From Sulfolobus sp. E5-1-F (GTDB lineage Archaea > Thermoproteota > Thermoprotei_A > Sulfolobales > Sulfolobaceae), in NCBI RefSeq assembly GCF_009601705.1, contig NZ_CP045687.1, positions 1,028,630 to 1,092,629 on the forward strand: a stretch of 64,000 nt of DNA. The letters run 5' to 3'. This document shows positions 1-64,000 of this stretch, piece after piece; positions within the stretch are counted from its first letter, which is position 1, and each line of letters starts with the position of its first letter. The notes beneath the pieces are model-generated. The model made no database searches. It was not told where the DNA came from and was given only the letters and a program-made list of their open reading frames with translations. Position numbers and translations under genes: made by a program.

Positions 1-210
1 AAAGTAATGGGCTGGCGCAGTCCTAATTGGATAAGCTGGGGATACGTAAAAGTTCTCGTCAATCTTCCCGGTTTGGTTATAGTATTCAGCTAGTATAGCT
101 CCCCTAAGAGTTGTTGAAGGAATGTAGTTCGTTATTGAGAAGTAGTAATTCCTAATTCTCCTCATTTGAGTAGTTATGTAGCCTTTAACCTTTAACCTTA
201 TTAACATCAT
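1..210 (-). CDS. Csx10/Csm5-like RAMP protein of the type III complex (partial, 3' end off window)
   Basis: Seventy codons of the N-terminus are visible; the gene continues beyond the left edge. The start is an ATG at 208-210 (ATGATG) overlapping the TGA of the upstream RAMP gene, as usual in this operon. The visible protein contains IPSTTLRGAILAEYY, which resembles the glycine-containing 'pGsslrGalr' region of RAMPs, followed by a YPIRTAPAHYF stretch. RAMPs of this kind sit at the 5'-handle end of the crRNA in type III effectors. Position at the end of a cas10-cas7 operon and the sequence style suggest the Csx10 (Cas5-like) subunit of type III-D, but only about a quarter of the protein is visible, so Csm5 or another RAMP is possible. 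Confidence 0.6.
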   Translation of the reverse strand, partial: MMLIRLKVKGYITTQMRRIRNYYFSITNYIPSTTLRGAILAEYYNQTGKIDENFYVSPAYPIRTAPAHYF

Positions 211-827
211 TTGCCCTCAACCTCCCACAAATATTTGGAAAGTTGGTTTAATATTCCCTTAATTTCATCATCGCACCTAACGGTCTTACAAATCTCCTCA
301 ACGTTATTTACCTTTACGTCAACCATAGTATTCCTTCCCAATCTCCAATACCTTAAACCCAGAATAGAGTAAAGTAAAAGTTTAAACAACCTCTCATCAT
401 TGCAATTGTAGTGAATTGTAAAGGAAATGTCACTATTTGGCAATATGATTTGTTGAGTAAAAAGGGAACCCTCCTTAGCCTTTTGCGTTTTATCATCAAT
501 TGAAACTCTAGTTATATGTGATACACGGTAATTAGCTTGGGAAACCTCTATAGTGAAACACGACGTAAGGGAATCTGGATAACCGAAAAGCTTACAAACG
601 TCACAAATCCCATTTTTGTGAGCTTCCTTAATGCTTTCAGGCTCTATTTCCCCACATGACGTAAACCCTTTAGGTAATAAATTATGTACTGCAGTCCTCA
701 TTGCGCCCTTTATTGTTGATGGTGGAACTCCTAATGGGTTTAGAGGTATATCAATAGAGCTTATAGTACTTCCTCCAGCTATTGTGAGTGAACCCAAATT
801 CTTCATGCTAACCTTAATCGATATCAT
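207..827 (-). CDS. Cas7/Csm3-like RAMP subunit of type III effector
   Basis: 206 aa. RAMP superfamily backbone subunit that would bind crRNA. Seen: an N-terminal beta strand, then LGVPPSTIKGAMR (residues about 32-45), the RAMP 'P-x-S-x-[IL]-K-G-x-[FLM]-R' signature; cysteines around 59-80 (CGEIE...CDVCKLFG) that look like the Csm3-family zinc site; and a glycine-poor C-terminus. The start overlaps the cas10 stop by 4 bp (ATGA), showing translational coupling. It is shorter than the other Cas7-like proteins in the operon. I cannot assign which position it takes in the filament. Confidence 0.8.
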   Translation of the reverse strand: MISIKVSMKNLGSLTIAGGSTISSIDIPLNPLGVPPSTIKGAMRTAVHNLLPKGFTSCGEIEPESIKEAHKNGICDVCKLFGYPDSLTSCFTIEVSQANYRVSHITRVSIDDKTQKAKEGSLFTQQIILPNSDISFTIHYNCNDERLFKLLLYSILGLRYWRLGRNTMVDVKVNNVEEICKTVRCDDEIKGILNQLSKYLWEVEGK

Positions 828-3343
828 ATTCCCACCCTAATTGACTTTAAGATGAAATAGTAATCGTAAAGTGGAAACACGAAATTATCCCTATCCTTTA
901 AAGTGAAATTAATTATCTTCCTAGTCAAATCGTTTTCCTCGCTCTTAGCCTTAGCCCTTATCAAGTAGGCTAAAGTATTGTAAAACTCGTGAGTATCAGC
1001 GTAATTGACGAAATTCTCTAAAGGTCTAATCTTATCCCTAATTACCTTCCTTCCCTCTTCCGGATTCCCATACAACTCAATGAGCTTTCCAAAGTCATTC
1101 AATTCCATCATTCTTAGGAAATTCTCTACATCATCAATGTCATTGGAAACCATTAACAAACTCTCCTTCTTTTTCCTATAACTTTCCAAATCACTCTTAA
1201 CAACACCCTCACTTGCCAAAGTCGAAGAAAACACCAAAACCCCTATTGAGGACTTCTCACCCGTATGGATCTTGCTCTCTTCCATAAGCGCATTTACAGC
1301 ATTATAAGCGAATTGTACTGGGTGGTCTGGCTTAACAGATATAACACCCACCTTGAACGTAAACCCCGTATAATTTACACTATTCTTAAACATTTTAACA
1401 GCAAATGGCACTGCAATCGCTGAGGGCGACAATAACATTATATCATCACCACCTAAGTAAAGCACACCTAGTAAAATCCTTGAGACCAGATCCTTCTTAA
1501 TTGACTCATCATTAGAAGCCCTCATAATTTCCAGTAACGTATCGTAGAACATCTTCTTCACTCCAAAATCTAACCTAAAACTCTTATCTACATACTCTGA
1601 AAACGTAACAGTATTTCCAAAGATCTTTCCAGCGTTATTCCCATCAGCCTTAATTAAGGCAACATATCTACTATCAGAAATATTACGATAACCCGCAATA
1701 ATCTCCATGGCGTATTTACTAGCGTACTCATCACTCTTACGCTCAAATTTTATATCGTTCCTAGGACAAATCTTAATAAGTTTTTGTCCCTCATCAACTA
1801 GAGTATATGTAGATTTATACTTGGCCATAAAACCTCTATCCTTAGATAGGTTCCTAACTAGTTTACAAGTCTCACATAAGTACTCGCCATCCTCACTCTC
1901 ATCAACAGCCGGCCTTATCCCACAATTATCACAAACTCTATGCAAACCATAGGAGTAAACTCTCCCATCTCCATTAATCAAATACCTCTCATAACTCTTA
2001 GACCTTATCTCCTCGTAAATCTCCTTGTAATTCCTAACGTAGCTCTCATAGGCAAAGTCAACAACCTTAACGTCTAATCTAATATCTAACTTGCTAAGAG
2101 CTGAGGAAGAACCACTTCCCAATAAAGCCTTAACCTCATCCTTAGAACCAACATCACTCCTAACTATAATATATGAATGCCCACCATAACCACTTAACAA
2201 CGCCTCAGCGGGGATTCTAGACTTCTTACCAGTCCTCTCGTAATATGCTTGATCTAAGAGTATAAATGAATAAACTGAGGTTACAAAGTCCACTAGAAAA
2301 CTAGCGAAACTCATCTCCCTTAACTTTGGAAAACTCGTTATGAATCTCTGTATTCCAGGGAAATCAACGTAAACAAGATAACCTATAGGATTACCCTCAA
2401 CTTTCTGACTAACAACAGAATTACTTATTATATCATACAATCTCTTACTCTCTTCCTTATACGTCTCATCACCGTACTTCTCTAAACACTCCATACACTC
2501 CTTTGTCCTCGCATCCTTGCCATAACACAAACTATAACACTCACCTATTTTCGAATTATTTAAAGCACCTTTAACGATCTCACTAAACCTATCAGTAGCT
2601 GCAGCCAACCTATCAGCATTGTTCAAAATAGTCTCCAAAGGAGCGTGATGCTGTTCAATTAAACTCTTCACCCTGGTCAAATTGGCCTTTAGACACTCGG
2701 ATCCCTCAATAACTTCATCCAAAATCTTAATAGATTCACTAACGTGTTGAGTTGGGTTAAACAACTTACCTAAATCATGAAGTAAAGCCGAAATCCTTAA
2801 GTAGTTTAAATCCACTGATCCCTTTTGCAACAACCAGACTAAAATTGATGACAATTGAAGGTGAGAGGCCAATGACGTGAAATTATATCCTGGCCTAGTA
2901 TCAGCTGGAACGTAAAGTAGTTGCTCGTAAATTTTCCTCAAAGTTGTTACGTAATCTAAAACTTCTCTAACAGCATCCTTTTTTTCCTCTAATTTATCCA
3001 ATAATTTTTCAGTATCATCAACTGGCATGGGATCATCTGATAAATGCCTAGACACTATATAAGCAAAGAAGTACTCATAGGGAGTTGACAGCTCGTTATT
3101 AGAATGGGAAGTTTGCATTTTATTACTAGATACGTAAGAAATCAACATAGGTAGTTTGTAAATCATAGAAATCAGATCGGCGAAAATATTAGTTGCTTTC
3201 GTCTCATTATTTCCAGCAAACTCACACGCTGAAAGCGCCAACGCCTTTAAAGCGTCTACAACGCCTTTCCTTAAACTCTGCACTTCACTTTCGTTCACTA
3301 ACACAACCCTTTTTTCGGGTAACAACAATTTACCCCTTATCAT
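824..3343 (-). CDS. cas10: Cas10 (Csm1-like) large subunit with HD nuclease and GGDD palm domain
   Basis: 839 aa, normal length for the family. Cas10 is the signature subunit of type III CRISPR complexes; its HD domain cuts ssDNA and its palm domain makes cyclic oligoadenylates when target RNA is bound. Seen: HDLGKLF at residues about 189-195 (HD motif); a treble-clef zinc finger CDNCG...CETC around 475-497; and LGGDDIML with GGDD at about 631-634, so both catalytic centres look intact. A cOA signal is therefore expected, although no Csx1/Csm6 RNase is in this window; the only CARF proteins are at 6264-6884 and 12247-12906. The gene overlaps the tiny gene upstream by 14 bp and the RAMP gene downstream by 4 bp. 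Confidence 0.96.
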   Translation of the reverse strand: MIRGKLLLPEKRVVLVNESEVQSLRKGVVDALKALALSACEFAGNNETKATNIFADLISMIYKLPMLISYVSSNKMQTSHSNNELSTPYEYFFAYIVSRHLSDDPMPVDDTEKLLDKLEEKKDAVREVLDYVTTLRKIYEQLLYVPADTRPGYNFTSLASHLQLSSILVWLLQKGSVDLNYLRISALLHDLGKLFNPTQHVSESIKILDEVIEGSECLKANLTRVKSLIEQHHAPLETILNNADRLAAATDRFSEIVKGALNNSKIGECYSLCYGKDARTKECMECLEKYGDETYKEESKRLYDIISNSVVSQKVEGNPIGYLVYVDFPGIQRFITSFPKLREMSFASFLVDFVTSVYSFILLDQAYYERTGKKSRIPAEALLSGYGGHSYIIVRSDVGSKDEVKALLGSGSSSALSKLDIRLDVKVVDFAYESYVRNYKEIYEEIRSKSYERYLINGDGRVYSYGLHRVCDNCGIRPAVDESEDGEYLCETCKLVRNLSKDRGFMAKYKSTYTLVDEGQKLIKICPRNDIKFERKSDEYASKYAMEIIAGYRNISDSRYVALIKADGNNAGKIFGNTVTFSEYVDKSFRLDFGVKKMFYDTLLEIMRASNDESIKKDLVSRILLGVLYLGGDDIMLLSPSAIAVPFAVKMFKNSVNYTGFTFKVGVISVKPDHPVQFAYNAVNALMEESKIHTGEKSSIGVLVFSSTLASEGVVKSDLESYRKKKESLLMVSNDIDDVENFLRMMELNDFGKLIELYGNPEEGRKVIRDKIRPLENFVNYADTHEFYNTLAYLIRAKAKSEENDLTRKIINFTLKDRDNFVFPLYDYYFILKSIRVGI

Positions 3344-3494
3344 ACCTCACCACCATCTCAATATACTTTACCCCATTACATTCAATTTTCCTTATATTGC
3401 CCTCCTCACTTTCCTTACAATCCATCTCATAAAGGTAATCCTTCCCAGGCTTACACTCCTCAATATACAAATCATATCTAATACACTTCTTCAT
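3330..3494 (-). CDS. 54-aa Cys-containing protein between cas7 and cas10; unknown
   Basis: I chose the ATG at 3494-3492, which follows the TAG of the upstream RAMP by one base and has GAGGAG about 8 bases before it. A longer frame up to 3551 would overlap the RAMP gene and has no such signal. The 54-aa protein has four cysteines (residues 4, 14, 26, 39), many acidic and basic residues and no membrane segment. It ends 14 bp inside the cas10 start. Its position in the operon and its spacing argue for real translation. Function is unknown; a structural or zinc-binding accessory of the effector is one possibility. Confidence 0.6.
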   Translation of the reverse strand: MKKCIRYDLYIEECKPGKDYLYEMDCKESEEGNIRKIECNGVKYIEMVVRYDKG

Positions 3495-3495
3495 T

Positions 3496-4294
<799 letters not shown>

Positions 4295-4323
<29 letters not shown>

Positions 4324-5134
4324 TATTGAAAGCCTCCATAAAAGGTTTCATTTTCACGAAAAACTCATCTCCATTTCCTTCCACCAGATCACCTATACCC
4401 TTAACTTCAACATCCTCATCCCCAATCCTCTTCTCTCCAAGATCAGTAAACTTAACTATATTGAACTTCACAAAACCGAATCCCCTACTCTTATGCCCTC
4501 CAACTTGCGTGAATCCATCGTGAATATTCTTCATTATAGTAACCAAGTAACCAATAGCGTAATTAGGCAAATTATACCCCATCATCTTGAAATTGAACTT
4601 AGACCCTACATCGACGTATTCAACAGTAACTAAAGCCCTCCTAGCTACAGCACCCTCAGTCCTACTTATCGCTATCATCGACCTAGTGTTCAATGAATAA
4701 CTAATGGGAAGTGAATCTAGAAATCTAACAGCACCTATAACACTTTTCGTCCCAAAGACTTTACAGTTCAAACAAGTATAGTCCCAAAATAGTCTCAATG
4801 CTTGATCAATAATATTTTCTCTCAATCCACTATCGAACTCCCTTTCCTTTTGAGTGTTATTCAAACAATAATCCTTTCCTACACCACTACAAACTACTAT
4901 ATTTTTTAACCTTAAAATCCTTTCACCAGTAGATCTAAATATCCCCTTCCATGATGACCCCGGAATTATAGGCCTACCTTGAACGTCCTTCAGTATAGAA
5001 TCTCTTGCTAGGGAAGACGGATCGAAATTTTCCTTACTCCCACCTATTCTTAAAGGAGATACAGTTTCCACTACTCCCTCAATTACAGTAGTCCTCTTTA
5101 TTACACTTTTATTAATAAAGGTGTAATTAACCAT
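4295..5134 (-). CDS. Cas7/Csm3-like RAMP subunit
   Basis: 279 aa from the ATG at 5134; a TTG three codons earlier at 5143 would sit too close to GAGGTGAT, whereas the ATG is 10 bases from it. Seen: SPLRIGG (beta1 glycine turn), [16 protein letters not shown] (about 50-65), CLNCKVFGT (about 144-152), and [14 protein letters not shown] (about 206-219), the C-terminal glycine-rich RAMP loop. This is the textbook layout of a Csm3-like backbone protein. It overlaps the upstream RAMP by 8 bp and the downstream one by 29 bp. It is clearly related to the next gene upstream (5127-5873), suggesting backbone duplication as is usual for III-D systems. Confidence 0.87.
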
Positions 5135-5873
5135 TACTACCAATCACCTCATCCAATTTCTTCACAGTGACTGGAGAAATTAGGTTCTTAGGGGGTTTGT
5201 ATAAACTAACCTTAGCGTCAACCAACTTAATTAGACCATAACCAACACTCTTCCTAGCTCCTAAGAAAACCCCCTCTTTAACCAAGGCCGTTAAAAGGAA
5301 CTTCAAGGCTTCAACAGACTTTGCTTTCCAATCCTCATTCTCCCCCTCAACTAAGTTAAGATTATAAATAAACATCGTAAAACTGAACTCACTACCCGGA
5401 TCTACGTAGTCTAAAGTATACAAATGACGTGGCATTTGTCCACCGAAAACCCTATTAATCGCAACCATAGTCCTCATTGAAATAGAATACTTTTCAGCAA
5501 TAGCATCTAAAATATAAATCCTAGAAGCCAAATCCTTAAAACCAAACAATATACAAGGAATACAATATTTCCTCTCTTTAACCTCATTTTCCTCCACGCA
5601 ACTAACACAATTTTTATCGTCTAGATCACACACGTAATATTTACCATCATTTAACGATTTAATATATGATTCTACTAAACTCCTAAATGCCCCCTTCAAA
5701 CTAGAACCGGGTATTAGAGGTTTATCCCCATATTTGATTATTGGATTATCAGTAGGCTCAGTGAAATCTTGAGTCTTATCCTTACCTATACCTATTCTTA
5801 ATGGGGTCTCATTACGCAATTTACCCTCAATTTTCACAATACTTGTTATAACATCAAGATCCATACAAGACAT
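5127..5873 (-). CDS. Cas7/Csm3-like RAMP subunit
   Basis: 248 aa from the ATG at 5873, which has GGTG five bases before it; a GTG two codons earlier is possible. Seen: [29 protein letters not shown] (about 54-69), [11 protein letters not shown] (about 105-115) and [14 protein letters not shown] (about 205-218), all typical of Csm3-like proteins. It overlaps the small-subunit gene stop, so expression is coupled. With three other RAMPs and a Csx10-like gene it fits the multi-Cas7 composition known for type III-D complexes of Sulfolobales. Confidence 0.88.
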
Positions 5874-5875
5874 TT

Positions 5876-6263
<388 letters not shown>

Positions 6264-6289
<26 letters not shown>

Positions 6290-6884
6290 AATACCTTCCT
6301 TCCTTTTTCACATTTCTGAAAAATTCCCCATCATAAACGACTATCTTTCCCCTCTCAGTAATGCAATATTTTCCGCCATTAACCTTTTTAACTAACTCCA
6401 TCCTCTCCAACTTCCTTCTAATCCTCGAAATCGTAGCCTTACTAATCCCAGTAACCTTCTCAATCTCCTCTATCTTATAACGCCCATTCATTATCTCCCT
6501 CAGCACAACAACCATTTTATTGTCAATCTCAACCTTTCTGAAAACATCTCCGTCCAGTTCAATCCTTTCTTTATCGTATATTACAAACCTCACCCTCTTT
6601 TGAATAGTGGAAAATAGGTAAAACATAGCTGTAGCAAACCTATTGAAATTCCCACTAAGCAAAACAACATAGCTATCCTTACTATTACCAATCCTCTTAG
6701 CAACACTCTCAGCTATTCCCTCAACACTTAGATAACCACAATTCTCAATTACTTCAACCCTCTTTTCAACCCTCAGCCTTTCTTCCTTAACGTCTCCACA
6801 GATAATAACCCTATTAACATTCCTCGTATAATTCTCTATCTCGTAATTAAGGTAAACTAAATCAGAGGCAATTATCGTGACCAG
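6264..6884 (-). CDS. CARF-like plus winged-helix protein (Csa3-like) with no ATG/GTG start
   Basis: The open frame runs upstream to a TGA at 6891-6893 and contains no in-frame ATG, GTG or TTG before 6662. Translation from the TTG at 6662 would delete a Rossmann-like N-terminus that is clearly coding: [12 protein letters not shown] (beta1), RVIICGD (beta2) and [21 protein letters not shown], which resembles the CARF 'GG-R' helix region. I place the start at a CTG (6884-6882) three bases after GAGGT. The C-terminus has a winged helix ([20 protein letters not shown] plus [15 protein letters not shown]). CARF-HTH proteins sense cyclic oligoadenylate and control cas or defence genes. The start is uncertain; the coding frame is not. 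Confidence 0.65.
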
Positions 6885-7597
6885 CTTACCTCAACCCCCT
6901 TAATTCTCACAACCCCAAACCCATTCCTCCTAGAAGAACCAATACCCCTTACAATTGCGTCCTCCAAAACCTTAATTAAAATCTCATCCTCCCCCTTAAC
7001 TGAATACCTCAACTTACCAACCATTCCAACAACCAACTTATTATCATACCTCACTTTAGCGTATCCCATGATTGACGGTTCCTCCCAAAGTAATTGAGCT
7101 AAACTAGAGGTTACCTCATTTAACTTAGCATCACCTCTACTCAACCCAGTAGCGTCAATAACGTTATTGAAGAAAACGTACTCAGACTTGTTAGTGAATA
7201 CCTTCCTCTTCTCTTTCACATAAGGAGACACTATTAAAGCTGGTGTCAAAACATCGACCTCAAAGTTCTTCGGTATTGAACTAACCTCAACCTCATGAGT
7301 CTCTACGTCAACGACTTTCCATAAAGTGTTAAATAACAAACGCTCATCCTCCAAGCTGAGTAGAGCGGTAATTACACTTCTCTCATCCCCACCCACCTCA
7401 AAAGAGTAAATATTACCTCCAATAACCTCTAGAAAAGTTGAATCCGATTCATACTTTATTAGATATTTACCCTTGTACTTCAAAGGCGATATTGAAACGT
7501 TCTTAATATCCAATAGAAGCAAACTCTTACCTACTTTGCTACTAAACGGTATGATAGCGTCGTTCTCAGGCTTAATGAAAATTTCCGCAACCATCAT
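6872..7597 (-). CDS. cas6: Cas6-family CRISPR repeat endoribonuclease
   Basis: 241 aa. Cas6 cuts pre-crRNA within each repeat and leaves the 8-nt handle used by type III complexes. Seen: a RAMP/ferredoxin-like fold and the C-terminal glycine-rich loop [17 protein letters not shown] (about 216-232), the family hallmark (G-x-G-x6-G-x-G). ATGATG start overlaps the upstream stop (TGA) by 4 bp. Sulfolobales carry several Cas6 paralogues, one usually linked to the Csm operon. No array lies in this window, so it must act on repeats elsewhere. A catalytic residue could not be fixed, as Cas6 active sites vary. Confidence 0.82.
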
Positions 7598-7857
7598 ATT
7601 GAATCACTCAGAAAGTTGATAATTGCGAAGTTATGTCCGAAATCCCTCATTTGGTAGTCCGTGTTCATTGCTTCACTAATGGAATTCACAAGCTTTCTTA
7701 ATTCACCTATTGTAATCATTACAGCATCTCCGCTAGGCTTATAGGGGAATACGTTGAAGCATAAGCTTAGTTTATCAAAGATAATAGCAACTCCCAGACC
7801 GTCAGTTATTGGGTTTTTCGTTATCAATAAGTAAACGTACTTCATACTTATATTCAT
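7594..7857 (-). CDS. Unknown 87-aa protein between the nuclease and cas6
   Basis: ATGA overlaps link it to both neighbours, so it is an operon member. The protein starts with a beta-rich part ([23 protein letters not shown]) followed by a probable helix ([15 protein letters not shown]). There are no cysteine clusters, membrane segments or known motifs that I recognise. An alternative start at the fifth codon (ATG) is possible. It could be a cas accessory protein; no function is claimed. Confidence 0.65.
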
Positions 7858-8408
7858 GCTACCACCTCAATTTTAGGTGTCTTGATGTTATGATGAATAT
7901 TGTGGAAATACTTCATACTTAGTTTATTCAGAATTATCGTATAGAAGTCGATCCTTTTAATTATAGCGAAATTCTCATCATTTGGGTCCTCTATATAAAT
8001 CGCCGAAACGTATTTCGCTATTTTGGTTCCATAAAGCATTGCGTAAAATGTTGCCTGCAGTATTCCTTTTTCTTCATAAATTGGATCAACCTCTTCCTTG
8101 AAAGTCTTAATCTCACCCGGAATTCCTTTTGTTATGAAGTCAGCCTTCCCACAGATGTAGTCCTTACAGACTTTTTGTGCTGGAACAGCGTTTATTATCT
8201 CCCTTACACTATCTTCTAATGTTCTACCATTGCTGGGTCCAATCTCTTTAATTTTAAGCATATTGTTAACTATTTTGCTGACTGAGTAGAAATTATCATA
8301 ATGATGTTCGTCGTAATTAATATAGTTAAATTTTGCTCTGTAATTTAATTTGTATGAGCCACTTTGATATAGTTGATAGTCTATACCATCCTTAATTAGG
8401 AACGTCAT
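7854..8408 (-). CDS. PD-(D/E)XK nuclease, Cas4/RecB-like without the iron-sulfur cysteines
   Basis: 184 aa from the ATG at 8408; a GTG at 8417 would overlap the GAGGGGGTGA ribosome-binding site, which is ideally placed for the ATG. Seen: CGKADFITKGIPGEIKTF (Asp then Glu-x-Lys, the PD-(D/E)XK core, about residues 85-102) and LQATFYAML (the QxxxY motif of RecB/Cas4 nucleases). Only two cysteines (KVCKDYIC) are present, so the four-Cys Fe-S cluster of canonical Cas4 is missing. It is the first gene of the cas operon. It may process DNA in adaptation or act as a standalone accessory nuclease of the type III locus. Confidence 0.72.
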   Translation of the reverse strand: MTFLIKDGIDYQLYQSGSYKLNYRAKFNYINYDEHHYDNFYSVSKIVNNMLKIKEIGPSNGRTLEDSVREIINAVPAQKVCKDYICGKADFITKGIPGEIKTFKEEVDPIYEEKGILQATFYAMLYGTKIAKYVSAIYIEDPNDENFAIIKRIDFYTIILNKLSMKYFHNIHHNIKTPKIEVVA

Positions 8409-8514
8409 AGGGTTCACCCCCTCAGTTCCTGATCATAGAGTTAACTTTCTTTTTCTTCTCCTCTTCTTTGCTTAACTTTAGAAAAATATTACCACTGAAT
8501 AACATACATTGTTG

Positions 8515-8675
8515 TGTATACGTATACATAGCTGCTTAACACCCATATTTTTTGGTAATTACGGCTTAAATATTTTTTCATGTTACTGGCTAACGTGATT
8601 ATATCCCATCCAAGAAGGGCAAAAAATACTCATTGTAGGAAAAATTGCGTGTTAAGCAATATTGATGCGTATACA
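8515..8675. repeat. 161-bp inverted-repeat element upstream of the cas operon
   Basis: The left arm 8515-8542 and the reverse complement of the right arm 8649-8675 share TGTATACG at the outer end and TGCTTAACAC at the inner end; weaker pairing continues inward (CATATTTTTTGG against GCAATTTTTCC). The left arm also contains the perfect 14-bp palindrome TGTATACGTATACA (8515-8528). The structure lies about 107 bp before the cas operon start codon. It could be a MITE-like element or a regulatory fold; no flanking duplication was found. Confidence 0.6.
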
Positions 8676-8800
8676 AAACTATTGTTTATATCAATTCATT
8701 CAAGGACATTCATATTCGCTCATTCACAACTTATAAGCTTAACTGAATCTTCATAATGGCTTGTTAGTTAAATAAATATATCATTTATAAGTAGTTCTAT

Positions 8801-8970
8801 TAGTAGTTTCCTGAAAATTACGTATAGTATATACGTTTTATTTTTCCAGTGTGAAATCTAAGGCGTATTTATACTATACACGCTTGGTGTATTTATAATT
8901 ATTCAAATCTTTTTGAAGAGAATTTAGGTTAGTGTTTAAGGAATTTGAGATAAATTTACGTAAAGTACTA
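8801..8970 (+). repeat. Interspersed repeat copy A (about 170 bp, MITE-like)
   Basis: Closely similar copies are at 48312-48489 and 52252-52426. It begins TAGTAGTTT and ends AAAGTACTA, imperfect terminal inverted repeats (8 of 9). Inside are CGTATAGTATA and, about 45 bp later, TATACTATACACG, which can pair. No open frame is present. The pattern suits a non-autonomous element; I cannot name its family. Confidence 0.7.
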
Positions 8971-9198
8971 TTCTGGCTAGAACAAGCAAACTATCCCAAA
9001 AGTAGAGTATAGGAGAACATCTTACAACACGCTAGCATGAGAGAAAGCAAAGCAACTTTTTAGCGATGCTAATGAGTTTATGCTTTTTATTTAAGAATAA
9101 CGCTAATTGTAAACTAAAGAATTTTATATAATTGAGAACAAGTAAGTCCTATCAATATTTGATAATTTGAATAATCTCTTAGTTTATGTCTAATTATG

Positions 9199-9254
9199 GG
9201 GAGTGCTCTCATGCAGTCATCCTATTCGATATTTAGTTGTAAAATTATATTGAA
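9199..9254 (+). mobile_element. Relic of an ISC1173-type left end
   Basis: About 55 bp match the left terminus of the intact element at 17838: GGGAGTGCTCTCATGCAGTC, then further matches as far as TAAAATTATAT. No transposase and no right end follow, so this is a solo end left by deletion or decay. Confidence 0.75.
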
Positions 9255-9461
9255 CAATCTCAAAAATGTAGTGCAATCCCTCAGGTGCACCGTGGTCAAC
9301 AGTTTCGAACAAACTGTGATGTTCGTATACTTTTCGTGAACATTTAAATACACTAGCTTGAATTCTCACTTATTCGTCTGAAGAAAAAGGTAATCTCAAG
9401 GATCCATTACTAAAAAGTGATTTCTGCAATGAGCATTTTATGCGGAAAAGTAAAAAGGATG

Positions 9462-10301
9462 TCAGACTGTGGAATAAAGAATCTCAATTAGGTCTTCGAC
9501 CTTAACTGAATACACTTCCATTTTACCTTCTCCTTTGGCTGAAATTATCATTGCTAATGCTTCAAATCCCGTTTTTATAATATTGTCAGATCTACAAATT
9601 GCCCTCTTCATTTCCTTATTTTGAACAACAATGTCACAAGTAAGGTTGTCAAAGTTTACCTTAATTTTACCTAAGTCCAATTGTGAAATAGTCTCGTTAA
9701 TTTTACTTAATATACTTCCCGCATTCCCTGTAAACTCAAACAATGGGGTTATGGATAATCCTTGTGTTGATCTTTCCTTGGAAGCTAAGTTTTTTATAAT
9801 ATCTCCGTATAGATATGAAAAGTAGACCCTTGCATACATTCCGAGGTGATCCTCAACTATATGCTTTGCGAAGTCCACCGCAGACTTTCCCAACAGTTTA
9901 TCTAGTAGTGAATCGTTGTACTTAACTTTAGTTGCAATGTAAAGGGTTGTCTGGCTATCTCCTATACTCTTTGGCATGAACTCAATGGTAAACTCTAATT
10001 TCCCATCGTTGGAAATACCGGAATATTTAATACTTTGTAAGGAAACTTCAGGTCCTCTATAAATTCCTTCAGTGTATTTAAAGTCTTTACTGGTTCTCAT
10101 TAATATGTACAGAGCTTCAAACTCATCAGTTGGTGCTGATAATTCCCTAATCCTATCTCCCATGAGGAACTCGTTCTTTTGTTTATCTTTGAATTTTAGA
10201 ATTGCAATGTGTCCACTAATTCCACTAGTAAAAAGAGGATCCATAAGAATTTTTCTCACAACAAAAATAGGTGCATTTATTTTCACTTCTGTACTATACA
10301 T
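9462..10301 (-). CDS. SRPBCC/START-fold-like hypothetical protein
   Basis: 279 aa. The N-terminal half (MYSTEVKINAPIFVVRKILMDP, then LKFKDKQKNEFLMGDRIREL) has the look of an SRPBCC (Bet v1/START) domain: an initial strand followed by 'P-x-x-V-x-x-x-L-x-D-P'. The C-terminal 80 residues (CDIVVQNKEMKRAICRSDNI) form a separate unassigned part. No membrane segment. The family binds hydrophobic ligands, but no ligand can be inferred. The gene is monocistronic with its own promoter (TATA at 10331-10339) and a roughly 10-base leader. I give it no specific function. Confidence 0.7.
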   Translation of the reverse strand: MYSTEVKINAPIFVVRKILMDPLFTSGISGHIAILKFKDKQKNEFLMGDRIRELSAPTDEFEALYILMRTSKDFKYTEGIYRGPEVSLQSIKYSGISNDGKLEFTIEFMPKSIGDSQTTLYIATKVKYNDSLLDKLLGKSAVDFAKHIVEDHLGMYARVYFSYLYGDIIKNLASKERSTQGLSITPLFEFTGNAGSILSKINETISQLDLGKIKVNFDNLTCDIVVQNKEMKRAICRSDNIIKTGFEALAMIISAKGEGKMEVYSVKVEDLIEILYSTV

Positions 10302-10330
10302 TTCTATCGCCTTATAGACTAAAATATGTC

Positions 10331-10339
10331 TATTTAAAT
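10331..10339 (-). promoter_or_regulatory. TATA box for the 9462-10301 gene
   Basis: On the minus strand ATTTAAATA sits about 33 bases upstream of the ATG, after a purine-rich GAAAAA that could serve as BRE. Predicted transcription would start some 8-12 bases before the ATG. Confidence 0.5.
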
Positions 10340-10868
10340 TTTTTCCTATTATCTTTTCGTCATTTTTTTAGTTATAATATAATATACACGATTAAGTTAT
10401 AGAATGCTCATTGAAAGATGTATATATATATTACTCAGAACTTATACATTGACAAGGTTTATCATTATCTGATCATTTGGAATAATATGATAATAATAAA
10501 GAAAAATGATATAACTGATTTCTCAGCAATTAGGAATTTCCAGATAGATCTTAAATGAGTTAAATAATATGTTTTCGGGTTCACTAATTTAGGATCAATT
10601 AGTATATAATATATAAATAATGAGTAAAGTTCTTTTTATAGATATATACGACTACGTTATAATCCTAAAATGCTAGACTACTTCTTCGATATCCAGTTTT
10701 CACTCAGTGAGACTTGAAGAAGTTTGACTAATAGATTCGAATGCTAAATGTTATTCCATTTTGTTATTTTAAACTAAAATTAAAGGCATTGCTTATAAAT
10801 AAAAATAGCGTTTTCAAGGTAAATTCCATGAACACTATGCCCGCGATATTCTCTTATGTGCCATTCTT
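10340..10868. other. Intergenic region without a recognisable gene
   Basis: Very AT-rich, with scattered TATA-like runs. No frame here looks coding on either strand; a 68-codon open frame reading into the dehydrogenase gene from the opposite strand has no family resemblance and was set aside. Confidence 0.4.
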
Positions 10869-11735
10869 TCAAGATAAATTCTCATATAGTTTTATTAGTG
10901 CTTGCGTTCCCTTTTCTCCTAATCCTTTAGCTACTAGGGCATTGTAAAGTTGTAGTGTCAGTGCAGTACCAGGTAAAGGTACATTTAGCTTATTTGCAGT
11001 TTCCAATACGTACTTTAGGTCTTTCTTGAGATGAGCAGCTCTAAAACCTGGTTCGTAATCTCCTTTCATCATTTTCGGCATGTAGTATTGTACAGTAAAC
11101 GAGTTTGCTGCACCAGTTGACAGTACTGTAAATAACTTTTCCATGTCTATTCCCGCCTTTTTGGCTAACGTCATTGCTTCCACTACTGCTAACATGCTTA
11201 TCCCAACAACTGTCTGATTTAATAGCTTCAGCATTTGCCCATTTCCCACTTCCCCCGCATGGACTATTGTCTTTCCCATAGCCTCGAGAATGGGCTTAAC
11301 TTTCTGGAATACCTCGTACTTCCCACCAACCATAATTGTCAGCGTACCTTCCCTCGCTCCCTTGTCACCTCCAGTAACTGGGGCATCCAAGAACTCAATA
11401 TTGTACTTGGCTAATCTCTCTGCGAAGCTTTTGGCGTGTTCTGGTGAATTTGTACTCATATCGATGACGATTAAACCTTGATGTACTCCTTGAATAACTC
11501 CATTAGGACCAAAGAGTACCTCCTCGACATCTGGCGCGTCAGTAACCATATCTATTACTACATCGGATTTCTCAGCTACTTCCTTTGGTGTGTTTGCAAT
11601 TGGTACGCCAAGTTTCATGAATGGTTCGGTTTTGCTTTTAGTTCTGTTATAAACTATTAGTGGGAATCCAGCATTATGTATTCTCATTGCCATTGAACTT
11701 CCCATTATGCCAAGTCCAATGAAACCAACCCTCAT
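10869..11735 (-). CDS. 3-hydroxyisobutyrate dehydrogenase-family beta-hydroxyacid dehydrogenase
   Basis: 288 aa from the ATG at 11735, which places the Rossmann loop GLGIMGSSMA at residues 6-15 as is usual; GTG-GTG codons five and four codons upstream are also possible. Seen: FIGLGIMG (NAD(P) binding), APVTGGDKGAREGTL (substrate-binding 'TGG'), and GQMLKLLNQ with the catalytic Lys (about 169). The length matches the family. Members reduce or oxidise 3-hydroxyisobutyrate, glyoxylate/succinic semialdehyde or tartronate semialdehyde; the substrate is not determined. It stands alone, flanked by long non-coding DNA. Confidence 0.88.
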   Translation of the reverse strand: MRVGFIGLGIMGSSMAMRIHNAGFPLIVYNRTKSKTEPFMKLGVPIANTPKEVAEKSDVVIDMVTDAPDVEEVLFGPNGVIQGVHQGLIVIDMSTNSPEHAKSFAERLAKYNIEFLDAPVTGGDKGAREGTLTIMVGGKYEVFQKVKPILEAMGKTIVHAGEVGNGQMLKLLNQTVVGISMLAVVEAMTLAKKAGIDMEKLFTVLSTGAANSFTVQYYMPKMMKGDYEPGFRAAHLKKDLKYVLETANKLNVPLPGTALTLQLYNALVAKGLGEKGTQALIKLYENLS

Positions 11736-12216
11736 ACCTGAGTCCACCACATAATAATATTCGTAGTTACTCTAAAACTTTATGGGTTAGTACGTATTGG
11801 GATTAAGGAGTAGAATATGCCACTTATCGTCTTTAATATTTAGTCTCTTGTGAACTACCCTTTAGCGTTATTATCCAATCCTTAAAACTACGGTAAATAT
11901 TTATATGATATGAAGCTGAAATTGTTGTTTGCCCCTTTTTTATTTAATTGATATTATAGAACGTGTTCTGTAAGCTCTTCTATTTAAAAAGCAACTAATC
12001 TGCGCTTGGTTTTTCATTATGTTAACCCTTTTGCTAATTTCCCGCTTCGCTTTATGAACTAAGTATGCATTATATCATTTAACTTTACCATTAATTTAAA
12101 ACCATCTTGTGCTTTTTCTAAACCAATTGTTTTCGTACAGTTTCAATTTCTCACAATTACAACAACTCAGTTTTTATCAGACGAGGATACAGCCTTAATT
12201 TTCACATTTCGTCAAA
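11736..12216. other. Intergenic region between divergent genes
   Basis: About 480 bp between the hydroxyacid dehydrogenase and the Csa3-like gene. AT-rich, no coding frame of note. Promoters for both genes are expected at its ends; only that of the right-hand gene is clear. Confidence 0.4.
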
Positions 12217-12243
12217 CTTATAAGGTTATAATGGAATAACCTT
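12217..12243 (+). promoter_or_regulatory. Promoter and operator-like inverted repeat of the Csa3-like gene
   Basis: TATA-like CTTATAAG at 12217-12224 lies 26 bp before the ATG at 12247, so the mRNA is probably leaderless. Overlapping it and the expected transcription start is the perfect inverted repeat AAGGTTA-N8-TAACCTT (12222-12243). A regulator bound there would block initiation, which suggests autoregulation. Confidence 0.6.
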
Positions 12244-12246
12244 ACA

Positions 12247-12906
12247 ATGGAAGGAAATACATTAGTGTTTGGTTTAGGATTTACCTCAGAATACATAATT
12301 AGGAACATAACGGAAAGGGGAAGGAGCGATATTGATGAGGTCGTTCTCTTTGGAGTGTTTAACATTGACGATTATAGGAGGAAGCAAGCGGAGAGTGCGT
12401 TAGAGGACGTAAAGAAGTTTCTGAATATTATAAACGTAAAGTATAAGTGGAAATACGTTGACATTAATAGGGACTTCGCAGATATCCTCTATGAAATAGC
12501 CAATGTCCTATCGGGTAAAAAGAGTCTGGAGTTTTACTTGATTGGTGGAATGAGAATAATAAACTTCGCACTGTACTATTACGCAATGTTGGCTAAAGTC
12601 TTTGGGGTAAACGTTAGGGTTTTCAGTTATACAGAGGATATGTCCAAAAAGTACGAATTGCCTGTCGAAATTCCTAGAAGGTTAACTGATAGTGAATTTG
12701 AAATCTTGAAATTGTTCAAGTTCGAGGACTCCATTGAGATAAGTAAAATAGCTGATAAGCTTCAAAAAACTTTATCTACAGTGTCAAAACAGGTTAGCCA
12801 AATGGAACAGGAGGGATTTTTAGAGTGTACAAAGACTAGGCCTAAAACTTGTAAGAAAACTTCTTTTGGCAGAATTGCTTTGACATTCACAGAAGTTATA
12901 GGGTAA
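12247..12906 (+). CDS. csa3: Csa3-like CARF-winged-helix transcriptional regulator
   Basis: 219 aa. N-terminal CARF domain: LVFGLGFTSEYIIRNI (beta1 and helix), KWKYVDINRDFADILYEIANVL and the core motif YLIGGMRIINFALYYYAML (about 98-116), which aligns with the GGMR/MGMR segment of Csa3. C-terminal winged helix: LTDSEFEILKLF, ISKIADKLQKTLSTVSKQVSQMEQEGFLE (about 159-200). Csa3 proteins bind cyclic tetra-adenylate and control adaptation genes or arrays in Sulfolobales. This copy is far from any adaptation genes in the window; the nearest cas genes are 3.8 kb away. Leaderless promoter with an inverted repeat is just upstream. Confidence 0.82.
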   Translation: MEGNTLVFGLGFTSEYIIRNITERGRSDIDEVVLFGVFNIDDYRRKQAESALEDVKKFLNIINVKYKWKYVDINRDFADILYEIANVLSGKKSLEFYLIGGMRIINFALYYYAMLAKVFGVNVRVFSYTEDMSKKYELPVEIPRRLTDSEFEILKLFKFEDSIEISKIADKLQKTLSTVSKQVSQMEQEGFLECTKTRPKTCKKTSFGRIALTFTEVIG

Positions 12907-13032
12907 GCTACTTGCTTATTTACGCTGTAATCCAAAAATTTCTAATTCAAAGAACTAGCGTTCCACTGTTATCTGTAATGAAACTTTTGAAATGCAATTC
13001 TCCTCCCTCGCTAACTATATAATGAATAATTA

Positions 13033-14085
13033 CTACTTCCTATAACTCTCCGTTTCCTTCAATATTCTGCTAAATTCTTTCTCGAAGTTTTCCTTTAACT
13101 CACGTAAAGTTATTGACCACTTATTTTCTTTTGTAAAATGCTCATAAGGTATGGAAGCTGTCATTACATATCTAGGTGATAAAGGGTGAAGATATATCTC
13201 ATGGACGAATTTATACTCAAAAGATAAGGAGTTAATGAACTCTATTATAGGATATAACATGTGCCTCTGACCAACAATAGAAGCGTATATTTTATCATTA
13301 TGCAAATAAGACACCCTTAAGAGAGTTACAATCCTACTCAACTCCCTAACAATTTCATCATTAACGTCATTAACGATCAACGAAATCCTAAAATCAAGTT
13401 TACCCAAATAAGTGTAAAAAGCGTCAACCAAACCCCTACCAACAACGTGATTAAAGTAATGATAAATAACCTCATCCGTTGTCACCCCAATAGATCTCGC
13501 TATCTCATCCCACGACCTTAAGGGATTTTCTTGTTTCTTTCCCAACGCGTAAATATCAACCCAATCTGGGCTAAAGTCATCACTCAAATCCGGCAACTGA
13601 AAAGCCTCCCTAGGCTTATCCAAAATAGCCCTCTCAAACGTTAAACTCTCAAAATTAAATGCTGAGTAATCAACTGGGTAAATTTCCCTCTTGTATTCTA
13701 GATAAGTCTCATAATCCTTAATCAACCCCATCTCACTCATCTTCTCCAAAATCTGAACAAAATCCCACCTACCCCTAGGAAACACGACATCTAGAATAAT
13801 GGTATTGTTAATCATGGCATCTCTTAATGACGCCATTATCATACCGTCAAGTAAATAGTAGAAATCTTTAGGTTTTAGAGTGAAATCCTTCAATTTAACG
13901 GTAGTGTGAAAGAGTGATATTCCTAGGGAGGAGAACCTAGGTGTAGGAGCTACTAGTATTTTAAGCATCGAAAGTACACCCTTTACGTTTTCTATCCCGG
14001 TCAACTTACTCAATAAGTCGTAATTGTGATCGCCAAACCTCTGAACGTAGTATAACAGTTTGGACAGTTTTATTGAATTACTCAT
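13033..14085 (-). CDS. Putative DNA-binding regulator, family not recognised
   Basis: 350 aa, soluble. A helix-turn-helix-like segment SWDEIARSIGVTTDEVIYHYF lies around residues 192-212. The part after it (LDFRISLIVNDVNDEIVREL...LHNDKIYASIV) alternates strand and helix like the ligand-binding RAM domain of Lrp regulators, and the N-terminus may hold a second HTH. I infer a transcriptional regulator, not more. It converges with the Csa3-like gene with 126 bp between the two stops. Its promoter is leaderless (TATA at 14108-14117). Mapping of its sites could show whether it belongs to the CRISPR circuit; the sequence does not. Confidence 0.6.
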   Translation of the reverse strand: MSNSIKLSKLLYYVQRFGDHNYDLLSKLTGIENVKGVLSMLKILVAPTPRFSSLGISLFHTTVKLKDFTLKPKDFYYLLDGMIMASLRDAMINNTIILDVVFPRGRWDFVQILEKMSEMGLIKDYETYLEYKREIYPVDYSAFNFESLTFERAILDKPREAFQLPDLSDDFSPDWVDIYALGKKQENPLRSWDEIARSIGVTTDEVIYHYFNHVVGRGLVDAFYTYLGKLDFRISLIVNDVNDEIVRELSRIVTLLRVSYLHNDKIYASIVGQRHMLYPIIEFINSLSFEYKFVHEIYLHPLSPRYVMTASIPYEHFTKENKWSITLRELKENFEKEFSRILKETESYRK

Positions 14086-14107
14086 TGTCTATAATAATGT
14101 ATAATTT

Positions 14108-14117
14108 AATATAAAAA
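14108..14117 (-). promoter_or_regulatory. TATA box for the 13033-14085 gene
   Basis: Minus-strand TTTTATATTA centred about 27 bp before the ATG at 14085, the spacing of leaderless Sulfolobus promoters. Confidence 0.5.
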
Positions 14118-15073
14118 GAAAGTGTACAAAGCCTTAAAAAGAGTTTAAGAATATTCCGACGTATGTTAAAAGTTTTTAGTAAGATAAGACAATACTGATA
14201 TTGATATCGTAATTGACAATATAAGACATATGATGAGAAAACCCTTTTCTAGCAGGAGATTTTTATGAATTAGAGAGTTTTTATTTTATAAAATGGAAAG
14301 ACTAAAAACTTTTCGCTAATTTACTAGAATTCTATTCTATTATGATATTTCGTTTTAGAGAAAATTAGGAGTGACCTTATCGTTTATTTTACCTTTTATG
14401 GGGGGGGGTTAGAGGGTAAAAATCCCTTTGCAGATAACCTCTTTTTATCGGAGAGAAAAAACGTTAGACCTTACCTAAAAGAGCTATTTTTCCACAAGGA
14501 TTTCAATCTGTGAAGAACAAATTCTCCATAACCTCTCACTTGTATAGAGTTTTCATCTTCAAACTAACGAAAAGAACAATGTATCCTTAAAATTAGAAGT
14601 ATTCATATGATTAGCTTTATGGAGTTAACATAAACTGTATAAAAGTATAAGAATAGGATTTTTTACAATTATTAGTATTATTAGTGAATGCTTATGAGGA
14701 TTTGCTTATAAATTTAAAAATGTAGAATTCCAATAGCTTATAGTCTTTGGGGAAGAATCTCAACATACACTTTAATTTAAGTCAGTAAATGTAATTGGAG
14801 CAATAATATAATAGATGGTAAAGAAATTTATAAATGGCTACTCATTTCGTCCTTAATAAGAAGAGCTGAAAAGCTATACCGTGTTGAAAGAACCTTTTAT
14901 TGGGACCATGATTATACAAACTGCTGTACTTTTGGTGTCATATATGTTACAGGTGTGCAGTGACTAGACATGTCATGGATTCTCACTCCTCAAGAAGGAA
15001 TTAACTATAAAAATATTTTTAATTAAGTAAAAATCAATATAAACTCTATTTTATCATATTGTCTTAGTAAGTC
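14118..15073. other. Intergenic region, about 1 kb, no gene recognised
   Basis: No convincing frame on either strand. One oddity is a run of nine G at 14400-14408, unusual in such AT-rich DNA. The stretch may contain decayed sequence, but I could not match it to anything else in the window. Confidence 0.4.
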
Positions 15074-15082
15074 TTTTATATA
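15074..15082 (+). promoter_or_regulatory. TATA box for the GntR-family gene
   Basis: TTTTATATA about 28-34 bp before the GTG (15106) and ATG (15112) start candidates, consistent with a leaderless or nearly leaderless transcript. Confidence 0.5.
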
Positions 15083-15105
15083 GGTAGATAATATAAAGTT
15101 ATAGA

Positions 15106-15801
15106 GTGACAATGCCCATAGATAACAATCACACTAGGGAGAAAAGTGAACTCATATACAACATGATAAAGGACGGTATATTGAAAGGAAAGTATTTGCC
15201 AGGAGAGAGGTTATCTGAGGAGAATTTGGCTAAAGAGTACGGTGTGAGTAGAAATACAATTAGAATTGTCTTGGCTAGATTGGAAAAAGATGGTCTAGTA
15301 ATGAAGACCTCAAGTGGTAAAATTGTGGCTTTTGTGGATTACGATGAGGCTATACAAATTTTAGAGGTTAGGGAAGTACTTGACGGGTATTTGGCTAGAC
15401 TCGCGGCGAAGAGAATTACGGATAAACAGCTGGAGGAATTGGAGAGAATACTTAACGAAATGAAGAGAATTATAGAGGCAAAGGAGTATCATAAATACTC
15501 TCAACTAAATGAGGTCTTCCATAATATAATATATGAGGCCTCTGGAAATATGGTAGCAGTTAAGTTAATTAAGAGTTTGAGGTTAAGGATGGTACGCGTA
15601 CAATATCTTACCTCATTGTTGCCAGGTAGATCTAATAAATCAATTGAAGAGCACGAGAGAATATTGAATGCATTAAGACTGCATGATGAGGATGAGGCTG
15701 AGAGAATGGCTAGATTACACGTTGCAAGTGTAAGGGAAGCTATAAAGAATAACGTACCGTTATTAAATCTAAAGGTAAAGGAGGAAAATAGTTTAGATTG
15801 A
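15106..15801 (+). CDS. GntR-family transcriptional regulator with FCD (FadR C-terminal) domain
   Basis: 231 aa. N-terminal GntR winged helix: IYNMIKDGILKGKYLPGERLSEENLAKEYGVSRNTIRIVLARLEKDGLV (about 17-65). C-terminal helical FCD domain with metal-binding-type residues: HNIIYEASGN (about 143-152), EHERILNAL (about 186-194) and HVASVRE. FCD regulators respond to small organic acids. The start is GTG at 15106 or ATG at 15112, both compatible with the TATA box. The neighbour is an amidase, convergent on the minus strand. It may control the aromatic or amide catabolic genes to the right, but no operator was found. Confidence 0.9.
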   Translation: MTMPIDNNHTREKSELIYNMIKDGILKGKYLPGERLSEENLAKEYGVSRNTIRIVLARLEKDGLVMKTSSGKIVAFVDYDEAIQILEVREVLDGYLARLAAKRITDKQLEELERILNEMKRIIEAKEYHKYSQLNEVFHNIIYEASGNMVAVKLIKSLRLRMVRVQYLTSLLPGRSNKSIEEHERILNALRLHDEDEAERMARLHVASVREAIKNNVPLLNLKVKEENSLD

Positions 15802-15943
15802 ACATTATTTTCAATAACTTGTTTATATTCTTCTTCAGAAGTCTATCTTAAGCTGTATCAATTAGATGAAAACCCACTTCAATTAGTTTCGGCATGTTTT
15901 TACTCACATGGTTTATTATTACGGATCTTTTTGCTTGTGTTGA

Positions 15944-17284
15944 TTATCTACCAAGAATTCCTTCAATTCGTTTAGCTATTTTAAGGAGCTTTTCGTCCTC
16001 CTTAGGTTTTCCTATAATTTGCAAACCCCACGGTAATGAACTAACCTTACCCGCTGGTATTGAGATGGCCGGAGCTCCAAAGAAATTGGGTAATGCAATG
16101 TACTTAGTTAACAAGTTTCTGTACTCCAATTCTTTATTCTTAACTTCACTAATCTCTGGTGCAACTATTGGGGTTGTTGGAGTTATGATCGCGTCTACGT
16201 TTAGCCTAAGGAAGTCAATTAGCATTGTCTCTCTTAGCTTTAACGCGTTTATGTACTCATAAGCTGGAATTTTTAACCCTATCCGTATCAATTCAGCTAT
16301 GTCATTAGGATAATCTGATTCCCTTTCTTTAAACTGATCGTGATGAAAGCTAGCGCTCTCACTTAGTCTTATTACCCTGGCTATTTCTGTTATCTTTCTT
16401 ATAAAGTCGATATTTAGTTTCACTAGATCTATACCATTACTTTCAAGGAAGGGGAGTAATTTGAAGAACTCCTTCTCTACATCGAATTGCTCATCGGCAA
16501 TATATCCTAGCCTTAGTCTCCCCTCTAAGCCTTTACTCACTTCTAAGGGATCAATACTTTCTATAAAAACGCTTGCAAAGTAGGCTGAATCAACTACACT
16601 CCTTGTTAGGAAGCCTATTGTGTCGAAACTCCAAGCAGTAGGATATAAACCCTTTGTGCTAATCAAACCATAGCTGGGTTTATAGCCTACTACTCCACAT
16701 AATGATGCTGGGACTCTGATCGAACCAAACGTATCAGTACCTATGGAGGCTTTAACACTACCCACAGCAACTGTTACAGCTGAACCCCCACTAGAACCCC
16801 CAGATATCTTGTTAGGATCATGGGGGTTCCTAACTGGTCCGAAGTCTGATGATACGTTACTTACACCTCCTGCTAGTGCGTGTAAATTGGTCTTACCTAT
16901 TATTATGCCATCAGAATTCTTTATCTCCACTACAACATCAGCGTCAAATGAGGGTATGAAGTTCTTGTAGATTTTTGACGCTACTGTTGTCAGAATATTT
17001 TTTGTGTAAATGTTGTCCTTAACTGGGATAGGTATACCTATTAGCTTACCTACCTTCATGTTATTTCTTACTATCTTATCTATAAGTCTTAGATGCTCTT
17101 CCGAGGGAGGAACAATAGTGATATAACTGTTGAACCTCTCATTCTCAATCCGAATTTTCTCTAAGGTACTGGAGATTAGCTCTGATGGAAGAAGATTCCC
17201 TCTTATTATTTCATGAACTTGTTCAATTAGCTCTGCGTTTCTATTATCGGTTAAAAGTTTATCGAGAATTATGTCTAAACTCAT
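15944..17284 (-). CDS. Amidase signature family protein (GatA-like amidohydrolase)
   Basis: 446 aa, normal length. The amidase signature is clear: VKDN with the catalytic Lys (about 86), GGSSGGSAVTVAVGSVKASIGTDTFGSIRVPA (about 160-191) with the cis-Ser and nucleophile Ser of the Ser-cisSer-Lys triad, and FDTIGFLTRSVVD. Such enzymes hydrolyse amides, including aryl amides, or act in Gln-tRNA transamidation; no GatB/C/D/E partner lies nearby, so a catabolic amidase is likelier. Leaderless: TATA at 17309-17316. Position beside the aromatic island is suggestive only. Confidence 0.9.
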   Translation of the reverse strand: MSLDIILDKLLTDNRNAELIEQVHEIIRGNLLPSELISSTLEKIRIENERFNSYITIVPPSEEHLRLIDKIVRNNMKVGKLIGIPIPVKDNIYTKNILTTVASKIYKNFIPSFDADVVVEIKNSDGIIIGKTNLHALAGGVSNVSSDFGPVRNPHDPNKISGGSSGGSAVTVAVGSVKASIGTDTFGSIRVPASLCGVVGYKPSYGLISTKGLYPTAWSFDTIGFLTRSVVDSAYFASVFIESIDPLEVSKGLEGRLRLGYIADEQFDVEKEFFKLLPFLESNGIDLVKLNIDFIRKITEIARVIRLSESASFHHDQFKERESDYPNDIAELIRIGLKIPAYEYINALKLRETMLIDFLRLNVDAIITPTTPIVAPEISEVKNKELEYRNLLTKYIALPNFFGAPAISIPAGKVSSLPWGLQIIGKPKEDEKLLKIAKRIEGILGR

Positions 17285-17308
17285 AATCTATTTCTTGCCA
17301 GTTAGAGT

Positions 17309-17316
17309 CTTATATT
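17309..17316 (-). promoter_or_regulatory. TATA box for the amidase gene
   Basis: Minus-strand AATATAAG centred about 28 bp before the ATG at 17284. Confidence 0.5.
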
Positions 17317-17829
17317 TTTTATACAAGTACTTCTATGAGGTTAATATATGTGAGGAATAAACTATGATGAAAATCGTTTATATAGATTGATGGGATAACT
17401 AAAATATTATCTACTATAGTTGGGTTTAAGAAGGAGGAGATTTATTTTTTAAATTTCTTATCATTATTAAGATGAACATCGTTCAAGGGAGTTAAATATT
17501 TTTCTCCTTTTTCTTATAAATAATAAGTTTAATTACTAGAGCTAAGGCTTTTAGTGGATAACTGTTAGTTGCGTATAAGAGGAAAGGTGAGCTGGTTGAG
17601 TAGTATAGAGGAATTGTTAATGAATCTATACTTTTCTAAATCGGCTTAAACCATAACTTAGCTAATAATTATTTTGATAGTAAGATATAAACTTACATAC
17701 GAAAGTTGCATGAATATAATTAGGAAATATTAAATCAAGTTCTAAGAGGGCATAATTCTAACTGAACTGGAGTTCTGCCTCTCATAAAGGTGTGTTTCAA
17801 AATTAACTTCGTGGAATGAACAAAAAGTA
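17317..17829. other. Intergenic region upstream of ISC1173
   Basis: About 510 bp with no supported gene. It is the target region of the insertion; the duplicated target starts at 17830. Confidence 0.4.
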
Positions 17830-17837
17830 ACCATGTT

Positions 17838-19010
17838 GGGAGTGTTCTCATGCAGTCATCTTATTCGAAAAGTATTAGTAAAATTATATCAGACTAGAAA
17901 TTTTTATAATTACTCATCTTAACCTATAGGTTAAGGAATTAGAACGCTAAGGACGGTCTCTAGAATAAGGTTTATGTGCGAGGATTACGAGATTCTCTGT
18001 GAGGCTATTACAGATGGATCCCGTAATCCTCGCACAACTAATACTTTTGATTTTAAGAAATTTAAATCTTAAGCCAAGAAAGTACGAGCTAAAGGATCTT
18101 GCACTAGCGTTAGCAGCATACTCCTTGGGAGTTCAGATCACGAAAATAGGAATCCCACCATCAACACTATACTACTACGTGAAGAAAGTGGGAATAAGAA
18201 GGAGAAGGGAGAAGAGACCAACATGCCCATCATGCAACTCCAACAGAGTAGTCAAGAACGGCTCATCCAGAGGGAAAGAAAAATACAAGTGTAAAGCGTG
18301 TGGAAGAACGTTTTACAACACGTTGAAGCACAGAATGGATAGAAAACAAAGGGAGAGAATCTTAAAGGAGTACTTGAACAGGATGAGCATGAGGGCGATA
18401 TCAAGAGTTGAGGGAAAACCATTAACTACTATCTACAGCCTAATGAAGAGGATTGGAACAAAGGCCTTCACGAGCTTGGTAATATTGAGGGGTCAACTCA
18501 AGGGTTTCACTGCTAAGTCTACAGTGTTTGACGAGTTCTGGACTTATCTTCGTGTTAGGCATGGGAAGGTTAGAGCGGATCTCTGGATTTGGACTGCTCT
18601 TTCTGATGGGGTACCTTTTTACGAGTCTGGGGACAGAAGTTATGGGACTTTCCGTCTCCTCTTGAGCTGGTTACCTAGGAGTGGGATAAACTATACTGAT
18701 CACTACTGTGTTTATCAAGTTCTTGATAAACGCGTAGCTAGTAAGAAGTACACTTACATTGTGGAGAGCCATAATTCTTGGTGTAGGTCTCATCTTGCTA
18801 GGTTAGCTAGGGATACTAGGGCTGTTAATAGGAGTCAGAGGATGGTGGAATATAGCTTGGCCTTGTTGAACGTTATGTATCCTCACGTATTCTCTAGGGA
18901 GATAACGCCCTTAAACGAGACTTACTTGAGGGCAGTACAGTATATTAGAGATGATCTGATATAAATTTACTAACAGTTCTCGAATAAGATGACTGCATGA
19001 GAACACTCCC
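17838..19010 (+). mobile_element. ISC1173 insertion sequence (IS1 family), intact, 1173 bp
   Basis: The ends are inverted repeats: left GGGAGTGTTCTCATGCAGTC and right GACTGCATGAGAACACTCCC; the match continues inward (ATCTTATTCGA). The element is flanked by the 8-bp direct repeat ACCATGTT (17830-17837 and 19011-19018), a fresh-looking target duplication of the size IS1-family elements make. The length is exactly 1173 bp, and it carries a full transposase gene, so it may still be active. Confidence 0.95.
17999..18964 (+). CDS. IS1-family transposase of ISC1173
   Basis: 321 aa in one frame, without the frameshift used by bacterial IS1. It starts at GTG 17999 (an ATG follows at 18014). N-terminal helical DNA-binding part, then a zinc ribbon CPSCNSNRVVKNGSSRGKEKYKCKAC split over residues about 79-104, an HTH (YLNRMSMRAISRVEGKPLTTIYSLMKR) and the DDE catalytic part: DEFWTYL (first Asp), IWTALSDG (second Asp) and VESHNSWCRSHLARLARDTRAV (Glu) as in InsB. 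The protein looks complete. It catalyses cut or copy movement of its own element and possibly of the solo ends at 9199 and 44680. Confidence 0.93.
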   Translation: MRLLQMDPVILAQLILLILRNLNLKPRKYELKDLALALAAYSLGVQITKIGIPPSTLYYYVKKVGIRRRREKRPTCPSCNSNRVVKNGSSRGKEKYKCKACGRTFYNTLKHRMDRKQRERILKEYLNRMSMRAISRVEGKPLTTIYSLMKRIGTKAFTSLVILRGQLKGFTAKSTVFDEFWTYLRVRHGKVRADLWIWTALSDGVPFYESGDRSYGTFRLLLSWLPRSGINYTDHYCVYQVLDKRVASKKYTYIVESHNSWCRSHLARLARDTRAVNRSQRMVEYSLALLNVMYPHVFSREITPLNETYLRAVQYIRDDLI

Positions 19011-19303
19011 ACCATGTTTAACTGTAATCTTTTTTTGACAAATTGATACCTATTCTTTAGGCTATTCTAATTAAATCAAGACTAGATAATTGCCACTTTA
19101 TAGCGCTATCAAGTGGTTCAGCATCATCGTTTGCTATCCTTTAATTCGCTGTATAGTCTAGGACTTTACCATTAAATAATGATATGAACGTAAAGAAAAC
19201 TATTCTCCCACTTCTATATTAGACGCAAAGTAGGCAATTTTGATAAAACGTACATGTAAAGTACGCTATGGCTTCAAAATCTCATGGAACTTAATTAAAA
19301 ATT

Positions 19304-19522
19304 CTATATTTTCTGATACTTTTGTATAATTATACTTTTAATCAATTCCAGTAGTTCGTCTTCATCAAGTAAGGTTAGAAAATCTAGCATTAGTGGGTCG
19401 AGCCAAATCTTTCTATTGAATCTTTTAGATTCTATGTTAAGTCTTACCCCATTTGCCTCATTATCAACTTTTATCACCACATGGGCGAACTCGTTAACCA
19501 GATCGATTTCATTTTTTGACAA
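19304..19522 (-). CDS. Small RHO-linked protein (family shared with 23494-23724)
   Basis: 72 aa starting at TTG (19522), seven bases after GGTG. It follows the oxygenase beta gene by 11 bp in the same operon. It aligns along its whole length with the 76-aa protein that follows the second alpha-beta pair: E-[FY]-A-[HY]-V-[VL]-I, R-L-[NE]-I, FN.K..LDPL and a C-terminal acidic helix. No cysteines, so it is not a ferredoxin. A third structural subunit or assembly/coupling protein of these Rieske oxygenases is the obvious guess; I know of no named family. Confidence 0.7.
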   Translation of the reverse strand: MSKNEIDLVNEFAHVVIKVDNEANGVRLNIESKRFNRKIWLDPLMLDFLTLLDEDELLELIKSIIIQKYQKI

Positions 19523-19533
19523 AGGTTGACACC

Positions 19534-20028
19534 CTAAATTATGACACTTATGTTTCTTTCTTTGAGAATACTTTCCATTATTACTACATCTCTTTTATCC
19601 AATTTAAGTCCCTTGTCAGTTATGATAATCTTATCCTTTCTTTTTGCGTAAAATACCTCGTTTTTCAAATCTCCCCTATCTCTATGCAAAATAACATAGC
19701 TTCTTACTGTATAAGAATTATCTACCTTTTCCTCAATGATCACATTAGAGATAACTCTTAAAGTATGGGATTGCGGATCTTCAGCCCACGCGTATTCTGT
19801 ATAAAGTCTATTTACTCTCCTTTCAACAGCTTTTCTATCCTCGTCGAGAACCGTGATTAGTTTTGGTCCTTCATCCGTATAGGGAACGAAATCGGCTAGA
19901 AAGATCTTGTACTCAAAATTCTCGCTCAATAAACTTAGCCATTCCTTATACCTTTTATCATCAAGAAGCATGGCTTCATTATATAGGAATGAGAGAACCT
20001 TGAGATATTCATCATAAGTCACATTCAT
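19534..20028 (-). CDS. Ring-hydroxylating oxygenase beta subunit (NTF2-like), system 1
   Basis: 164 aa, typical length. The beta subunit is a structural cone-like NTF2-fold protein that holds the alpha3beta3 hexamer. Seen: the family N-terminus LSFLYNEAMLLDDKRYKEWLSLLSENFEYKIF and RRVNRLYTEYAWAEDPQSHTLRVISNV, almost identical in system 2 (RVNRLYTEYAWAEIPRSMTRHFVTNV). The ATG overlaps the alpha stop (ATGA), so the two are co-translated. The acting substrate is decided by alpha. Downstream, 11 bp away, is a small linked gene. Confidence 0.9.
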   Translation of the reverse strand: MNVTYDEYLKVLSFLYNEAMLLDDKRYKEWLSLLSENFEYKIFLADFVPYTDEGPKLITVLDEDRKAVERRVNRLYTEYAWAEDPQSHTLRVISNVIIEEKVDNSYTVRSYVILHRDRGDLKNEVFYAKRKDKIIITDKGLKLDKRDVVIMESILKERNISVII

Positions 20029-21326
20029 TGAGCCTCACCCATTAGGTATTTCTTTAGGGTTGAGTAAAACCCCCTTAATGAGACTTCACTGAAATACTCT
20101 CCTACTATCCCTTTAGCGCCTTTTCCTAATACTTCCTCAGCACTTTTATCCATCCCTAGACCTCTAACGTATATCAGTTTAGGATTAATAGAGTGTCTTC
20201 TTACTGCGATACCGCTCTCAGTAATTCTGCTCCAGACTTCGGCGTCATCTTGCTCTAATAATCCCGCTGGGCCAAACTCATGTAAGGATCTTTTTAGAAC
20301 TTGTCTCTTCGTTTCTTCGGGTAGATCACTAAATATCAAGAGACCGCCGTGCACTTCCGTCTGCGTAGGTCCTCTAGGGTGCCATATGTGGAAAATTAGG
20401 TAGTTCCATGTAAAGTGAAGAGAGAAGTTAGGAAATACGTTTAATGGACCAAATGGGAACATGTTCTTAACAAATTCGCCGTATCTTTGAGATAGCACCT
20501 CAATTGCTTTTTCCAATCTTTCCCTATAGGGCCTTAGTCCCTCAATATCAGCAACTTTACGAGTAGATACTCCAGATGGCACTGAGACTATGCCGTGTCC
20601 ATTTCCTGGATAAATTATCCTTACATTATTTGGATATCCAGTCCTTAGACCTATTGGTATTGTGGAAGCGTGAGTGAAAGGTGCATGATACGCATCTCCG
20701 GCGAAATTCTCCAATGGGATTTTCCAATTAACTGGTATTAGCCACCTATGAATTCCACCATAAACTTCTAAGTTACCTTCAAACATGTCTAAAATTAAGT
20801 CCAGATATAACTTCATATCTCCTAAGAAATCCTCAAATGGTATCGGTTTCTCATCAAGAGAAGCCCATATTGTCCCCTTATATACTTTAATATTAGGTAT
20901 TTGTATTAAACCTAGTTTGTCCTTTTCTAAAATGCCCGCATATCCAGGGTCAAAGTAAGGAACGCCAACTAATTTACCAGTGTTATCAAATGTCCAACCA
21001 TGATAAGGACATCTAAAGAAGGACGAATTGCCCTGAGTTGCCCTACAAACTCTCATCCCCTTATGGATACAGAAGTTCAAAAAGACTCTAACTTGGTTGT
21101 TTTGGTCTCTTGTGACAATTACAGGAGCTTCACCCATGGTGGTTGTAAAATAATCTCCAGCATGACTTATCATGCTATCAAAACCTAAAAACAACCAACT
21201 CTTTCTAAATACCGTAGCCAATTCCAAATCATATATATCCTGATCAATGAATAACGATAGAGGTATTTGGCCTTTTTCAGGTTGAAAATCATCAAGGATA
21301 TTTCTAATTTTTTCCTTAACTTGCAT
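20025..21326 (-). CDS. Rieske ring-hydroxylating oxygenase alpha subunit, system 1
   Basis: 433 aa. Rieske [2Fe-2S] domain: CIHKGMRVC...FFRCPYHGW (about 86-111; Cys-x-His...Cys-x2-His). Mononuclear iron site: DAYHAPFTHAS (two His, about 211-221) and the carboxylate from EQDDAEVW (about 356). This enzyme class adds both atoms of O2 to an aromatic ring or O-demethylates aryl ethers. The NAD(P)H reductase and ferredoxin it needs are not encoded nearby. Leaderless promoter: TATA at 21351-21357. It is divergent from system 2. Confidence 0.93.
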   Translation of the reverse strand: MQVKEKIRNILDDFQPEKGQIPLSLFIDQDIYDLELATVFRKSWLFLGFDSMISHAGDYFTTTMGEAPVIVTRDQNNQVRVFLNFCIHKGMRVCRATQGNSSFFRCPYHGWTFDNTGKLVGVPYFDPGYAGILEKDKLGLIQIPNIKVYKGTIWASLDEKPIPFEDFLGDMKLYLDLILDMFEGNLEVYGGIHRWLIPVNWKIPLENFAGDAYHAPFTHASTIPIGLRTGYPNNVRIIYPGNGHGIVSVPSGVSTRKVADIEGLRPYRERLEKAIEVLSQRYGEFVKNMFPFGPLNVFPNFSLHFTWNYLIFHIWHPRGPTQTEVHGGLLIFSDLPEETKRQVLKRSLHEFGPAGLLEQDDAEVWSRITESGIAVRRHSINPKLIYVRGLGMDKSAEEVLGKGAKGIVGEYFSEVSLRGFYSTLKKYLMGEAQ

Positions 21327-21350
21327 ATAAATAATGAGTTAATGGAAGAT

Positions 21351-21357
21351 TATAAAG
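21351..21357 (-). promoter_or_regulatory. TATA box for oxygenase system 1
   Basis: Minus-strand CTTTATA centred about 27 bp before the ATG at 21326. The 21327-21565 gap holds this promoter and, on the other strand, AATATAAAAAAG near 21490-21501 for system 2. Confidence 0.5.
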
Positions 21358-21565
21358 TTAACTATGTTCTGAAATGAAAAATAATACTATGATATATAAC
21401 GAAGAGTAATCGTGTTTCTGCTATAGTCACCATAAATTAGTTTATATAATTTGTGTACAATAAATTCAAATTTCTATTATTGAGTATACTAATAATATAA
21501 AAAAGGTTTATTAGCTTCTGAATATTAAATCCAAATGATGTGAAATGTTTGGAGGAAAGGAATCT

Positions 21566-22966
21566 ATGAAAGATGTGTATGAAATATTAGAGGAACTAAA
21601 GAGTTCCATAGAGGGAGGATATCCGGAATTACCACTGTCAATGTATGCAAGTAGGGAATTATTCGAATTGGAAATGAAGAAATTATGGCCAAGAGTATGG
21701 CATTTCTTAGCACATGAAAGTGAAATCCCTAATGAGGGTGACTACGTATTAAGGTACATAGGTCCTAATGTGTCTGTTATAGTGGCAAAAGGGGATGATG
21801 GAAAAATAAGGGCTTTCCTTAATGTTTGTAGACACAGAGGAAGGGCTTTCTCCAAGGTAGATAGAGGTAATGCCTCTTTCTTTAGATGCCCATATCACTT
21901 TTGGACATATTCTAACAAGGGAGACTTAGTTGGTATACCTCAAGATGAAACCTTTAGTAACGTCCTAGATAGATCCAAATATGGGTTGATTCCGGTAAGA
22001 ATCGAGAATTATAAAGGATTTATCTTCGGTAATTTAGATGGGAAGGCCGAAAGCCTTGAGAATTATCTAGGTGAGTTCAAATGGTATTTAGATCTTGCAA
22101 TTAGGGGAGGGGATGTAGAAGTATACGGCAATCCTATAAGATGGGTAGTGAACATGAGTTGGAAAGCCCCAGTGGACAATTTTGGGAGTGACTCTTATCA
22201 CATTCCCTTTACGCATAGGTCTACCTATAGCATATCTGCAAATCCACTAAAACTAGAGGATGTAGGACTCCAGCCACCGGAAGGAGTTAAAAAAGTTCCA
22301 GGCGGATTTTCTGGATATCAATTCGCCTCAGCTAAGGGTCATGGTGGTGGAATAACATCATTATATGACATAACTCAAGAAAACTTAGATAAGATTAAAG
22401 AGTTGCCAGTACCGGAGAAAATCTATCAAATATACCCTCCAGGATTACTGGAACATCTTAAAGGGAAGTTAAGTGAAGACCAGTTATTGGCATTAAAGAT
22501 GGAAATGTTAACTTTAGCAATAACTAGAATTAGAGTTTTCCCTAACCTTGCCTTAATAGTCCATTCTCTATTTTCTGGAGAGGAAAGACAGAAATACGTC
22601 CAAGATTATTTACTTAGGGTTTGGAGACCAGTTGACGTAGATAAGACTGAGGTATTAACATACTGTCTAGTTCCAAAGTCTGCTAATGAGGACTATAAGA
22701 GGGCTAGTTATAGACAATGTATATTCATGCAAGACGCTTCAGGAATTCTAGATGTCGATGATGTAGAGAATTGGATAATGCAAACACGTATGTCAGCTAG
22801 TGTTATTGGAAATAATGTAAAGTTACCAATGGTTCAAAGATTAAAGGAAGGACCAGTTGAGGACTTCCCATTGCCTCATAGTAAAGAGGTACAAGTTTTT
22901 AGGGAACCTGCTGATAAATCATCATTAGCTTGGTGGAAGAGATATGTTGAGATTTTACTGAGTTAA
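21566..22966 (+). CDS. Rieske ring-hydroxylating oxygenase alpha subunit, system 2
   Basis: 466 aa from the ATG at 21566, which is preceded by GGAGGAAAGG and aligns with the starts of the other two alpha subunits; an ATG at 21545 in frame would put the SD motif inside the gene. Rieske motif CRHRGRAF...FFRCPYHFW (in place of the usual HGW), iron site DSYHIPFTHRS, carboxylate Asp in FMQDASGILDVDD. It is longer than system 1 by an insertion of about 40 residues before the C-terminal third (LDKIKELPVPEKIYQIYPPG). Substrate unknown; aromatic carboxylates are likely from context. Confidence 0.92.
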   Translation: MKDVYEILEELKSSIEGGYPELPLSMYASRELFELEMKKLWPRVWHFLAHESEIPNEGDYVLRYIGPNVSVIVAKGDDGKIRAFLNVCRHRGRAFSKVDRGNASFFRCPYHFWTYSNKGDLVGIPQDETFSNVLDRSKYGLIPVRIENYKGFIFGNLDGKAESLENYLGEFKWYLDLAIRGGDVEVYGNPIRWVVNMSWKAPVDNFGSDSYHIPFTHRSTYSISANPLKLEDVGLQPPEGVKKVPGGFSGYQFASAKGHGGGITSLYDITQENLDKIKELPVPEKIYQIYPPGLLEHLKGKLSEDQLLALKMEMLTLAITRIRVFPNLALIVHSLFSGEERQKYVQDYLLRVWRPVDVDKTEVLTYCLVPKSANEDYKRASYRQCIFMQDASGILDVDDVENWIMQTRMSASVIGNNVKLPMVQRLKEGPVEDFPLPHSKEVQVFREPADKSSLAWWKRYVEILLS

Positions 22967-22978
22967 GAGGTGAGGGAA

Positions 22979-23479
22979 ATGAATACTATGGAGTTGTGGT
23001 TCGAAATAGTGCAATTCTTAAATAAAGAAGCAGAATTATTAGATAATTACAAGTTCAAAGAATGGTTAGAATTGTGGACAGCTGACGCTGAATACATAAT
23101 GTACTCTAGGCTTAACGTAGTCTCCAATAGTGTAGAACAGCAGTTGGGATCACCTATGATCATGGATAATAGGACTCTCCTTGAAAAGAGAGTGAATAGA
23201 TTATATACTGAATATGCTTGGGCTGAAATTCCAAGATCTATGACTAGACACTTTGTGACCAATGTGAGAATAGATGCCATACTAAATGAAAATGAAGTTA
23301 AGGTTCTTAGTAATGTGTTATTTTATAGACATAAACATGATAACTTATATCATGAATTGTTCTCCTACGAGAGATCCGATATTTTGCGAAAGGTAAATGG
23401 AGCCTGGAAGATAGCTAGGAGAGAAATTATACCAGATACTAATATTGTACTGGCTGATAGCCTTACAACGTTTTATTAA
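22979..23479 (+). CDS. Ring-hydroxylating oxygenase beta subunit, system 2
   Basis: 166 aa from the ATG at 22979 with GAGGTG six bases upstream; the GTG at 22970 lies inside that site. NTF2-like: MELWFEIVQFLNKEAELLDNYKFKEWLELW and RVNRLYTEYAWAEIP. Follows alpha by 12 bp. Strong similarity to the system 1 beta shows the two operons arose by duplication and then diverged to opposite strands. Confidence 0.9.
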   Translation: MNTMELWFEIVQFLNKEAELLDNYKFKEWLELWTADAEYIMYSRLNVVSNSVEQQLGSPMIMDNRTLLEKRVNRLYTEYAWAEIPRSMTRHFVTNVRIDAILNENEVKVLSNVLFYRHKHDNLYHELFSYERSDILRKVNGAWKIARREIIPDTNIVLADSLTTFY

Positions 23480-23493
23480 ATGGTGAAGATAAG

Positions 23494-23724
23494 TTGGAAG
23501 AAATTTACGAAGAGACGGGAGAATATATAGAACTGAAGAACGAGTACGCTTATGTCCTCATAAGGAAAGTCAGAACTAAGAGTGGAGAAAGGTTAGAAAT
23601 TTTTTCTCCTAACTTTAATCTCAAAAAATTTTTAGATCCCTTAGAACTTGAGTCAGTTCTAACTATAGACCATGAAGAATTTTATAAACTTATAGATAAG
23701 CTATATAACTCAAAAAATAAATAA
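23494..23724 (+). CDS. Small RHO-linked protein (family shared with 19304-19522)
   Basis: 76 aa from a TTG at 23494 with GGTG eight bases upstream, 14 bp after the beta gene. Homologous to the 72-aa protein of system 1 (shared EYAYVLI, GERLEIFSPNFNLKKFLDPL). No metal ligands. Retention of this gene after beta in two diverged operons argues for a role tied to the oxygenase. Confidence 0.7.
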   Translation: MEEIYEETGEYIELKNEYAYVLIRKVRTKSGERLEIFSPNFNLKKFLDPLELESVLTIDHEEFYKLIDKLYNSKNK

Positions 23725-23752
23725 TGTTATTTTTTAACAAAATCATTTTTAT

Positions 23753-24472
23753 TTATTTGTTCTCTTCCTTCTTCAGAACCTCATCTAGACTATTTACGTA
23801 TTTTATTCCCAGATCCGAGATCACTTTCCTAAAGTTATAAATGTCAACTGTTAACTCCCCATTTAACAACCTCTTTCTTACCACATTCTCCCTCTCCTCC
23901 CTCTCCTTCGCCTTAGCTAAAACCTCATCGATCTCCCCCCTAGGAACTACTACAACACCATCATCATCAGCCAATATGAAATCCCCAGGATTAATAATCA
24001 CACCATCAATACTTATTGGAACATTAACCCAACCCGGCCTATTCTTAGAAGTCCCCACTGCAGTAATGTACTTAGACCACACCGGATATTTCATCTCCCT
24101 CAAAATAGCCACATCCCTTACACCAGAATCAGTTATGAACGCAGATATTCCCCTAACCCTAAACGAAGTAGCCAAAAGCTCACCGAAAACACCATTAGCA
24201 GAACCACTTATCGTCGTCATCACGATCACATCACCCGGCTTAGCAACCTCTAAGGCTACATGTAACATCAAATTATCCCCATCAGCACACTTCACAGTAA
24301 CTGCAGTACCAGCAGCCTTAAGACCAGGCTGTATAGGCCTAATACTTGGACTTAGCAATCCCAACTTCTCTTGAGACTCAGCGATTGTAGCAACACTTGT
24401 CTCAAGAAGCCTCCTTATCCTCTCCGGGTCCTTAGGAGACCTAGGTATTTCCCTAACAATTACCGGCTTCAC
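23753..24472 (-). CDS. RraA-like aldolase, probable 4-carboxy-4-hydroxy-2-oxoadipate aldolase (GalC/LigK type)
   Basis: 239 aa. Class II aldolase of the RraA/HMG-CHA family, which splits 4-carboxy-4-hydroxy-2-oxoadipate into pyruvate and oxaloacetate at the end of the gallate/protocatechuate 4,5-cleavage route. Seen: GTAVTVKCADGDNLMLHVALEVAKPGDVIV (about 57-86), GVFGELLATSFRVRGI (about 97-112) and ITDSGVRDV with the substrate- and metal-binding Arg-Asp (about 116-124). It overlaps the GalB-like gene upstream by 4 bp, which strongly supports this pathway over the RNase E inhibitor role of bacterial RraA. Confidence 0.85.
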   Translation of the reverse strand: MKPVIVREIPRSPKDPERIRRLLETSVATIAESQEKLGLLSPSIRPIQPGLKAAGTAVTVKCADGDNLMLHVALEVAKPGDVIVMTTISGSANGVFGELLATSFRVRGISAFITDSGVRDVAILREMKYPVWSKYITAVGTSKNRPGWVNVPISIDGVIINPGDFILADDDGVVVVPRGEIDEVLAKAKEREERENVVRKRLLNGELTVDIYNFRKVISDLGIKYVNSLDEVLKKEENK

Positions 24473-25188
24473 GGTAAATCCTCCCCAATTATAGGACTAT
24501 ACATATAGAAGGCTTCAGCGTACTTAAAGTAGTTCTTCCACCCAAATCTTCTAGTTTGTAATCCTCTTAACTGATCCCTCAAAGCGTAGTATTCAACCTC
24601 GTGCCTTTGAGATTCTAGACAACTCATAGCCTTCTGCTTAGCCTCATAAACGTCTGTTATATTTACGTATACGTGAGGGTAGAAGCCAGCTTGATCCCCA
24701 ACATGTGGATCGAAACCGAACACTCTGGGTTCTGGTACTGGAGGATAGTCTAATTTAAGCCCATCTATTGCGGCAAGTCTTACTGCTGAGAGTACTGCGT
24801 TTGCAGTGGTTATGTGGTCTGGTCTTAGTTTATCGTCTGGGCCGTGAGTTATTATGACGTCTGGTGCGAATTTTCTGATAATGTTTGCGATCGTGAGCAT
24901 TCTTTCATCATTTATAATTAGTGGGTGATCTCCCCAGTCTAGGTATTCTATTGGTACATTTCCTAGTGCTCTTGAAGCGCACTCTCCCTCTTGTCTTCTT
25001 ATCTTCTTAACTTCTTCTACTGACTTGGCTCCTTGTCTCCACGCTAGTGGGGATTCTCCTTTCTCTCCATAGGTTAGGGTAACGATTTGAACTGGTTTAC
25101 CTTGTTTTGCGTATTTGGCTATTACTCCAGATGCTCTCCATACGAAATCCCCTAGGTGTGCGGCTATTATTAACAATCTAGACCCCAT
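24469..25188 (-). CDS. PIG-L/LmbE-like enzyme, probable 4-oxalomesaconate hydratase (GalB type)
   Basis: 239 aa from the ATG at 25188, which has AGAGGTGG just upstream; a frame start at 25227 has no such signal. The PIG-L metal motif reads AAHLGDFVWRASG, matching the unusual H-x-x-D-F-V-W-R form of GalB rather than the HPDD form of deacetylases. Further Zn ligands: ITHGPDDKLRPDHITTANAV (His-Pro-Asp-His region). GalB adds water to 4-oxalomesaconate to give 4-carboxy-4-hydroxy-2-oxoadipate, substrate of the aldolase that follows with a 4-bp overlap. A sugar deacetylase is a less likely alternative. Confidence 0.82.
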   Translation of the reverse strand: MGSRLLIIAAHLGDFVWRASGVIAKYAKQGKPVQIVTLTYGEKGESPLAWRQGAKSVEEVKKIRRQEGECASRALGNVPIEYLDWGDHPLIINDERMLTIANIIRKFAPDVIITHGPDDKLRPDHITTANAVLSAVRLAAIDGLKLDYPPVPEPRVFGFDPHVGDQAGFYPHVYVNITDVYEAKQKAMSCLESQRHEVEYYALRDQLRGLQTRRFGWKNYFKYAEAFYMYSPIIGEDLP

Positions 25189-25284
25189 CTTTCCACCTCT
25201 TGTGATGCATTTATAATTTAGTATCAAAACACGTTTATAAGTTTTTCATAATTAAACTTCTATTTAGAGAAAAAAATTACTTTG

Positions 25285-26106
25285 TTATAATAAAAATCTT
25301 ACTACTGCGTAATCTATATGATAAGTTATTTGTCTCTCTATTAGTTCAGCGGGCCTATTACCCACTGATCCTGCAGTTACTATCCAAGTCCTTAATTCTA
25401 TGTTACCAGTTTCCTCAAGCTCTTCCGGAGTGAAATGGGTTAGTTCCTCTCCTTTGCCTTCTTTAAGCAGAGAAAGAATCTTATTGTCAGTCTCCACATC
25501 AATTTTACCGTAGTATGGTGTACCAGGGTAATGGGATAAGCCTCCAGTACCTATTATTGCGATTTTTTCATTACTAGGTCTCTTCTTTGCAATTATCTTT
25601 GCAATAGTCCTTCCTAACTCTAAAGCCCTTTTAGGGTGAATTTTTGGATCAACATTAGCGTTTACGTGTATTGGCACTATGGGGACTTTATTCTTTCTGA
25701 ACATATACATTAATGGGACGTAAGCAGCGTGAGGTATTGCCACTCTTTGAGAGAATGACGGGTCAAATCCATTTTCCACTAAACCAAATAATATGTCTTT
25801 AGCAAGTTCGTAATTTATCTCGAACTTCGTTGTACCCCAGCCGGGAATGTGTGCTTCTGTCTCCCTATCAACAATAACATTTATGCTTGGGAAGTTTGTT
25901 AAGAAAAAGGTTTCAATGTGATCGGGGTAAATTATTATTAGGGAATCTGGATCGTTTTCGCTCATCTTTTCCCATAATTTCTTTAAGGCATCGTGAATCC
26001 TCTTTACTTGCTCTGCGTATATTGATGAATACTTGATTTCTTTTTTACTCAATTGTGGAGCATGAGACGAACATCCAGCGGCTACTATTTCTCCCATATA
26101 TATCAT
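25285..26106 (-). CDS. LigB-type extradiol ring-cleavage dioxygenase catalytic subunit
   Basis: 273 aa. Type II extradiol dioxygenase (LigB/MhpB superfamily), which opens catechol-like rings with Fe(II). Seen: GCSSHAPQL (first His), IIIYPDHIETF (second His), VAIPHAAYVPLMYMF (third conserved His) and GTGGLSHYPG (fourth), in the order of LigB. Leaderless: TATA at 26126-26133 is 26 bp from the ATG. The partner small (LigA-like) subunit is not adjacent but lies 5.8 kb away on the other strand (31952-32245). Substrate probably a protocatechuate- or gallate-like acid, by neighbours. Confidence 0.9.
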   Translation of the reverse strand: MIYMGEIVAAGCSSHAPQLSKKEIKYSSIYAEQVKRIHDALKKLWEKMSENDPDSLIIIYPDHIETFFLTNFPSINVIVDRETEAHIPGWGTTKFEINYELAKDILFGLVENGFDPSFSQRVAIPHAAYVPLMYMFRKNKVPIVPIHVNANVDPKIHPKRALELGRTIAKIIAKKRPSNEKIAIIGTGGLSHYPGTPYYGKIDVETDNKILSLLKEGKGEELTHFTPEELEETGNIELRTWIVTAGSVGNRPAELIERQITYHIDYAVVRFLL

Positions 26107-26125
26107 TAATTACTTATTACCAGCA

Positions 26126-26133
26126 TTTAAAAG
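26126..26133 (-). promoter_or_regulatory. TATA box for the ligB-galB-galC group
   Basis: Minus-strand CTTTTAAATG centred about 25 bp before the ATG at 26106. The 97-bp gap from ligB to galB means the downstream genes may have an extra promoter. Confidence 0.45.
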
Positions 26134-26372
26134 CTTTGATGAAATATGTTAAATAAATATACATTGTAAAGCGGTTAGAATCTAATTAAGTATGGTGCTC
26201 ATTGATGGTGATCAAACTAGTATTTATATATTTTTAAATAAAGATAATTAATGCATTCATCAAGTCGAATTTTTTTAATTCATTTTATCTATCGGAATGT
26301 TAAGTTAATTTTTGTAAGTGGGAAAAATTTGACCGAAAGCTTAATAAATAGTTTTTCAAAATAATACTTAGA

Positions 26373-27749
26373 ATGGCTAAGGATACGTCTATATCGGGAG
26401 AAGGGGAAATAGAAGTAAGTCCAAAAGAGGTAAGAAACGTATTCCTAATATCTAGCATAGGGAATCTCATTGACTACTATGATTTCTTCGTGGCAGATAT
26501 TGCTGCAGCACTAGTTTGGCCTTCATTGTTTATTAGTCCAGTTGTTTCAAACAATCCAAATCTTGCACTCGCAATAAGTCTAGCAACTTATGGAATAGCC
26601 TTTCTCGCAAGACCTTTAGGGGCTTTTATTTTCGGCCACTTAGGAGATAAAATTGGTAGACAGTCGACTCTTGTTTTAACTTTACTGCTATCATTTATAG
26701 GCGTTCTCGGTATCGCGTTATTGCCACCAATAGGACTAGCAGCAGTTATACTACTGTTTGTATTGAGATTCATAGTGGGATTAGGTTTTGGAGGAGAATG
26801 GGGAGGAGGTGCCACGTGGTATAGTGAATTCGCATATAAAATGGGTAGCTTGGGAACCTACAGTGCCTTATATAACATAATGGGGCAGATGGGTATTGTC
26901 GCTGCTTCACTTGGATTCACAGCCCTCTCATTATTATTGCCTGAACCCGCTATCGTTAGTTGGGGATGGAGATTGTTGTTTTACATTGCAGCGATAGTGC
27001 TAGTCGCTGGTGCCATAGTGAGATACCTCTTTAGAGAAAGTCCAGTATTCTTAAAACTGAAGAAAAAGGCTCAAGTAGCAAGATACCCAGCTGCCGAGGT
27101 TCTTAGACGTTATGGAGGAAAGGTACTACTGCTTGCGGGTAGTTGGTTCTATATAACTGCAATAATGAGTGGAATAACTGTAGCTTTCTCGGTTTCATAC
27201 ATAGTGACATTGGCTAAAGGAGGTCTTATAGGAGGTTTACCATCTCCAGCAGTAGCCTCATTAGGAGGTGCTATAGGGTTTATAGTAGCATTGTGGACTG
27301 CTACCTTAGCTGCTGGTATTTTATTAGATAAAAAGAAAATAAGGTCACCAAAAGTAGTCTTTTACATATCAACAACTGCTAGCGCAATAGCAGTTCCAAT
27401 ATTCTTCATACTTGCAAATACTTTGAGTTTACCATTAATAATGATAGCTTACATAATCCTAGTAACCGCTACAGTTCCCTCAACTGCAGTTCAAGCATAT
27501 TGGTATACAAAAGAATTTGAAACTAAATACAGAGTATCAGGTGCTGGGTTAGCTTATCAATTTGGAGGACTGTTCTCCGGAATCTATACGACTTTTGTCT
27601 TGCCTCCAATAATAGCATTAGCACCCTCTATTTTGCAATCATGGCCTTATGTTGCGGCTAGTGCTGCTGCCGTTTCAATGATCAGTTTAATCTGTACTAT
27701 TTTGGTGAAGGAAACTAAAGGTGATGATAAGGAGTTATATGAAAGGTAA
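26373..27749 (+). CDS. MFS transporter, metabolite:H+ symporter type
   Basis: 458 aa with about 12 membrane segments. Features of the MHS branch: IGNLIDYYDFFVADIAAALVWPSLF in the first segment, the loop 2-3 motif GHLGDKIGRQ and RFIVGLGFGGEWGGG in segment 4. Members carry organic acids such as alpha-ketoglutarate, shikimate and aromatic acids, with protons. Located between the meta-cleavage gene group and the hydroxyacid dehydrogenase, it is probably the uptake system for the island's substrate. TATA-like CTTAATAAAT at about 26338-26347 gives a leaderless mRNA. Confidence 0.9.
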   Translation: MAKDTSISGEGEIEVSPKEVRNVFLISSIGNLIDYYDFFVADIAAALVWPSLFISPVVSNNPNLALAISLATYGIAFLARPLGAFIFGHLGDKIGRQSTLVLTLLLSFIGVLGIALLPPIGLAAVILLFVLRFIVGLGFGGEWGGGATWYSEFAYKMGSLGTYSALYNIMGQMGIVAASLGFTALSLLLPEPAIVSWGWRLLFYIAAIVLVAGAIVRYLFRESPVFLKLKKKAQVARYPAAEVLRRYGGKVLLLAGSWFYITAIMSGITVAFSVSYIVTLAKGGLIGGLPSPAVASLGGAIGFIVALWTATLAAGILLDKKKIRSPKVVFYISTTASAIAVPIFFILANTLSLPLIMIAYIILVTATVPSTAVQAYWYTKEFETKYRVSGAGLAYQFGGLFSGIYTTFVLPPIIALAPSILQSWPYVAASAAAVSMISLICTILVKETKGDDKELYER

Positions 27750-27871
27750 TTAAATAAATAAACAAATAAAAAGGACTGATCTTAATAGAGATATGCAAAG
27801 TCAAGTAAAGGTTTTTTCTTACTATGTTTCTAAAAATAAAAGTTAAAAACTAGGTATTCTTACTATTATTC

Positions 27872-28849
27872 ATGAGCTCACATAAGCTCAAAGTCCTCGT
27901 TGAAAGAAGTATTTTTGAATCTAATTCAGAAAAAGTTAAAAAATATCTGGAAGAACTAAAGGAATTAGCAGATGTAGAGGCAATAGATCCTTATGCATCA
28001 AGGGATGAATGGTTGTCAAAGATTAAGGATGTTATTGCTATAATAAATAGGAAGGCTAAACTCGATAAGGAAATCCTTCAACATGCCAATTATTTGAGGC
28101 TTATTGCGAGAACTGGAGTCGGAGTTGACGAGACTAGGATTGATCTTGATGAAGCCAAGAGGAGGGGTATAATAATAACCTATAATCCGGGTGTAAACTC
28201 CCCATCAGTTGTCGAACTGACTTTCCTATTGGCATTAGCATTAATGAGAAAACTAACGAGGATTTATGATTTGGTAAAAGGTGGAAAATGGGTTGAAGCT
28301 CAAGGTATATTGGGTTGGGAGTTATATGGAAAGACCATGGGCATTATAGGTTTAGGAAATATAGGCAAGAGGGTGGCTAGAGTAGCTAAGGCCTTTGAAA
28401 TGAGGGTAATAGGATATGATCCCTACGTAATTGAGAAACCTGCAGAGGTTGATGAAATGGCAGAGTTGAGAAGTTTACTTTCCATCAGCGACGTTGTTAC
28501 TCTTCATATACCGTTAACTAAGGAGACTAAGGGGCTCATTGGTAGGAAAGAACTATTATTAATGAAGAAAAATGCCATAATTATAAACACTAGTAGGGGT
28601 GGTATAATAGATGAGGAAGCACTGTATGAGGCACTAGTCAATAAAACAATTGCTGGTGCAGGGTTGGATGTTTTGAGTGTAGAACCTCCCCTTGAAACAA
28701 ATCCTTTGCTGAAGCTGGAGAACGTTATTATAACTCCTCACATAGGTGGTGTTACAGCCGAGGCGTTTGAAAGGGGTGCGGAAAACGCAATTTTAGAGGT
28801 TATGAGGTTCTTAAAAGGAGAGCCCCTTAAGAACGTATTCAAATATTGA
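27872..28849 (+). CDS. D-2-hydroxyacid dehydrogenase (SerA-like fold)
   Basis: 325 aa. NAD-binding loop GIIGLGNIGKRVARVAKAF (about 152-170); catalytic Arg in INTSRGGIIDEEAL, Glu in DVLSVEP and His in ITPHIGGVTAEA. This is the full D-isomer-specific 2-hydroxyacid dehydrogenase triad. The ACT domain of many SerA proteins is absent, so it may act on a catabolic hydroxyacid rather than phosphoglycerate. Placed 122 bp after the MFS gene on the same strand. Confidence 0.92.
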   Translation: MSSHKLKVLVERSIFESNSEKVKKYLEELKELADVEAIDPYASRDEWLSKIKDVIAIINRKAKLDKEILQHANYLRLIARTGVGVDETRIDLDEAKRRGIIITYNPGVNSPSVVELTFLLALALMRKLTRIYDLVKGGKWVEAQGILGWELYGKTMGIIGLGNIGKRVARVAKAFEMRVIGYDPYVIEKPAEVDEMAELRSLLSISDVVTLHIPLTKETKGLIGRKELLLMKKNAIIINTSRGGIIDEEALYEALVNKTIAGAGLDVLSVEPPLETNPLLKLENVIITPHIGGVTAEAFERGAENAILEVMRFLKGEPLKNVFKY

Positions 28850-28970
28850 ATCCTTTCTCCCGTGATTTATTACTCTTCTGTGATCTGATTCTCTATGAAA
28901 TTTATTGACGAGCCCTACAAAGCATAAAACACCATAAACTTTTTTACTTACGTATATGTAATTCATTATC

Positions 28971-31040
28971 ATGAAACTGAAGGAACATTATGAAGTCATT
29001 ACTGGAAAATCTACATATCTTGACGACATCAACTTAAAAGATACCGTATACTTAGGGATAGTTAGATCATCCTATGCTAGGGCTAGAATAGTGGATATCT
29101 CAAAGCCCTCTAAAGCGTTACTTTTCCTTACTTCAAAGGAACTCAAAGCGTTACTCCCTGCAACTCCCGTACAAAATGCCAATATAGTGAAAATGCCAGT
29201 TCTAGCTGATGGTATGGTCAATTTTTATGGTCAACCAATAGCTGCTGTAGTAGTTGAAGATAGATATGAGACTGAGGATATAGTAGAAGAAGTTAAGATA
29301 GACTATGAAGTGCTGCAACCAGTTGTAACGATCCAAGACTCATTAAAGGGTAATATAGTAATTCACCAAGGACTAAAGTCGAATATTGCATTAGATCAAG
29401 AACTTAAGGGAGGAGAGCTATCACTTGCTAAGGACGCTGATGTCGTCGTTGAAAGGGAGATATATCAAGAGAGAATTCCGGGAAATCCAATGGAACCTAG
29501 AGGTATTTTAGCCTATTACGACGGGGATAGATTATTAGTTTACGCTTCAACTCAATCCGCTTTCAGAGTGAGAAATAATCTTCAAGAAGCCTTGGGGATT
29601 CCTCCCGATAAAATAACAGTTATTGCACCACCAAACGTTGGAGGAGGATTTGGTAGTAAACTTAACTCACCTGCAGAGTATATTATAGCCGCTTACGCAT
29701 CAATGAAATTAAGAAAACCTGTAAAGTGGATAGAAACCAGATATGAACATTTAATAGGTCTATCTCAAGGTAGAGGTGTTTTTGGAAAAGTTAAATTATA
29801 CGGAAAGAAGGACGGTACATTATTAGGTATAGAGGGTGAAATAACGTTAAATTTAGGAGCATATGCGTATGCTATATCGTTAACAACTCCCTCATTTATT
29901 GCGAGTAATTTGACTGGCCCATATACTATGAAGTTTGCGAGAGTTAGAGCAATTGGTGTTTACACGAACTTACCTCCTTATGTAATCTATAGGGGAGCTG
30001 GTAGACCTGAGGCTACTCTGTTTCATGAAACGCTGATCGAGGACTTTGCAGAGAAAATAGGGATGGATTCCATTGAGATTAGAAGAAAGAACATGGTTAA
30101 AGAAGCATATGTCACTCCGTTAGGGTTAAAATTGGATAAGGCGGGTTATGCACAAGTTTTCGAAAAGGGCGTGGAATTATATAAGAGACTTAAAGAGATT
30201 TATAAGGATAAAGGAATTGGAGTTGCGTTCTTTGCGGAACTAATTAGAACTTCGCCCGGCGAAGGAGCTAAGGTAAGGGTAGGTAAGGGTAAGGTGGAGG
30301 TAATAGTTGGTTCTGGACATCACGGTCAAGCTTATCAGTCTTCCTTTAGTAACCTAATTCAAGAAACCTTTGGAATTGATGGGGATAAGGTAATTATAAG
30401 AACTGGAACCACTGAGGGTCTCAAAGAGGGAGTAGGAAGTTATGGTAGTAGAGCTGCTGCTGTAGGAGGATCTGCCATAATTGAGGCATTCAAGGCTTTG
30501 AACAAGAAGCTCACAGAGTTAAATATTTCATTAAAGGACGCAATTGAAGGTAATGAGATATATGAGGCTGAGGTTTACCTAAAAGCAGAAGATATCTTCA
30601 CTCCTAGCTTCCATTTAGCTGTGGTTGATATTGATAAGGAAACTTACACGCCTAAAGTTATAGGGTTTTACGCTGTAGATGATGTGGGAAGGATTTTAGT
30701 AAAGGATGAGGTTGAAGGACAAATCGTGGGCGGAGCGTTACAAGGGATATCCCAGGTTACGTTAGAAGCTGCTGAATACGACGAGAATGGAGTACCGAAG
30801 TTCAGTTCAGTGAATGATGTTGGATTACCAACAGCTTTGGAGTCATTTAGGGAAGCTGAAGTTTACGAAGTTGAGGTACCTTCAGCGTTAAGTAGCGGTG
30901 CTAGAGGAGTAGGGGAATCTGGTACAATAGGGGGATTAGCTGCGACGTTCATAGCATTGGAGAAGCTTCTAAAAGTTAGGTTTAAGAGGACCCCTGTCAC
31001 TTCTTCCTACATTAATGAGTTAATAGAAGGGAGGGAATGA
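28971..31040 (+). CDS. Mo-hydroxylase large subunit (xanthine dehydrogenase/4-hydroxybenzoyl-CoA reductase family), copy 1
   Basis: 689 aa, a little short for the family. The Mo-MCD subunit: VIAPPNVGGGFGSK (about 219-232), IYRGAGRPEATLFHE (about 340-354), VVGSG-like IVGSGHHGQ and GARGVGESGTIGG with the catalytic Glu (about 645-655). It would act with a [2Fe-2S] subunit and a FAD subunit, neither of which is next door. Candidate reactions are hydroxylation of an aromatic or heterocyclic ring, an aldehyde oxidation, or dehydroxylation of a hydroxybenzoyl-CoA. Four bp separate it from the GlcG-like gene. Confidence 0.9.
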   Translation: MKLKEHYEVITGKSTYLDDINLKDTVYLGIVRSSYARARIVDISKPSKALLFLTSKELKALLPATPVQNANIVKMPVLADGMVNFYGQPIAAVVVEDRYETEDIVEEVKIDYEVLQPVVTIQDSLKGNIVIHQGLKSNIALDQELKGGELSLAKDADVVVEREIYQERIPGNPMEPRGILAYYDGDRLLVYASTQSAFRVRNNLQEALGIPPDKITVIAPPNVGGGFGSKLNSPAEYIIAAYASMKLRKPVKWIETRYEHLIGLSQGRGVFGKVKLYGKKDGTLLGIEGEITLNLGAYAYAISLTTPSFIASNLTGPYTMKFARVRAIGVYTNLPPYVIYRGAGRPEATLFHETLIEDFAEKIGMDSIEIRRKNMVKEAYVTPLGLKLDKAGYAQVFEKGVELYKRLKEIYKDKGIGVAFFAELIRTSPGEGAKVRVGKGKVEVIVGSGHHGQAYQSSFSNLIQETFGIDGDKVIIRTGTTEGLKEGVGSYGSRAAAVGGSAIIEAFKALNKKLTELNISLKDAIEGNEIYEAEVYLKAEDIFTPSFHLAVVDIDKETYTPKVIGFYAVDDVGRILVKDEVEGQIVGGALQGISQVTLEAAEYDENGVPKFSSVNDVGLPTALESFREAEVYEVEVPSALSSGARGVGESGTIGGLAATFIALEKLLKVRFKRTPVTSSYINELIEGRE

Positions 31041-31044
31041 ATTC

Positions 31045-31494
31045 ATGATAAGTGCTCCAAGGCTAACGCTAGATGAGGCTAAGATTTTAATTGAAGGAGG
31101 AGAATTAAAGGCAAAGGAATTAGGGATTAGTGTCAATATAGCAATTGTTGATGACGAAGGATACTTAATAGCATTTCATAGAATGGACGATGCTAGAATC
31201 ATTGGTATAGAAACGGCCATTAATAAAGCATTCACATCTGCACTCTCGAGGAGACCTACCAGAGTTTACTCTGAGAGTGCCCAGCCGGGAAAGCCCTCCT
31301 ATGGGATTCAAAACATGTTTAATGGCAGATTCACAATCTTAAAGGGAGGTTTACCAATAGAAGTTGATGGAAAAGTTATAGGAGGTATAGGAGTAGGGGG
31401 AGCCTATTCTTCTGATCAAGATGAGGAAATAGCTAGGGCAGCATTGAATTATCTTAAAAGTAAAACTGGACTAAATGTGAACACTAATGTTTAG
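31045..31494 (+). CDS. GlcG/HbpS-family protein
   Basis: 149 aa, family of small heme-, cobalamin- or ligand-binding proteins often encoded inside catabolic operons. Seen: LTLDEAKILIEGGELKAKELG, VNIAIVDDEGYLIAFHRMDDA and IEVDGKVIGGIGVGGAYSSDQDEEIA, the typical order. SD GGGAGGGAATGAATTC precedes the ATG. Role here is unknown; it probably works with the Mo-hydroxylase encoded upstream. Confidence 0.88.
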   Translation: MISAPRLTLDEAKILIEGGELKAKELGISVNIAIVDDEGYLIAFHRMDDARIIGIETAINKAFTSALSRRPTRVYSESAQPGKPSYGIQNMFNGRFTILKGGLPIEVDGKVIGGIGVGGAYSSDQDEEIARAALNYLKSKTGLNVNTNV

Positions 31495-31938
31495 TAAAAA
31501 ACTATAACTCATGATTTTTGTAACGAAACTGGGATCTTTAGTTCTTAAAATTTGGATACGCAGTTTCAATTAGTTTAATACATAAAGTAGATCTTTTTCC
31601 ATAGTTAAGTGATTCAATCCATGTCAAGGGTCCCTTAATTATTTAAGTATTCAAAAATGTGCTTTATGACCATAGAGTTATACAAAAATTTACAATTAAT
31701 TATTATTAGTCTTGCATACGAGTAAAAACAAAAGAGATCGAAGCAAATGCGAAGAAAAACGTTATCACTTCTTATGGGTAGTAAATTCACATTAAGGATT
31801 AGCTTAGAAAATGCCGTAAATTATTTTATTTTTCACAAAAAACCCCTTTGCCTATAGTTTCATTCTATATATTGAAGAGACTTCCAAGGTAAGCTCGATA
31901 GAAAAGCTTAATATACTAAATTATTATATAATCTCTCA
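31495..31938. other. Intergenic region before the ligA-like gene
   Basis: About 440 bp, very AT-rich, with no gene recognised. TATA-like TTATTATATAAT at about 31920-31931 probably serves the next gene. Confidence 0.4.
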
Positions 31939-31951
31939 CAAGGAGATCAAC

Positions 31952-32245
31952 ATGGTAGTGTATTTTACCTTTCCAGATATATCTAGGTATAAGATACATA
32001 AGTTAATATATGATCTAAGGGATAACAAGGAATTAAGGGAGAGATTTAGGAAAAATCCACAAGAAGTAATGAAGGAGTACGGTTTGTCAGAAGAAGAAAT
32101 GAATGTCTTATTGAGAGCTGACCCAGAAGAAATGTTCAGATATGGCATAAATCCGTACATGATCCACGATTACAGACTCGTGGTTTTAGGGTTAGGGGAT
32201 AGACCCGTAGAAGAACAAGTAGTTTATAAGGAAAACAGGAAGTAA
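31952..32245 (+). CDS. LigA-like small subunit of extradiol dioxygenase
   Basis: 97 aa, helical. It matches the LigA fold of protocatechuate 4,5-dioxygenase: LRDNKELRERFRKNPQEVMKEYGLSEEEMNVLLRADPEEMFRYGINPYMI, where the acidic-helix and 'G-x-N-P/H-[PM]' region caps the LigB active site. AAGGAGATC precedes the ATG. Together with the LigB gene at 25285-26106 it completes a two-subunit LigAB-type ring-cleavage enzyme, although the two genes are separated and on opposite strands. Confidence 0.85.
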   Translation: MVVYFTFPDISRYKIHKLIYDLRDNKELRERFRKNPQEVMKEYGLSEEEMNVLLRADPEEMFRYGINPYMIHDYRLVVLGLGDRPVEEQVVYKENRK

Positions 32246-32661
32246 TTTTCTATAAAGTCATTCAATTTTTTTATACATTTGTTATATTTAGATCCGATTA
32301 GTTGATCTATTAAATATTTTTCGATATAGCTACTGTTATCTTTATTTCAACGAATAATCAGATCTAAAATTTATGTTTAAAAATACAGTAGAGAGCTTAA
32401 GAAAATTAGCAGATCCGAACAACATTTCCGAACATTTATTTATGGAGATGCTATTGTAGTCAGAAATATTTCTAATTGTACGTATCCATATAGAGTGGAA
32501 ATAATGATACTATTATAGTTTTATCGAACGCCTAATTTGGTTAGTTACTGCTTTGTAGAGCTCTTTAATAAATTTCAATAGAATTATATCATAGAGTGAT
32601 AAAGAATAAACAATTTTATCACATTTCATTACGCTAACCCTTAGCTCAACTCCCAATGAAG

Positions 32662-32748
32662 TTAGCCATATGAGTCATCGAAGCATAGGCCCAAGATCGC
32701 GTCCTCATCATACTTGTTCCGATCCCTCATGTATCTCCTCTTACTCAT
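32662..32748 (-). pseudogene. Transposase N-terminal fragment (28 codons)
   Basis: The minus frame reads MSKRRYMRDRNKYDEDAILG and then LCFDDSYG before a TAA. The highly charged opening and the adjacent terminal-like sequence at 32773-32800, which recurs at 45273-45299, suggest the beginning of an insertion-sequence transposase whose remainder is lost. The IS family is not identified. Confidence 0.4.
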
Positions 32749-32772
32749 ACGAAATACTCTGGATAATAAATA

Positions 32773-32800
32773 GGTTTTTGTATAATTTTGAAGTTAACCA
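32773..32800 (-). repeat. IS-end-like sequence shared with 45273-45299
   Basis: GTTTTTGTATAATTTTGAAG at this site and GTTTTTGTATAATTCAAAAG at 45275-45294, each followed by TTA(A)CCA. Each lies just upstream of a short decayed frame, as expected for the ends of two remnants of one IS family. Confidence 0.45.
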
Positions 32801-33054
32801 CAACACAGTCAGTCACAAAATCATTATTATACTTTTTTAAAATTTACCTATTATATCCTTTAGTCTTTGGAAATGAATTAATAACTACACTGTAGTAATA
32901 GAAAACTTCCACGTTATGAGTACTCTAGCAGTTAAAAGTATATTTGGACGTACTTTGCATATATATAAGTTGAGGTTCTAACCTATAAATATCACTCCTA
33001 AAGTATAAGTAGAGAAAAAAAGATATTTAAATAGAAGGCTCACTTGATAACGGG

Positions 33055-33567
33055 CTATAGGGGAAAGTAGAGATTATATGACGGATAACTGGTTGAGTCT
33101 AAATACACTATCCTTTTCACAATCTTAACCTCATTATCGCCATAGATCCTAAGCGTATCTTCTCTCTTACCAGAGATTAAAGTAGGGTATTCTTTTATAT
33201 CTTCGGCGTTAAACCTTAAGACTAAGATATTACTTGTCACGTAAACTACGTTATTTTCTTTACGCTCTAGTATCCTTATATTCCCAACTATTCTCCTTGT
33301 TTTTGTTTGTGCATATTGATAACTCCATCCATAACTTGAAAGTAACCTATCAATAAACAATTTCCATTTACTTTTGTCAGCGTAGAAAAGAAGTTTCCTA
33401 TTGCTGAAATCTAATTTCTTCCCTTGTCTAGTTTCACCCTCTATAATATAATATTCGTAATCGTCGTCTAATAGCATTAACCACCTATTGTAATCTTCTG
33501 CATCTAGCAACTCCGCCTCTGTAATCTCGAAATTATAAATATGATAAAAGAGTTCTTGAATGTTCAT
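33055..33567 (-). CDS. Ring-hydroxylating oxygenase beta subunit, system 3
   Basis: 170 aa from the ATG at 33567, which has GGGGAGG four bases upstream and overlaps the alpha stop (ATGA); a longer frame to 33621 would overlap alpha by 58 bp. NTF2-like: LFYHIYNFEITEAELLDAEDYNRWLMLLDDDYEYYI. It is more divergent than the beta subunits of systems 1 and 2 (no RLYTEYAWAE; here RLLSSYGWSYQYA). No small third gene follows. Confidence 0.88.
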   Translation of the reverse strand: MNIQELFYHIYNFEITEAELLDAEDYNRWLMLLDDDYEYYIIEGETRQGKKLDFSNRKLLFYADKSKWKLFIDRLLSSYGWSYQYAQTKTRRIVGNIRILERKENNVVYVTSNILVLRFNAEDIKEYPTLISGKREDTLRIYGDNEVKIVKRIVYLDSTSYPSYNLYFPL

Positions 33568-34880
33568 TTTTCCTCCCCCAACATCTCCATTATCCATCTT
33601 TTCCAAAAGGTTCTTTGACATTCTTCATGGAATTGTGTCGGCCTTACTATTCCCGGCCCTTCCCACCCTTCTAATGGTTGTAGATCAGGCTCAGCCTTAA
33701 GATTGGTGATATTCATTTTAGCAAAATATCCCCTTGAAACTTGAGTTATACCACGCCATATACTTGTATCATCTTGCTCTGCAGCGCCACTTGGACCGAA
33801 ATGTGATACCGTTATTTCGTAAACCCTTTTAGCTATTTCATCCGGTGTATCTTTGGGAACTATAACCCAAGTTTGAATGAGTGTCTTATCCGGTCCTAAT
33901 GGTTGCCATACCCTTAAAAGAGATACTGGTGCTCTGTCTTTTCTCGATCCATCTGAAGAGTCTGCTGCAATGAAGCCGGATAAGTTAGGAAAAATTGTAA
34001 ATACTGTGTGAGATATTTTCTTTAATAGTGTCTCCCTACGATCATTGAATGAAATATTTATCTTAAACCCGAAATAACCTGGAATATGCTCACCAGGAGT
34101 AAATCTAAACCCAAATGCTCCTATAACCTTCCCCTCTACATCCTTAAGATCTGCAATAGAGACCTCGTTTAAACCGGGTGTAATGTAACCGAATCTAGAT
34201 ACTGGACTTGCGAATCCGAATTCTGCTACTGTTTTATGTGTGACTACTGTATGTAGTCTATCTTCAGAAAAATTCTCTGCTCCAATTTTCCAGTTGAAGT
34301 CAGCTGTGAACTTGAATGGAGTGTTTATCGGTCTCATTCTACCAGTTAGTTTAAATATTATATCTAAATAGTACTTCGCTTCCCCTAAATACTCGTTTAA
34401 GCTTATCTTTGGATTTTCACTCCCAAATATTAGGTTTTCATATTGTTGCACTTTTATTTCAATTAAACCCCATTTTTCTAGGTCTAGATTCTTGTAGATC
34501 CTCTCACGTAGAGGAACACCTATTAGTTTTCCCTTGTTATTATATGACCAACCGTGATACGGACAAGTGAATATCTTCGCGTTTCCGTATTCACTAGTGC
34601 AGATCATTGTTCCTCTGTGTCTACAGCTATTGAAGAATGCCCTTATTTTACCATCCTCTCCCCTAATTACGATAAATGGATCTGGACCAATATATCTCAC
34701 CATGTAATCTCCTTCATTTGGTATCTCTTCTTCAAATCCTAGAAATATCCAACTTCTTGAGAAGATATTCTCTAGCTCGAGCTCATATATTTGATAATCG
34801 TTAATTACTTTTAATGGGATTTCATATTGTTGAGCTGTGAAGGAGTCCCTTATCTTCTTTAACATCTCATATATGCTCAT
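33564..34880 (-). CDS. Rieske ring-hydroxylating oxygenase alpha subunit, system 3
   Basis: 438 aa. Rieske motif CRHRGTMIC...IFTCPYHGW (about 84-110), iron ligands DRLHTVVTHKT (two His), carboxylate from EQDDTSIWRG. Start MSIYEML aligns with the other two alphas. Leaderless: TATA 34901-34907. The replacement of the aromatic/small residues around the iron site relative to systems 1 and 2 (RLHTVV against AYHAPF/SYHIPF) suggests a different substrate. Downstream genes on the same strand are absent; upstream is the UbiD operon, 67 bp away. Confidence 0.92.
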   Translation of the reverse strand: MSIYEMLKKIRDSFTAQQYEIPLKVINDYQIYELELENIFSRSWIFLGFEEEIPNEGDYMVRYIGPDPFIVIRGEDGKIRAFFNSCRHRGTMICTSEYGNAKIFTCPYHGWSYNNKGKLIGVPLRERIYKNLDLEKWGLIEIKVQQYENLIFGSENPKISLNEYLGEAKYYLDIIFKLTGRMRPINTPFKFTADFNWKIGAENFSEDRLHTVVTHKTVAEFGFASPVSRFGYITPGLNEVSIADLKDVEGKVIGAFGFRFTPGEHIPGYFGFKINISFNDRRETLLKKISHTVFTIFPNLSGFIAADSSDGSRKDRAPVSLLRVWQPLGPDKTLIQTWVIVPKDTPDEIAKRVYEITVSHFGPSGAAEQDDTSIWRGITQVSRGYFAKMNITNLKAEPDLQPLEGWEGPGIVRPTQFHEECQRTFWKRWIMEMLGEEK

Positions 34881-34900
34881 ACTGAGTATATGTTATAGGT

Positions 34901-34907
34901 TATAAAG
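34901..34907 (-). promoter_or_regulatory. TATA box for oxygenase system 3
   Basis: Minus-strand CTTTATA about 25 bp before the ATG at 34880, the same heptamer as in the system 1 promoter. Confidence 0.5.
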
Positions 34908-34947
34908 GTATAAAAAATTTTTTAGTATACAATCGAGAAAAATTACA

Positions 34948-36384
34948 TTAAGGTGAAAATACGTGGCTAAACTTTTTTGTGACTTTTTCTACCAATTCCT
35001 CATTAGGTTTAACCTCAACTGGAAACTGATTTCTTATTAGCTTGTCAAAGGGCTTTACTGCATAGATAATTGCTCTAGAGGAGACGTATTCCTTTACGTT
35101 CTCTTTTCTTTCAGCCATTGGATCTAGGGGCGTGCTATTAACGTTCTTAATAACATCTATGGTTATAGATGGGTCTGACCTAGTACATATTGCCCATATT
35201 ACTTGATTTAAATCTGAAGGATCTATATCTTCATCTACGATAATTATGTATCTCCCACCATAGGACGCTAAAGGAGATGTTGCAATTAAATGCCCTACCA
35301 TAGTTGCGTGTCCTGCAAAAGTTTGCTTAATTGATATAACTATAAATGCCCTAGAGAACCCTACTTCATGTGCCCAAACTCCCTTTACGTTTGGAACTCC
35401 AGCTCTTTCTAGGAAATCCCAGATCATCGCGGATCTAATTGGACATCTAAGATATGAATAATCATAGGGTGGTATACTGGGGGCTGTGCCTAGAAGGATT
35501 GGATCTTGCCTATAATATACCCTTTTGATTTCTATAAGCGGACTCTTCATTTTACCTCCAGCGTAATATCCCATGAATTCACCGAAAGGTCCTTCATCAG
35601 TTACTTCTCCGGTTATATAACCTTCAACAGCTATTTCACTTTCCGCAGGTATTGGTAATCCAGTAACTTCACCCCTAAATACTTTCACCCTTTCTCCCAC
35701 CACTGCTCCAGCGAAATTATATTCTGATACTCCATAAGGAACTTCCATCCCCGCAAAGATGAAGAGCGATAGTGGAGGGCCAAAGGAAATCGCTATTGGT
35801 GCTTTTCTTCCCTGTTTAAGATATTTCTCGATGTGCAATCGCCCGTGATGACTAGCTTCTATAAAGATTGCTAATTTGTTCCTATCAACTAACATTACCC
35901 TGTAAGCTCCTACATTAATCCAATCCGAGTCCGGATCCTTAGTTATCACAGCATCTGCAGTACCAATATATCTTCCTCCATCTAATTCGTGCCATTTGGG
36001 TGCTGGAAACTTGAATAAATTTACGTTTTCCTCTTTATCTACGTTCTCTAAAAAAGGGCTATCTGAGACTTCTATGGGATCGTAACTCTTATACTCTCTA
36101 CTCGCGTAGTTTAATCTCTCCCTTAATTTCGTAACAAGTTGGATGTCATTTAAATTAGAGGAAAAACCTAAGGCTAAGCCAACTCTCTTAGAATCTAGGA
36201 GGGTCCCCGTTAGCACTCTAAATCCCTTAGGGTAATCTACGATCTCGTCAAACAGTAAAGTATATTTCTTCCTTTTTGCGTTAAGGTCGGTTATTGCGCC
36301 TATCTCTAAATTCCAGTGAGCTCCCCTCACCTCTCTTAAGAGGTTTAACTTTTCGACTTCTTCAATGAATCTTCTTATTTCCAT
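34948..36384 (-). CDS. UbiD-family (prenylated FMN) decarboxylase
   Basis: 478 aa, usual length. UbiD-type enzymes reversibly decarboxylate aromatic or alpha,beta-unsaturated acids using prFMN. Seen: FIEASHHGRLHIEKYLKQGRKAPIAISFG, EIAVEGYITGEVTDEGPFGEFMGYY with the conserved Glu pair (about 255-270), and RCPIRSAMIWD. The required prenyltransferase (UbiX) is not in the window. It is last in a three-gene minus operon (MFS, alcohol dehydrogenase, UbiD) with gaps of 3 and 16 bp, so the transported acid is probably its substrate or a precursor. Confidence 0.9.
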   Translation of the reverse strand: MEIRRFIEEVEKLNLLREVRGAHWNLEIGAITDLNAKRKKYTLLFDEIVDYPKGFRVLTGTLLDSKRVGLALGFSSNLNDIQLVTKLRERLNYASREYKSYDPIEVSDSPFLENVDKEENVNLFKFPAPKWHELDGGRYIGTADAVITKDPDSDWINVGAYRVMLVDRNKLAIFIEASHHGRLHIEKYLKQGRKAPIAISFGPPLSLFIFAGMEVPYGVSEYNFAGAVVGERVKVFRGEVTGLPIPAESEIAVEGYITGEVTDEGPFGEFMGYYAGGKMKSPLIEIKRVYYRQDPILLGTAPSIPPYDYSYLRCPIRSAMIWDFLERAGVPNVKGVWAHEVGFSRAFIVISIKQTFAGHATMVGHLIATSPLASYGGRYIIIVDEDIDPSDLNQVIWAICTRSDPSITIDVIKNVNSTPLDPMAERKENVKEYVSSRAIIYAVKPFDKLIRNQFPVEVKPNEELVEKVTKKFSHVFSP

Positions 36385-36400
36385 ACTCTATTTTCTCGTT

Positions 36401-37435
36401 TCAAGGTATTAATACTTGTCTTCCAGTTACCTTATTTTTTTCAAGATTATCCAATGCTTCATTAGCTTTCTCTAGCCTTAGTTTAGTGACAACTGGTTTT
36501 ATTCTCCCGTTTTCGGCAAGACTTACGACTTCCAAAAATTCCTTTCTGTTTCCGGTTAGTGTACCTATGAATTGCCATCCCATTGAATGTAATTTTAATC
36601 CGGCCTCATTGGGTAAACCCCCACCAAATGTTCCCACTTTGATGTACCTCCCCAATTTAGCTAAAAATGTATAGTAACTTTTAATCGTGTTTTCTGAACC
36701 CACGAAATCTATTATGGCATCTACACCTCTTCCATTTGTTATTTTAAGCACTTCTTGGTATACTTCTTTTCCACCGTTTAAAGTGTAGTCAGCTCCGAGT
36801 TTTGAGGCTAATTCTAGTCCCTCTTCGTTGATATCTATAGCTATAATTGTGGAACCATAAAGTGCTCTAATTATTTGCACTCCCATACTTCCTAATCCTC
36901 CCCCAGCTCCAATTATCGCTACGTAACTAGATGGATTTAACTTAGCTAGTTTACTCGCCCTATATGCTGTAATTCCAGCACAAGCTAATGGTGCTGCTTC
37001 ATATGGTAAGAGATTTTTTATTTTATACACGTAATTGTGAGTTGAAAGTACGTATTCTTGAAAACCACCATCTGTCGTAATACCTAACCACGTAGGTGAG
37101 TCGCAGTATTGGTCTTCTCCTATTTTGCAGTAGAAACAATTTCCCTCACCTTGCCAAGGGTTTATAATAACTTTATCACCTTTAGCTAATCCAACAACTT
37201 CATCTCCTATTTCCTCTACAATTCCAGCTATTTCATGCCCAGGTATAAGAGGGAGTTTTGGTGGATTTACATTAATCCTCTTATAAATTATTCCACTTCT
37301 CACTGAAACGTCTGTGTGGCACACTCCAGCTGCTTGTACTCTTACCAATACTTGATTTGATTTAGGCCTAGGAATCTCATAGATATCTGTTAGCTCTAAT
37401 GGTTTCCCAAACTCTACAATTCTCATCGCTTTCAT
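36401..37435 (-). CDS. Zinc-dependent alcohol dehydrogenase (SsADH-like MDR)
   Basis: 344 aa. Catalytic Zn: GVCHTDV (Cys38 type), PGHEIAG (His68 type) and PLACAGI (Cys). The structural Zn lobe is GEGNCFYCKIGEDQYC, the Sulfolobus form in which a Glu replaces one Cys. Rossmann loop GAGGGLGSMG. Very like the well-known S. solfataricus ADH in arrangement, so NAD-linked oxidation of aromatic or aliphatic alcohols is likely. In the operon with an MFS carrier and UbiD it may handle a benzyl-alcohol-like intermediate. Confidence 0.93.
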   Translation of the reverse strand: MKAMRIVEFGKPLELTDIYEIPRPKSNQVLVRVQAAGVCHTDVSVRSGIIYKRINVNPPKLPLIPGHEIAGIVEEIGDEVVGLAKGDKVIINPWQGEGNCFYCKIGEDQYCDSPTWLGITTDGGFQEYVLSTHNYVYKIKNLLPYEAAPLACAGITAYRASKLAKLNPSSYVAIIGAGGGLGSMGVQIIRALYGSTIIAIDINEEGLELASKLGADYTLNGGKEVYQEVLKITNGRGVDAIIDFVGSENTIKSYYTFLAKLGRYIKVGTFGGGLPNEAGLKLHSMGWQFIGTLTGNRKEFLEVVSLAENGRIKPVVTKLRLEKANEALDNLEKNKVTGRQVLIP

Positions 37436-37438
37436 TAC

Positions 37439-38776
37439 TTATTTCGCCTTTTCTTTCTCCATTAATTCTAGCTCCTTCGAGATGTTTCCCTTTGTCTCTT
37501 TAGTTAGAATAGATCCTATTAGTATGATTGCAGCTGTGAAGAGTAATGCTGAAAACATTAGCATTGGAAATCTGGATATCCCTCCCACTTCAGCAAGAAT
37601 TAAGCTTATAATCGTTGGTGATGCACCACCTATTGCAAATCCGGTATTCCACGTAAATGCTACTCCAGTACCCCTAATATTAGTTGGATAGAGTTCATTT
37701 AAGTAAACCATGACTATACCACCACCAAAGTCGCTTAAAAGGGATATGAGGAATGTGGCTAGAATTATCTCTCCTAAAGCGTTTGCTGAAAGGGATCCTA
37801 AATAAAGATATAGTGGGGAGATGACTATCACTATAACTCCACCTATTATCGACATTAACTTTCTCCCTATGTGCTGTGAGATCTCACCTCCTAATGTTGG
37901 TCCGATTAACATACCAACAGAGGCAATGAGCATTGTGATTCCAATCTCAGCTTTAGACAGTCCGTTAACCTTGCTTAAAAACGTCGGGAGCAATCCTTGT
38001 GTTAGATAGTACATTAGCGCCCATCCTACAGTGATAATTAAGGCTATACCGAATACTTTACGATATCTTGAAGAAAACAGTTCTCTTACGGGAGTTTTTA
38101 CGGGTTTTAATCTCTCCTTAGCTCTTTGCCACGTCTCAGATTCTGGCACTAAATAGCTCACGAATGCTAGAACTACTAACGGGAGAAGTCCTCCAAAGAA
38201 CATAACTCTCCATCCCCATACTAGATATGAAGAGCCAGGGAATAGTAATGCAGTTAAATAAAACCAAGCGGAAGCGATTAGGTAAGCTGCTCCTGCAGCA
38301 CTAAAACCTATTCCGCCAACCCATCCCCTATGCCTCTCTGGAACTGATTCTGGACCAATTGTGTGACTTCCTGCCGTTATACCACCTACAAAGAATCCCT
38401 CCGCTAGCCTTAATATGATTAGTAATATTGGAGCTATTACACCTGCTGCTTCGTAAGTGGGTAATGCTCCTTGTAAAGTTGCAGTGATTGAAAGTGCGAT
38501 AATTCCATATATTATGGCTTTCTTTCTACCTAACTTATCTGAAATGTTATTCCCAAAGTATACTGCACCAACTGGCCTCATGAGGAATGAGGTTAAAAAC
38601 CCAGCGTATGTGGCAGCTATTGACAATAATACTACCTTGGAGGGAAAGAATAGTCCCGCAATGTATGGAGTTACTAGTAGAATGCTAAAAAGGTCATATA
38701 GGTCAAATGTCCATGTGAAGAATGTGGCTAATATCCACTTTATATGCTTACCAGTTAACTTATCATTTGGTTTCAT
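37439..38776 (-). CDS. MFS transporter, probable aromatic/organic acid carrier
   Basis: 445 aa, about 12 membrane segments. FTWTFDLYDLFSILLVTPYIAGLFF in segment 1, loop motif GNNISDKLGRKKA and LRLAEGFFVGGITAGS in segment 4. First gene of the ADH-UbiD operon. GAGGGTAG lies before the ATG and TATA-like TTTATAAAA near 38813-38822 upstream. It differs from the transporter at 26373-27749 (no GGEWGGG), so the two probably serve different substrates. Confidence 0.9.
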   Translation of the reverse strand: MKPNDKLTGKHIKWILATFFTWTFDLYDLFSILLVTPYIAGLFFPSKVVLLSIAATYAGFLTSFLMRPVGAVYFGNNISDKLGRKKAIIYGIIALSITATLQGALPTYEAAGVIAPILLIILRLAEGFFVGGITAGSHTIGPESVPERHRGWVGGIGFSAAGAAYLIASAWFYLTALLFPGSSYLVWGWRVMFFGGLLPLVVLAFVSYLVPESETWQRAKERLKPVKTPVRELFSSRYRKVFGIALIITVGWALMYYLTQGLLPTFLSKVNGLSKAEIGITMLIASVGMLIGPTLGGEISQHIGRKLMSIIGGVIVIVISPLYLYLGSLSANALGEIILATFLISLLSDFGGGIVMVYLNELYPTNIRGTGVAFTWNTGFAIGGASPTIISLILAEVGGISRFPMLMFSALLFTAAIILIGSILTKETKGNISKELELMEKEKAK

Positions 38777-38990
38777 AACTTACTACCCTCTACTTTAATT
38801 AACTTATGTACTTTTTTATAAACCTTACTTGGAATAAGTGTAATTTAAAAATAATAAAAGTTATCTTAAATGTTTATTACATATCAACTTCATCAAATTG
38901 GTTAGATTTTTTAATAGGTTGGATCCAACTCTTTTTAATTAGAGGAGAATCCTAAAAATAGGTATTAATGGGGAGGTAGTATTAGTATTA

Positions 38991-39644
38991 TTACTCTCCA
39001 AAAGAGCGAGTCTTTTTCAGAAAACTACCAATTACTTTTCTCTCCGCATTCCTTAAATGATAGATCAGGGTCGACTGCTTTATTCCTAACATTTTGGCTA
39101 GTTCGTCAGATTTTATCCTTCTAGGGTAATCAAAGTAACCGTTTTCGTAAGCGAGTGATAAGGCCTTTAACTCACTGTCACTTAAGGTAGTGGCTATTGG
39201 TATGAAATCACTGACATTCACGTTTTCTATTTCTGCTACTTCATCCAACTCCTTCAGAGTCTTATTGATCTTATGCTCGTATATGAGGAAGTTCCATATT
39301 TCCCCACCATTATATTTAGCCGTATTTAATACTATGCCATTATTTTCAGCTATTACGGAGAAAATTGAGTTATCGTAGTCTCTAGCGAGATCCACAAGTA
39401 TTTTATTATAATACCTATATACGTTAAAAATGTCCCTTATTCTTCCCTCAAACTTAAGCTTTGCTATTTGCTTATAACTTTTTTCTGTAGATACTAGGAA
39501 TACTCTTAAAAGGTTCTTCTCCTCGTAGGGAATTAAATTTAATATATCCACTATATCATCTTCAAGGTAGTATTTACTCCAGCAGTTCTCATGAATTAGA
39601 TAAAGGCTAACCAGTTTTACGGGATAGCTATTGAAATTTCTCAT
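38991..39644 (-). CDS. HTH_10 (bacterio-opsin activator-like) transcriptional regulator
   Basis: 217 aa. The C-terminal HTH_10 domain is clear: LSDSELKALSLAYENGYFDYPRRIKSDELAKMLGIKQSTLIYHLRNAERKVI (about 153-205). The N-terminal part may sense a ligand. It is divergent from the CoA-ligase operon with 119 bp between starts, the standard arrangement for a local regulator. Leaderless promoter: TATA 39668-39677. Confidence 0.88.
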   Translation of the reverse strand: MRNFNSYPVKLVSLYLIHENCWSKYYLEDDIVDILNLIPYEEKNLLRVFLVSTEKSYKQIAKLKFEGRIRDIFNVYRYYNKILVDLARDYDNSIFSVIAENNGIVLNTAKYNGGEIWNFLIYEHKINKTLKELDEVAEIENVNVSDFIPIATTLSDSELKALSLAYENGYFDYPRRIKSDELAKMLGIKQSTLIYHLRNAERKVIGSFLKKTRSFGE

Positions 39645-39667
39645 ATGATAATATATTGAGTCTGGAG

Positions 39668-39749
39668 CTTATAAACTATTTTATGCTAAATATATAATAA
39701 AGAGATCATTTTGGCTAAATTAATGTGGGAAAGGAAAAGATATATAAAT
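39668..39749. promoter_or_regulatory. Divergent promoters: HTH_10 regulator (minus) and CoA-ligase operon (plus)
   Basis: Minus-strand GTTTATAAGC (39668-39677) is 28 bp before the regulator's ATG; plus-strand ATATATAAAT (39740-39749) is about 26 bp before the second ATG of the ligase gene (39770). Sites for the regulator would be expected between them. Confidence 0.5.
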
Positions 39750-39763
39750 AGGAGAGGTTTTTA

Positions 39764-41473
39764 ATGTATATGAGAAACATGGTGGAGATTATAAAGGAGA
39801 AGAAGATTGTTTTAAGACCTAATCTGGAAAACTATGAGGAAATTAGGAAAAATTTTAGCTGGAATAACGTAAGAAATGAGTTAAATTACTATGGTAATGT
39901 TAACGCAGCTGAACTGGCAATACGTAAGAGAGGTGAACTAGAAGATAAATACGGTATCCTTTGGGTTAGTGAAGAGGGAGAAAGAAGAAAATATACTTTT
40001 AGAGAATTGGAAAAAAGAGGTGCCATATTTAGAAGAGTGTTAGAGGATAATGGAGTAAGGAGTGGTGATAGAGTAGTCGTTATGTCTAAAAGGGTCCCAG
40101 CGCTCTATTTTTCCTTTATAGCAATAGGAATGTTGGGTGGCGTTATACTTCCCATTTTCTCCACATTTGGTGAAGACGCAATAAGGTATAGGGTTGAAAA
40201 TAGTGGTGCTAAGGTTGCAATAGTGCACGAGTCGTTAGTGGAAAAGTTTAGGAACATTCATGGGATTAAAATTTTGAAGATTACTGATGATGGTATAGAA
40301 GGAGAAAGCAATAGGGGAGTTGATATTTCATATACTAAGAGGTCTATTGATGATCCCTTTTTGATCTTATATACCTCTGGGACTACAGGAAAGCCTAAAG
40401 GTATTTGGCACTCTCAAGATATATTGACGTTTTACTATGTATCGGGAAAATACCATTTCGATATGCATCCTCAAGATGTATTCTGGCATACTGGAGATCC
40501 TGCGTGGGTAGCTGGATTTGCTGGAGTTTGGACCGCATGGGTTAATGGTATACCGTTAGTCTCCTACGAGGGTAGGTTTAAAGCTGATACGTGGTATAGT
40601 ATTATTCAAGAGCATAAGGTTTCGGTAATTTCAACTGCCCCAACTGCCTTAAGGTTATTGAAAAAGGAGGGATTAGAATTAGCCAAAAAGTACGATCTCT
40701 CCTCAGTTAGGTTTATCCACGCTGGGGGAGAGTACGTTGATCCAGACACCGTGAAAGTTGGAATCGAGTTATTCGGCGTTCCAGTTCATGATGGATATGG
40801 ACAAACGGAAACTGCAACTTACGTTATCGCTAACTTCATTTCAATGCCAATAAAGGTTGGTTCCATGGGAAAACCTCTTCCTGGAGTCGAGGCTGTAATA
40901 GTGGACGAAAATGGGAATCCACTCCCTCCTAATACACAAGGTATACTAGCTCTAAAACCAGATTTTCCAGCCATGGCAAGAGGTATATGGGGAGACGAGG
41001 AGAGATGGAGACGTAATTTCAAGAATGGATATTACTTAACTGGAGACACAGCGTATGTTGATGAAGATGGATACTTCTGGTATTTAGGGAGATCCGATGA
41101 CGTGATTAAGGTTTCTGGATATAGAGTTAGTCCAATAGAGATAGAGAGCGTAATTTCGACTCACCCAGCTGTAGCAGAAGCCGGAGTGATAGCTTTAGAG
41201 GATCCAGTTAGAGGTCATAAGATCAAGGCATATATAGTTCTCAAGAGGGACTACGAGCCATCCGAAGAGCTTAAACAACAGATCCAAAACTACGTTAAAG
41301 AGAGATTGGCAGCTCATATGGTACCTAAAGAGATAGAATTTGTAAGCGAATTACCACACACATTGAGTGGAAAAATAATGAGGAGGGTATTAAAGGCTAT
41401 GGAGAGTGGTAGGGAGGTAGGTGATATAAGTACATTGGAAAATCCAGAAATTGTAAAGAAATCAAAACAATAA
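39764..41473 (+). CDS. Acyl/aryl-CoA synthetase (AMP-forming)
   Basis: 569 aa. Adenylation motifs: ILYTSGTTGKPKG (P-loop-like A3, about 201-213), YGQTETATY (A5), TGDTAYVDEDGYFWYLGRSDDVIKVSGYRV (A7-A8) and LSGKIMRR with the catalytic Lys (A10). Start may be 39764, 39770 or 39779. Activates a carboxylic acid as its CoA thioester. With the enoyl-CoA hydratase (68 bp later) and the Mo-hydroxylase subunit it suggests a CoA branch for an aromatic acid, but an aliphatic acid cannot be excluded. Confidence 0.92.
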   Translation: MYMRNMVEIIKEKKIVLRPNLENYEEIRKNFSWNNVRNELNYYGNVNAAELAIRKRGELEDKYGILWVSEEGERRKYTFRELEKRGAIFRRVLEDNGVRSGDRVVVMSKRVPALYFSFIAIGMLGGVILPIFSTFGEDAIRYRVENSGAKVAIVHESLVEKFRNIHGIKILKITDDGIEGESNRGVDISYTKRSIDDPFLILYTSGTTGKPKGIWHSQDILTFYYVSGKYHFDMHPQDVFWHTGDPAWVAGFAGVWTAWVNGIPLVSYEGRFKADTWYSIIQEHKVSVISTAPTALRLLKKEGLELAKKYDLSSVRFIHAGGEYVDPDTVKVGIELFGVPVHDGYGQTETATYVIANFISMPIKVGSMGKPLPGVEAVIVDENGNPLPPNTQGILALKPDFPAMARGIWGDEERWRRNFKNGYYLTGDTAYVDEDGYFWYLGRSDDVIKVSGYRVSPIEIESVISTHPAVAEAGVIALEDPVRGHKIKAYIVLKRDYEPSEELKQQIQNYVKERLAAHMVPKEIEFVSELPHTLSGKIMRRVLKAMESGREVGDISTLENPEIVKKSKQ

Positions 41474-41540
41474 TAAAACCACTGTAGCTAAAGAAAAACT
41501 TAAATATTTGATTATCAATTTTAGAATCGTGTGATGATGA

Positions 41541-42305
41541 ATGATAAAGGTTGAATTAGAAAAGGAAAATAAGATAGGTAAAATATTAATAGATAGACAA
41601 GAGAAGATGAACGCAATAACTGTAGCAATGAGAAGGGAGATTGGAGAGAAGATACTCGAGTTGGAAAAGAATCAGGATGTAAGGGTAATAATCGTGAGAG
41701 GAGTAGGTGGTAAGGCATTTAGTTCTGGTGGAGACATTAGTGAGTTCTTATCATTAACCCCAGAAATCCTACTAGACTGGGGAGAAGATATCTCATCTTC
41801 AGAGCGAATTACTAAGCCTGTAATAGCTGCAATAGATGGATACACGTTTGGGGCTGGTTTAGAATTAGCGTTATCATGTGATATAAGGATAGCCACACCC
41901 AGAAGTGAATTTAGCTTTCCTGAAATAAGATTAGGAATGGTCCCTGCTAGTGGAGGGATAACTAGAATAGTGAAAATGTTAGGTGTCTCCAGGGCAACAT
42001 ATATGTTAATGTTAGGAAAGAGATTAGACGCTCAAACAGCACTACAGTGGGGAATAGTGCACGAGGTTGTAGAACCAGAGAAATTAGATGAGAGAGTGAT
42101 GGAAATAGCCAAGGATTTAGCAAGCTTATCACCATTAGCGCTTAAAGCCTTAAAGAAAGTGATTAGAGAGATAGCTGATTCACCGTTCTATGCTGGATTT
42201 GATATAGAGAGAAAAACCTTTGGTTTGCTCAGATATAGTGATGACTTCAAAGAGGGTGTAGAGTCCTTCTTAAACAAGAGAAAGGCCAAATTTAATGGTA
42301 GATAA
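41541..42305 (+). CDS. Enoyl-CoA hydratase/isomerase (crotonase) family protein
   Basis: 254 aa. Oxyanion-hole segment FSSGGDISEF (about 61-70), ALSCDIRIAT (about 111-120) and FPEIRLGMVPASGGITRI (about 127-144) with the Glu positions of hydratases. It could hydrate an enoyl-CoA or act on a dienoyl-CoA ring product. Directly followed (2 bp) by the Mo-hydroxylase gene. Confidence 0.92.
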   Translation: MIKVELEKENKIGKILIDRQEKMNAITVAMRREIGEKILELEKNQDVRVIIVRGVGGKAFSSGGDISEFLSLTPEILLDWGEDISSSERITKPVIAAIDGYTFGAGLELALSCDIRIATPRSEFSFPEIRLGMVPASGGITRIVKMLGVSRATYMLMLGKRLDAQTALQWGIVHEVVEPEKLDERVMEIAKDLASLSPLALKALKKVIREIADSPFYAGFDIERKTFGLLRYSDDFKEGVESFLNKRKAKFNGR

Positions 42306-42307
42306 TA

Positions 42308-44572
42308 ATGTTTAAGGAAGGGTTACGGTTTGTAAAAGGAGAAGGCAATTACATAGACGATTTTGTATTAAAAGAGGTAAAAAATTATTTTTCTGCCTCG
42401 ATAGTTAGATCTCCCTATGCTCATGCTAAGATAAGATCTATAGATAAAAGTGATGCAGAGAAGTTGAGTGGGGTTATAAAGGTAATTACGTTTGACGATA
42501 TAAAGAATCTCTTAGATCCCTTTCCCCTCTCTTTGGACATAAATTTAGAGTTCTATCCTATAGCTAGAGATAAGGTTGTATATTACGGTGAACCAATAGC
42601 AATTATTATAGCGAAGGACGATTACGTTGCTGAAGACGCTAAAGAGCTAATACAGATAGACTACGAACCTCAGAAACCAATAGTCAATATAGAAGATGCT
42701 ATAAATAGTGAACCTATTCATTCTACTCTGAAATCTAACGTTATATTAGATAAAACTCTTACTTACGGAAGATTTGAAGATGAAGTCAAGAAATCACCTA
42801 TAGTAATAGAGGAAACAATTAGGTTTCCAAGATATTCTTCGTCTCCTCTAGAAACCTACGGAATTTTAGCTAGATATAACGGAGAAGAGTACGAAATTTT
42901 TTCTAATTTTCAAGGTCCATTTACTGTTCATTACTTACTTAGTAAGGCATTGAAGTCTAAAGTAGTATTAAAAGGACCACGTGACATAGGAGGATCTTTT
43001 GGTATAAAGAGCGCAATCTACCCATACATGGCATTGATAGCTGTAGCGAGTAGAGTGGTAAAAAGACCAGTTAGGTGGATTGAAACTAGGAGTGAACATG
43101 TAACCTCAAGTTCTGTAGGAGCTGAAAGGAAGTCAATGATTAGAATATATGGTGACAAGGAAGGGATAATTCACGCCATAGAAATGGATCTTATTGATAA
43201 CTTGGGAGCATATCCAAGACCTCCAGAACCGGGTAATTTGCTTAGGAATCATGGAAATTTAACTGGGGCTTACGATATTAAAGGATTAAAAGTAAGATAT
43301 AGGGCAGTTTTAACCAATACCGTACCTACTGGGTTGAATAGAGGTTATGGAGGACCTCATTTATATTTTGCCTTAGAAACTGCCATGGATAGCTTTGCTA
43401 GGGAGATAGGCGTAGATCCAATTGATGTAAGATTAAAAAACGTATTCAAGACAATACCCTATGAGACATTAACCGGAGGTAGGTATGACGGTTTTAGTTG
43501 TTATAACGTATTAAAGAAAATGAAGGAAATATACGAGAAGATTAAGGGAGAAAAGGAAAATGTAGGTATAGGTATATCACTTGTAGTTGAACCCTCTGGG
43601 ACTAATATAGGCTATTTAGATTTGGCTAGAGAAAGTAAGGATTATTTGCCTAAGTCCGCAGCCCAAGATGTCGTTATAGTACAGATAGACCCCTATGGGA
43701 AGGTTAAGGTCTTGGTAAACGGAACAAATGAAGGGCAAGGGCATGAAACAGTAATTTCCGAAGTCGTATCTAAAAGACTGGGTGTAAATCCAGATGACGT
43801 AGAAGTAATATACAGTGTTGATACTGATAGACCGTGGGTAGTCTCATCAGGTAGTTACTCAAGTAGATTTACTCCAATTATAGTTCAAGCATTAAATAAC
43901 GCATTGGACCAATTGGAGAGTAGATTACTCTCCGCTGCATCTGAAATTTTAGCCGTACAGAAATCTGAGCTAAGGATAGACAATGGTAAAGTAAGGACAA
44001 TTTCTGGAAATAAATCAATTTCTCTGAGACACTTAATTGGGACGTTTTACTGGGACCCTGCGAAGCTGAAGGGGATAGAGGGGGGTTTAGTTGCAGTAGG
44101 CTATTTCCAGTCTCCTTATGCTGATGATATTAAAGAGGGCAAAATAAATTCCTCAATTTCTTATGGTTGCATGGGTCATATAGTTGAGGTTATGCTAGAC
44201 GAAACCGACATACCGAGAATATTAAGGTATGTAGTAGTACATGATGCTGGTAAGATATTGAATGAAAATTTCGCAAGAGGACAGATTATAGGCTCTACTT
44301 TTCACGGAATTGAGGTATCATTATTCGCATCGTTAGAGTATAATGAGGAAGGTATTCCTATAACTCAGACATTTGCGGAATACGGCGTAATGACTGCGAT
44401 GGAATCACCTAAGGTGGAAATAGAGCATTTGGAGAGTGATAGTAACCATTTAGCCGGATTGGGAGAAGGAGGTACTATGGCTGCACCACCAGCAATATTT
44501 AATGCGATTAGATCCCTCGTTGAAGTTAAGAATATACCACTATTCCTTGAACTAACCAGTAAGAGGAAATAG
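42308..44572 (+). CDS. Mo-hydroxylase large subunit (xanthine dehydrogenase/4-hydroxybenzoyl-CoA reductase family), copy 2
   Basis: 754 aa, full family length. Seen: RDIGGSFGIKSAIYPYMAL (about 229-247), NRGYGGPHLYFALETAMDS, VNGTNEGQGHETV and LAGLGEGGTMAAPPAI with the catalytic Glu (about 719-735). Last gene of the CoA-ligase and crotonase operon. The context makes a ring-acting or CoA-thioester-acting enzyme such as 4-hydroxybenzoyl-CoA reductase a plausible role, but the Fe-S and FAD subunits are not here and the function is not proven. Confidence 0.9.
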   Translation: MFKEGLRFVKGEGNYIDDFVLKEVKNYFSASIVRSPYAHAKIRSIDKSDAEKLSGVIKVITFDDIKNLLDPFPLSLDINLEFYPIARDKVVYYGEPIAIIIAKDDYVAEDAKELIQIDYEPQKPIVNIEDAINSEPIHSTLKSNVILDKTLTYGRFEDEVKKSPIVIEETIRFPRYSSSPLETYGILARYNGEEYEIFSNFQGPFTVHYLLSKALKSKVVLKGPRDIGGSFGIKSAIYPYMALIAVASRVVKRPVRWIETRSEHVTSSSVGAERKSMIRIYGDKEGIIHAIEMDLIDNLGAYPRPPEPGNLLRNHGNLTGAYDIKGLKVRYRAVLTNTVPTGLNRGYGGPHLYFALETAMDSFAREIGVDPIDVRLKNVFKTIPYETLTGGRYDGFSCYNVLKKMKEIYEKIKGEKENVGIGISLVVEPSGTNIGYLDLARESKDYLPKSAAQDVVIVQIDPYGKVKVLVNGTNEGQGHETVISEVVSKRLGVNPDDVEVIYSVDTDRPWVVSSGSYSSRFTPIIVQALNNALDQLESRLLSAASEILAVQKSELRIDNGKVRTISGNKSISLRHLIGTFYWDPAKLKGIEGGLVAVGYFQSPYADDIKEGKINSSISYGCMGHIVEVMLDETDIPRILRYVVVHDAGKILNENFARGQIIGSTFHGIEVSLFASLEYNEEGIPITQTFAEYGVMTAMESPKVEIEHLESDSNHLAGLGEGGTMAAPPAIFNAIRSLVEVKNIPLFLELTSKRK

Positions 44573-44679
44573 TTGGATAGTGTAATAATACCTTAAAATC
44601 CTAATTTTGTCATTATCATGGACTTTAAGTGACATAATTACCTATAGATCAAGACAGCTAATTGTGGAAACCTCTATTC

Positions 44680-44731
44680 TGGTACAATTTTACTATAATA
44701 TTAAGATGACTGCATGAGAACACACTCCCAC
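44680..44731 (-). mobile_element. Relic of an ISC1173-type left end (reverse orientation)
   Basis: On the plus strand AAGATGACTGCATGAGAACA then CACTCCC matches the reverse complement of the intact element's left end, with two extra bases near the tip. The match extends leftward to the AATTTTACTA motif. No transposase remains. Confidence 0.7.
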
Positions 44732-44734
44732 TTA

Positions 44735-45050
44735 ATCCTACAGTTATTTAGAATTCCGGATCGAGCCCAATTAGATATCAAAGTCCGATAGACCTAAGGT
44801 AATCTCTGGAATTCATCTATTACGACAATTCCTCCCTTTCCTGAGAATGGATTTTATCTCCTCTAATCCTTTCTCCAGTTCTAGTCTTATCATGAGTCAA
44901 TGCGTTCCTTACGTCACTTATGATAATGTAAAAGCCGAATTTCACGTTATTCCTCGCTAAGGTTATTTTATCAGTCTTTCTTCTTCCATAGATCAGAGTC
45001 CAGTTTTTGGTCTTTCTGATCTCCTTTTCTTCTGAGATATAGTCTTCTTA
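44735..45050 (-). pseudogene. Decayed archaeal AAA-type ATPase fragment
   Basis: The minus strand reads EEKEIRKTKNWTLIYGRRKT followed by DKITLARNNVKF, a Walker A loop with GKT changed to DKI, and after a frame change IVVIDEFQRLP, a typical Walker B of the archaeal ATPase (pfam01637-like) family; then stops, and GSIRNSK. The frame is broken several times, so this is a remnant. Its end abuts the ISC1173-type end at 44731. Confidence 0.6.
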
Positions 45051-45114
45051 TAGAACTATGAATATAAGCTTATATGTGAGTTACGCTTTGAGAGTCTCTT
45101 CAATATGTTTTATA

Positions 45115-45299
45115 TGTTATAGATAGCGATCTTTTTTGCTTGAAAATAAATAATTTCACGGTATTCTTTTAACTTAACCCTTGACTTCAGTTCTCTGAAT
45201 ACGACAAACTGATAATGTTCCCTTAGTACTTGCTCCAATCCTTCCTCATGTAGTACTGAGTAACTAATTATGAGTTTTTGTATAATTCAAAAGTTACCA
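45115..45299 (-). pseudogene. IS remnant: terminal-like sequence plus short decayed frame
   Basis: Starts with the terminal-like sequence shared with 32773-32800, followed on the minus strand by a frame containing HEEGLEQVLREHYQFVVFRE and LKEYREIIYFQAKKI before a stop near 45118. It looks like a transposase fragment, family unknown. Confidence 0.35.
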
Positions 45300-45377
45300 G
45301 AAAGCAAATATTATAGAAACTTTTTTATAGAATTTTCTTAACATATCTATAAAAGGGAAAAAGAGGTGTGGTAGTGA

Positions 45378-47867
45378 TTGAAGGGATATAATTACCTTAT
45401 AATAGCTTTTTTAGTGATTTTATTGGTAATTCTTTCCACTTTTACAACATCCCTATCCGTTTTAAATCCATTTCTTGGAATTTGGTACTCCTCTGGTAAT
45501 GTGAAAATCCTAACCAAGGTCGTTTCAATTCCTGGATTGAGTGGGGACGTAAACATATACATAGACAACAATGGAATAGCCCACATTTACGCAAATAATC
45601 TCCACGATCTCTTTGTCGCTGAAGGTTACTATGAGGCTAGCCAAAGGCTGTTTGAAATGGAGCTATTTGGTCTTTTGTCCATGGGAAATTTAAGTTCTTG
45701 GGTTGGCGCTAGAGCCTTATCCTCAGATATCGCTATGCACTTAATAGGAATACCACAAAACGCAATGATGAGTGCCCAGTATTTAGAACGAAACTACCCG
45801 ACTATTTATTCATATCTCGAAGCCTTCTCGGAAGGTGTTAATGACTATATAAATACCCTAAACTATAGGGATTTACCATTAGAGTTCAAGTTATTAAACG
45901 TCAGACCTTATCATTGGTCCCCAGTATACTCTTTAGCATTTGGTGAGTATATGGCGTGGAGCCTAACTTCGGGCTTTAGTGATGAACTTGAATCTGGGCT
46001 ACTCTACGCTTATTTTAACTATACTGAAGTTAATGAAATTAATCCATATTATCCTCACTTCATAGACGGTAATCTCACTGTTGTCCCTGGCGATGGTACA
46101 GTTAACGGTTATAATTTAACTGATCAAGGGATTTCACCGCAGTATCTGTGGTTTCTGAACTGGTATGAATCATGGGCTACTGGTATTAGTAAGGCTCAGT
46201 TAAAAGAGCTGGTACCCCTAATGAAGTATGCCCTACTTAACATTTCAGACCCATTTATTCCATTTCCGAAATTCGCAAGTAACTCATGGGTCATAACTTC
46301 CAACTTTTCCACTCAAGGTCCAATCTTAGCTAATGATCCGCATTTACCTCTCTTCTCCCCTTCAGTATGGATTCCATTACAGCTTGTAGCACCAGGATTT
46401 AACGTAACTGGTTGGTCATTAGTTGGTATACCGGGAGTACTAATTGGGCACACACCTTACACTGCGTGGGGGCTAACAACACCAGAAGGAAGTTCCTCAG
46501 ATGCTTATTTGGAGATAGTGAACGGAACTCAATATTACTATAACGGCAAATGGTATCAAATGACCGAATATAATTATACATTAATGGGAAAAACGTACAC
46601 CGTTTACTACACCAATAATGGACCTCTAGTAGCGAGGTATAAGAATTACGGAATAAGCTTGTATTGGTCTGCATGGAAGGAACCAATTCTCACAGTCGTT
46701 TCTATAATCCTTTTAGACAATTCGACGTCCTTTAATGATCTAATTAACGCTGCAAGGTATTGGGTTATTCCTCCTCAGAACTTGGCAATCGTAAGTAAGA
46801 ACCACGCAGGGATAATTGTAGCTGGGCTATATCCGCTTATAAATGAGACTTTACCTAACGGTAAAAGCGTTTTGGTAGTAGGAGCAAGATCATTACTAAA
46901 CGGTACTGTCACTAAATATGAACCAGTTGGTTATATACCATTCAAATACCTACCGCAAACTTTTGATCCCAAAAGGGGATTCGCATTCGCACCTAATCAA
47001 CCTACAGTATGGACAAATTACCCATTTCCATTTATTGGTGGGTTCTGGAGTTCTGGTGGTAGGGCTGAGGACATTTATCACTATTTAAAGTACCAACGAA
47101 TAGTTAACGTCAGTGATATGATGAAATTACAGTCAAACGTTACTGATTATTGGGCATCATTACTTACTCCCCTCATAATAAAGGCTATTGGCAATGAGGT
47201 GAATGGAAGTGTCCAAGAAACTGCACTAAACTACTTACGAAATTGGAACTACACATTTTACCAGAATGAAGTAGCACCAACCATCTATACTTACATAGTA
47301 GCTGAAATGGTGAATAACAGCATTGCGAAAATACTCAACAATACGGGTTTGGGAATGTTAGATATAGCTAGCATACCTTATATTGTACCAGACTTCATAT
47401 ACATTGCACAAAACGATCCAACGTCAATATGGGTTAATGGGAACTTCACTACCTTAGTTAGGCAGTCTTTCGCTAAAGCCGTATCTTTATTGCAACAGAA
47501 CTTAGGAAATAATGTAAGCGAGTGGTATTGGGGGAGAGTTCACTTATTAGAAATTTACAATCCACTGGGACTAAAGGCACTCTCGGTTGGACCCATTCCA
47601 ATATTTGGTGATCCTCATACGCTAGCAGTCGGTTCGACTCCTTATGTCCCCACAGTTCCTTTACCTTACGTGACAGTGGGTTCATCACTCAGATTCATTG
47701 CTTCCCCTTATTCCTCACAATATTATGGTGTATTTCCAGGTGGTCCCTCTGAGAGTATAGTGAGTGAGTTTAGAGAGAATCAATTGCCCCTATGGCTTTC
47801 CTTCAAATACGTCTCATACTCTGGGTATAATTACACTACGATAGCGAAGATAACATTAAGGGCGTGA
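45378..47867 (+). CDS. Penicillin acylase-family Ntn hydrolase, membrane-anchored or secreted
   Basis: 829 aa, normal for the family. N-terminal hydrophobic segment (residues about 4-30) acts as signal or anchor, so the enzyme faces outside. The autoprocessing site is FASNSWVIT: Ser301 would become the N-terminal nucleophile of the beta chain. Family landmarks: ANDPHLPLFSPSVWIPLQL, GVLIGHTPYTAWGLTT. These enzymes hydrolyse amides of hydrophobic acids (for example phenylacetyl amides, acyl-homoserine lactones). Start TTG at 45378, eight bases after GAGGTG. It overlaps the next gene. Confidence 0.9.
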   Translation: MKGYNYLIIAFLVILLVILSTFTTSLSVLNPFLGIWYSSGNVKILTKVVSIPGLSGDVNIYIDNNGIAHIYANNLHDLFVAEGYYEASQRLFEMELFGLLSMGNLSSWVGARALSSDIAMHLIGIPQNAMMSAQYLERNYPTIYSYLEAFSEGVNDYINTLNYRDLPLEFKLLNVRPYHWSPVYSLAFGEYMAWSLTSGFSDELESGLLYAYFNYTEVNEINPYYPHFIDGNLTVVPGDGTVNGYNLTDQGISPQYLWFLNWYESWATGISKAQLKELVPLMKYALLNISDPFIPFPKFASNSWVITSNFSTQGPILANDPHLPLFSPSVWIPLQLVAPGFNVTGWSLVGIPGVLIGHTPYTAWGLTTPEGSSSDAYLEIVNGTQYYYNGKWYQMTEYNYTLMGKTYTVYYTNNGPLVARYKNYGISLYWSAWKEPILTVVSIILLDNSTSFNDLINAARYWVIPPQNLAIVSKNHAGIIVAGLYPLINETLPNGKSVLVVGARSLLNGTVTKYEPVGYIPFKYLPQTFDPKRGFAFAPNQPTVWTNYPFPFIGGFWSSGGRAEDIYHYLKYQRIVNVSDMMKLQSNVTDYWASLLTPLIIKAIGNEVNGSVQETALNYLRNWNYTFYQNEVAPTIYTYIVAEMVNNSIAKILNNTGLGMLDIASIPYIVPDFIYIAQNDPTSIWVNGNFTTLVRQSFAKAVSLLQQNLGNNVSEWYWGRVHLLEIYNPLGLKALSVGPIPIFGDPHTLAVGSTPYVPTVPLPYVTVGSSLRFIASPYSSQYYGVFPGGPSESIVSEFRENQLPLWLSFKYVSYSGYNYTTIAKITLRA

Positions 47868-48223
47868 TAGGGATGAAAGGACTAACTATCATTTACATTA
47901 TCATATCAATTATACTAGCGTATATAATGCAGATACTCGTATTATATCCATTCACAGCCATAGCTGTGGGGATCCCCCTAGGGTTATTGAGCAGGAAATA
48001 TTCAGCGATAGGTGGTTTCCTCATAGGGTTATTGTCCTCACTTTCCATTTACCTAATTTACCCTATAAGCGACGTTGTTAAAATAGCAGAAGTAGTTGGG
48101 CAACTACTCGGAATTAACTCATTTCTTGTAATACTCCTTTATCCATTAGTTTACGGAATAATATCGTTAATAAGTGCTCTGCTATTTAATTATATAATTA
48201 GAGTGAGTAGAATAGCTAAATAA
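47864..48223 (+). CDS. Small membrane protein following the acylase gene
   Basis: 119 aa (from GTG 47864) or 116 aa (from ATG 47873). Four hydrophobic segments (about 7-30, 33-55, 55-68, 83-112). It overlaps or abuts the acylase stop, so both are expressed together. It may anchor or export the acylase; no family is recognised. Confidence 0.7.
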   Translation: MIGMKGLTIIYIIISIILAYIMQILVLYPFTAIAVGIPLGLLSRKYSAIGGFLIGLLSSLSIYLIYPISDVVKIAEVVGQLLGINSFLVILLYPLVYGIISLISALLFNYIIRVSRIAK

Positions 48224-48311
48224 ATATTATTAAGATAAACTTTTTTTCCTTATCCCTTATACTAAGGTTTATTAGCTCTCCCGTGCTTAGCGAATTACTC
48301 CAAAATTATAT

Positions 48312-48489
48312 TAATAGTTTCATGAAAATTACCTATAGTATATAATGTTTAATTTTTCCAATGTAAGATTTAAGGTGTATTTATACTATACACGCTTGGT
48401 GTATTTACGATTACTTGAATCTCGTTAAAGAGAATCTATGTTAGTATTTAAGGTCTAAGGGATTTGAAGTAAATTTACGTAAAGTACTA
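48312..48489 (+). repeat. Interspersed repeat copy B (178 bp)
   Basis: Same family as 8801-8970 and 52252-52426, same orientation. Begins TAATAGTTTC, ends AAAGTACTA, contains TATTTATACTATACACGCTT, identical to copy A over that stretch. Confidence 0.7.
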
Positions 48490-48756
48490 ATTATATAACC
48501 ATCATAATTAATCAACCAGAATACACTACCTCTGAGTAAGAGGAAAGATCATCGGAGTAAAAATGAGTAAAACGTTATCATTGAGTTGTAGCTAAGGGAG
48601 TTAAGGTCAAGGTTAGAAAATAAAATGCTGTAAAATTACTTATTTTTCATGAGGAAAAACGTTGTGTTGCAATATCATTCTATTAAAACTCATTGAAAAG
48701 TTTCATAAAGCAACAAATGAGATAAAACTTAAAGCTTCATTTTTCATTAAAATTTT
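48490..48756. other. Intergenic region before the proteasome-like gene
   Basis: About 270 bp, no gene seen. ACTTAAAG at 48726-48733 lies 27 bp before the ATG at 48757 and is the likely TATA box for a leaderless message. Confidence 0.4.
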
Positions 48757-49539
48757 ATGACATTTGTAATAGGAATGGTCTGGGGAAAAGGAGTATTAAT
48801 GGTCTCTGATAGTAAAGCTACTTTAGGTGTTACAGCTGAAGAAGAGAGGAAAATTTACCCTATTTTTATCGTAAATGGAAAAAAGGAAATTGACCTCGCT
48901 ATTTTAGGTGGATCGGGAGATGCGTCGATTGTTAAACAGTCTTATACTCTCATTGAAAATCTTTTTAAAAGATATTATGAGAAGGAAGGAAAGTTACCAG
49001 CTGGGGATGACCTAGATAATTTGGTAGACACAATTCAAGGGAGTTTGATACAGAGGTTTTCTTTTCTTAGATTAAACGGTATTAATCCAGAGGTCAGTCT
49101 AATCTTAGGTACATTATCTGAGTGTGAACCAAGACTTTATACGTTTGATTCTAGTGGACTTTATGAGCCTAGACATCGAGACCCTGGATATGCCATGATA
49201 GGAATAGGGAGGGACACTGGAGGGTTAACTCTTCTTAAGCTCTTTGGTTATAATCCTCAGAAAATAGATTGGGATATGGGACTATTAACAATGTTTCTAA
49301 TCGACGTTGTTTCTTCAGTTAACCCTTACGTATCCCCTGTTACCAGTTATCTTGATTCACTTTATCTGCGATGTAATGAAAATGAACCAGTGCTGGGCCC
49401 ATTAAAACCAGAGTCCTTTGAGGAATATAAGGTCAAAGTGAGAAAGAGGATAGAGATCATAAGAAAGGTCTGGGACTTAAGCGAGAAATTAGGTGAAGAT
49501 AAAGTATCTAAGGCATTAGAGAAATTGAAGGGGAAGTGA
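48757..49539 (+). CDS. Proteasome-like Ntn hydrolase (noncanonical)
   Basis: 260 aa. The sequence starts MTFVIGMVWGKGVLMVSDSK. If Met is removed, Thr1, Asp17 and, near position 31, a Lys (ERKIY) fall where proteasome beta subunits have Thr1/Asp17/Lys33, and LAILGGSGDAS resembles the 'G-x-x-x-D-A' helix start after strand S4. No propeptide is present. It is longer than archaeal PsmB (about 200 aa) by a C-terminal helical extension (EEYKVKVRKRIEIIRKVWDL). The best reading is a distant proteasome/HslV-superfamily Ntn hydrolase; self-assembly and activity are unknown. Confidence 0.65.
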   Translation: MTFVIGMVWGKGVLMVSDSKATLGVTAEEERKIYPIFIVNGKKEIDLAILGGSGDASIVKQSYTLIENLFKRYYEKEGKLPAGDDLDNLVDTIQGSLIQRFSFLRLNGINPEVSLILGTLSECEPRLYTFDSSGLYEPRHRDPGYAMIGIGRDTGGLTLLKLFGYNPQKIDWDMGLLTMFLIDVVSSVNPYVSPVTSYLDSLYLRCNENEPVLGPLKPESFEEYKVKVRKRIEIIRKVWDLSEKLGEDKVSKALEKLKGK

Positions 49540-49921
49540 CTCAAGAATTCCCACTTTTTAAACAAAGGTAACTCTTAAATGTTAATTGATTTAAATGGAC
49601 TTTTTTAGCCCTTGTTTTCTATTTGTTGAGACTAACGTTTGGCTACTTTTCTTCCCCTCTCCTTTGTGAAAATTAACTTATACTTTGTTGAACGCTATTT
49701 TGATAGGAAAACTACATAATCTTATATTCTCACTTGGTAACGTTGAGTTCCTCACCTCAAATCTTTTTCGAATTTCTTTTATTCTTTGTAGTGTAGCTCT
49801 ATTATCTTGATATCGGACTTTTTCATAAAAAGATTTTTGAATCTACCGTTAACAGACTATCTATAGGGTCTAGATAACATCTTTAAATCTTGCCACTTTT
49901 TTATCAACTTTTCCGGAAAAC
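49540..49921. other. Intergenic region before the ATPase promoter
   Basis: No gene recognised. TTTAAATCTTGCCACT at 49882-49897 recurs exactly at 49946-49961, inside the ATPase promoter, so the upstream copy may be a duplicated promoter element. Confidence 0.4.
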
Positions 49922-49961
49922 TTGACAGTATACTGTCAAAATTTATTTAAATCTTGCCACT
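49922..49961 (+). promoter_or_regulatory. Promoter of the ATPase gene with a perfect 18-bp palindrome
   Basis: TTGACAGTATACTGTCAA (49922-49939) is a perfect inverted repeat directly upstream of TATA-like TTTATTTAAA (49942-49951), at the BRE position. TATA is about 27 bp before GTG 49973. A dimeric regulator bound here would occlude TFB. Confidence 0.65.
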
Positions 49962-49972
49962 CTACTATTCTT

Positions 49973-51256
49973 GTGTCATATATTTCACAAATGAGCTTTC
50001 AAAACCCTTGGTGGATTGACAGAAATAAAATACTCGAAGATGAGCACGTAAAAAAGGCTAAGGTTATAATATCACCTATTAATGAAAATGCTTTGATTTT
50101 AGGACCTAGACAAGTTGGAAAAACCACATTCCTCAAGACTACTATAAAGACATTACTAGAGAGAGAAGATCCTAAATCTATTCTTTTCTTCACGTGTGAC
50201 GCGTTTTCGAGGAAAGAGGAATTAATAGGTTTAATTAACGAGTACAGAACGCTAATTAATAGGGAGAAGAGGGCATATATATTTTTAGATGAGATAACGT
50301 CAATAGATGATTGGAATAACGCTTTACTACACTTATTTAACGCATTCTATTTTAACAATTCTCTAGTTTACGTTACTGGTTCGTCTTCAATAAATCTAAG
50401 AAAAGAGATGTTACCAGGTAGACCGATAAAGAAGTACGCATTTTATCCTTTGAATTTCAGAGTGTACTTTAATACGTTCTACAGAAAGTTGTTATCTGAG
50501 GGTGATCATATTAGGATTGATGAGAAGGATAAGATATATGAACTCGCTATAAATCTCTCTCCGTATATTTCTGAGCTAAATAAGGCACTATTGGAGTACG
50601 TTAAGCGTGGTGGGTTCTTCGCAACATTATTTTCTGAAAATCCATTATCACTTTATGAGATTTACAAGGATGCAATACTTTCGGAGTTCTTGAAGACTGA
50701 GAGAAAGGAAAACTTGTTTAAGTTCATAACTAGAAAATTGATTGAGAGTTATGGTAGTAGGATTTCGGACAACACGATTGCTAAAGATCTAAACGTTTCA
50801 CACACTACTGTAGGCGATTATCTAGACGTCATGGAAAAATTATTCATTATAAGGGTTTTCAGAAAGGTTGAGAATAATGAGGTAAATTATAGGAGTTTAA
50901 AGAAAGTTTATTTCATTGACCCGTTCTTTTTCAGAGTTATGAAGATTTATAGTGTTGGAAAGGACGTGGAGGAATACGAAATACCTTTGATTATAGAAGG
51001 AATAGTGGGTGAGCATTTGGCTAGGGAATATAAGGAGGTTGGATATTTACACTTTAAGAGCAGTAGAGAGGTTGATTTTTACGTTAACAATGTGAAAGTT
51101 GAGGTTAAGTGGAGGGAAAAAGAGCATAAAAAGTATAACAAAGTTGATTTCCTCTTAACGATTGACGAATTTAAGAAAAGTGACCATCAAGTCACTTTAC
51201 CGATTTCAATTTTCCTTTACCTCATTTCATCTGATAAGGTATTTTACGAGATCTAG
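49973..51256 (+). CDS. AAA-type ATPase with DUF4143-like C-terminal domain
   Basis: 427 aa from GTG 49973 (leaderless with the TATA box); ATG 49991 is the alternative. Walker A LGPRQVGKTTFLK, Walker B YIFLDEITSI, sensor VYVTGSSS, then a winged helix (NTIAKDLNVSHTTVGDYLDVMEKLFI) and a C-terminal nuclease-like part (YLHFKSSREVDFYV...VEVKWREKE). Such ATPases are common and variable in archaea, with unclear roles, sometimes as antitoxin-like or defence components. It is not the family member that decayed at 44735-45050. Confidence 0.85.
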   Translation: MSYISQMSFQNPWWIDRNKILEDEHVKKAKVIISPINENALILGPRQVGKTTFLKTTIKTLLEREDPKSILFFTCDAFSRKEELIGLINEYRTLINREKRAYIFLDEITSIDDWNNALLHLFNAFYFNNSLVYVTGSSSINLRKEMLPGRPIKKYAFYPLNFRVYFNTFYRKLLSEGDHIRIDEKDKIYELAINLSPYISELNKALLEYVKRGGFFATLFSENPLSLYEIYKDAILSEFLKTERKENLFKFITRKLIESYGSRISDNTIAKDLNVSHTTVGDYLDVMEKLFIIRVFRKVENNEVNYRSLKKVYFIDPFFFRVMKIYSVGKDVEEYEIPLIIEGIVGEHLAREYKEVGYLHFKSSREVDFYVNNVKVEVKWREKEHKKYNKVDFLLTIDEFKKSDHQVTLPISIFLYLISSDKVFYEI

Positions 51257-51257
51257 T

Positions 51258-51833
51258 TCATAACGCTTTTCTCTTAATCCAATCTTCAATGATGTTCCAA
51301 ATAGTCTCATATTGTTGTCCTAATGGCGTGTGCTTCATTTTTGGAATAATGTACAACTCACAGTCTCCTCCGTTGTTCTTTATCATTTCACAAAGGGTTA
51401 TTGAATGGTCCTTTAACACGATTTCATCGTTTTCTCCGTGAATTAGTAAGACTTTCTTTAACCTATTTGCGTATGAGAGTGATGAGTAGTCAAATTCGTA
51501 TTCAGGCATTTTCAGCAAATCTTGGTAAATATTATATTGTATTGTGCCTGGAGGGAACTTCGATAGATATTCCTTTTGTTTTCTTCTATCAGATGGTGCT
51601 GAAACTGCAATAGCACACTTTCCTCTTAATGCAGCAGTAATTAACGCTATCAAACCTCCTCTGGAATGTCCAGCTATACAGTCAAAATCGTAAGTTAACG
51701 CTTTTTCTACACCTTCCTTTACTTCAATTTCGAATTCTGGCACGATTACTTCTCCAAACTTCCTCAGTGGTTTAGCTAACCATTCTACTTTCTCTGGTGA
51801 GGAGTTCTTACCGTGAATTACTAAACTTTTCAT
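51258..51833 (-). CDS. Alpha/beta hydrolase (small, YdeN/RBBP9-like)
   Basis: 191 aa. Nucleophile elbow AGHSRGG (Ser about 56), acid HGENDEIV (about 136-143), His in KMKHTPLG (about 167). N-terminus [14 protein letters not shown] gives the oxyanion loop. Cytosolic serine hydrolase; the substrate is not predictable. Convergent with the ATPase, one base between stop codons. Confidence 0.9.
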
Positions 51834-51955
51834 CGTTTATGGATTCTCTTGCGTACCTTTTATATTTAGTTGATTTGCTAGAGGTAGGATTCGTTTTTAT
51901 CAAAAAGAGACTTATTAACGTTAAAAGGCTAAAGGGAAAAAGTTAAATTAATTAG

Positions 51956-52250
51956 TTACGTGATTTTCCTAGCTGTATAAGAGATAATCTCATTCGTAGA
52001 TGGGTGTTGTTCAGCGAAACTTGCAAGTTGTTTAGCGTTTAGCCCATAGGCGATTGCTAATCCCAATTCGTTAATTAAGTATTGAGAGTGGACTCCGATC
52101 ATCCAAGCTCTAATTAACCTCATGCTTCCCCTTTCAAATATCAGCTTAAGCACACCCTCTCGTTGTCCGTAAATTTGAACTGCAAAATCCTCTTCCATGT
52201 TGTATTCTGCTTCAATTATCTTAATACCCATTTTTCTAGCCTTACTAGGT
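51956..52250 (-). pseudogene. C-terminal fragment of a dihydrolipoamide dehydrogenase-like flavoprotein
   Basis: About 95 codons remain. They read as the dimerisation domain of pyridine-nucleotide disulfide oxidoreductases: GREGVLKL-like GQREGVLKLIFERGS, AWMIGVHSQYLINELGLAIA and AEQHPSTNEIISYTARK, where HP-[ST] holds the His of the catalytic dyad. FAD- and NAD-binding domains are missing. The open frame ends within the start of repeat copy C (52252), so the gene was cut at that junction. Translation from the internal ATG (52231) is unlikely to give an active enzyme. Confidence 0.82.
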
Positions 52251-52251
52251 A

Positions 52252-52426
52252 TAGTAGTTTCATGAAAATTACGTATAGTATATAACGTTTAATTTTTACA
52301 ATATAAGATAAGGTGTATTTATACTATGTAAGCTTGAACTATTTTCGATTGCTTAAATCTTCTCGAAGAGAATCTATGTTAACATTTAAAGTTTAAAGGA
52401 TTTGAGGTAGATTTAAGTAAAGTACT
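52252..52426 (+). repeat. Interspersed repeat copy C (about 175 bp)
   Basis: Starts TAGTAGTTTCATGAAAATTA, ends AAAGTACT. It shows more changes than copies A and B in the middle (TATGTAAGCTTGAAC where they have TATACACGCTTGG). Lies at the truncation point of the flavoprotein remnant. Confidence 0.7.
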
Positions 52427-52629
52427 CATCAATATTAACAAGTAAATACTATAAGCTTTTTTATTAAAATAATAAAATTTATTGCCAATTCTTGTTCGAA
52501 TGGTCACGAATAGGAAAGATAACATCTGACCTCCAGATTATAATATAAACGATAGAATAGAATTAATGGAAACGTTAAAGAATGCTGTACAGAAGATATA
52601 GAGATGAGGGAAAACAGGGTTTTTAATTT

Positions 52630-53304
52630 TTAACCTTGTTCTACCTTTGGCAAGTAGGGTGCTAGTACAGATGCCAATTGCTGTGCAGTCAATGAATGTA
52701 GCCATACTCTTCCTGGTCCTTGAATCCTTACGAAGAATATTCCTTCATGTGCGAATAGTATTGATCTTAGCCCACCAACTGTCTCTATATTGTAATTCAT
52801 TCCGCTTTGAAATGCTAACAAGTGTGATGCCTCAATTTGCATCGTTTCTCCAGGGGCTAAATCCTTCACTATGGCCTCGCCATAGGAGTGCATAAATAGA
52901 TTACCAACGCCATTAAATTTGGCAAGAAATAATCCTTCTCCCCCAAGCCATCCTACGCTTAACTTTGCCAATTGTGAATCGTAGTTGATGGTGTTTTCAG
53001 CTGCTAAAAAGGAATGGGCTTCAGCTAGTATTGTACCTCCTTCTAAGGGTATTTGAATGACCTTTCCCGGAAATATAGTTGAAAGATATACTTCTCCAGG
53101 GCCATAGAGTTCTGTTACGAAAAACGTACCTCCAGTTATTAACCTTTTCAGCCCACCAAAAAATCCTCCTTTAAGCTTAGTTTGTAGATTTACAGATGCT
53201 CCTTTAGCTAGTATATGACCAGCGTCAGCGTAAATAGACTCTCCATCCCCTAATATTACCTTTAAGTACTGAAGATCGTTTCCTAATATTTCATATTGTG
53301 GCAT
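52630..53304 (-). CDS. AIM24/TIGR00266-family protein
   Basis: 224 aa from the ATG at 53304; a TTG seven codons upstream is less likely because the TATA box (53324-53332) is about 25 bp before this ATG. The family repeat pattern is clear: VILGDGESIYADAGHILAKGASV, GGFFGGLKRLITGGTFFVTELYGPGEVYLS, VGWLGGEGLFLAKFNGVGNLFMHSYGE, GPGRVWLHSLTAQQL. Beta-helix-like fold, function poorly defined in all domains of life. Monocistronic. Confidence 0.9.
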   Translation of the reverse strand: MPQYEILGNDLQYLKVILGDGESIYADAGHILAKGASVNLQTKLKGGFFGGLKRLITGGTFFVTELYGPGEVYLSTIFPGKVIQIPLEGGTILAEAHSFLAAENTINYDSQLAKLSVGWLGGEGLFLAKFNGVGNLFMHSYGEAIVKDLAPGETMQIEASHLLAFQSGMNYNIETVGGLRSILFAHEGIFFVRIQGPGRVWLHSLTAQQLASVLAPYLPKVEQG

Positions 53305-53332
53305 ACATGAAATAAATTTGGCCAATATAAAA

Positions 53333-54267
53333 AGATTTCGTATTAAAATGCTAGGTGAAGCTGTTCAATAGATTCCATTAGAATGATATTACATAACGAT
53401 AATTTTTAAAGGAAATAAATGATGATTATGTGATATTTTGCTAAGCTATATCTTGACTCCATTACTAACAAGGAAATCAGCCATGTAGAGCACATAATGC
53501 CCAGAACTTTAGCCTCGACCATTTAACAAACTAAAATCTTGAATCACTTCAGAATTATATGAAAAATTTTATAATTAATTTTTAGTATAACCTATGAGGA
53601 AATATGAGATTAAGCAAGCACGACAAGAAGATTATCACTAGTATGAGTATATGTTCCCTTTTTAAGTCTTCGAATACCAGTGAAACTAGCTGAGGAAAAA
53701 GATGTTAAAAAGATGAATGAATTAAACTAGTTTCTGGAGTTCCTCCACATTTAATCAACTGAAGGGTAATTCCAACAGGCCTAGATTGTGGAGATAAAAA
53801 CTCTATTGAAGCAAATGATCATCCTGAGGTTATAGCTTACAGTAGTGGAATGAGTACTACAAGGGAAGGAAAATACGTTATCGTCAATGTAAAAAAAGAG
53901 GAATTCTAGCCATAAAATTGAGGTAATAGTCTCAAGGACCTTGAGGTTATTAGTAATGAGACTCCTTTGGAGAAGTTGAGAGAAAAGGTTGTTAAAATAT
54001 TTTAGAGAGAGAGGCTTACAATTCTAACGTGATTGATGTTGAGATTGTTTTTCCTCCTAGGATTTCTATGGGTGTGTTTCTAAGAGCTAATCGTGGGGTT
54101 GGAGGGATAAGAAGGGTTATGGTTCCGTGTTTATTAATTCTTCTTTTCTCTCTACGTACTTTTAACGGCGAGAACAAAACATCAGTATTAGAAAAAATTT
54201 TTAAATTTTTTCTAATTAAAAGACTTTAACGGCGTTAAATTACATTTAGAGTGGTTTAAGATAGTTA
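53333..54267. other. Intergenic region with decayed coding remnants and a hairpin
   Basis: Broken plus-strand frames (GLDCGDKNSIEANDHPEVIA near 53780-53840; DLEVISNETPLEKLREKVVK near 53937-53997) with stops between them suggest a dead gene of unknown family. Further on, a 30-bp near-perfect inverted repeat (54187-54216) is flanked by two copies of TTTAACGGCG (54161-54170, 54225-54234). Confidence 0.4.
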
Positions 54268-54301
54268 AGTATTTATTGGAAAAAGAGGAATAGTAGTTAT
54301 C

Positions 54302-54859
54302 ATGTGTCTCCTTATAATTACCAATGTTACAAGGCCAATAATTTCAGATGACTTTGTATTACTTAGGGATGATAGTTTCAGCAAAGTAAAAGATTACTTG
54401 AGGGTTTTAAGCAATGATAAGAGGAATGGAGAAATTAGTAAGAGCTATTTTTACTTTATCGTCGATAGGTTGAGGAGGATAGGATTGCTAATTGATAACG
54501 CAATTGGTTTTAAGGCAGTAATTCCCTTTACGGTGACTAACAAAGGGATAAGTTTGAAGGAGGGAATAATGTATATTACTAATGATAAAAAGTTGATATA
54601 TTTTAACTACCACGATAGTTCATATCAATGTGATAAGTGTTCTATAATAACCTCTTCTTGTGTCCCATCACTGAAGAAGATCGCTCATGAGTTAAGCGTT
54701 AAAATAAGAAACGATAACCCTAACATTGCTTGGTATGAGCTATTAGAAGATATTCAATACAACATTCTCCAATCCTCAATATTTTTAAGAGCTAAGCTGG
54801 GTGAAATAGGAAAGCCATTTGAGGTGATTAAAGTTGGTGAATATGCGAGAGATCTATAG
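54302..54859 (+). CDS. Unknown cytosolic protein with CxxC
   Basis: 185 aa. A CDKC...SSC stretch (about 109-120) could bind zinc or form disulfides. Other features: a helical N-terminus that may be an HTH (DRLRRIGLLIDNAIG) and no membrane segment. TATA-like AGTATTTATT at 54268-54277 is about 29 bp before the ATG. It overlaps the membrane-protein gene that follows by 17 bp. No family recognised. Confidence 0.65.
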   Translation: MCLLIITNVTRPIISDDFVLLRDDSFSKVKDYLRVLSNDKRNGEISKSYFYFIVDRLRRIGLLIDNAIGFKAVIPFTVTNKGISLKEGIMYITNDKKLIYFNYHDSSYQCDKCSIITSSCVPSLKKIAHELSVKIRNDNPNIAWYELLEDIQYNILQSSIFLRAKLGEIGKPFEVIKVGEYARDL

Positions 54860-55226
54860 GTATTCAATTTTTACTATCGTTATAATGTTTTTGGCATTCT
54901 CATTTGGGCTAGTTAGAGCAATGTATGATACTGTTCAAGATACTTTCTCAACTAGTGTATTGATACTTCACATTATCTTTGCTGGAATCACTGGGGGTTT
55001 TGGAGTTTACCTTTATATGTTAGCTAATAAGACCGGTTTATTGTTCCCTAAGTTCATTGGTTTGGGGAATTTAGTGTCCATTGGAGTAGCTGGATTTGGT
55101 GGTTTGAGTTATTTGCTAACAAATTACGCATTGTTCACGAAAGTAATGCTTTACGGATTTGAGATTTCTTTAGCTTTAACTTCGATGCTTATAGGTTACT
55201 TGTATTGTTTTATGAGATATCACTAG
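54843..55226 (+). CDS. Four-segment membrane protein, unknown
   Basis: 127 aa from the ATG at 54843, close behind GGTGA, inside the end of the previous gene; an upstream frame start at 54834 is less likely. Four hydrophobic segments (about 9-27, 37-58, 68-88, 97-121). No charged motif typical of known carriers or quinone-binding proteins. Coupled to the CxxC protein upstream, it may form a two-component membrane system, nature unknown. Confidence 0.7.
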   Translation: MREIYRYSIFTIVIMFLAFSFGLVRAMYDTVQDTFSTSVLILHIIFAGITGGFGVYLYMLANKTGLLFPKFIGLGNLVSIGVAGFGGLSYLLTNYALFTKVMLYGFEISLALTSMLIGYLYCFMRYH

Positions 55227-55493
55227 ATTTTTAATTATAATCTTTATTTCTTTTGCAGAAGACCATTTAGTTTCCAATATCAATGAACTGACTTGCTTCG
55301 TCTTTAAAGGCTCACTTGATCGGTTACTATGTCTCACACTTAAGAAGTAGACGAGAAGATTAGACACACCTCCTATAGATGTCCATTGCTTCGACGTAAT
55401 AGCAATTCCCTTAAAATTACACTTTTTGCAGTTAAACTTACAATAACCAACTTCTTTACAAGCTAAAGTTGTTTAAAAAACATAAAGTTATTT

Positions 55494-57614
55494 TTATATT
55501 TTAACATTGTAAGATTTAATTACGCCTTTGAGCGTATAAATTATAATTACAGCAGCAGCGAAACCTGCAACTACATCACCAATCATTCTAAACCACACTA
55601 TTAAGTCTGGAATAGGTTGTAGATAGAATAATGTACCTTTAGCTGCCCAATAACCTACCTTTAAAACCGTAGCTAGTTGCACAGCGCCCAAAGCCCATAA
55701 ATCAATTGTCTGTAACATAAATCCAATAGCATAAATTAATATCATAATTCTTAGTACCTTTAGTTCGTTTTCATTAATTCCACCGGACAAATACAACGCA
55801 GCGATCCACATTAGAATAGCAGTTATACCCCATACTAATGGGAACGCTAAATGTGCGTGAGCCATGGTAAATTGTAGACCATGAACATAATAGTTTATCA
55901 TTGGAGCGTTTAATATTGAAGCCCCGCCAATGATCCCACCTAGAAATCCACCTCCGATAGCTGAAATTAAAGTTGTAGTTATTAACGTCTTTTGAAATTC
56001 AGTCCTAGTTTCACCTCTTCTCCACAGTAAAATTGCGTAATAAGTTAAGAAGAGAATAGGGACAACTTCTAATATAGCTGCTGATGCTCCTAAGTACATC
56101 CAGAATAATGGTTCCCCTCCAAAATAATAATGATGCGCAGTACCTATCATTCCAGAAAGTATCTCGCTAACGGAATCTATACTCGCTGCCATCGTAGCTA
56201 GACTTGGTGGTACTAAGTCATTAGTAACTAAAAGTATTAGTATTATTGGAATTACTATAGAGGGCCAGAATCCTTCCACAAACGAGTGTATCATGATCCA
56301 TAAGAAGAACTGGTCTTCCGTGAAGTTCGGCCATGGGACAATTATGGGTAATGATCCAAAGATCGCACCTATTCCAGACCCTAAGAGACCTATTGCAGCA
56401 ATCCTAGTTAATGGTCTTAAAGCTTCCGCAGTTGACTTTGAAGCTTTGAAAAATAATAAAGAAGCTAGAAAGAGTATAAGCGCAACTAGGAGTAACCAGA
56501 AGGTCCCTTGATCTACGTCATTTGGCTTTCCTTGAGCACCAAAAATGAACCAGTAGGGTGATGGAATCAGTTGATTATAGGAGAACAATATTCCCAGAAG
56601 TAAGCCCACTCCGGCAAATAGGGTTAAACCTAAAATAGAAAATGAGAGCTTTCTGGATAAGGGGACACCCAAATATGGTAACGCGAAGATTGAAAAGGCA
56701 ATCCACGTAAGTGCTATCCATACCACTGCCATGTTTAAGTGTAAGGCCCTAGTAACGTTAAAAGGCAAGAAGTTTATTAATCCCAGTATTCCCTCTGGAT
56801 CTGCGTAATAATGCATAGCTAGATATCCCAACAAGCCTTGTAGACCTGCGAGGACTGAGGCAAAGAACACTCCTATCAGTCCCACTCTTTGCGCCGCGGA
56901 GGGTGAAGGAAGGAGAATGGATATTCTAGGATCCCTCCAGTGGTCAAGTATTTTTAGACTGACGTAACTAACCATTGAAACTAAAACTGCTAAAAGGACA
57001 ATTACCATTATCCATGTGGAGAGACTAACATTTACGGTGGGCTGAGTTTGTTGAGGCATATACGGGAACCCATTCGTATAGCCTAGTAGAGAGACCATAG
57101 CGCCCCATAAGATAAACGATGTTATATTTCTTAAATCGTTCGGGTTAACTAGATGAGGTTTAAGTCCGTAGTTAGAGGAATTATTGTATAAAATGTTGTA
57201 TAGCTCATTGTAAAGCGCGTTATAAGCTTTTACGTAATCATTGGACACTATCCATTTGCCTGCTTCTGCATAAGTTATAGAAGAGTATGTTGGACCGTCT
57301 ACCTTTATCGTAGATGGATCAGCAGTTTGATTTATATATTCCAAAGCTAGGGCGGTATAATCAATTCCGTAATAACCCCCGAATCCCCAGAAACTACCGT
57401 AGTCAAATAGCCCGTATTTTTGCATGAGTACCTTTCCGCTTATGACCTCACTTCCCGTGAATAGTATACTGCCATTTTCAGTTTCAACTACTGATGGGAT
57501 TGGTGGCAAATGCGTTAACGTGTAGCCAGCTAGTGCAATGTAAACTACATATACAAGAACTGTTGCAATTAACACTAAATTCGACCAAGCGTCAGCTTTA
57601 GTCTTTTTAGACAT
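55494..57614 (-). CDS. qNOR-like nitric oxide reductase / heme-copper oxidase superfamily protein, divergent
   Basis: 706 aa, about 14 membrane segments. The N-terminal extracytoplasmic part (GKVLMQKYGLFDYGSFWGFGGYYG) is the qNOR type. Heme ligands: ALHLNMAVVW (low-spin His, about 294), IGTAHHYYFGG (HH, about 498-499) and FTMAHAHLAFP (His pair, about 605-607). The metal-centre segment reads MIHSFVEGFWPSIVI, where NOR normally has a second Glu four residues after VEG; here it is Pro. NO reduction by quinol is the best guess, but the active site is altered. It is separated by 171 bp from the sre cluster. Confidence 0.8.
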   Translation of the reverse strand: MSKKTKADAWSNLVLIATVLVYVVYIALAGYTLTHLPPIPSVVETENGSILFTGSEVISGKVLMQKYGLFDYGSFWGFGGYYGIDYTALALEYINQTADPSTIKVDGPTYSSITYAEAGKWIVSNDYVKAYNALYNELYNILYNNSSNYGLKPHLVNPNDLRNITSFILWGAMVSLLGYTNGFPYMPQQTQPTVNVSLSTWIMVIVLLAVLVSMVSYVSLKILDHWRDPRISILLPSPSAAQRVGLIGVFFASVLAGLQGLLGYLAMHYYADPEGILGLINFLPFNVTRALHLNMAVVWIALTWIAFSIFALPYLGVPLSRKLSFSILGLTLFAGVGLLLGILFSYNQLIPSPYWFIFGAQGKPNDVDQGTFWLLLVALILFLASLLFFKASKSTAEALRPLTRIAAIGLLGSGIGAIFGSLPIIVPWPNFTEDQFFLWIMIHSFVEGFWPSIVIPIILILLVTNDLVPPSLATMAASIDSVSEILSGMIGTAHHYYFGGEPLFWMYLGASAAILEVVPILFLTYYAILLWRRGETRTEFQKTLITTTLISAIGGGFLGGIIGGASILNAPMINYYVHGLQFTMAHAHLAFPLVWGITAILMWIAALYLSGGINENELKVLRIMILIYAIGFMLQTIDLWALGAVQLATVLKVGYWAAKGTLFYLQPIPDLIVWFRMIGDVVAGFAAAVIIIYTLKGVIKSYNVKI

Positions 57615-57785
57615 TCTTGATCCCCAACGATAATAAAAGAAAAATTCCGATTATATCCCTAACCCCTTATAGGTTAGGTTTTCTTGGAAATAAAATTAAT
57701 AGCGTTTAAATATTGTTTTTAAATCCTGTAAAAAAGTAATGATTAAAGATAAAAATTTATTATATTTTTTAAAAAGAAAATAAGG

Positions 57786-58328
57786 TTAACGATTAACTAC
57801 AAAGATAGTTCGTACTACATAATCTAAGAATTGCTTAAACGCTGTGCCTAGCAGTTTTGTGCACTCCCCTTTACTGTTTTCTAAAATATCCTCAATTAAT
57901 TTTGGAACCCAGCTTACTATATGCTCTCTTATAAACCTCCTAGCTTCCTCTTCTTGTCCTATGAATAAGAGGAATGATACGAACTCTAATTCAGCAGATA
58001 TGTGGTCAGGTAATTGTTTCTTTGGATAAATACCATATTTAGTATATTCTTCCAATACTCTCTGTGCTGAAATTCCATACACAGTTTTTTCCCTATACCA
58101 AGATTCGTAAGGTGGGCATTTAACGTGCTTATAATCATTTATAAAACATGAAGTGAATTCTGTAGCTACCTTATCGTAATAACTTTCTGTCAATTGTATT
58201 ATTTGCTTTAATATATCGTAGTATGGTCTATCCTTTATCTCCTCCACAAGTCCCTTAACGTCTTTAATATATCTAGGACTTAGAAATAAAAATGAGAAGA
58301 TTTTGAAATCTGTAGATAGTGACCTCAT
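57786..58328 (-). CDS. sreE: TorD/NarJ-family chaperone, SreE-like
   Basis: 180 aa, helical. [11 protein letters not shown] and [19 protein letters not shown] are the TorD/DmsD landmarks; these chaperones guide folding and export of the Mo catalytic subunit. Last gene of the cluster; its ATG overlaps the sreD stop by 4 bp. In Acidianus ambivalens the order sreABCDE is known, with SreE as the chaperone. Confidence 0.85.
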
Positions 58329-59668
58329 CTTAGACCACCTTTAGGTTTAAATCTTGCATTAAATGAAAACTGCTTCTGAAATGCGTACTCTGCCCTATGT
58401 TTAGGGCATCTCTCCAACCAATCATCTTCACAAGAAGCTCCCTTTTCCACCATTATTTTCTTAACTTTATCAAGACTTTTTCTCGAACCCACTGGTGCTC
58501 CACAAACTCTACATCTCACTAACTCATCTTCTACTACCTTCCTAATCTCTCTGGTAACATTCTTGCTTTTCTCCATTTTAATAACCTTAGTTGAAGGAAC
58601 TCCCTTCATCTCATCTTTACACGACTCTGGGCAAACATTAACGCACACATTACAGCCTATACATTTCATTGGATCAAAGTCTATTTCTTCCACTCCACTA
58701 TGCTTTCTGAGCTTTAGTGCTGACGTGGGACACTAATTAACGCAGCTTTCACATAAGGTACACTTGTTATTATCAATACTGACGTCAAACAATATGTATG
58801 GCAAATCATCGTATATGTTCCTCCTAGCCTCAGCCCTATTGTAAAATGATTGTGGGGTGGTGGTTAGTTTCTTTGCCTCTTTTGCCTCAATACTTTCAAA
58901 TGGTGAGTAAAAGCTAATTCCCCCTATTCTTTCGTTGTATTCTTTTATAACATTAACAAAGGGTTTTAAGTTTTCTTGTAATTCACACCCAGGACACTCA
59001 AAGGTCAAATTTCCATTAATTCTCAACAACACTATATCTACTTCTGATAGCATTGCTAAACAAGGTATTTTTACTCCTCTATTTTTAGTATTCCTATAGC
59101 ATGTAATCCTCTTTTCCCCTTTTACTTTTGCTAATTCAAATATTGAATTTTGAGATACTGATGGGAATTGTATTGCACTAACTGGACATGAAGCTACGCA
59201 TAGACCACACGATCTGCATTTTGTATAATCAATACTTACTCCAGTCTTCTTTTCAACCTTAATAGCGTTATAAAAACAGGATAACTCACATACATTACAT
59301 GCCTTATATAAGCCATTGCAATATTCACTAAGGTAAACTGGCTTGTCAACCTTGGTAGTCTTTTTTACCTCTCCATGTAATAGGCTTCGTCTATCAATGG
59401 ATCTTCTCTCTTCAACTGGTGCTAAATCTGCTAACCAAGCGTTTTCTAGAACTACCTTATTATACTCTATTTCTTCCTTACTACTATCCTTGTCAACTAC
59501 CCTTATAAGTAGAGGATTTAGTCCTAGATCTTCTGCAACTTTTTCCCTATCAATTTCATCTCCCATAACGATTAAGGCCTTAGCATTAACATTTTCTTTT
59601 TTTAACTCAGATGAGGATAAAACATCTACTTTGTATTTAATAAGTGGAGAATAAAAAAAGGATGTCAT
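58325..59668 (-). pseudogene. sreD: SreD-like polyferredoxin interrupted by an in-frame TAG (58733-58735)
   Basis: One frame of 448 codons broken only by a TAG after codon 311. Before it: YCNGLYKACNVCELSC (about 117-132), CRSCGLCVASCP (about 149-160) and CTLCESCVN; after it CPTSALKL and CIGCNVCVNVCP. The stop sits inside the motif C-x2-C-x2-C-x3-C-P, where a small hydrophobic residue is usual. The downstream part could restart at GTG 58693 and has ferredoxin and CxxC sites. SreD is a cytoplasmic electron-transfer protein in the sulfur reductase. Either a recent nonsense mutation, a sequencing error, or read-through. Confidence 0.85.
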
Positions 59669-59674
59669 ATGAGG

Positions 59675-60966
59675 TCACTTGAATATAAGATGTTTTGCTT
59701 CCTCATCTTCTTCTAACGGCAATAGTAACACGCCCAATGTGTAAATCCCTAGGAATAATAGGACAGAGCCAATGAAGAATACTAGATCATAGAATGAGAT
59801 ATTGAATGATAAAAATGTCCATAATGGGCCATGATTGAAAGTACTACGTAGCTCGTAAATCCAATTGGAATTTGTGGGTGATATTGGTGAGATTGAATAA
59901 TACCACGTTATCGATTGTGGTATAATATCGGCTAACGAAATTATCGAGAACATTCCCAATAACGTGAATATTGAAGATGCTACTAACATATGGCCACTTC
60001 CCTTTTTATATGTTAGCCCGTAAAGGATCAGTGGAATTATCACACCAATTACTATTCCACCTATTAGAAAGACTACACTATATGGTCCAGAAATCATTAG
60101 TTCTGCCCAAGGAGAAGTTTGTTGATTTGTTGCTGTTAACCATAACCACCACAGTAGTGAAAACCCAACTGCTATTGTAGCTAATACACCATCCCTTCCT
60201 AGTGTTTTATACACGACATTTACGCTTAACCTATTTCGATCTTCCTTAACTTTTCTAAATCTATTATATAATGGAGTCATAAATGACAGCATCGCAATAC
60301 CGGAATAGAATGATAATATGACAAATAACATTGACATGAATGGACCGAACTCGTAAACCCATGTTGATAAATAACCAAATACTGAACCTAAGTTTGCATC
60401 CAATATTAACTCTACTAATACTGCATAGCCAACTATGAATACTAATACCGATTTCGTTGATAGCCAAACTAAGAGTCTACTAATAGGATCCCTATATTCC
60501 TTTCTCTTCTCTCCTATTAATGCTAGTATTTCTAGTATTATTCCGATCCCAACAAGCGCGTATAATACACCGTTCCAAGCTATTCTTGATGTATCTCTAA
60601 AGCTTGTGTAAATATAGATAGCTTCTCCAGGCTTAAAGGTTGATGCGAAAACCATAATCCAACCCGGTATTAGTACTGCAAGTGCTATCCACTCGTTTCT
60701 TAACGAGATACTCTTAAACGGATTCTTTTCTGCATGATTCTTATTGAACACTTCATATAGTGAATTATAAGTGCTTACACCAGTACCTATAACTCCGAAA
60801 AACATATAGCCGATTACTAAAAGCCCCCAAGGTATTGGTTCGTCATTAGGCTCAGTAAATGTCACTAGGCCGTTTGCCCATGCAATGGGATTAAAGCTCA
60901 TACCGTAAAGTAATACTCCACCTCCAATTATAATGAATATTATAGTCCATACTAATAGGAACTTGT

Positions 60967-60970
<4 letters not shown>
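59675..60970 (-). CDS. sreC: NrfD/PsrC-like membrane anchor, SreC-like
   Basis: 431 aa with about ten membrane segments. [20 protein letters not shown] is the NrfD-family opening. It passes electrons between quinone and the Fe-S subunit of the complex. Start ATG overlaps the sreB stop (60967-60970). The C-terminal hydrophilic tail [12 protein letters not shown] is short. Confidence 0.87.
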
Positions 60971-61653
<683 letters not shown>

Positions 61654-61659
61654 TAGTGA

Positions 61660-64000
61660 TCACCCTAATGTAGAAACATTGCCATATGAGACGTACTGTT
61701 GCCAATCACTCTGAGAAGCAGAAGTATTAGGAGTAGTAACCTTAACTTGTTGCGAAGGTAATGTATCTGGAGTTTGAACACTTGCCAATTGTGTTGCGGC
61801 TTGAATTTCATCAAATGTTGCTTTCCTAACTCTAACAGTAAATTGCTCATTCATATGATAACCACCTAAAGGATTTCTCCCTGGTGCCCACATTACTGAT
61901 ACTGGTTGATTGCCAAACTCATTTACTGCTTTAGTTGCTGTAGTTAACGCTGGGTTCCTTTGGCCGAAAGGCTCAGGTACTCCAATCGTATCTGGCCTTA
62001 TCCACTGAGTCAAATGGGCCCTAACGATTAGTTTTGGTATCGTACCGTCTGGATTTGGTAATTTCCACCTTTCGATAGCGATCCAATCTCCTTCGTTAAT
62101 TCCTAATTGTGCAGCAGTGATTGGATTTATCCATGCCCTCATTAAGATATCTTTATGGTAACTATCAGAAGCAATAGCCATCAATAGTGGATTGTCAGCG
62201 CTAGAAGTATAAGCGAATTGTGGGATCTTATACTCTATGAAGAAGAATTCTGGCGGTGTTGGTTTGAACGTTGGTTCATTATATGGCGCTGGAGGTGGAT
62301 GATAAACACCCTCCTCAACTGCGTAACCTCCATTCCAATTTGGTGGTATTTCAGCTATTATTGGATCCCATACTGGGTCATATCCATAATTCTGTATAAC
62401 GTAATAGTATAATATAGTTGAATATATCTCAATCCTACCAGTTGGAGTTGCAACTGGTAAGTCCCAGGGTATTCTTTCATGATCTACAAAATAATCATTA
62501 ATAGTTTTAATTATAATTACACCATTATTTCTTAAGGTTTGTAATATTTGCTCCTTAGGCATGTTTAGCTCCTCTGACAATACGCTAAGTTGTGCCTCTC
62601 TCCACGCTTTGGCTGTGAAACTACCCCATGGTGGGTAACCGTTATTCTGAATTAAATATTGTTGATATTTAGGCATCTCTTGTTGTATAACTGACTTCAT
62701 TATGTCTAAAGGTACCCCAGTGAACCTTGACATCCATTGTATATAAGCGTCTCCAGCTTGAGGATTTAACATATATGCAAACATTACAAATAAGTCTAGG
62801 CCATTTGCAGTATTTGGCCATAATACTGGTATTGTCTGCCACCTACCTCTAATTGCTCGATCCATAGCTGGACCATCATCCCAGAAGAATTCGTCTCTCT
62901 CTAGATAAGTTACATCCGGTAGAATTACATCTGCGTATAAACTAGCCTCTGTCGGTAAGATATCTATCATAATGTAAAATGTATTCTCCAACACTTGCTT
63001 ATACTCATCCCATTTGAAGTTAAATGGCGAACCTCCATAAGACATTACAATTTTAGGTTTATACTGTTGTCCATTCCAATTAACTTGCCCATTAATTGCG
63101 ACATATGATCCAGATTCTTCAAATAATGTATAAGCTCCAGCTGGTTTCTTCCCTTGTTGCTTTAGAACCTGATTATAGACATAGCTAAGCGCTGGAACAC
63201 CATGGGACCAAAATGAAGGATTATTATAAACGTATATGATAGGGAACATAGCGAATAAAGCCCCAGGCAAATCATTGACTGGTAATTGTTCCAATACCTC
63301 AGGCCTTTGTAGTAATATACCAGGCTTCGTCTTCCCACTACTGACCATGCTATTATAAGCGTTTACAACTTTCTTGACACCTTCTCTGTAGACCGCAGAA
63401 TACACCCAACCTCCTCTAATGTCTATGTTACCAGTTAGAGCCATTATAATTGCGTAAGCTTTTCTAAATTGTACAGCTTGATCGTTGAAGAAACCCTTTA
63501 ATCCAGTAATTATCGTCATTGGTTTCATTGTTGCAATTCTAAATGCTAGTTCTTGAAGTTGTGATAGAGGAACGTCTGCTACTTGCGCAGCATATTCAAG
63601 CGTATAATTACTAACTTTTTGTGCTAGGAATTGGAATACTGTTTGCACATGTTTACCATTATAAGTTAAACCTTGAGGCGCATATAAGGCTGGTCTGATA
63701 AAATTACCGTTAACATCGTATTTATTAGTATTTGTAAATGGTGGTACATTTACAATTTTTCCACTTATTTCGTCGTAAACGTAATATGTATTTACTGTAC
63801 CATCATTATAATCCTCTTCTAATAATTTGACAACTCCGTTCTCTTCATAGGCTAAGAAGGGAGCATTAGTGTAATACCTCACAAACTCGTCATCATAATA
63901 GTTATTTTGGATTAAGTAGTTAATAATAGCCATGGCAATATACAGATCAGAACCTGGTTTTGCTGGAATCCATAGATTAGCCTTAGATGCGGCCTCACTC
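61660..64000 (-). CDS. sreA: Molybdopterin oxidoreductase catalytic subunit, SreA-like (partial, 5' end off window)
   Basis: At least 779 codons are present; the frame stays open through position 63999, so the start (with the expected Tat signal, Fe-S motif and Mo ligand) is missing. The visible part begins [20 protein letters not shown], a DMSO-reductase-family signature, followed by [20 protein letters not shown]-like text ([20 protein letters not shown]), [19 protein letters not shown] and the C-terminal MGD-binding domain ([21 protein letters not shown]). First gene of the sre cluster. Sulfur or polysulfide reduction is inferred from the cluster; tetrathionate or other substrates are possible. 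Confidence 0.88.

Follow-up and report, generated by a model that had tools for sequence, protein, structure and literature searches.

What does a single stop codon mean when it falls inside a cysteine motif of an otherwise well-preserved gene? The window that we analysed (64,000 bases, positions 1,028,630 to 1,092,629 of the genome of Sulfolobus sp. E5-1-F, which is assembled as one contig of 2,543,529 bases) contains such a case in sreD, the gene for the polyferredoxin that belongs to the sulfur reductase cluster. Its frame, on the minus strand, runs from an ATG at 59668 to a TGA ending at 58325 and is open except for one TAG at codon 312 (58735-58733); with the TAG ignored, it encodes 447 amino acids. 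The initial annotation had described a frame open on either side of this TAG and a cysteine motif split as CTLCESCVN-stop-CP. Retranslation and the whole-genome copy of the gene, which carries the same single stop, gave the same picture. The residues read CTLCESCVN-stop-CPTSALKL (NNKCTLCESCVN before the stop and CPTSALKL after it), so that the third motif, of the form CxxCxxCxxxCP, carries TAG at codon 312 instead of the Trp of an uninterrupted SreD frame. On both sides of the stop, the frame aligns over its full length with orthologues (82-84% identity), which indicates a real gene rather than two open reading frames (ORFs) that adjoin by chance. A genome-wide search found no second copy of sreD, and we found no literature on an interruption of this gene. 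We consider the TAG to be, with a probability of roughly two in three, a very recent amber nonsense mutation (TGG to TAG) in an accessory gene.

The surroundings of sreD agree with its identity. The genes are all on the minus strand in the order A-B-C-D-E: sreA (61660..64000, running past the window edge) encodes a molybdopterin oxidoreductase with a TAT signal, the catalytic subunit; sreB (60967..61653) an Fe-S subunit; sreC (59675..60970) an NrfD-type membrane anchor; sreD (58325..59668) the polyferredoxin; and sreE (57786..58328) a chaperone of the nitrate-reductase-delta/TorD type, as judged from Pfam domains. The start of sreE overlaps the sreD stop (ATGA), and an AGGTGG motif lies six bases upstream of that start. 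In accordance with the earlier claim that the cluster is otherwise intact, sreA is complete in the genome (1059 amino acids), and sreA, sreB, sreC and sreE all have their full length, with 86-96% identity to their counterparts in three related genomes. In gene order and domain content (molybdopterin subunit, Fe-S subunit, NrfD anchor, polyferredoxin and chaperone), the cluster matches the sulfur reductase operon sreABCDE, which is known from Acidianus ambivalens and other Sulfolobales (Laska et al. 2003, cited after PMC8551704 and PMC3189178). The differences are that sreD is broken here by one stop and that the genome is without a [NiFe] hydrogenase: no large subunit of this enzyme was found in the genome, and S. 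solfataricus and S. islandicus have likewise been said to lack it (PMC5127849). Published descriptions of SreD call it a polyferredoxin whose function is unknown (PMC3189178, PMC8551704). Directly downstream of sreE and in the same orientation lies nor (55494..57614), which encodes a NorB-like haem-copper protein and is intact here. In G015, a genome of the same genus, about 1.4 kb interrupts the nor gene adjacent to sre (locus L069, 3391-4825), which fits the transposase that S. solfataricus P1 and P2 are described to carry at the nor site (PMC5127849).

The comparison with orthologues that the initial annotation had called for was made with SreD from nine other genomes of five genera, with one genome per species (the Metallosphaera yellowstonensis protein was obtained from two collections). 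Every one of these orthologues has TGG (Trp) at the TAG column, and in none of the nine genomes is there a stop at this column or an sreD split in two genes. This indicates that the TAG is one G-to-A transition peculiar to this genome, and intact orthologues together with a private lesion are what one expects of a recent nonsense pseudogene. It also bears out the view that the stop takes the place of a single residue in a SreD that is intact apart from it, and the scenario in which all orthologues would end at this point and be followed by a separately conserved second gene does not apply. When the search was widened to 398 genomes from the phylum, no further SreD orthologue came up at the strict threshold used. 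More distant paralogues have Lys or Arg at this position, which suggests that Trp is typical of SreD but that the ferredoxin motif can do without it. Among relatives, the sre cluster has a patchy distribution.

The part of the gene after the stop shows how young the lesion would have to be. After the TAG come 135 codons that are free of further stops and frameshifts. When a variable linker is left out, omega is 0.13 after the stop and 0.10 before it, and the differences after the stop fall at the three codon positions as 8/7/33, that is, 33 of 48 at third positions. With all columns counted, omega is 0.20-0.25 after the stop against 0.10-0.12 before it (p about 0.03-0.05), but we do not take this as a sign of relaxed selection, because the signal came from the linker, whose length differs by 8 codons, and disappears without it. 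If the stop is real, it may be too young for relaxed selection to show. A rough Poisson bound limits any neutral evolution to about 20-25% of the branch of this lineage at most. The absence of decay and the purifying selection after the TAG thus imply that the stop is young, not real or without effect.

That linker-dependent relaxation would be one argument for a SreD that works in shortened form, or as two pieces of which the second is started at the GTG at 58693. Upstream of the stop, residues 117-165 also form a complete first dicluster domain, and an ORF of 122 amino acids does follow from this GTG (58325..58693, minus strand), as had been pointed out before. The suggestion that this ORF yields a separate second piece finds no support, as the GTG is not conserved as a start: close relatives have it as a plain Val codon, and distant relatives lack it. 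Since the stop also lies inside the CxxCxxCxxxCP motif and the relaxation does not survive exclusion of the linker, we regard a working shortened or two-piece SreD as improbable.

If the stop is not real, the TAG would be an error of base calling or consensus, or a variant that became fixed in the sequenced culture alone, and the natural gene would be intact with TGG. A lone substitution in an otherwise undecayed gene, with a TAG found in no orthologue, is in line with this explanation. We therefore estimated how often genes are interrupted in this assembly by comparing 258 genes in a 320-kb sample of the genome with those of a relative (G014). Five of the 258 genes were flagged as interrupted, and one of these five is a true pseudogene with multiple lesions. 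The other four were judged to be artefacts: three have stops upstream of the probable real start and one is antisense to a real gene, which we take to encode ribosomal protein L15. Lone interruptions of genuine genes are thus rare in the sample, which argues against a poor assembly, even if a single wrong base could still occur. As the assembly looks good, consists of one contig and shows no other credible lone interruption among the sampled genes, we consider an error or a culture variant a possible but rather unlikely source of the TAG. The pseudogene in the sample (1747306-1748040 of the genome) is channel-like and carries one frameshift and in-frame TAG and TAA codons relative to G014.

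If the stop is real but without effect, the UAG would have to be read through to give full-length SreD. The conserved downstream frame is compatible with this, the inserted residue need not be Trp, given the Lys or Arg of the distant paralogues, and some interrupted genes of S. solfataricus have been reported to be expressed (PMC8211752). Published archaeal read-through concerns selenocysteine and pyrrolysine only (PMC8211752). The sreD case resembles the archaeal pyrrolysine genes in that an in-frame UAG lies within a conserved protein, but it differs in several respects. None of the 46 tRNA genes in the genome has a CUA anticodon. The best match to PylS reached 25.6 bits against a cut-off of 178, and matches below the cut-off were also present in most control genomes. 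The stop is not conserved, contrary to what one would expect for programmed read-through, and the orthologues have Trp. No stimulatory structure was found downstream of the stop, where the fold is no better than that of shuffled sequence (z = 0.20), and no Rfam element was found at the sreD locus. In addition, TAG ends 56 of 298 conserved ORFs in the 320 kb compared with G014, 13 of them where G014 has TAA, which indicates that TAG terminates normally in this genome. The read-through option of the initial annotation is thus left with neither decoding machinery nor a conserved stop nor a stimulatory structure, and production of full-length SreD by this route is very unlikely; programmed or tolerated read-through of codon 312 in a crenarchaeon without the pyrrolysine machinery would be slightly less probable still. 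Two calls of 'tRNA-Pyl' by ARAGORN were discarded, as with introns allowed they are tRNA-Arg genes with the anticodons CCT and TCT. Without introns, the program reports 'tRNA-Pyl (cta)' at L064 1501-1589 and L077 123-213, and this is a trap in screens for amber suppression in Sulfolobales.

A recent nonsense mutation in sreD therefore remains our preferred reading. Ribosomes would stop at codon 312 and release a SreD of 311 residues (58733..59668, minus strand), which keeps 15 of the 25 cysteines, and the earlier proposal of a shortened product holds unless something rescues translation. This product stops one residue short of the fourth cysteine in the third motif. In ferredoxins with two clusters, the fourth cysteine of a motif belongs to the neighbouring cluster. 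For this reason the second dicluster ferredoxin domain would be lost as a whole, together with the C-terminal cysteine region, and the truncated SreD is probably non-functional or unstable. SreA, SreB and SreC would still be made. SreE is probably still translated as well, because it has its own Shine-Dalgarno-like AGGTGG motif, although its output is perhaps lower, since coupling to the translation of sreD would be lost. The cell could tolerate the lesion if SreD is an accessory polyferredoxin of an accessory cluster, and in a genome without a [NiFe] hydrogenase, where none would feed the enzyme as in Acidianus, loss of such a protein may be tolerated.

The patchy presence of the cluster among relatives also favours a mutation, as does the fact that pseudogenes are reported to be common in S. 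solfataricus (PMC8211752). That review stresses frameshifts in A/T tracts. The lesion in sreD is a substitution, but nothing essential differs, and it is like the point-nonsense pseudogenes of Saccharolobus and Sulfolobus (PMC8211752) in that one recent change would have inactivated an accessory gene whose frame is otherwise intact. Two points count against a nonsense mutation: an error or read-through would explain the undecayed downstream frame equally well, and lone interruptions of genuine genes are rare in the sampled 320 kb. Most likely, the stop in sreD is an ordinary mutation rather than a novel use of the genetic code, and it is a caution that a lone in-frame TAG followed by a conserved frame is not by itself proof of recoding. 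If the TAG is confirmed, this natural truncation could be used to learn whether the sulfur reductase depends on SreD.

A separate observation concerns the sre cluster of M. yellowstonensis MK1. A block of 10,016 bases (NZ_JH597761.1, 434,082-444,097) is 99.87% identical to a Saccharolobus genome (G013; the loci of the shared block are L036 1-8403 and L150 18082-20000). No description of it was found in the available part of one comparative paper on Metallosphaera (PMC7325606). The block contains an intact sre cluster, has sharp edges and cuts nor at one of them, and the stretch that holds it has a G+C content of about 34-40%, whereas the contig has about 44-53%. Judged from these sequence features, it looks like a recent transfer between genera, and an assembly chimera is less likely.
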